From: a virus
DNA length: 22,277 nucleotides
Virus record (IMG/VR): IMGVR_UViG_3300009706_000068
Span: 1 to 22,277 of that record
Direction: 5' to 3' (one strand)
Shown here: positions 1 to 22,277 of the stretch, in pieces
How positions within the stretch are numbered: the stretch's first letter is position 1
Layout of the letters: every line of letters begins with the position of its first letter
The notes under the pieces: generated by a model
The model's database searches: none
Told to the model about the DNA's origin: nothing
The model's input: the letters and a program-made list of their open reading frames with translations, nothing else
Position numbers and translations under genes: made by a program

Positions 1-553
1 CTTCTGCACCTTTCTTAATAAGAGGTTTGGCATTTTTTGCTACATCTCCCGCGATTTTTGGTGCTTTTTTTGCAAGAAATTTAACTACTTGAGGAGCACC
101 TATTCTAATAGCCGTTGCTAATGCAGGCAAAAACCAAACCCATTCTGTCAATTGAACTTTTTGACTGTCTTCCCAAACTGCTCCAATTTTAAATTTATCT
201 GGGTCATATGCTTTATTTGGTCCTTCAACATCATAAAATCCAATAAATAAATCACTTACAGCACCGTGATCCTTACGCATAGCATTTCCCTTATCACGCA
301 TTTCATCTTTAGTACCTTTAGCAATAATTTTTTTATCGTGAACTAACACATATTCTTTAGTCTCATCAACTTCTAATTTTTCTTCTTTAAGTTTAGCAAT
401 CATTTCATCGGTATATCCATAACGATCTTTAAGAACCTTTTCAGCTTCTTCTGCATCAGGGCCACCAAGTAACCACTTACTAGGATTTTTTACCGTATCA
501 ATGGCAATTTTTTTCTGATGATCTGGTTCTTCTGTAATATCTGCTAAATTCAT
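1..553 (-). CDS. Hypothetical virion-region protein, 3' end cut off by window
   Basis: I do not recognise this gene. The frame is open from the ATG at 553 to the window edge (184 codons), so the C-terminus is missing. It starts MNLADITEE, and the start is supported by a good Shine-Dalgarno (AAGGA, with 6 nt between it and the ATG) that overlaps the end of the upstream gene at 566. The first 130 residues are charged and soluble-looking. From about residue 137 there is a hydrophobic stretch (WVWFLPALATAIRIG), followed by a lysine- and alanine-rich tail to the window edge that could be a membrane-active or DNA-binding helix. It is the last visible member of the minus-strand unit that starts at the 2420 late promoter, so late expression and a structural or head-associated role are likely by context only. 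Confidence 0.75.
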   Translation of the reverse strand, partial: MNLADITEEPDHQKKIAIDTVKNPSKWLLGGPDAEEAEKVLKDRYGYTDEMIAKLKEEKLEVDETKEYVLVHDKKIIAKGTKDEMRDKGNAMRKDHGAVSDLFIGFYDVEGPNKAYDPDKFKIGAVWEDSQKVQLTEWVWFLPALATAIRIGAPQVVKFLAKKAPKIAGDVAKNAKPLIKKGAE

Positions 554-565
554 ACTGTTTCCTTG

Positions 566-1759
566 CTATTTGGCAGCCTTTATCATTGCTGTCATTGCTT
601 GTATTTCTGGAAGTAATTTTGTTATCATTTTATAATTTTGCTGATTTCTTTTTTTCTTCCAGGGCGCATCTGAGAATTCATCGTAAACTGTGAAATGACT
701 CATAACCGCGTCAAATAATTCTTTTGTTGCTTTTTGTATTTCGTCACGTGCATCCATTGTAGCACCAGTGTCTTCCATTGTAGCACCAGTATCTTCCATT
801 AGCCAACCTGTACCGTGACATTGCTTACAATCATATTGTTTACCTGTTTCGCTATCAATATGCTTGCCTTTACCATCACAATGCTCACATTTTGTATAAT
901 ATTCGCCAGGGGACGGCTTGTTAGGAAGTAAGTCTTTCTGCCATTTATCTAACTTGGTTTCAGCTTCATCAAATTTTATTCCTGGCCAATCTGCTGAAGC
1001 ATTAGTAAACCCGAGTTGCTCATCATCGCTCATCTCGGCCCAACGCTCTCCCATAACCTTTTCAATTGTTGGTCTTGCATCGGCTTCGGGGCCTCCTTCT
1101 TGCTCTAACTCTATAAATGCATCTTCTAACTCATCATCACCAAAATAATCTTCGACTGCTTTTGATGCATGTTTTACTGGAATTGGTTTCTGCATAAGTT
1201 TATTCAATCCAGACATATCACTTGCAATGTGCCAAGTTCCCTCTTTTATTTTTTTTACATCAGTAAGTGCCTCTTTAAGTTTACCCATTGCTTTTTTAAT
1301 AGCTTTATCTTTACTATCTTTATATTCTTTTTCTGGGCTTTCGATTCTGCCATCGCCATCATAATCTTTATCAGATAATTTCTTTTCGGCAATTAACTCT
1401 TTCTGTAATTCTTTAGAAGCCTGTGCTAGGCTTTGTTCTGCATCAGTTAATTGAGCATTCATTTTTTCTATTTCTTGAACATCTACTGATTCTTTAGTAA
1501 CAGTTGGTTCTGTTTGAATGCCAAGATTCGGAATTCCAGCAAGTCGAATCATATCTTGTGAGGTAACTTGCTTGTTCCAATCATCTAAATTAGCAAAATT
1601 ATTATAAACATTATCACCTGTAGCTGAGGCAGTTGTGGACTGTGCTGAATTATATCCGCCTTGTGCGGGCATTGACTCAGCTGTTTTAATTGCGGCCTCT
1701 TGTTCTTCAGAAGGGTTTTCAATCTGTTTCATCTTCTCTAATACATTATACATATTCAT
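566..1759 (-). CDS. Hypothetical structural-region protein with EF-hand loop and DnaJ-like zinc motif
   Basis: This is a 397-aa acidic, mostly helical protein of unknown function. Residues 100-130 look like a coiled coil. Residues 132-143 form a textbook EF-hand calcium loop (D-x-D-x-D-G-x-I-x-x-x-E). Residues 291-298 and 311-318 are two CxxCxGxG motifs, as in the DnaJ zinc-binding domain, though only one pair rather than the four repeats of DnaJ and with no J domain. Just after this pair the 7-residue unit MEDTGAT occurs twice in tandem, encoded by a 21-bp DNA duplication. The start at 1759 has AAGGA about 8 nt upstream; a second Met at codon 3 is possible. It lies 11 nt after the upstream gene and 12 nt before the next, so they are probably co-transcribed. 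Calcium and zinc binding are inferred from motifs; a structural or head role is inferred from position. Confidence 0.8.
   Translation of the reverse strand: MNMYNVLEKMKQIENPSEEQEAAIKTAESMPAQGGYNSAQSTTASATGDNVYNNFANLDDWNKQVTSQDMIRLAGIPNLGIQTEPTVTKESVDVQEIEKMNAQLTDAEQSLAQASKELQKELIAEKKLSDKDYDGDGRIESPEKEYKDSKDKAIKKAMGKLKEALTDVKKIKEGTWHIASDMSGLNKLMQKPIPVKHASKAVEDYFGDDELEDAFIELEQEGGPEADARPTIEKVMGERWAEMSDDEQLGFTNASADWPGIKFDEAETKLDKWQKDLLPNKPSPGEYYTKCEHCDGKGKHIDSETGKQYDCKQCHGTGWLMEDTGATMEDTGATMDARDEIQKATKELFDAVMSHFTVYDEFSDAPWKKKRNQQNYKMITKLLPEIQAMTAMIKAAK
753..800 (-). repeat. 21-bp in-frame tandem duplication inside the EF-hand/zinc protein gene
   Basis: Two 21-bp units (753-773 and 774-794) differ at one base and are followed by the first six bases of a third. 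They encode the repeated heptapeptide MEDTGAT. The high identity suggests recent slippage or duplication. Confidence 0.85.
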
Positions 1760-1770
1760 AATAGTAATCC

Positions 1771-2397
1771 TTATCTATAATCATCAATTGATGCTTTAGG
1801 TGCAGGTATTTTATTTTTTGTACTACCTGCAGGGCTTTTATCGCCTAAAGAATCTGAATCGATATTATATACTACAGGGTCAGTCTTTCCGCCTGCAATT
1901 TCAAATTTTGCATCTCCGGGATTCTCGATATTTTTTTCTGGATTTGCATATTTGTCACTGGCTTCTTTTTGTTCTTTAGTAGGATCGCTGTATTCAGAAT
2001 TAAGAAGTGCGCCTGCGCCATCTTTACCTTCTTTTGATCCTTCTTCTTGAACTTTATCTTCAGCGACTTTCCAGCCTTCATCAAAAGTTTTATGCATAAT
2101 ACGAAAATGATTACCATCAATACCAAGAGATTTTGCAACTTCTTGTAATGCCTGTTGGCCTGCTGGATAAGCTGTTTCTATATCAAAAATATGTACATCT
2201 ACATTCTTAAGATGTGGGAAATCTAATGGACTTTCCGTAACTGGTGTTTTAATTGGATCAGACATTTTAAGTAAATCAAATTTGCTAAGGGCTGTTTCAA
2301 AAGCCTTAAGAGTGTCCGACTCTAGGTCACCAGCTATTTTGATTCTATACTCATATGTCTGAGTTGATTCTGTTAAATATTCTCTAAACGATTTCAT
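1771..2397 (-). CDS. Conserved T4-like structural protein with capsid-targeting-like N-terminus
   Basis: This 208-aa protein starts MKSFREYLTE, which resembles the capsid targeting sequence of T4 internal proteins (MKTYQEFI-x-E), including a (L/I)-x-E site (L8-T9-E10) of the kind cut by the gp21 prohead protease. Residues 15-105 look like a compact alpha/beta domain (YEYRIKIAGD... ending HFRIM). Residues 115-208 are charged, low-complexity and probably disordered. Proteins of this architecture occur in marine T4-like phages as unassigned virion components. The start is backed by GAGGAAAA about 8 nt upstream and an ATAAATA box at 2420-2426. I infer a protein packaged in or on the prohead; a non-head virion role remains possible. 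Confidence 0.8.
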   Translation of the reverse strand: MKSFREYLTESTQTYEYRIKIAGDLESDTLKAFETALSKFDLLKMSDPIKTPVTESPLDFPHLKNVDVHIFDIETAYPAGQQALQEVAKSLGIDGNHFRIMHKTFDEGWKVAEDKVQEEGSKEGKDGAGALLNSEYSDPTKEQKEASDKYANPEKNIENPGDAKFEIAGGKTDPVVYNIDSDSLGDKSPAGSTKNKIPAPKASIDDYR

Positions 2398-2419
2398 GTG
2401 TTTTCCTCACTTATGGCAG

Positions 2420-2426
2420 TATTTAT
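2420..2426 (-). promoter_or_regulatory. T4-type late promoter ATAAATA
   Basis: ATAAATA lies 22 nt upstream of the ATG at 2397, with the Shine-Dalgarno GAGGAAAA between. It sits next to the stop codon of the upstream gene (2428-2430). It should drive the three-gene run leading to the left edge of the window. Confidence 0.7.
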
Positions 2427-2427
2427 G

Positions 2428-2949
2428 CTATTCTTCATCTTTTGGCATTTCTTTGCCAAGCAATTCTTTAAGTATTTCATTACGATCTAAAATATATCCT
2501 TGTCCAGTTGTTTCAAATTGTTCATCAATTGGTGTTGGAATTTTATCAATACGTGCTTTTTTAAGTTGTAGATCTATCATTTTAAGCTTCTTGTTTATCT
2601 TTGCTGTTTTTGCTGATATAGCATGTCCTAATAAATTACTAGCGACAGCAAAAATATCAGAGCTAAAACGACTATCAACGTTCATACCAAGATCCATAAG
2701 ATCTTTATACGATTCTTGTGCTAATTCAGCTAATTCATTTAATTCTGCGTCACTAGATTCTAAGCCCTTTACTAATGTTAAAGATTCTTCAATTTTAGCT
2801 AAATTAGTTAAAGTTTTTTGTGGGATTTCGGGTTCGGTTACAGGGATTATTGGTTCATTAAGGTCATTTTCTCCCTCAATTTCTGCGGGTTCTTTGAGGG
2901 TGTTCACCTTACTATCTAAATCAAATAGAGATTCTAATTTTTTGGTCAT
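2428..2949 (-). CDS. gp16: Terminase small subunit, gp16-like
   Basis: This 173-aa protein matches the layout of the T4 gp16 small terminase, the DNA-recognition and regulatory partner of the gp17 packaging motor. It has an acidic, proline-rich N-terminus (residues 1-45), then a long helical core (about 65-135) with the pattern found in gp16 of T4-like phages: a helix over LNELAELAQESYKDL, a turn, a helix with FAVASNLLGHAISAKTAKINK, and a basic heptad-like segment. A C-terminal tail follows. T4 gp16 is 164 aa, so the length fits. The large subunit gp17 is not next to it or elsewhere in this window, which departs from T4 order. There is no Shine-Dalgarno; a GTAAATA box lies 5 nt before the ATG. 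The assignment rests on pattern and length. Confidence 0.6.
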   Translation of the reverse strand: MTKKLESLFDLDSKVNTLKEPAEIEGENDLNEPIIPVTEPEIPQKTLTNLAKIEESLTLVKGLESSDAELNELAELAQESYKDLMDLGMNVDSRFSSDIFAVASNLLGHAISAKTAKINKKLKMIDLQLKKARIDKIPTPIDEQFETTGQGYILDRNEILKELLGKEMPKDEE

Positions 2950-2954
2950 AAATG

Positions 2955-2961
2955 TATTTAC
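2955..2961 (-). promoter_or_regulatory. Variant late promoter GTAAATA, 5 nt from start codon
   Basis: GTAAATA (one mismatch to the ATAAATA used elsewhere) ends 5 nt before the ATG of the gp16-like gene. The same 5-nt spacing is seen at 9047-9053 and 17920-17926. Weak on its own because of the mismatch and AT-rich background. Confidence 0.35.
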
Positions 2962-2980
2962 TAAAACTTATAACTTGTTG

Positions 2981-3403
2981 TTATTTTCTAAAGATATCAT
3001 CTTCAGTTATTACTCTAAATATAATTTTTTGCTGTTGACACCATGCTCGAGCGGCTTGCCACTTAGCATGATTAAGAACTACGATTTGTTTAGTTCCTTG
3101 AGACGCCTTACTTTCCATAATACTTTGTTTTTTAGGTTTAATTTCTACCAATTCTGTAACAATCTTATTATGTTTAGTTTTATATTGTACTAAAAAATCT
3201 GGAATATAATTTCTTTGTTTACCAGTAAACGGGTGCTGATATGGAATTTTAACACATTCACTTGCCCATTTAATTACACTTGGGTGTTCATCACAAAATC
3301 TCATAAAAGCATGTTCCCAACCACTTCTATAAGTTGGTGGTGAATTTCCCATATACTTTGCTATATTTTTTATAGCAAATTTACCTTTATGATACTTAGC
3401 CAT
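2981..3403 (-). CDS. gp4: Head completion protein, gp4-like (TnsA/PD-(D/E)xK nuclease fold)
   Basis: This 140-aa protein corresponds to T4 gp4 (also called gp50), which finishes the DNA-filled head before the neck attaches. Visible family features are YRSGWE (residues 25-30) near the N-terminus, IPYQHPFTGKQRNYIPDF (53-70), and VEIKPKKQ (86-93). Together E30, D69 and E87-x-K89 make the acidic/lysine set of a TnsA-like PD-(D/E)xK nuclease; T4 gp4 has the same pattern (YRSLWE, VDI, VEIKPKSQ). The length is close to T4 gp4 (about 150 aa). It lies 10 nt downstream of the 120-aa gene and probably belongs to the gp19 transcription unit. The Shine-Dalgarno is weak. Confidence 0.8.
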   Translation of the reverse strand: MAKYHKGKFAIKNIAKYMGNSPPTYRSGWEHAFMRFCDEHPSVIKWASECVKIPYQHPFTGKQRNYIPDFLVQYKTKHNKIVTELVEIKPKKQSIMESKASQGTKQIVVLNHAKWQAARAWCQQQKIIFRVITEDDIFRK

Positions 3404-3413
3404 GAAATTGACT

Positions 3414-3776
3414 CTATATTATGATATTCCGAGAAACAATCTGACTAGCTTGTCTGACTACATTGACCCCAATTAATGTTGTTTTAGATCGTAACCCATT
3501 GAGATAATAAGCCATAGTAGAATTAACTTGTATGCCATCTTGGCCTTTAAAGATATCTAATAACTCGTCTGTTGTTTTTCCATATCCTACTTTAATGGTA
3601 AAAAATACCGTAGTAAAATCGGCGGCAAGTTCTGCATCAACAAAAACACTTTTAAAATAAGATAAAACAAGATCATATTCGGCCGCAGAGACTTTAACTT
3701 CATTACTATAAAAAGAATCAAACAGTATTACTACTGCTTCTTTGTCGTCTCTTGTAACATTTACTGATGTACCCAT
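3414..3776 (-). CDS. Conserved small structural-region protein of T4-like marine phages
   Basis: The function of this 120-aa protein is unknown. Its C-terminal half has a pattern I associate with conserved hypothetical proteins of T4-like cyanophages and pelagiphages: a FxxTVFF strand, then DxFKGQDGIxVxxTMAYYLNGLRS (residues about 75-97), and an ending with SRNIII. It overlaps the upstream gene by one base (TAATG), which implies translational coupling to the tube-fold protein. The placement between tail tube genes and head completion suggests a connector or virion assembly role, but nothing in the sequence proves it. Confidence 0.7.
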   Translation of the reverse strand: MGTSVNVTRDDKEAVVILFDSFYSNEVKVSAAEYDLVLSYFKSVFVDAELAADFTTVFFTIKVGYGKTTDELLDIFKGQDGIQVNSTMAYYLNGLRSKTTLIGVNVVRQASQIVSRNIII

Positions 3777-4969
3777 TATCTATTACTCGTTAAAATTGTT
3801 CCATTACTAGAAACTGAAATTGCTCGTTTATTAGCAGGGTCTGAAGAATCAACTTTTTTTGATAAAACATTTCTTTTAGTACGATCAGATGGTGGTGTAG
3901 CAAATAAGAAGTCATTTGCCGCTTGTAATGGTGAGCCAGTTCTTAATGCATTTACTAATCCCTGCGTGGCTTCATCTCTAACAAGATCTCCTAAATTAAC
4001 ATCTTTAAAATTTTGAAAAGTACGTCCTGCTGTTTGTATTGCGCCTAAAATATTACCTGATGCTAAATCTTCTGCAAATCCGAAACCTGCGTCAACAAGT
4101 CCGGCTCTTCCAAAGACATTTTGTGCAGAGCCCGGTCTATCTAATGAACTATGTACATGATCATAATGTTCTGGTCTAGCAAATCCTGGGATTGGCTCTC
4201 CATTTTCATTAATAGACCCTGAACCATACTTAACTGTTTCATATTCTATTGTCCAGGTGTGATTCATTACCTCGGCGCCGGCTGAATAATCATATGTATC
4301 ATGATTCATAGCATTAAGAACAGGATTAATTAAGGTATACGAAGAAAAATTATGTTGACTTAGTCCAAAAATGGTAATATCTCTAAAGAAAGGAGGTTTG
4401 TCTGTTCTACCACCTTCGGCTTCGCCCATATAACCCCAATCAGATCCTACTGGAGTTGGTTCGTAAATATCTCTTCTGTTTAAATCTCCATTATTAGCAC
4501 CAGCACTTCCAATAAAAGAATTCTGTGCCTCTGTAAATAAATTATTAGATTGCGACCCACCATACTTCTGTGATGGATCTTTATAATAATAACTAAAATA
4601 ATTAAACCAAAGATCTCTTATTGTGTTACTATGATCATCATGAAATTCTACTGAGACTGGTGAATAATTAACTTTACTCTGTACTATCTTTTTTCTATTA
4701 TATTGATTATATGTGTCAGTATCAAAAGTATACTGAGGTAACTGTATATTCTTAACCAATACAGAAACTTTACCACTATCTGAAGAAGCAAATGATCTAT
4801 TTAAAAACGGAAGTTGAGTGACATTTAAATTAAAATGTACATGAAATAGAAATTTTTGTTTGGGAGCAAGAGACATGCCCGCTGACGTAAAAGTCTTATG
4901 GGCATGTTCATAGTCTTTGAGAAAATCACTTCCAAAAAAACCTTTAAGGAAGTCTTGGCCAAATGCCAT
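3776..4969 (-). CDS. Tail-tube-fold structural protein (gp19/gp54-like), second paralogue
   Basis: This 397-aa protein belongs to a family common in marine T4-like phages, recognised by its start MAFGQDFLKGFFGSDFLKDY and by KFLFHVHFN (residues about 39-47). The core carries the tail-tube pattern: a strand with VLVKNIQLPQYTF, then NQYNRKKIVQSKVNY, then PVSVEFHDDHSNTIRDLW. This parallels T4 gp54/gp19 (VQMPE, IKLMGREYDPLVISFRMDH). It is therefore probably a tube, tube-cap or tube-terminator protein. The C-terminal part (from about 290) is rich in G, A and N and may be a linker. It starts 4 nt after gp19 with AGG upstream, so the two are surely co-transcribed. The exact position in the tail is not determined. 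Confidence 0.7.
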   Translation of the reverse strand: MAFGQDFLKGFFGSDFLKDYEHAHKTFTSAGMSLAPKQKFLFHVHFNLNVTQLPFLNRSFASSDSGKVSVLVKNIQLPQYTFDTDTYNQYNRKKIVQSKVNYSPVSVEFHDDHSNTIRDLWFNYFSYYYKDPSQKYGGSQSNNLFTEAQNSFIGSAGANNGDLNRRDIYEPTPVGSDWGYMGEAEGGRTDKPPFFRDITIFGLSQHNFSSYTLINPVLNAMNHDTYDYSAGAEVMNHTWTIEYETVKYGSGSINENGEPIPGFARPEHYDHVHSSLDRPGSAQNVFGRAGLVDAGFGFAEDLASGNILGAIQTAGRTFQNFKDVNLGDLVRDEATQGLVNALRTGSPLQAANDFLFATPPSDRTKRNVLSKKVDSSDPANKRAISVSSNGTILTSNR

Positions 4970-4973
4970 GTTA

Positions 4974-5591
4974 TTAACCTGTTACGACTTCGCCAACTTC
5001 TCGGGCTACTGCTGTACCTACGCCAGAACCTAGTGGTGTTTGTATTGCATTGTCGAAACGAACTTGTAATGCTACTGTGACTGGGCTACTATCACCATAA
5101 CTAACATCACCATAAGCTACATTAGTTAAATAACAACCATACATTTCCCAAGTTTCTAAAACTACTGGTTCGGTAGCACCGTTGCCACCGTCTAACATTT
5201 CACAACGAGTTAAGAATTTATAGTCTATGCCAGCTGAAGCTGAAACCTGTTCCATAAAATCTAACTGTCTTTGTAATTGTTCACCAACTAATCTAGTAAC
5301 ATTTCCGCCGGCATCGTCACGTAAATTAACTGTGACTATTTCCCAGGTATGTTTCCCTGCAAGATACATTCTTGAGTTATAAAGTTCTATTGGAACTTCT
5401 TCAAAACTAACCGTTGGTCTGGTAAAATCTATTACTTGTTTCGTTAATTCTGTACGAGGTGTGCTAACACCAAAATTATCAAATATCACTCTAAAGCGAT
5501 ATTTAAGTTTAGGCATTAACAAGCCTTGAGAATTTGCACTCTGGTCACTAGCCAAAGGCACCGTCATTCTTGATAAAGATGAAACAGACAT
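4974..5591 (-). CDS. gp19: Tail tube protein gp19
   Basis: This 205-aa protein is the main tail tube subunit, which stacks as hexameric rings inside the sheath. Diagnostic parts are KYRFRVIFDNFG (residues about 30-41), the strand VIDFTRPTVSFEEVPIELYNS (about 68-88), KHTWEIVTVNLRDDAGGNV, and a C-terminal strand VALQVRFDNAIQ. T4 gp19 is 163 aa; the extra residues are mainly an N-terminal arm (about 27 residues) and a glycine/valine-rich C-terminal tail. It is the first gene of a five-gene run (gp19, tube-fold protein, 120-aa protein, gp4, gp16). The start has a clear GGAG and a late promoter 36 nt upstream, just after the gp18 terminator. Confidence 0.9.
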   Translation of the reverse strand: MSVSSLSRMTVPLASDQSANSQGLLMPKLKYRFRVIFDNFGVSTPRTELTKQVIDFTRPTVSFEEVPIELYNSRMYLAGKHTWEIVTVNLRDDAGGNVTRLVGEQLQRQLDFMEQVSASAGIDYKFLTRCEMLDGGNGATEPVVLETWEMYGCYLTNVAYGDVSYGDSSPVTVALQVRFDNAIQTPLGSGVGTAVAREVGEVVTG

Positions 5592-5627
5592 TATTATATT
5601 CTCCTTAAAAATTCTCTTTCTTTTAGT

Positions 5628-5634
5628 TATTTAT
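5628..5634 (-). promoter_or_regulatory. T4-type late promoter ATAAATA for gp19
   Basis: ATAAATA (in the context GGATAAATAAC) lies 36 nt upstream of the gp19 ATG, downstream of the gp18 terminator, and with a GGAG ribosome site before the start. It restarts transcription after gp18. Confidence 0.8.
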
Positions 5635-5687
5635 CCAAATCTCATCTGAAAAATTTAGGCAAAATAAATGTTATTTTAATCCAAAAT

Positions 5688-5711
5688 AAAAGGGCTACGA
5701 ATAGCCCTTTT
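5688..5711 (-). terminator. Intrinsic terminator after gp18 with UUCG loop
   Basis: A perfect 10-bp inverted repeat (5688-5697 with 5702-5711) encloses a 4-nt loop that reads TTCG on the minus strand, i.e. a UUCG tetraloop in the RNA. The stem ends in TTTT and is followed by ATTTTGG, giving a U-rich tail in the minus direction. It is 16 nt after the gp18 stop codon and separates gp18 from gp19. Confidence 0.9.
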
Positions 5712-5727
5712 ATCAATTTTACTACTA

Positions 5728-8700
5728 CTATAGAAGACCGGCGTCGATGTCACCTGTGTTCTTTATGCGAACTGGAATATAAATAAATTCAACAGATTTA
5801 ATTGGTTCTATTGCTATATCTACATAAAGTTCATTTCTATCAATCCGTACATTTGTGTTATTTGTTTCATCGCAAACAACAAGGAAATCATATAAACCAC
5901 GTTTTGCAACTAAATCATTCATTAATTGCTCAACGCTATTTTTAACTTCGTCTCTTGTGGTCTTATCATTAGGTTCGAAGATATATCCTTTAGCTAACAC
6001 TTCTAATCTATCACGAAGGAAAGCTACCAATCTAGCAACATTAATACGATCTAATGCACTAGGTGTACTCGCCAATGTTTTGTTACCATAATTAAGAAGA
6101 CCCGAACCCGGTAAGAAAGTTAATGGATTAATCTTATTTGCGTAACAAGTGTCTCTCAATGCCAGGCGTGTTGCTATTGATTGGAATTCGCCATCAGCGG
6201 CTTTAATATATCCAATCTTACTAGCATTATCAATTTGTCCACGACGTTCACCTGCTGGCGCTAACCATGGATAGCCAACTTCATCACTGCGTACTATTGT
6301 ACGCATTGCCATATAAGAAGGCGGAACAACTACCGTAGTTCCTGATAAATCAGTTGTTTGACCTGATGGCCAAAATACTCCGGCATAAGCATCGGCTGTT
6401 ACCAGCCCATCTTCAGAATCTATGTTTTCAGACCCGGTATTTGTTGCCCAGGCTTGAATATCTGTACTTGAATCTGATAATCTAAGTGGTGAATCACCAA
6501 CAATAAATCCTGTATTACTACGATCATTATTAAGTGTAACCATGTTTTGGATAAGTTCTGGATATCCTGGACATGCTATTAAATTATACGTTTTCTGTTC
6601 TTCACGTATATCTGTTTGACTATCTATTCCTGATTTTAATGCGGCTGTAACAAGAGCTCTTTGAGCCTTACGACCCATGTAAGCAGAACCGTTGTTTTTA
6701 TTACCACTAGCATTAATCCAGGTATCAACATTTGTTGGTAATGAGTCAGTTGGGAAATCAGCACTATTAAAATGTGATACTACAAATTTCTTAACACTAT
6801 ATCCACTGCGTCTTGTGTTGAATAACAACATACCTGCAGGATATAATGTTGGATCTGGCTTATCAATATCAACTGCATCACTAGTTAGTAATGCTATGAT
6901 AGTAGATATGTCACCTGTAACTGTATCAACATCTGTTGTTGCCCATCGAGCATCGGCAAATAAAACACCATTTTCTGTAGTTTGATCTGTTGTATCAATT
7001 GCCACCCATTGTAATACACTACTAACTGTTTGCCAACGATAGAGCTTAGGATAATTTTCTAAATCACTAGTATCAAGCCAAAGATCACCTTCAACTAATG
7101 CAGTAAGATCACTTTGTAGTGTTGGTGCGGTAGCCGCTACTTGCGGACCGGCCGGACTAGTAGTACTTAAATTATATCCTCGTGTATCATTAGTTACATT
7201 TTGATAACCTTTCCAGATAGTACCATCATGTATCATAATATCTGTATCGGTTGATGAATCATACCAATATGTACCGGTTGCTGGATCAATTGCTGGAGCC
7301 GTTGCTTTCGCTTCATACGTTAAAGCTCTCCAATTAGAAACAATGAATTCTCCAGTAACAGTAGGACCGATTTTAAGTCCGGTTAGAATATCTGATCTTG
7401 GGGAGCCAACTACTGTTGCTGTTGGAGTTCCTGTTACATCAACAATTTTAATTATACCACCTTGGGAATGTGAAATTGTAACAGCACCTGAAGTCGATAC
7501 TTCTGCTGAAGCATTAGAAACATTCGCGGCATTAAATGCCGTAACATAATCTGCCAATGTTGTACCAGAAATTGTTGCGGTAACTGCTGTTGACATAGTA
7601 GTCGAACCAGCTACACTCGCACTAATTGTGAATGTGTTTGCATTAACTAAAGTAGCTGTAACAACATCACTTGTCAATGTACTAGCACCCGTTGCAACAC
7701 GTTCCATAAGTTTAATTGTCTGAAAATCAGACTCTGTAAAGTCAAATTGACCATATAAACTAGCGGCGGCTATGTTTTTACCACCACCTGTTGCATCAAG
7801 TTCTTTATTTGCAGTTTCATCATTTTCATAAACTGGAGCAGTTATAGTAGTCCACGCTTTTGTAGTGGAGTTAAATTTCTTAACAGAAACATTCACACCA
7901 TTGTTAACAGCGGTTGTCTTAAACCAAACAGAACCACTAGGTCGTGGAGTTGTATCTGTTGATTTCCATCGTGGAATATCTGTGTGTGCTGTTTGTTGTA
8001 AATTTGGTGCCGCGGCATTAGCTGTTGCGGTAATACCAGTAACTGTTAAAATTGTTCCTGTTCCATTTGCAATTTGCCATGTACCGTCACCAGATGAGTC
8101 TGATGGAGTAACATCACTATCAGCATAAATTTCTAACTTATTATTAACTGCGGCGGCTGTGATACCAGTAACAGCGGCAGAATTAATGTTAGTTGCCAAA
8201 GATGCTACAGTTGTTCCTGTTGCCGTAACTGTTGTACCATTAATTACAATAGTATTTCCTATAACAATAGTCGGACTGGCATTTGAACCTTGAATTGATG
8301 GCCATGAATTCTGCCATGCATCAGTGCCCACTTGTGCCCAAGCATTAGATATATTCTTATAATAAATTGGGTTCTGTACATTTGTTGTAACTACTGCATA
8401 ATCGCCAATCGCGCCTACAGATGTTAGTGGTACACCACCCGTTAATTTTGTTGTGTCATTAATGACAGTCGGAACTTTATTTGTAAAGGTTCCGGTTGTG
8501 GCACTCCATTCTTGAATTCCCCATAATGTATTTGCTGTGTCTAGCCAATATTTACCATTTGCAGGGTCACCTACTGGTCTGACTAGTGATGCAGAAAGTT
8601 GTGATAAATCAACATCAACTCTCTGTATATAAGCACGGTTTGATATACCAAGTACTGAGTAAGCAGTTAACAAACCATATTCATTTAGTTCATAACCATT

Positions 8701-8958
8701 AAGTGCAGAGCCACCAGTGGTTGAGTAAAATGTTGGAGTACCGTATAAACTAACAAGTTCTCTCTGACTAGAAACTAGATTAACTTTGTTAGCATTAGCT
8801 ACAGTCGTTGCTGAAGCTGTTGAGGTACTGTCTGTACCACTTACCTTATCAGTTGCCGAAGCAACAAGAATAAATGGTACGGAATTAGTTGCGGCGGGTA
8901 AGTATTGACTCTCATCTGAGACCGTTACTTCTACACCTGGTGAAACTAAAGTTGCCAT
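5728..8958 (-). CDS. gp18: Tail sheath protein gp18, greatly enlarged by inserted domains
   Basis: Contractile tail sheath subunit. The N-terminus (SPGVEVTVSDESQ, residues 6-18; then SVPFILVASATD) and the C-terminal third (from about 665: AYMGRKAQRALVTAAL, YNLIACPGYPELI, VVPPSYMAMRTIVRSDEVGYPWLAPAGERRG, and the final GLYDFLVVCDETNNT) are typical T4-like sheath. At 1076 aa it far exceeds T4 gp18 (659 aa). Residues about 125-665 hold extra modules: five copies of a GxxWxDT...W-type motif (near 135, 185, 342, 562, 624), and two stretches (about 233-280 and 430-505) resembling the flagellin/hook IN motif (INGTTVTATGTTVASLATNIN). These insertions should sit on the outer face of the tail. The start is supported by AGAGGAT and a late promoter 30 nt upstream. 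It is transcribed alone, ending at the 5688-5711 terminator. Confidence 0.95.
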   Translation of the reverse strand: MATLVSPGVEVTVSDESQYLPAATNSVPFILVASATDKVSGTDSTSTASATTVANANKVNLVSSQRELVSLYGTPTFYSTTGGSALNGYELNEYGLLTAYSVLGISNRAYIQRVDVDLSQLSASLVRPVGDPANGKYWLDTANTLWGIQEWSATTGTFTNKVPTVINDTTKLTGGVPLTSVGAIGDYAVVTTNVQNPIYYKNISNAWAQVGTDAWQNSWPSIQGSNASPTIVIGNTIVINGTTVTATGTTVASLATNINSAAVTGITAAAVNNKLEIYADSDVTPSDSSGDGTWQIANGTGTILTVTGITATANAAAPNLQQTAHTDIPRWKSTDTTPRPSGSVWFKTTAVNNGVNVSVKKFNSTTKAWTTITAPVYENDETANKELDATGGGKNIAAASLYGQFDFTESDFQTIKLMERVATGASTLTSDVVTATLVNANTFTISASVAGSTTMSTAVTATISGTTLADYVTAFNAANVSNASAEVSTSGAVTISHSQGGIIKIVDVTGTPTATVVGSPRSDILTGLKIGPTVTGEFIVSNWRALTYEAKATAPAIDPATGTYWYDSSTDTDIMIHDGTIWKGYQNVTNDTRGYNLSTTSPAGPQVAATAPTLQSDLTALVEGDLWLDTSDLENYPKLYRWQTVSSVLQWVAIDTTDQTTENGVLFADARWATTDVDTVTGDISTIIALLTSDAVDIDKPDPTLYPAGMLLFNTRRSGYSVKKFVVSHFNSADFPTDSLPTNVDTWINASGNKNNGSAYMGRKAQRALVTAALKSGIDSQTDIREEQKTYNLIACPGYPELIQNMVTLNNDRSNTGFIVGDSPLRLSDSSTDIQAWATNTGSENIDSEDGLVTADAYAGVFWPSGQTTDLSGTTVVVPPSYMAMRTIVRSDEVGYPWLAPAGERRGQIDNASKIGYIKAADGEFQSIATRLALRDTCYANKINPLTFLPGSGLLNYGNKTLASTPSALDRINVARLVAFLRDRLEVLAKGYIFEPNDKTTRDEVKNSVEQLMNDLVAKRGLYDFLVVCDETNNTNVRIDRNELYVDIAIEPIKSVEFIYIPVRIKNTGDIDAGLL

Positions 8959-8988
8959 AATTAAAATCCTCTTTTGTATGTTTAATCA

Positions 8989-8995
8989 TATTTAT
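8989..8995 (-). promoter_or_regulatory. T4-type late promoter ATAAATA for gp18
   Basis: ATAAATA on the minus strand, 30 nt upstream of the gp18 ATG, with AGAGGAT as the ribosome site. It is back-to-back with the plus-strand late box at 9047-9053. Confidence 0.75.
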
Positions 8996-9046
8996 TACAA
9001 TATACCAAGAACTGGTGATTTAAACTGCCTTTGCAAAGGTTTAGTC

Positions 9047-9053
9047 ATAAATA
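9047..9053 (+). promoter_or_regulatory. T4-type late promoter ATAAATA, 5 nt from start codon
   Basis: An exact ATAAATA box on the plus strand ends 5 nt before the ATG at 9059. Transcription from a T4-type late box begins about 6 nt downstream, so the mRNA would begin at or within a base or two of the start codon. Confidence 0.6.
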
Positions 9054-9058
9054 CCTTA

Positions 9059-9406
9059 ATGAATAGACCGTTATGTCAGGTTTGCAATCGAAATTTGTGT
9101 GCAATAAACTACAAAAAGAATAATGTTTATCATTATAGGACCCGTTGTGGAACTTGTATTAACAGAAATAGAAATAAAAAGCCGCCAGTTCCTCGATGGC
9201 AAACTCAAGGATATAAAAAGAAAAATACTTGCGATCGATGTGGGTTCACCTCTCGCTATCATACCCAAATTTTAGTATATCATATCGACGGAAATTTAAA
9301 TAATACTACATTTCTTAATTTAAGATCTATATGTCTAAATTGTAGTATTACTATTCAACATCAGGAACGGCATTGGGAACCTGGTGATCTTCAACCAGAT
9401 TATTAA
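9059..9406 (+). CDS. HNH-like zinc-finger protein, probably degenerate as a nuclease
   Basis: This 115-aa protein carries four CxxC knuckles: C6/C9, C30/C33, C58/C61 and C92/C95. The last two enclose an HNH-like core: YHIDGNLNNTTFLNLRSICLNC (residues about 74-95), which keeps the HID, N and NL positions. The residue before H75 is Tyr instead of His/Asp, and the usual His after the last CxxC is Ser, so cleavage activity is doubtful; it may be a DNA-binding zinc protein. Similar proteins are common in T4-like cyanophages. I chose the ATG at 9059 rather than the upstream one at 8978 because the conserved region begins at MNRPLCQVC and the late promoter lies just before it. Its last 56 bp overlap the dNMP kinase gene on the other strand. 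Confidence 0.75.
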   Translation: MNRPLCQVCNRNLCAINYKKNNVYHYRTRCGTCINRNRNKKPPVPRWQTQGYKKKNTCDRCGFTSRYHTQILVYHIDGNLNNTTFLNLRSICLNCSITIQHQERHWEPGDLQPDY

Positions 9407-10004
9407 TTTGCTCATATAAGTAATCCATAGATCCATTATTATCTAATTCATAATCAAAATCTAATCCAACTGTAGCATATTCAGATTTATGTATTTGATA
9501 TACTTTAGTTAATACACTTTCATCTTGGCCACTTTCTGTATTAACACTTTTAGCTAACTCATACCAAGGTGGTTTTTCGCCTCTTTCACATCTAATACAT
9601 ATCGCATTATTACGTTTAAGCATATCAACTTCATTAGAAAATCTTACATCTGGGATAACAATATTATCCTTAGATTTACATAATTTATTTTCTAAACTTG
9701 CGACCCAAATATCATTGTGAAACCATTTACGCATTACATCTGTTCCCACATATTGTAATATCCATCTAGGAGTAAGTTTAGGCTCTTCTAAACGTTCAGC
9801 CCACCACTCATCAATTTGTTCTCGCCATTCTCTACTATGTTTAGTTTGCCCTTCTAATAATACACGGTCCCAACCAAATATATCACCTATTGCATCCTTA
9901 AGACTTCCAGCGAAACTTTCTTTACGAAAACCGTGAACATTAACTAGATAATCTGCTGTAGTATCTTTTCCTGAGCCGATAAGTCCGGCTATTCCAATTA
10001 TCAT
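9351..10004 (-). CDS. gp1: Deoxynucleoside monophosphate kinase (T4 gene 1 family)
   Basis: This 217-aa kinase transfers phosphate from ATP to dNMPs, making precursors for phage DNA synthesis. The N-terminus has a P-loop, G7-L-I-G-S-G-K13-D14-T15-T16, with Asp where most P-loops have Ser/Thr; T4 gp1 has the same GKDTTAD. Other family signs are SLKDAIGDIFGWD (about 34-46), LQYVGTDVMRKWF with D-IWV (about 84-101), and IVIPDVRFSNEVD (about 116-128), which matches YIVPDTRQDHEMD of T4. It overlaps the DexA-like gene by ATGA, so translation is coupled. The pair is driven by a sigma70-type promoter at 10535-10563, as expected for early nucleotide-metabolism genes. The C-terminal 56 bp are overlapped by the HNH-like gene. 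Confidence 0.9.
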   Translation of the reverse strand: MIIGIAGLIGSGKDTTADYLVNVHGFRKESFAGSLKDAIGDIFGWDRVLLEGQTKHSREWREQIDEWWAERLEEPKLTPRWILQYVGTDVMRKWFHNDIWVASLENKLCKSKDNIVIPDVRFSNEVDMLKRNNAICIRCERGEKPPWYELAKSVNTESGQDESVLTKVYQIHKSEYATVGLDFDYELDNNGSMDYLYEQINNLVEDHQVPNAVPDVE

Positions 10005-10528
10005 TTTATACGATCTACTTTTAAATGTTTAAGAGTTTTTTGCAATAGTAAAATTTGTCTTCGACAATCAGCTAATGCATGATGCTCAACTTTTGGTGTT
10101 ATTAGATCTGGATATAAAGAAAATACTGTTCTACTATCTCTAATCTTCCAGAAATCCCATGGGAAATTTATTTCATATTCTTTATAAGCATTTTCTAAAA
10201 TACTCATATCAAATGTAGGACCTTGGGACCAAATATGATCACTATGCCAAATTAATTTGGCTAACTTTTCTAATGCAATTTTTAAATCTATTCTATCCGC
10301 ATCACCAAATGCTTCTTCTTTTGCTTCATCTGGTTGCTTGGACCACCAGTTAAGGGTAGACTCACTTATAATTCTATTGGGTTGAGATTCGGGGGAAATC
10401 CTACTATAAAAATGATCAGCTTCTGTATATCCATCAGCAAAAGGATCAAATAATTGTGCGGCTATAGTACTAATATTTGCTTCTGGAACTACTCCTAGAG
10501 TTTCAATATCTATCATTAGGTCAATCAT
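10001..10528 (-). CDS. dexA: DexA-like 3'-5' exonuclease (DEDDh, RNase H fold)
   Basis: This 175-aa exonuclease carries all DEDDh residues: D7 and E9 (MIDLMIDIETLG, matching MFDFIIDFETMG of T4 DexA), D107 in the second motif (GPTFDMSILENAY), and H150 with D154 in the third (HHALADC). STLNWWSKQ (about 57-65) and FWKIRDSRT (about 126-134) also match T4 DexA (STIEWWKNQ, FWNQRDIRT). T4 DexA is 227 aa, so this is a compact version. The start at 10528 keeps the same N-terminal length as T4; Met5 is a less likely alternative. There is no Shine-Dalgarno, and the -10 hexamer is only 6 nt before the ATG. Likely role: DNA degradation or processing early in infection. Confidence 0.9.
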   Translation of the reverse strand: MIDLMIDIETLGVVPEANISTIAAQLFDPFADGYTEADHFYSRISPESQPNRIISESTLNWWSKQPDEAKEEAFGDADRIDLKIALEKLAKLIWHSDHIWSQGPTFDMSILENAYKEYEINFPWDFWKIRDSRTVFSLYPDLITPKVEHHALADCRRQILLLQKTLKHLKVDRIK

Positions 10529-10534
10529 AGTTAT

Positions 10535-10563
10535 ATACTACAATATTTTTCCCTATTTGTCAA
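10535..10563 (-). promoter_or_regulatory. Sigma70-type promoter for the dexA / dNMP kinase pair
   Basis: A perfect TTGACA (10558-10563) and TAGTAT (10535-10540, 4 of 6 to TATAAT) are separated by 17 bp. The -10 box ends 6 nt before the ATG at 10528, so the transcript would start at the start codon. Confidence 0.65.
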
Positions 10564-10569
10564 GAATTA

Positions 10570-10959
10570 TTATTTTTTCTTTTTTGGTTTGCCTGGCTTA
10601 GACATCTTTCTAGGCTTTGATTTTGTTGGAACTCGCTTCTTTGGACCTTTACTTACTTTCAATCGCTGGTTTTTAAATTTATTCAATAACTTAAGAGTCC
10701 TTGAAGCTGGGTTAATTCTCTTGGTTTTTTTAGTTCTACGTGCTTGTTGAGTTTTAGTACGGGCTCTTGTTTTTTTCATTTTGGCAGATTTTTTCATATC
10801 TTTTGCTTGGCCACATGCGGCCGCTGTAGGAACAATTCGATTTTTTCTTGCGCCAGTTTCACATCGCCACTTCATTACAAGACTATTTCCTTTTCTACTC
10901 CAGACTATACCTTCTGGTAAATCTGTTTCTAAATCTCTGATAAACTCTATTGCTCTCAT
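10570..10959 (-). CDS. Small, extremely basic protein with conserved Cys/Arg N-terminal domain
   Basis: This 129-aa protein has two parts. Residues 1-54 form a short folded domain: MRAIEFIRDLE, then GNSLVMKWRCETGARKNRIV and a second Cys at 49 (AACG). This KWRC...G.RK.RIV pattern is shared with unassigned proteins of T4-like marine phages. Residues 55-129 contain no Asp or Glu and 34 Lys/Arg among 75 residues, ending in PKKKK, as in histone-like or protamine-like tails. Its ATG follows the gp13 stop codon with no gap (TAAATG), so it is translationally coupled to gp13 and made late. I infer nucleic-acid binding, perhaps a packaged or neck-associated DNA-binding protein. The function is not established. 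Confidence 0.8.
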   Translation of the reverse strand: MRAIEFIRDLETDLPEGIVWSRKGNSLVMKWRCETGARKNRIVPTAAACGQAKDMKKSAKMKKTRARTKTQQARRTKKTKRINPASRTLKLLNKFKNQRLKVSKGPKKRVPTKSKPRKMSKPGKPKKKK

Positions 10960-11715
10960 TTAACCAATAACCCAACTTAATGGTTGACTATGATCCACAA
11001 AAGTTTGTAAATCATGAATTAACGTTTCTATTTCGGCAGCGCCTTCGGCCTTCATTTGTGCTCCATTAAGTGGAGTACCACCAGCCGGTCCGGCTATTGT
11101 AGCAAACTTTTCACGTGCTTCGCCAATAATTTGTTTAGAAGCCGCTGTAGTAAAATCACGTAACCATTGTTTAATTGGATTATCCTGGAGAAGATTAATT
11201 TCAGGTCTTAAATTATATGTCCACAATAATACTTTTTCCCCTGATGATTTAGGATCACGTACTAAACTTAATTGTTTTGTAACAGGGTTAAATGTATAAT
11301 TCATATATCCGCCAAACATTCTAGCGGCTAATTCAACATATTGTGTATACATTTCGTATGTTGCTAATCCACCTGCATAAGAATAATTTAACAAATATAC
11401 ATTCAATGTAGCTGAACTAAAAGGATCAAAAGAAGAAGAATAAGGACCTGTTGCATCTCCCATTGTCCGTCTAAATACTTGACGGACTGTATTTACTTCT
11501 GAAGGTAATGTATAGGTATTTTGATTTTCTTGCAATTCGAGCAATGCATACGATTCTTCAAAAGCATTCTGGGCCCTTTGTCTATAGGTTCCTAATGCAC
11601 GATCATAAGCTACTTCATAGTGTTCGGGGTCTAATTCAATATCTATAATTCCATCACCTAGACGCTTTGCTACGTAATTGAATACATTTGCTTTTAATTC
11701 TGTTAATGTGGCCAT
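10960..11715 (-). CDS. gp13: Neck protein gp13
   Basis: This 251-aa protein resembles the T4 gp13 neck/head-completion protein that forms the connector ring joining portal and tail. Visible family features are an N-terminal helix MATLTELKANVFNYVAKRLG followed by IIDIELDPEHYEVAYDRALGTYRQR (residues about 23-47); then YTLPSEVNTVRQVFRR (about 68-83); and, in the second half, LSLVRDPKSSGEKVLLWTYNLRPE with a helix IKQWLRDFTTAASKQIIGEAR. T4 gp13 is 309 aa. A late promoter with GGAG ribosome site precedes it. In T4 it is followed by gp14; here it is followed by the basic 129-aa gene, while gp14 lies on the other strand at 13588. Confidence 0.75.
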   Translation of the reverse strand: MATLTELKANVFNYVAKRLGDGIIDIELDPEHYEVAYDRALGTYRQRAQNAFEESYALLELQENQNTYTLPSEVNTVRQVFRRTMGDATGPYSSSFDPFSSATLNVYLLNYSYAGGLATYEMYTQYVELAARMFGGYMNYTFNPVTKQLSLVRDPKSSGEKVLLWTYNLRPEINLLQDNPIKQWLRDFTTAASKQIIGEAREKFATIAGPAGGTPLNGAQMKAEGAAEIETLIHDLQTFVDHSQPLSWVIG

Positions 11716-11735
11716 ATGTTTTGCTCCAATCCTAG

Positions 11736-11742
11736 TATTTAT
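11736..11742 (-). promoter_or_regulatory. T4-type late promoter ATAAATA for gp13
   Basis: ATAAATA (context CCATAAATACTAGG) lies 20 nt upstream of the gp13 ATG, with GGAG between. It follows directly the end of the 393-aa orphan gene (stop at 11771). Confidence 0.8.
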
Positions 11743-11770
11743 GGCTAAGTCAATTTTAGAGAGTAAGATG

Positions 11771-12952
11771 TTATGTTGCTTTTAATATGATTAAATTTTT
11801 ATTAAAACGTCCATTAACACCTATAGGTGTAGTTTTTAATTCGTTAAATAAGTTACGTCTATCCGGCTTTCCTGCTTTTTTAAATGCCGCAAAAAATTCC
11901 TCTGGTTTCCTTAGTGTTTTTTGTTTTGAATTATTAGAATTGTACCCTATTAATGTTGTACCTTTAACTGTAAAGGATCTAGAAAATTTATCTACTACAT
12001 AATATTGAATTTTTCTATTTTTAGTATTATAAAGCCATACTTCTGATGCATCAATAATTGTAACTGGTGATACTGATTCTAAATTTAATTCTTTAAATTC
12101 TTTTAAATATTTTAAATCACGAACTTTTCTTTCTGGTGTTTGTGTTCTTCTTCTTCTTACAACTTTTGATTTTTTATAATGTATGTATCCATCCATTTCT
12201 TCTATTATCTTCTGACAATACTTAATAAGATTTTTGAGTTGAGGTTTTGTAAGATGACTATAAGATTCAACTTGTTGTAATATTAAATCTTGTTCTACTT
12301 CATCATATTGTTTTAATTCTTTTTCTGTTGGTATTTCTAATGCATGAGAAAATTCTTCAATATATTCATTAAAAATATGTTTAATTAAATTAACATGTTG
12401 CGGAAGTATATTAAACTTTGTAAGTATTTCTATAATTTTACCATGTGCATCTTTGCCCTTACATTTAGCATCAATAAATTTATCTAATTCATAATCTAAT
12501 TCACCTGCGGCAAGCATTGCTTTTTCACGCATTATTTCTTGAATATTTGGATGTTTCTTTTTTTCCTTTCCTGGGTCAACTGTTGAGCCTTTAGCTTTAT
12601 GCAGTTTTACAGCTTCTTCGGCTTTTGAAATAATCGCATTCTTTTCATGATCATCTAATACCCAGCCAACTAAAGCCATGCGAGCAATATGACCATAAGT
12701 AGCAGAAAACATCCATTCAGTAACCAAATTTAATTTTTTAGCTAATTTTTTATTTCCGTTTATTGTTAACCACTCAATAGCAAATTGTTTGGCCTGCTTT
12801 TTATTACAAACATAATTATAAAAATTTAGACGCCCAAGAAGAACACGTTCGCGTTCCTTATCTGTGGTTGGCATATCTTCTTTTGTGAAATATATTTCCG
12901 GTCCAGAGTTTTTTATTTCAGCTATTGATAATTTTAATTTTTTAACCGTCAT
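11771..12952 (-). CDS. Orphan 393-aa protein with early-type promoter
   Basis: I do not recognise a functional family. The protein starts MTVKKLKLSI. An N-terminal helical region (about 30-110) contains FYNYVCNKKQAKQFAIEWL; a middle helical, charged region (130-270) ends in the basic patch KSKVVRRRRTQTPERK (about 264-279). The C-terminal third (about 290-393) looks like a beta-rich domain, with SPVTIIDASEVWLYNTKNRKIQYYVV and SFTVKGTTLIGYN. The open frame extends upstream to a TTG at 13048 and an ATG at 13021, but those lie in the terminator hairpin and inside the promoter, so 12952 is the start. The sigma70-type promoter (13004-13032) implies early expression, unlike the structural genes around it. 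The basic patch suggests nucleic-acid binding, by inference only. Confidence 0.75.
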   Translation of the reverse strand: MTVKKLKLSIAEIKNSGPEIYFTKEDMPTTDKERERVLLGRLNFYNYVCNKKQAKQFAIEWLTINGNKKLAKKLNLVTEWMFSATYGHIARMALVGWVLDDHEKNAIISKAEEAVKLHKAKGSTVDPGKEKKKHPNIQEIMREKAMLAAGELDYELDKFIDAKCKGKDAHGKIIEILTKFNILPQHVNLIKHIFNEYIEEFSHALEIPTEKELKQYDEVEQDLILQQVESYSHLTKPQLKNLIKYCQKIIEEMDGYIHYKKSKVVRRRRTQTPERKVRDLKYLKEFKELNLESVSPVTIIDASEVWLYNTKNRKIQYYVVDKFSRSFTVKGTTLIGYNSNNSKQKTLRKPEEFFAAFKKAGKPDRRNLFNELKTTPIGVNGRFNKNLIILKAT

Positions 12953-13003
12953 ATTACTGTTTATTATAAAATTATTGATGGGGTAAATTTTTACGACAAA
13001 TAA

Positions 13004-13032
13004 ACTATACACGAACACCATTAAAAAGTCAA
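13004..13032 (-). promoter_or_regulatory. Sigma70-type promoter for the 393-aa orphan
   Basis: TTGACT (13027-13032, 5 of 6) and TATAGT (13004-13009, 5 of 6) are separated by exactly 17 bp. The promoter begins directly after the terminator at 13041-13066 and gives a leader of about 45 nt. A second perfect TATAAT lies at 12963-12968, 10 nt from the ATG, without a clear -35. Confidence 0.7.
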
Positions 13033-13040
13033 CCAAAAAA

Positions 13041-13066
13041 ATAGGCAATGCCTAAACATTGCCTAT
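13041..13066 (-). terminator. Intrinsic terminator after the 77-aa membrane protein
   Basis: A perfect 10-bp inverted repeat (13041-13050 with 13057-13066) has a 6-nt loop and is followed on the minus strand by TTTTTTGG. It is 42 nt after the stop codon of the gene at 13109-13342 and insulates it from the promoter of the next gene. Confidence 0.9.
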
Positions 13067-13108
13067 TACAACCTAAGTTGTTTTATTTAGACTGTTTTTC
13101 TATTTCAC

Positions 13109-13342
13109 TTATTTTGCTTTATATATGTGATATAGAACCCAAACAGCTACCAGACCGAGTAAACCTTGATCAGATAAACCTGCTAGTACTGACTGAACAT
13201 TAGCGATAACGCTCATGTCTGGCCAGAAGGGAACGCCTTGGCCATTAAATAGAACTTCGAGAACGATGGCTAGAGCAATCATGCTCACACCAACGTCTGC
13301 TAATCCTTTAGCCCACGTTTTAACTTGATTTAGCATATCCAT
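13109..13342 (-). CDS. Small two-helix membrane protein, holin-like by topology
   Basis: This 77-aa protein has two predicted membrane segments: about residues 16-34 (DVGVSMIALAIVLEVLFNG) and 60-74 (GLLGLVAVWVLYHIY), joined by a 25-residue loop with VPFWPD. An amphipathic N-terminal segment (MLNQVKTWAKGL) precedes them and the end is KAK. Size and topology fit a class II holin, but no family signature confirms this, and such proteins also occur as minor virion or unknown membrane proteins. It has the strongest ribosome site in the window (AAAGGAG, 7 nt before the ATG), its own sigma70-type promoter and its own perfect terminator, so it is a monocistronic unit. A lysis endolysin gene is not seen nearby. 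Confidence 0.75.
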   Translation of the reverse strand: MDMLNQVKTWAKGLADVGVSMIALAIVLEVLFNGQGVPFWPDMSVIANVQSVLAGLSDQGLLGLVAVWVLYHIYKAK

Positions 13343-13364
13343 ATGCTTTCTCCTTTATTTAAAA

Positions 13365-13394
13365 ATTGTAACACATTGAATTGCAGACTCTCAA
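13365..13394 (-). promoter_or_regulatory. Sigma70-type promoter for the 77-aa membrane protein
   Basis: TTGAGA (13389-13394, 5 of 6) and TACAAT (13365-13370, 5 of 6) have an 18-bp spacer. The leader would be about 16 nt and contain the AAAGGAG ribosome site. Confidence 0.55.
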
Positions 13395-13561
13395 ATTCTG
13401 TAAACAATCTTGTGCTACAATACATATTTACGAAGAAAGATTTTATTAATTAAACTCATATATTTGGTATAAGTGTATTAAATGCACGAAACGAATTAAA
13501 AATCTACAAGTTATCCAGAAAATTACATTTGGTAACAATTATAAATCATTCAAACAAGGCG

Positions 13562-13568
13562 ATAAATA
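13562..13568 (+). promoter_or_regulatory. T4-type late promoter ATAAATA for gp14-gp15-Nudix
   Basis: ATAAATA (context GCGATAAATAAG) on the plus strand, 19 nt upstream of the gp14 ATG, with GAGG between (13577-13580). It drives the only multi-gene plus-strand unit in the window. Confidence 0.8.
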
Positions 13569-13587
13569 AGCAATAAGAGGAACTTTA

Positions 13588-14769
13588 ATGCCTAAATTAA
13601 GTCTATATAGACCAAACAAAGCAAATGATTATTCATTTCTTGATAAAACTGCATCTGAAATGTTTACTGTCGGCGGAGTAGATATTTATGTTCACAAATA
13701 CCTAGGACCTAAAACAGTTGGAGATAGCTCAATTCGCGATAATGACGATGTCACTCGTCCAGTTTACAATACATCTGATCCACTTTTTATTGAAGATTTA
13801 CTATTCCTAGAAAATAGAGATCGTGAATATGACGACGACGTCTATACAATGCGAGGTGTATATCAAGTCCAAAATATTGATTTTGACTTAACACAATTTG
13901 GCCTGTTTATGAGTGGCGACACACAATTTGTTACTTTTCATTATAATGATATGATCAATACCTTTGGTCGTAAATTAATGGCTGGAGATGTATTAGAGTT
14001 TCCTAATTTAAAAGATTATCACCCACTAGATTCAAGTGGGCCTAAAGCATTACCGAGATATTATGTAATACAAGATGCAAGTTTTGATAGTGAAGGGTTT
14101 AGCCAGACCTGGTATCCACATTTGTGGCGTGTTAAAGCAACACCATTAACAAGTAGTCAAGAGTACAATGATATACTTAACAAACCACTTGATCCTGATA
14201 ATCCATCTGCAGGTACTATTGATGATTTCTTAGGAACAAGGAAGAAAGACTTAGATATTAATGATACTATAGTTAGACAAGCAGAAATTGAACTTCCTGC
14301 GAGCGGCTATGATAATACGGGTTATTATATAACACCTACCGCAAAAGATGCACACGGTGTTTTCAAACCTGTAAATACACAAACTGTTACTAGTGATGGA
14401 ACTTCAGTTCCGGGCGAGACCCCAGAACCACAGGTTGATGGATATCTAGTTGGTTATTTAACAGGAGATGCTGTTTCACCTAATGGTTTAAATGTGACAC
14501 CAGGTGTTACATTTCCATCTGCTCCAGGAGTAGGAGATTATGCATTGAGATTAGATTACTCACCTAATAGATTATTTAGATATAATGGTTCAAGATGGGT
14601 TAAAGTAGAAGATGGTGTTAGAACTGATCTTACACCAGGGTCAGGTAGTGATGAAAGACAACTTAGTGGTTTCACTAATAATGATGATAATGTTACAACA
14701 GTAGATCGTGGATCAATAACTGGAAAACAAAGTTTATCAGATTTACTCTCGCCGAAAAAGGATAATTAA
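13588..14769 (+). CDS. gp14: Neck protein, gp14-like, with extended C-terminus
   Basis: This 393-aa protein is probably the T4 gp14 equivalent of the neck. It shares the order of features: GGVDIYVHKYLGP (residues 29-41; T4 MRGVECYYVPREYV), a middle region with FIEDLLFLENRDREY (67-81) and NIDFDLTQFGLFMSGDTQFVTF (97-117), then GRKLMAGDVLEFPN (127-140; T4 KEGDLIYFP) and PRYYVIQDASFD (156-167), and FSQTWYPHLWRVKATPL (171-187). T4 gp14 is 256 aa. The added C-terminal 150 residues include a W-box-like unit (316-339, GDYALRLD...FRYNGSRWVKV) like those in gp18 and gp15. It lies 2 nt before gp15, in T4 order, which supports the call. It is inverted relative to gp13. Confidence 0.65.
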   Translation: MPKLSLYRPNKANDYSFLDKTASEMFTVGGVDIYVHKYLGPKTVGDSSIRDNDDVTRPVYNTSDPLFIEDLLFLENRDREYDDDVYTMRGVYQVQNIDFDLTQFGLFMSGDTQFVTFHYNDMINTFGRKLMAGDVLEFPNLKDYHPLDSSGPKALPRYYVIQDASFDSEGFSQTWYPHLWRVKATPLTSSQEYNDILNKPLDPDNPSAGTIDDFLGTRKKDLDINDTIVRQAEIELPASGYDNTGYYITPTAKDAHGVFKPVNTQTVTSDGTSVPGETPEPQVDGYLVGYLTGDAVSPNGLNVTPGVTFPSAPGVGDYALRLDYSPNRLFRYNGSRWVKVEDGVRTDLTPGSGSDERQLSGFTNNDDNVTTVDRGSITGKQSLSDLLSPKKDN

Positions 14770-14771
14770 GA

Positions 14772-16187
14772 ATGCCAACTACAAATGATTTTTTTTATGA
14801 TCAACAGATAAGACGTTTCTTACTACAATTTACTCGCATGTTTTCTAATTATCAGGTAGAATATGGTAGAGATGCTACTGGGGCCGCTGGGTTAGTACGA
14901 GTACCAGTTAAATATGGTGATGCTAGTAGAAATGCCGCAGTAATTATACAAGAAAATTCTGCCAGTAAAATGCCTAGTTCACCATTATTAACATTTCACG
15001 TAACCGCTCTGGATTATGCTCGAGATAGAGTACAGGAACCATTTTTTCTTGACAAAAAGACTTTTAAACAACGTACTTGGAATGATGCTACACAATCATT
15101 TGAAGCTACACAAGGCAATGCTTTTACTGTAGAACGTTTAATGCCTGTACCTTTTGATCTTAAAATTAGTGTAGATGTTTGGACTACTAATACTACAATG
15201 AAATTACAAATTTTAGAACAAATATTAGTGTTGTTTAATCCATCAATGGAAATACAATCAACTGATAATTATATTGACTGGACAAGTTTATCTGTAGTTG
15301 AATTAGTTGGTGTAACTTGGTCATCAAGAAGTATACCTATGGGTAATGATAATCCAATTGATACAGCGACATTGAGTTTTCACTTACCAATATGGTTAAG
15401 TCCGCCAGCTCGTGTAACTAAAGCCGGTGTAATACATAAAATAATTGCTAGTATTTTTGATTCTAATGGTGATGCCGCAAATGCATTATTAAATGACGAT
15501 TTATTATTAGGAACAAGACAAAAAATTACGCCATTTGGATATCAAATTATAATACTTGGAAATCAAATACAAGTATTAAAAGAAGAAGCAGTTGAATATC
15601 AAGATGGTAGTTCAATCTTAGATCCAAGTCCAGAACAAGCAAGTAACGAATTATGGCATAGTGTAATTGATATGTATGGTGTTTTAAGAGCAGGTATTAG
15701 TCAAATACGTTTAACTATTGACGATAGTATTACTGAGGTTGTTGGAACATTAGCTTATCACCCAACCGATGATAGATTTATGCTATTTACTATAGACAAT
15801 GATAGTATTCCAGCAAATACATTAACAGCATTAAAAGCAGTTATTGATCCAGGTGCTAGTGGACCGGGTGCAGGATTGGATGCGGCAAGTACTGGTCAAA
15901 GATATTTATTAACAGGTAATGTTGGAGAATTTGCTAATGTTAGCCCACCTGGTGGTAATGTTAATCAGGACCCATCTGATGCTTGGGGTGCTTTAGTTGC
16001 TACAGAAAATCAAATTATTGAATTTGATGGTACAAACTGGGTTGTGTCTTTTGATGGTTCAGATACTAGTACATTACAATATGTTACTAATAGTACTACA
16101 TCTATTCAATATAAATGGGCCAATGGAAAATGGCAAAAAAGTTATCAAGGAATTTATGACGGGGGCGACTGGTCAATAGTACTATAA
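14772..16187 (+). CDS. gp15: Tail sheath stabiliser/completion protein gp15, with extra C-terminal domain
   Basis: This 471-aa protein is the gp15 equivalent that caps the tail and joins it to the neck. The start FFYDQQIRRFLLQFTRMFSNYQVEY (residues 7-31) with LVRVPVKYGD (41-50) matches T4 gp15 (FYNSSFRRYATLMGDLFSNIQI, FIRVPITYAS). VPFDLKISVDVWTTNTTMKLQILEQILVLFNPS (126-158) matches its YELSIFTRYEDDMFQIVEQILPYFQP. SFHLPIWLSPPA (202-213) ends the core. T4 gp15 is 272 aa; about 200 more residues here form a beta-rich extension with W-box-like units (EFDGTNWVV 417-425; YKWANGKWQK 447-456). Start ATG is 2 nt after gp14 stop, with AAGGAT upstream. Confidence 0.85.
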   Translation: MPTTNDFFYDQQIRRFLLQFTRMFSNYQVEYGRDATGAAGLVRVPVKYGDASRNAAVIIQENSASKMPSSPLLTFHVTALDYARDRVQEPFFLDKKTFKQRTWNDATQSFEATQGNAFTVERLMPVPFDLKISVDVWTTNTTMKLQILEQILVLFNPSMEIQSTDNYIDWTSLSVVELVGVTWSSRSIPMGNDNPIDTATLSFHLPIWLSPPARVTKAGVIHKIIASIFDSNGDAANALLNDDLLLGTRQKITPFGYQIIILGNQIQVLKEEAVEYQDGSSILDPSPEQASNELWHSVIDMYGVLRAGISQIRLTIDDSITEVVGTLAYHPTDDRFMLFTIDNDSIPANTLTALKAVIDPGASGPGAGLDAASTGQRYLLTGNVGEFANVSPPGGNVNQDPSDAWGALVATENQIIEFDGTNWVVSFDGSDTSTLQYVTNSTTSIQYKWANGKWQKSYQGIYDGGDWSIVL

Positions 16188-16619
16188 ATGAATAGTACAG
16201 TAAATGCGATTGGTGTATGGTTGTTTAGTCTTTCAACTAACAGATACCTATATCTACTAAGAAACGATCATAAACACCCAGGTGCCTGGGGTTTACCAGG
16301 TGGCAAAATTGAAGATAATGAAAGTTTAATTAATGCAATAGAACGAGAATGTAAAGAAGAATTAGGCAACTTTCCTGACATTATTAAATTAATACCTATA
16401 GAACAATTTACTAGCCCAGATGGTAAATTTGTTTATCATACTTTTTTTGGATCTGTAAAACACGAATTTATCCCAAATTTAAATAACGAACATTTAGGAT
16501 ATAGTTGGGTTGATTCAGGTTATATTCCAAAGCCATTACATCCAGGACTATGGTCTACAATAAACATTGATGAGATTCAAAGTAAAATTAAAATTATTGA
16601 ATTAGATATTACTAATTAA
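16188..16619 (+). CDS. Nudix hydrolase
   Basis: This 143-aa protein hydrolyses a nucleoside-diphosphate-linked substrate; which one cannot be read from the sequence. The Nudix box is present: GGKIEDNE, seven residues, then RECKEELG, fitting Gx5Ex7REUxEExGU except that the last hydrophobic residue is Asn. The N-terminal strand NAIGVWLFSL and LLRNDHKHPGAWGLPGGK are typical, so is a second-half HTFFGSV strand. The ATG directly follows the gp15 stop (TAAATG) with no Shine-Dalgarno, so translation probably depends on coupling to gp15. Its stop codon overlaps the stop of the minus-strand gene at 16616. Being in a late structural unit is unusual for a metabolic enzyme. Confidence 0.9.
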   Translation: MNSTVNAIGVWLFSLSTNRYLYLLRNDHKHPGAWGLPGGKIEDNESLINAIERECKEELGNFPDIIKLIPIEQFTSPDGKFVYHTFFGSVKHEFIPNLNNEHLGYSWVDSGYIPKPLHPGLWSTINIDEIQSKIKIIELDITN

Positions 16620-17344
16620 ACAGTATTACCGATATCGTTATCAATCTTACCGTGGAATTCAAAACTACTACCGGCTTTAGGAGTAACTGTTCCAGATGCT
16701 GTTTTTAACTTTATAGTTAAATTTCCGCCTGTTACTGTTCTTAATGTTCCGGTTACATTAATATGTGTTGTTTCAGCAGTATTAACTTTAGTATCTACCG
16801 TTGTGGCAGTTTGTAAGGATACTTCTTTTCTACCAGCAGTTGGTGAATGAGAAGTAACTAATGCGAAACATTCGGCTATGTCGCCACTTGCATCTGTTAA
16901 CTCGACTGAAACATTTCCAGTACTACTATTAGTAGCAATACAATTAATATTAAAATCATATGATCTAGCCGCGGCAAGTGTGGCACTCTTTCCAAAAGCA
17001 TCTGTTGCTGTAGATGAAATTGTACTACGATCTACTATTATATAATGATAAATTGTTTCAATGCCGGTATTTTGAGTACTTCCATCACCTAGTTTAAGAT
17101 TACCACTAATATTAGTTGGTACTGATGTAATAACAACTTGACCTGTGCCAGTTGGAGTAATATTAATATTACCATTAGTATTAGTACTAGCTATTACATT
17201 CGTAGATATTTTAACATTTGAACTTACCGGACCGGCTAAGTAAATTTCATCAAAATTATCATTTGCCTTATCGAATGCGGTACGTAACGGGTCTCCGGTG
17301 TTGTCGTTTGCAGTAACACCAATATTAACAGTCTGTTTTGCCAT
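16616..17344 (-). CDS. Fibre-associated structural protein with NIG-TANDxTGDPLR N-terminus
   Basis: This 242-aa protein starts with a module very common in marine T4-like phage virion proteins: VNIGVTANDNTGDPLRTAFDKANDNFDEIY (residues 6-35), thought to be an attachment or oligomerisation module. A repetitive N/T/G-rich segment (40-95, NINITPTGTGQVVI and GNLKLGDG) follows, then a C-terminal beta-rich domain (about 98-242, YHYIIVDRSTISSTATDAF... ending KAGSSFEFHGKIDND). It probably is a fibre or baseplate-attached decoration protein. A late promoter and AGGAATTAAGG lie upstream. The final three bases overlap the Nudix stop on the other strand. Confidence 0.75.
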   Translation of the reverse strand: MAKQTVNIGVTANDNTGDPLRTAFDKANDNFDEIYLAGPVSSNVKISTNVIASTNTNGNINITPTGTGQVVITSVPTNISGNLKLGDGSTQNTGIETIYHYIIVDRSTISSTATDAFGKSATLAAARSYDFNINCIATNSSTGNVSVELTDASGDIAECFALVTSHSPTAGRKEVSLQTATTVDTKVNTAETTHINVTGTLRTVTGGNLTIKLKTASGTVTPKAGSSFEFHGKIDNDIGNTV

Positions 17345-17370
17345 TGCCTTAATTCCTCATTATTTTAATA

Positions 17371-17377
17371 TATTTAT
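17371..17377 (-). promoter_or_regulatory. T4-type late promoter ATAAATA
   Basis: ATAAATA, 26 nt upstream of the ATG at 17344, directly adjoining the stop codon of the 2OG-oxygenase gene (17378). GAGGAATTAAGG lies between box and start. Confidence 0.75.
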
Positions 17378-17914
17378 CTATTCTAACATATAACTAATAT
17401 CTTCGTCAAATCCAATAGTCATAGTCATTCTTGTATTCTTATCCTTATCAAGTATAACTTCATGCCCTACTTGTGGGTTCATTACTATAGGTCTTACTAA
17501 TTCTACCTGATCTATATACTCATAGGGTGGAGGAAGTGTACTATAATAATAAATAATTCCGTTAGGTAATTGCTGAATTCCTACATTATTTGGGTCTATA
17601 TCTAAAAATCTAGTATATGAGTTCTTACAATTTTTTAGTGGCCATAAAAATCTAACACCCTTTAAAGCATCAATATGGGGACCGCCATTATCATCAGTAG
17701 TTATAACTAATGATATTGCATTTGGTGTTAAATTGAAATCTTTAAATACTTCGGTTAATTCAGGAATATAATCTAATACATTATCAAGTGGAAGATTATT
17801 CCAATATAAATCTGATTCTAATAAATCGGTATGATATTTTGTAATATATTCTAATACTTTCTTAGAAATTAACTCATGATTTGGAATATTATCTAGATAC
17901 TTATATGGTTGCAT
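17378..17914 (-). CDS. Putative 2OG-Fe(II) dioxygenase
   Basis: This 178-aa protein has the residues of a double-stranded beta-helix Fe(II)/2-oxoglutarate oxygenase: H80-I-D82 (GGPHIDALK), a distal H151 (VGHEVIL) and an Arg at 162 (TRMTMTIGF), 11 residues after the distal His, where the 2OG-binding Arg usually sits. Between them, FLWPLKNCKNSYTRF (89-103) is the usual strand after HxD in related marine phage proteins. The N-terminal 60 residues are helical (HELISKKVLEYI). The family is frequent in T4-like cyanophages and pelagiphages, with unknown substrate. Its position among fibre genes suggests hydroxylation of a virion protein or a surface sugar, but this is inference. The late box is only 5 nt before the ATG and no Shine-Dalgarno is seen. 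Confidence 0.75.
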   Translation of the reverse strand: MQPYKYLDNIPNHELISKKVLEYITKYHTDLLESDLYWNNLPLDNVLDYIPELTEVFKDFNLTPNAISLVITTDDNGGPHIDALKGVRFLWPLKNCKNSYTRFLDIDPNNVGIQQLPNGIIYYYSTLPPPYEYIDQVELVRPIVMNPQVGHEVILDKDKNTRMTMTIGFDEDISYMLE

Positions 17915-17919
17915 TATCT

Positions 17920-17926
17920 TATTTAT
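17920..17926 (-). promoter_or_regulatory. T4-type late promoter ATAAATA, 5 nt from start codon
   Basis: Exact ATAAATA ending 5 nt before the ATG of the putative oxygenase, without a Shine-Dalgarno. The spacing is identical to that at 9047-9053. Confidence 0.6.
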
Positions 17927-17952
17927 TGGTCGATAATGTAACTAATTAATTA

Positions 17953-18624
17953 TTAATTATTATTAATAAGAACTTCAATAGTACCTGTTAATAATGAATC
18001 TTTTTCTTCTAATGCTTTACCTATTACTATACCGGGTTTTAAGTCATCTGGATCACAAGCACAAGCATGTCCAGAGGTTGAAGATGTTACTAATAAATCT
18101 CCTGCACTAACTTTGCCAACAACTTTACAAGGTACACGACCTAAAAGTGCAACAAATTGTCCTTCATGATCTGAATTCATCATTAGAGCTGGATTTTCAG
18201 AAACAACACCAATAACTTTATGATCGTTAGCACTAGTAGACTGTGTTACTTCTTTCTCTCCACCAATTACTATAACAGTACCATAATCATATTCCTGATC
18301 TGTTGTATAAATTTCAGCTACATCAGCATATTTGGCCGAAGATGACAACCCATATATTGTTGCAAATTTATTATCACTTTGGCCAATATCACCTGTGCCA
18401 TTGCTACCACTTTTAGTAATAGCAGTTATTGTTGGTGCCGTTAATGTTTTATTAGTTAAAGTTTGTGTTGCTGTATCTGACACAAGGGTATGTCCGCCGG
18501 CTGTTGACCCATCATGGACAACTAAGGTATCAAGTGTTACATCCACTGTTAGTTCACCCAAAGCGCCAGTAAAGGCATTGTTTTGAGTTGTTGTTCCTCT
18601 TCTAAATTGTAATACTGATGGCAT
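17953..18624 (-). CDS. Tail fibre/tip-like protein with FRRGTT N-terminal and ADVAE C-terminal domains
   Basis: This 223-aa protein starts with LQFRRGTTTQNNAFTGALGEL (residues 5-25) and TLVVHDGSTAGGHTL (33-47), the N-terminal module found in many phage fibre and tropism proteins. A linker carries TQTLTNKTLTAP (53-64), also present in the two large fibre proteins of this window. The C-terminal domain begins SAKYADVAEIYTTDQEYDYGTVIVIGGEKEVT (about 96-127) and continues with VIGVVSENPALMMN and FVALLGRVPCKVVGKVSAGDLLVTS. It is widespread at the ends of marine phage fibres and may act in folding or self-processing. A late promoter and AGAGGAT support the start. Likely a virion fibre-end protein. 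Confidence 0.75.
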   Translation of the reverse strand: MPSVLQFRRGTTTQNNAFTGALGELTVDVTLDTLVVHDGSTAGGHTLVSDTATQTLTNKTLTAPTITAITKSGSNGTGDIGQSDNKFATIYGLSSSAKYADVAEIYTTDQEYDYGTVIVIGGEKEVTQSTSANDHKVIGVVSENPALMMNSDHEGQFVALLGRVPCKVVGKVSAGDLLVTSSTSGHACACDPDDLKPGIVIGKALEEKDSLLTGTIEVLINNN

Positions 18625-18643
18625 AAATTTATCCTCTTTTTAG

Positions 18644-18650
18644 TATTTAT
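18644..18650 (-). promoter_or_regulatory. T4-type late promoter ATAAATA
   Basis: ATAAATA (context GAGATAAATACTAAA) lies 19 nt upstream of the ATG at 18624, with AGAGGAT as ribosome site. It lies between this gene and the stop codon of the large fibre gene (18657). Confidence 0.8.
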
Positions 18651-18656
18651 CTCTGA

Positions 18657-20843
18657 TTACGCGTTAACATAAGCTTCACTAGACCCACAATCTACCGTAT
18701 CTGTAGAACCTACTGGATCCATTTGATCTAAATTCTTACTGGTTGGTTGGTTAAAAGCATCTACTATGGCAACGAGTGGCGATTCTGATTGAGCTAAATC
18801 ATAATTGTCAGACCCATCAATCCATTGTCCATGTTTTCCTGAATTAACATATCCTGCTTTACCGAAAGTGTCAACATAAGCCTTGACTGATTGTTGGGTT
18901 GGAATTAAAGTTGCTGAATCAGATGCCATATTATCTTCATCTACAAAGGCTGTTGCTGTTATTGAACCATCAGATAAACTTCCAAAAGTAAGAGTATCTG
19001 TAACCGTGCAATTATCTGCAATAGTCACTACAGAAGTTGTATGTCCTATTGTAACAGCAATACCTGATGTTTCAGTTGCTATCTTTAAGGCACCTACTGC
19101 ATTTGTAATATAAGAATTAGTGGCGTCATGATACAATGTCATATCACTAGACGCACCCCACATTGCCTTGGCATTATCTGGAAACAGAATATCATCTGTG
19201 CCTGTTGGTACTGTAAATACTGTACCGTCTGCGTCATTCTTTAAGGTTACATCACTAGTAGAACCCTGTCCTGTTAAAATAAGTCCTTCTGCAGACGTAT
19301 ATCCTATTGCGGCATTATCGCCAGCCGCAGTATCTCCATCTGCATTTAGAGTAGCACCAGTAATATCGCCTGTAACATCTAAGTTACCACCACTGCTAAG
19401 TGACATCTTTTCAGCGGCCGCTTCGCTTGCCGCTGTTTTAAAGCTAAGTTTAGTTGCGTTATTATCAGCGGCAAAAGTATCTTCTGCAATCGCTGATATT
19501 CCAGCCGCAGTAAGGATAGCATCTGTACCACCTGAATCTCCAGCAGTAAAATTAATTGTACCGATGACTTCATCGGCAATAATATCATCTTCTTCTGATT
19601 TTAAATTAAATATAATCGGTGTGTTATCGCCTGCGGCAGTATGTGTTAATGTTAACCCTACATCTGCGACATGAGTTAATGTTATTTCTTGATTATCACC
19701 AAAATTAACAACTGCACCATCTGCTAAGAATAAATCAGACCACTCTAATGAAGCAGAACCTAATGCTTGTCCGTCAGCAGAGGTCGGTGTGTTTGCCGCT
19801 ACTGCTCCCCATGTTAATGTTCCAGAGCCGTCTGTCTTTAATGCATGTCCATCTGAACCATCAGCGGACGGCAATACGTAAACTTGACTACTTGAAACTG
19901 TAGCAGGCGCCTCAAATGCGACATATTCTCCACCAGAAGCGTCTTGAAATCTTAATTCTGCTCTCGCTAACATATCAATATTCGTATTGATTTGTGGAGC
20001 AGTTAATGTTTTGTTTGTAAGTGTTTGAGAGCCAGTAAGTGTAGTAACAGTTGAATCTATAGCTATATCATCTGCATTTGCAGTAATACCTGTGCCACCA
20101 ATAACATTTACAGTTGCGGCTCCAGAAGTTGCTCCACCAGTTAAACCAGTACCAGCGACAACTGAGGTAATATCTCCTGCGCCGGAATCAACGTATGCTT
20201 TTACTGATTGTTGGGTTGGAATTAAAGTTGCTGAGTCTGATGACATATCATCTTCATCTACAAAGGCTGTTGCTGTTATTGACCCATCTGATAAACTAGC
20301 AAATGTTACTGTTCCACTAGCAGTTAGGTTTCTTAAACCAGAAGCAACATCTGCTGAACCATCTAATACTAATGCTTTATTGGCGGCACCAGCACCGTTT
20401 GTGATACCATCTAATTTTTCTAGGTCGACTTCGGACATGCTCGCAGACCCTATAATAAACGAACCACCTGATGTAATATTACCCACAACAGTCACATTTG
20501 TTGTGCCTGTAGGAATCTCTAGGACATCTGCGTCAGCATCATTCTTGATTGTAACGTCATTAGTAGAACCTTGTCCTGTTAGAATTAATCCTTCTGCTGA
20601 GGTATATCCTATTGCGGCATTATCGCCAGCCGCAGTATCTCCTGATGGTTCAACTGTAGTTCCGATTACAACACCTGTTGAAGTAATTGCACCACTACCT
20701 ATTGTTCCTAAACCAGTTAATGTTGAATTAAGATCATCTCCTGTTATTGTACCATCAACAATTTTAGCAGATGTAATAATACTATTTTCAATATCGTCTG
20801 CTGTTAAAGGCGCCTCAGCTGGTCTTTTACCTATATAAGCCAT
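18657..20843 (-). CDS. Large repetitive tail fibre protein
   Basis: This 728-aa fibre protein begins MAYIGKRPAEAPLTADDIEN, an N-terminal module common in marine phage fibres that probably attaches to the baseplate. The rest is built from short beta-rich repeats: GDTAAGDNAAIGYTSAEG (residues about 68-85 and again near 502), DEDDMSSDSATLIPTQQSVKAY (about 196-217 and, with changes, near 634), DITSVVAGTGLTGG, SQTLTNKTLTAP, and MWGASSDMTLYHD (about 559). The last 70 residues (GYVNSGKHGQWIDGSD... to AYVNA) are non-repetitive and may be the tip. No enzymatic or autoprotease chaperone domain is visible. It shares long near-identical segments with the neighbouring fibre gene to the right. The start is 1 nt after the 121-aa gene stop (TAAGATG), so the two are coupled. 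Confidence 0.85.
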   Translation of the reverse strand: MAYIGKRPAEAPLTADDIENSIITSAKIVDGTITGDDLNSTLTGLGTIGSGAITSTGVVIGTTVEPSGDTAAGDNAAIGYTSAEGLILTGQGSTNDVTIKNDADADVLEIPTGTTNVTVVGNITSGGSFIIGSASMSEVDLEKLDGITNGAGAANKALVLDGSADVASGLRNLTASGTVTFASLSDGSITATAFVDEDDMSSDSATLIPTQQSVKAYVDSGAGDITSVVAGTGLTGGATSGAATVNVIGGTGITANADDIAIDSTVTTLTGSQTLTNKTLTAPQINTNIDMLARAELRFQDASGGEYVAFEAPATVSSSQVYVLPSADGSDGHALKTDGSGTLTWGAVAANTPTSADGQALGSASLEWSDLFLADGAVVNFGDNQEITLTHVADVGLTLTHTAAGDNTPIIFNLKSEEDDIIADEVIGTINFTAGDSGGTDAILTAAGISAIAEDTFAADNNATKLSFKTAASEAAAEKMSLSSGGNLDVTGDITGATLNADGDTAAGDNAAIGYTSAEGLILTGQGSTSDVTLKNDADGTVFTVPTGTDDILFPDNAKAMWGASSDMTLYHDATNSYITNAVGALKIATETSGIAVTIGHTTSVVTIADNCTVTDTLTFGSLSDGSITATAFVDEDNMASDSATLIPTQQSVKAYVDTFGKAGYVNSGKHGQWIDGSDNYDLAQSESPLVAIVDAFNQPTSKNLDQMDPVGSTDTVDCGSSEAYVNA
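18871..18990 (-). repeat. Fibre repeat, SVKAY/TAFVDED unit, copy 1
   Basis: It encodes the GSITATAFVDEDNMASDS...QQSVKAYVD unit. The same DNA segment, with scattered differences, recurs at about 20187-20310, 21284-21360 (partial) and 21598-21740. Confidence 0.8.
19138..19166 (-). repeat. 29-bp exact repeat shared between two fibre genes (copy A)
   Basis: Identical to 22242-22270. It lies inside a longer similar region encoding the MWGASSDMTLYHD to SGIAVTIGH segment. Confidence 0.9.
19297..19337 (-). repeat. 41-bp exact direct repeat within large fibre gene (copy A)
   Basis: Identical over 41 bp to 20602-20642; encodes part of GDTAAGDNAAIGYTSAEG. Such identity over 1.3 kb distance can promote recombination. 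Confidence 0.9.
20187..20310 (-). repeat. Fibre repeat, SVKAY/TAFVDED unit, copy 2
   Basis: Second copy of the unit in the large fibre gene, very close to the copy at 18871-18990. Confidence 0.8.
20602..20642 (-). repeat. 41-bp exact direct repeat within large fibre gene (copy B)
   Basis: Partner of 19297-19337, identical over 41 bp. Confidence 0.9.
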
Positions 20844-20844
20844 C

Positions 20845-21210
20845 TTACGTTATCTCCATTATAGACAATGTGCCAGAAACTTTATCAGCTACAGAACAAT
20901 CTATTTTTAAAACATCTGTAGTTTCCAGAACTACTTTTCCACCTGATAATAATTCTAATGAACTTCCAACTGGTATAGAAACATCTTTCACTAAAAATGA
21001 TGTTCCATTTGCAACATTGTTTGCACCATTACGATTTGCAGTATCACTTTCAAGTTCTACTTCAACTGTAACTACCGCAGAATGAATATTAGTAAGTATT
21101 AAACCAAGTACAACTGTTGTTGTTGAACTTGCTACTGTGTACATTGTGTAAGGTGTTCCAGCAGAAGCTGGTTCTGCCGCAAAAGTTACACATTTAAAAG
21201 TATTTGCCAT
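20845..21210 (-). CDS. Small beta-rich structural protein between fibre genes
   Basis: This 121-aa protein is predicted almost all beta, with alternating hydrophobic strands (TVVLGLILTNIHSAVVTVEVELES, residues about 32-55; IPVGSSLELLSGGKVVLETTDVLKID, about 78-103) and a final strand TLSIMEI. Similar small proteins lie next to fibre genes in T4-like marine phages and are taken as virion components; a trimeric collar or fibre connector is plausible. No catalytic motif is seen. The start has AAAGGAAA at good spacing and a late promoter 16 nt upstream. It begins a two-gene unit with the large fibre. Confidence 0.7.
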   Translation of the reverse strand: MANTFKCVTFAAEPASAGTPYTMYTVASSTTTVVLGLILTNIHSAVVTVEVELESDTANRNGANNVANGTSFLVKDVSIPVGSSLELLSGGKVVLETTDVLKIDCSVADKVSGTLSIMEIT

Positions 21211-21226
21211 ATTTATTTCCTTTTAT

Positions 21227-21233
21227 TATTTAT
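21227..21233 (-). promoter_or_regulatory. T4-type late promoter ATAAATA
   Basis: ATAAATA lies 16 nt upstream of the ATG at 21210 and overlaps the TAA stop (21230-21232) of the preceding fibre gene. AAAGGAAA is the ribosome site. Confidence 0.75.
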
Positions 21234-22277
21234 CCTAAAGCTACTGCTAATGCTGTAGCATCTCCTGTTGATGCTTTAGTATCAGCATAAGCCTTGACTG
21301 ATTGTTGGGTTACTAATTTAGTTGCTGAATCAGATGACATATCATCTTCATCTAATACAGCCGTTCCAGATACTCCTGTATTAATAACAGGACTTGTTAA
21401 TGTTTTATTGGTAAGTGTTTGCGAACCAGTAAGTGTAGTAACAGTTGAATCTATAGCTATATCATTTGCATTTGCAGTAATACCTGTACCACCTACAACA
21501 TCTACTGTTGCTGATCCAGTAGTAGCACCGCCAGTTAAGCCGGCACCCGCAACAACCGCTGTTATATCACCACCACCAGCTGAGCCTACTTCATTATCAA
21601 CATAAGCCTTAACTGACTGCTGAGTTGGAATCAAAGTTGCTGAATCAGATGACATATCATCTTCATCTACAAAAGCTGTAGCTGTTATTGATCCATCTGC
21701 TAAACTACCAAATGTTACTGTTCCACTAGCAGTTAAGTTTCTAAAACTACTAGCATCTTTATTTGAATCAACTACTACCGCCTTGCTTGCTACTACTGTA
21801 CCAGCAGTTAAATCATCTATTTGTTCAAGATCTGCTTCACTAATAACTGCACTACCAACTGTTAGTGAACCAGTCATTGTAGGGCTTGCTATGGTTTTAT
21901 TAGATAATGTTTCTGTATTATCTAGAATTGATAATGTACCAGTTACATTAGGTAATGTAATTGTTCTATCTGCTGTTGGATCTGTAATAGTTAACGTCGT
22001 TTCAAAATCATCAGCCGTAGAACCTTCAAATACTACGGCATTTTGTGCATTCATTGTAACAGTATCAACAACTGTTTGAGTTCCACTAACTGTTAGATTA
22101 CCTGTAACTGTTAAATTATCTGCAACAGTCACTTCAGAAGTTGAATGTCCTATTGTTACTGCAATGCCACTTGTTTCGGTTGCTATCTTTAAAGCACCTA
22201 CTGCATTTGTAATATATGAGTTTGAAGCGTCATGATATAAAGTCATATCACTAGACGCACCCCACATTGCTTTAGCA
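21230..22277 (-). CDS. Repetitive tail fibre protein, 5' end cut off by window
   Basis: The reading frame is open to the right window edge (A-K-A-M-W-G precedes the first internal Met), so at least 348 residues of the C-terminal part are seen. It uses the same modules as the 728-aa fibre: MWGASSDMTLYHD at the right edge, DEDDMSSDSATLIPTQQSVKAY, GLTGGATTGSATV, SQTLTNKTLTSP, and a second shortened DEDDMSSDSATKLVTQQSVKAY before the end ALAVALG. It also has TLPNVTGTLSILDNTETLSNKTI (about 85 residues from the internal Met), a common unit of phage fibres. It is a probable paralogue by duplication and recombination with the neighbour. Confidence 0.85.
   Translation of the reverse strand, partial: AKAMWGASSDMTLYHDASNSYITNAVGALKIATETSGIAVTIGHSTSEVTVADNLTVTGNLTVSGTQTVVDTVTMNAQNAVVFEGSTADDFETTLTITDPTADRTITLPNVTGTLSILDNTETLSNKTIASPTMTGSLTVGSAVISEADLEQIDDLTAGTVVASKAVVVDSNKDASSFRNLTASGTVTFGSLADGSITATAFVDEDDMSSDSATLIPTQQSVKAYVDNEVGSAGGGDITAVVAGAGLTGGATTGSATVDVVGGTGITANANDIAIDSTVTTLTGSQTLTNKTLTSPVINTGVSGTAVLDEDDMSSDSATKLVTQQSVKAYADTKASTGDATALAVALG
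21284..21360 (-). repeat. Fibre repeat, SVKAY unit, copy 3 (partial, in neighbouring fibre gene)
   Basis: Partial copy ending the right-hand fibre gene; encodes VLDEDDMSSDSATKLVTQQSVKAY. Confidence 0.75.
21598..21740 (-). repeat. Fibre repeat, SVKAY/TAFVDED unit, copy 4 (neighbouring fibre gene)
   Basis: Full copy in the right-hand fibre gene, followed (in gene order preceded) by the shared SSFRNLTASGTVTFGSL segment also present near 20310-20340. Confidence 0.8.
22242..22270 (-). repeat. 29-bp exact repeat shared between two fibre genes (copy B)
   Basis: Partner of 19138-19166 in the partial fibre gene at the right edge. Confidence 0.9.

Follow-up and report, generated by a model that had tools for sequence, protein, structure and literature searches.

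A probable capsid leader of the T4 type on a conserved protein from the head operon of a jumbo myovirus

The window analysed here is a complete IMG/VR record, a virus fragment of 22,277 bases. Its tail sheath is nearest to the sheaths of PA5oct, Atu_ph07, Phosso and Salicola phage SCTP-2, which places the window phage among the jumbo myoviruses of that broad group. On the minus strand, positions 1774-2397 encode a 208-amino-acid member of a leader-bearing virion-protein family, with an ATG start, a stop codon at 1771-1773 and, 6 nt upstream of the ATG, a gagga stretch that reads as a Shine-Dalgarno-like ribosome-binding site (2404-2408, minus strand). The protein starts MKSFREYLTESTQTYEYRIKIAG, its first residues being MKSFREYLTE-STQ. 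The leader, MKSFREYLTE (residues 1-10; 2368-2397), ends at a predicted prohead-protease cut between Glu10 and Ser11 (2368/2367). It is followed by a compact alpha/beta domain (residues 14-102; 2092-2358) and by an acidic, presumably flexible tail (residues 106-208; 1774-2082; pI 4.54).

Just upstream in the same operon, a gene at 2984-3403 (minus strand) encodes a head-closure, gp4-like protein of TnsA fold (phrog_218, E 3.2e-43; PF08722, E 6.1e-23). Between it and the leader gene lies a gene for a 173-amino-acid protein (2431-2949, minus strand; phrog_16202, E 4.6e-13) that is conserved in synteny, a protein of similar length standing at the same place in PA5oct, Vibrio 2.275.O, PHA46 and Munch. 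The order of sheath, tube, second tube, head closure, 160-185-amino-acid protein and leader protein is also found in PA5oct, PHA46 and Munch, and is kept, with insertions, in Phosso and Vibrio 2.275.O. The next gene (566-1759, minus strand; 397 amino acids) is matched by position only to PA5oct gp281, which is labelled structural. Its product contains a CxxCxGxG pair like that of the DnaJ central domain (PF00684, E 4e-4, below the cut-off).

Elsewhere in the window, a very basic, Lys/Arg-rich protein of 129 amino acids (10573-10959, minus strand; pI 11.76) starts MRAIEFIRD; its portion beginning at residue 29 is matched (E 5.8e-17) by a profile built from proteins that start MKASEFITEEE or MKAEEFMWEGE. 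The MRAIEFIRD start may be a second leader form in which Asp takes the cleavage position, and the protein is a candidate internal DNA-binding head protein. A Cys/His-rich ORF of 142 amino acids, HNH-like by eye, lies on the opposite strand (8978-9406, plus) between the sheath gene and a 217-amino-acid kinase-like ORF.

The leader-bearing protein belongs to a large family. A profile annotated as virion structural protein, phrog_14802, matches its N-terminal domain (residues 1-82, E 4.9e-6), and two scans returned 564 and 553 relatives, with the gene placed just after the gp4-like head-closure gene. Homologues in named phages were found in 15 records, and when a relative served as the query, four Salmonella phages and one Klebsiella phage were found in addition. 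The protein is conserved, syntenic, single-copy and acidic. In PA5oct, the homologue gp282 is annotated as a structural protein with an ESI-MS/MS label; as this label is also attached to enzymes such as ribonucleotide reductase, it may include carry-over and is by itself no proof of a structural role.

An AlphaFold2 model built with 52 aligned relatives has a mean pLDDT of 77.8. A helix is predicted at residues 4-10 (mean pLDDT 80 over residues 1-10), the domain at residues 14-102 reaches about 93-97, and the tail beyond residue 120 is mostly at 46-61, a short helix excepted. The best Foldseek match of the model was an S6 permutant (E 4.9e-4), while VIA gave Z scores of up to 7.8, and about 7 for S6 chains, which by the tool's own warning may reflect only a common arrangement. 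What the modelled domain has in common with ferredoxin-like folds, ribosomal protein S6 among them, is the arrangement only, and at Z scores below 8 no function could be read from the Foldseek and VIA matches. The best BFVD matches were unnamed or uncharacterised phage proteins.

The family alignments begin at residue 12, so that the leader had no influence on the choice of relatives, of which 80 of the 564 and 80 of the 553 were kept. A start was found in 159 of the 160 loci, giving 106 distinct proteins and 75 distinct first-30 stretches. The relatives fetched in this way have 79 distinct 45-base gene starts, and every one of them encodes L-x-E, with Leu written by five codons and Glu by both. 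Position 7 is more variable (Y, I, F and a few H or K), a handful of relatives have the leader shifted by one residue, and conservation continues past the leader through residues 12-22 into the first strand. Outside the 160-locus set, Glu10 is absent from PA5oct (MKSFRDYYDAS), Phosso (MKNFYEYLSSV), and PHA46 and Munch (both MNKLQTILTSL), where the cleavage-site triplets are YDA, LSS and LTS, respectively, and hydrophobic or aromatic residues are still present at positions 4 and 7. The L-T-E end of the window leader, which the first-pass annotation had called a good prohead protease site, thus has no counterpart with Glu in these four phages. Among cultured relatives, Vibrio phage 2.275.O (MKDLNTILTES) and Atu_ph07 (MKTLQDYLTES) do keep L-x-E. 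PA5oct, the only relative examined with a mass-spectrometry label on record, is among the four that lack Glu10.

MKSFREYLTE had been likened from the letters to the capsid leader of T4, a packaging signal known from textbooks, and the likeness holds: against MKTYQEFIAE, M1, K2, E6 and E10 are identical, and S/T3, F/Y4, Y/F7 and L/I8 are replaced like for like. The controls were the T4 genes ipII and ipIII, re-read from NC_000866, whose products begin alike with MKTYQEFIAEA. A T4-shaped pattern matched the T4 genome at four places (ipII, ipIII, the start of gene 61.1 with MKTFKEFIKE, and one site internal to gene 43), compared with none in the reversed control. Gene 61.1 (NC_000866 18966-19130, minus strand; L384:1467-1631) encodes 54 amino acids with a Lys/Glu-rich tail and has the internal-protein-leader-like start MKTFKEFIKED. 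According to the accessible text of a review of T4 head assembly (PMC9026906), T4 gp21 cuts after L/I-x-E; targeting of IPIII depends most on residues 4 and 7 and its processing most on residues 8 and 10, and Asp at position 10 stops processing but not targeting. Compared with that account, the window leader keeps all of positions 4, 7, 8 and 10. Read by the same T4 work, the proteins of PA5oct, Phosso, PHA46 and Munch, which retain positions 4 and 7 but have lost residue 10, would be targeted and left uncut.

Other proteins in the same loci bear the leader as well. Across the 160 loci chosen without use of the leader, the pattern M[KR]x1-3[EDQ][FY][LIVM]xE begins 40 of 740 distinct non-family ORFs, against one of the 740 when the last residue is other than E and none of 3873 internal Met positions. 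These 40 ORFs form two families, of about 120 amino acids (MRAREFIAE type) and about 210 amino acids (MKSLKEYIVE type), which are mutually unrelated by BLAST and are not found by the window-family profile. Using profiles that start after residue 11, the leader was present in 37 of 43 and 23 of 31 distinct N-termini of their respective homologues, and several of the leader-less homologues look like wrongly chosen starts. In 238 family loci, a set that includes loci picked by the strict pattern, a looser pattern begins 77 of 1934 other ORFs versus 12 of 10617 internal Met positions. In one locus, L034, seven leader-bearing genes stand on one strand in a row of head genes. The profiles phrog_17056 and phrog_28193 each match two leader proteins from different phage groups, L034:311-2654 (MRYYEFIRE, 408 amino acids) and L061:9320-11671 (MNPFLTYLTE, 783 amino acids).

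An all-against-all comparison of N-termini gave a clear shared leader only in record G009. Among the top pairs in PA5oct (409 ORFs), G015 (430) and G003 (144), no close unrelated leader partner was seen for the family start, because the neighbours have the shorter MRAxEF form or none; in G015 that form occurs by pattern at about 234156 and 234527. At L215:17662-18864, in record G009, three adjoining small proteins have a common start like MKIRMGFVSNSSSSSF. A second repeated N-terminus, MNFRQQLQEAYEAGYRSGLNEQ and variants, is found in L174 (record G001) on at least four different nearby proteins.

A scan of IMG/VR with the strict pattern MKxFxEYLxE returned at least 124 matches in at least 120 loci. 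Among the matches listed, 117 have at most 30 open codons upstream, and 118 are proteins of at least 45 amino acids, 73 from the window family and 45 from 32 other, unrelated clusters. Records G009, G012 and G001 carry the leader on runs of unrelated neighbours. A relaxed pattern was matched 42 times in 30 longer records, each of them chosen for a match, versus never for the reversed control. Pfam searches with the 32 cluster representatives identified Acb1 (E 2.8e-23), DUF6267, zeta toxin/AAA, DnaJ and HAD acid phosphatase, with others once each, and PHROGs added a cytidylyltransferase; PADLOC matched none of the 32 to a defence system. An integrase in L098 has in-frame ATGs upstream and so may be an internal match. 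At L117:2104-2571, an Acb1-type anti-CBASS protein (PF23474, E 2.8e-23) starts with MKTFREYLAE; if packaged, it would be at hand immediately on infection.

The DUF6267 proteins of cyanophages syn9, P-HM1 and S-PM2 have no leader, and among the genes read next to cyanophage DUF6267 genes it occurs only on syn9 gp184 (MKKFSAFLSE). In the accessible open-licence literature on capsid targeting sequences in connection with jumbo phages, cyanophages or marine phages, no report of the leader in the window's phage group was found; open-licence searches for the literal leader strings and for DUF6267 returned no papers.

In a genome-wide search for leader starts, a check that the first-pass annotation had proposed, no PA5oct ORF has the strict form. 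In four cultured relatives, the strict pattern gave two matches, both in Atu_ph07, one of which is the family gene. For PA5oct, the tightest loose expression matched two of 91 MS-labelled coding sequences versus none of 393 other ORFs (p 0.035), with two labelled sequences that cross 50-kb pieces omitted and two shortened; three other expressions were not significant (2/91 vs 4/393, 3/91 vs 6/393 and 11/91 vs 33/393). The enrichment for leader-like starts in the PA5oct proteome is therefore weak. Two PA5oct proteins labelled by ESI-MS/MS have leader-like starts, namely gp333 (MKINDIITE; L015:32921-33142), encoded between the portal and a head maturation protease, and gp246 (MKIKDILVE; L017:7529-7843).

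PF03420, the gp21-type protease, was found in four of eight family-bearing records and in six of 15 records overall, most of them fragments, and in none of the ten window ORFs that were scanned. In PA5oct, two genes are annotated as head maturation proteases.

It is very improbable that the leader is an ordinary amphipathic N-terminal helix that resembles the T4 leader by chance. Although the motif is short and has no clear second copy in PA5oct, the invariance of L-x-E among the distinct starts argues against coincidence, and a chance match was rejected because the scrambled-pattern, internal-Met and last-residue controls are all near zero. For instance, a scrambled pattern of equal composition, run over the whole of IMG/VR, gave 30 matches, only two of which begin ORFs of at least 45 amino acids. 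The wide pattern M[KR]x1-3[EDQNST][FYI][LIVM]xE begins, in the window, only the 208-amino-acid ORF among the 24 and none of 90 internal Met positions; in 11 sequence sets it begins 28 of 1447 ORFs versus two of 5726 internal Met positions, a start rate inflated by the choice of most sets for a leader or a relative. In an unlikely alternative, the N-terminal helix would have a lasting structural role, docking the protein on the portal, neck or inner shell of the head and never being removed, with L8 and E10 conserved for that interface. The cultured relatives without Glu10 still have the helix, conservation runs on into the first strand and the gene adjoins head-closure and tail-tube genes, all of which would fit. 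However, unrelated proteins in the same operon and elsewhere bear the same ten residues ending in hydrophobic-x-Glu, which an interface private to one fold does not explain. An address common to several structural proteins but leading elsewhere than the head interior, such as the tail, the baseplate or an infection-stage structure, would also account for the place of the gene, whose neighbours both here and in related phages are tail-tube and head genes. We consider this distinctly improbable, given that the leader agrees with the proven one of T4 in where it stands, how long it is and which residue types it has, and given the T4-type prohead protease in relatives.

The favoured reading, and a reasonably probable one judged from the sequence comparisons, makes MKSFREYLTE a capsid leader of the T4 type, borne by a conserved protein of the head operon and, in the window phage, probably removed by a cut after Glu10. 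The leader is conserved, keeps the residues critical in T4 and recurs on unrelated head-operon proteins, and PF03420 is encoded in relatives; the comparison therefore supports the capsid-targeting role first proposed. We infer the following course for head assembly. The short amphipathic leader helix would use residues such as Phe4 and Tyr7 to dock the protein on the scaffolding core, and the head shell would close round it. A gp21-type prohead protease would then cut after L-T-E and free residues 11-208 inside the head, while in lineages without Glu10 (PA5oct, Phosso and Munch) the protein would be targeted but stay uncut. Cleavage after Glu10 is likely in the window phage and not universal in the family.

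Injection with the DNA is only a guess, and it is somewhat unlikely that residues 11-208 enter the host, as had been suggested. A role in the head or core is as likely as delivery, since the protein is conserved, single-copy and acidic, unlike the variable accessory internal proteins of T4. Its acidity also counts against the favoured reading, given the lysine-DNA contacts described for T4 internal proteins in the accessible text of PMC3012670.

More tentatively, M-(K/R)-x1-3-(E/D/Q)-(F/Y)-(L/I/V)-x-E may be one peptide address marking the head-delivered proteome in a large class of T4-related and jumbo phages, most of them uncultured. This possible proteome would include conserved head-operon proteins and many unrelated enzymes, such as an Acb1-type anti-CBASS protein, a zeta-toxin-like kinase, HAD phosphatases, cytidylyltransferases, DUF6267 and a DnaJ protein. 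If true, N-termini alone would list the proteins that these phages bring into the cell at infection. A T4 leader on core jumbo head-operon proteins and on dozens of unrelated environmental phage proteins would make the motif a reader of head cargo.

Several known systems resemble the one described here. Homologues in the same gene neighbourhood (PA5oct gp282, Atu_ph07 gp113, Vibrio 2.275.O_386 and phrog_14802) are annotated only as structural or hypothetical, and that of PA5oct is without L-x-E. In the jumbo phages phiKZ and SPN3US, a gp21-like prohead protease matures head and ejection proteins after Glu; several SPN3US propeptides exceed 100 residues and the phiKZ motif is S/A-x-E (accessible text of PMC5694885 and PMC9026906). 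By these descriptions, their cut after Glu is like the one predicted for the window protein, but their propeptides and motif differ from its ten-residue leader ending in L-T-E. The N-terminal stretch of P1 DarB is sufficient to bring a protein into the phage head, more than nine and up to 30 residues being needed, and the accessible text of PMC9024508 reports no consensus among Dar proteins; the likeness is to the head-targeting role proposed for the window decapeptide, which is shorter. The likeness to T4 IPI-IPIII lies in the length of ten, the residue types at nearly every position and the (L/I)-x-E end, and in a leader that is all that several unrelated proteins have in common. The T4 proteins are variable accessory anti-restriction proteins, rich in Lys and in contact with DNA, whereas the window protein is a conserved, syntenic, single-copy head-operon product of pI 4.84, with an S6-like domain and an acidic tail.
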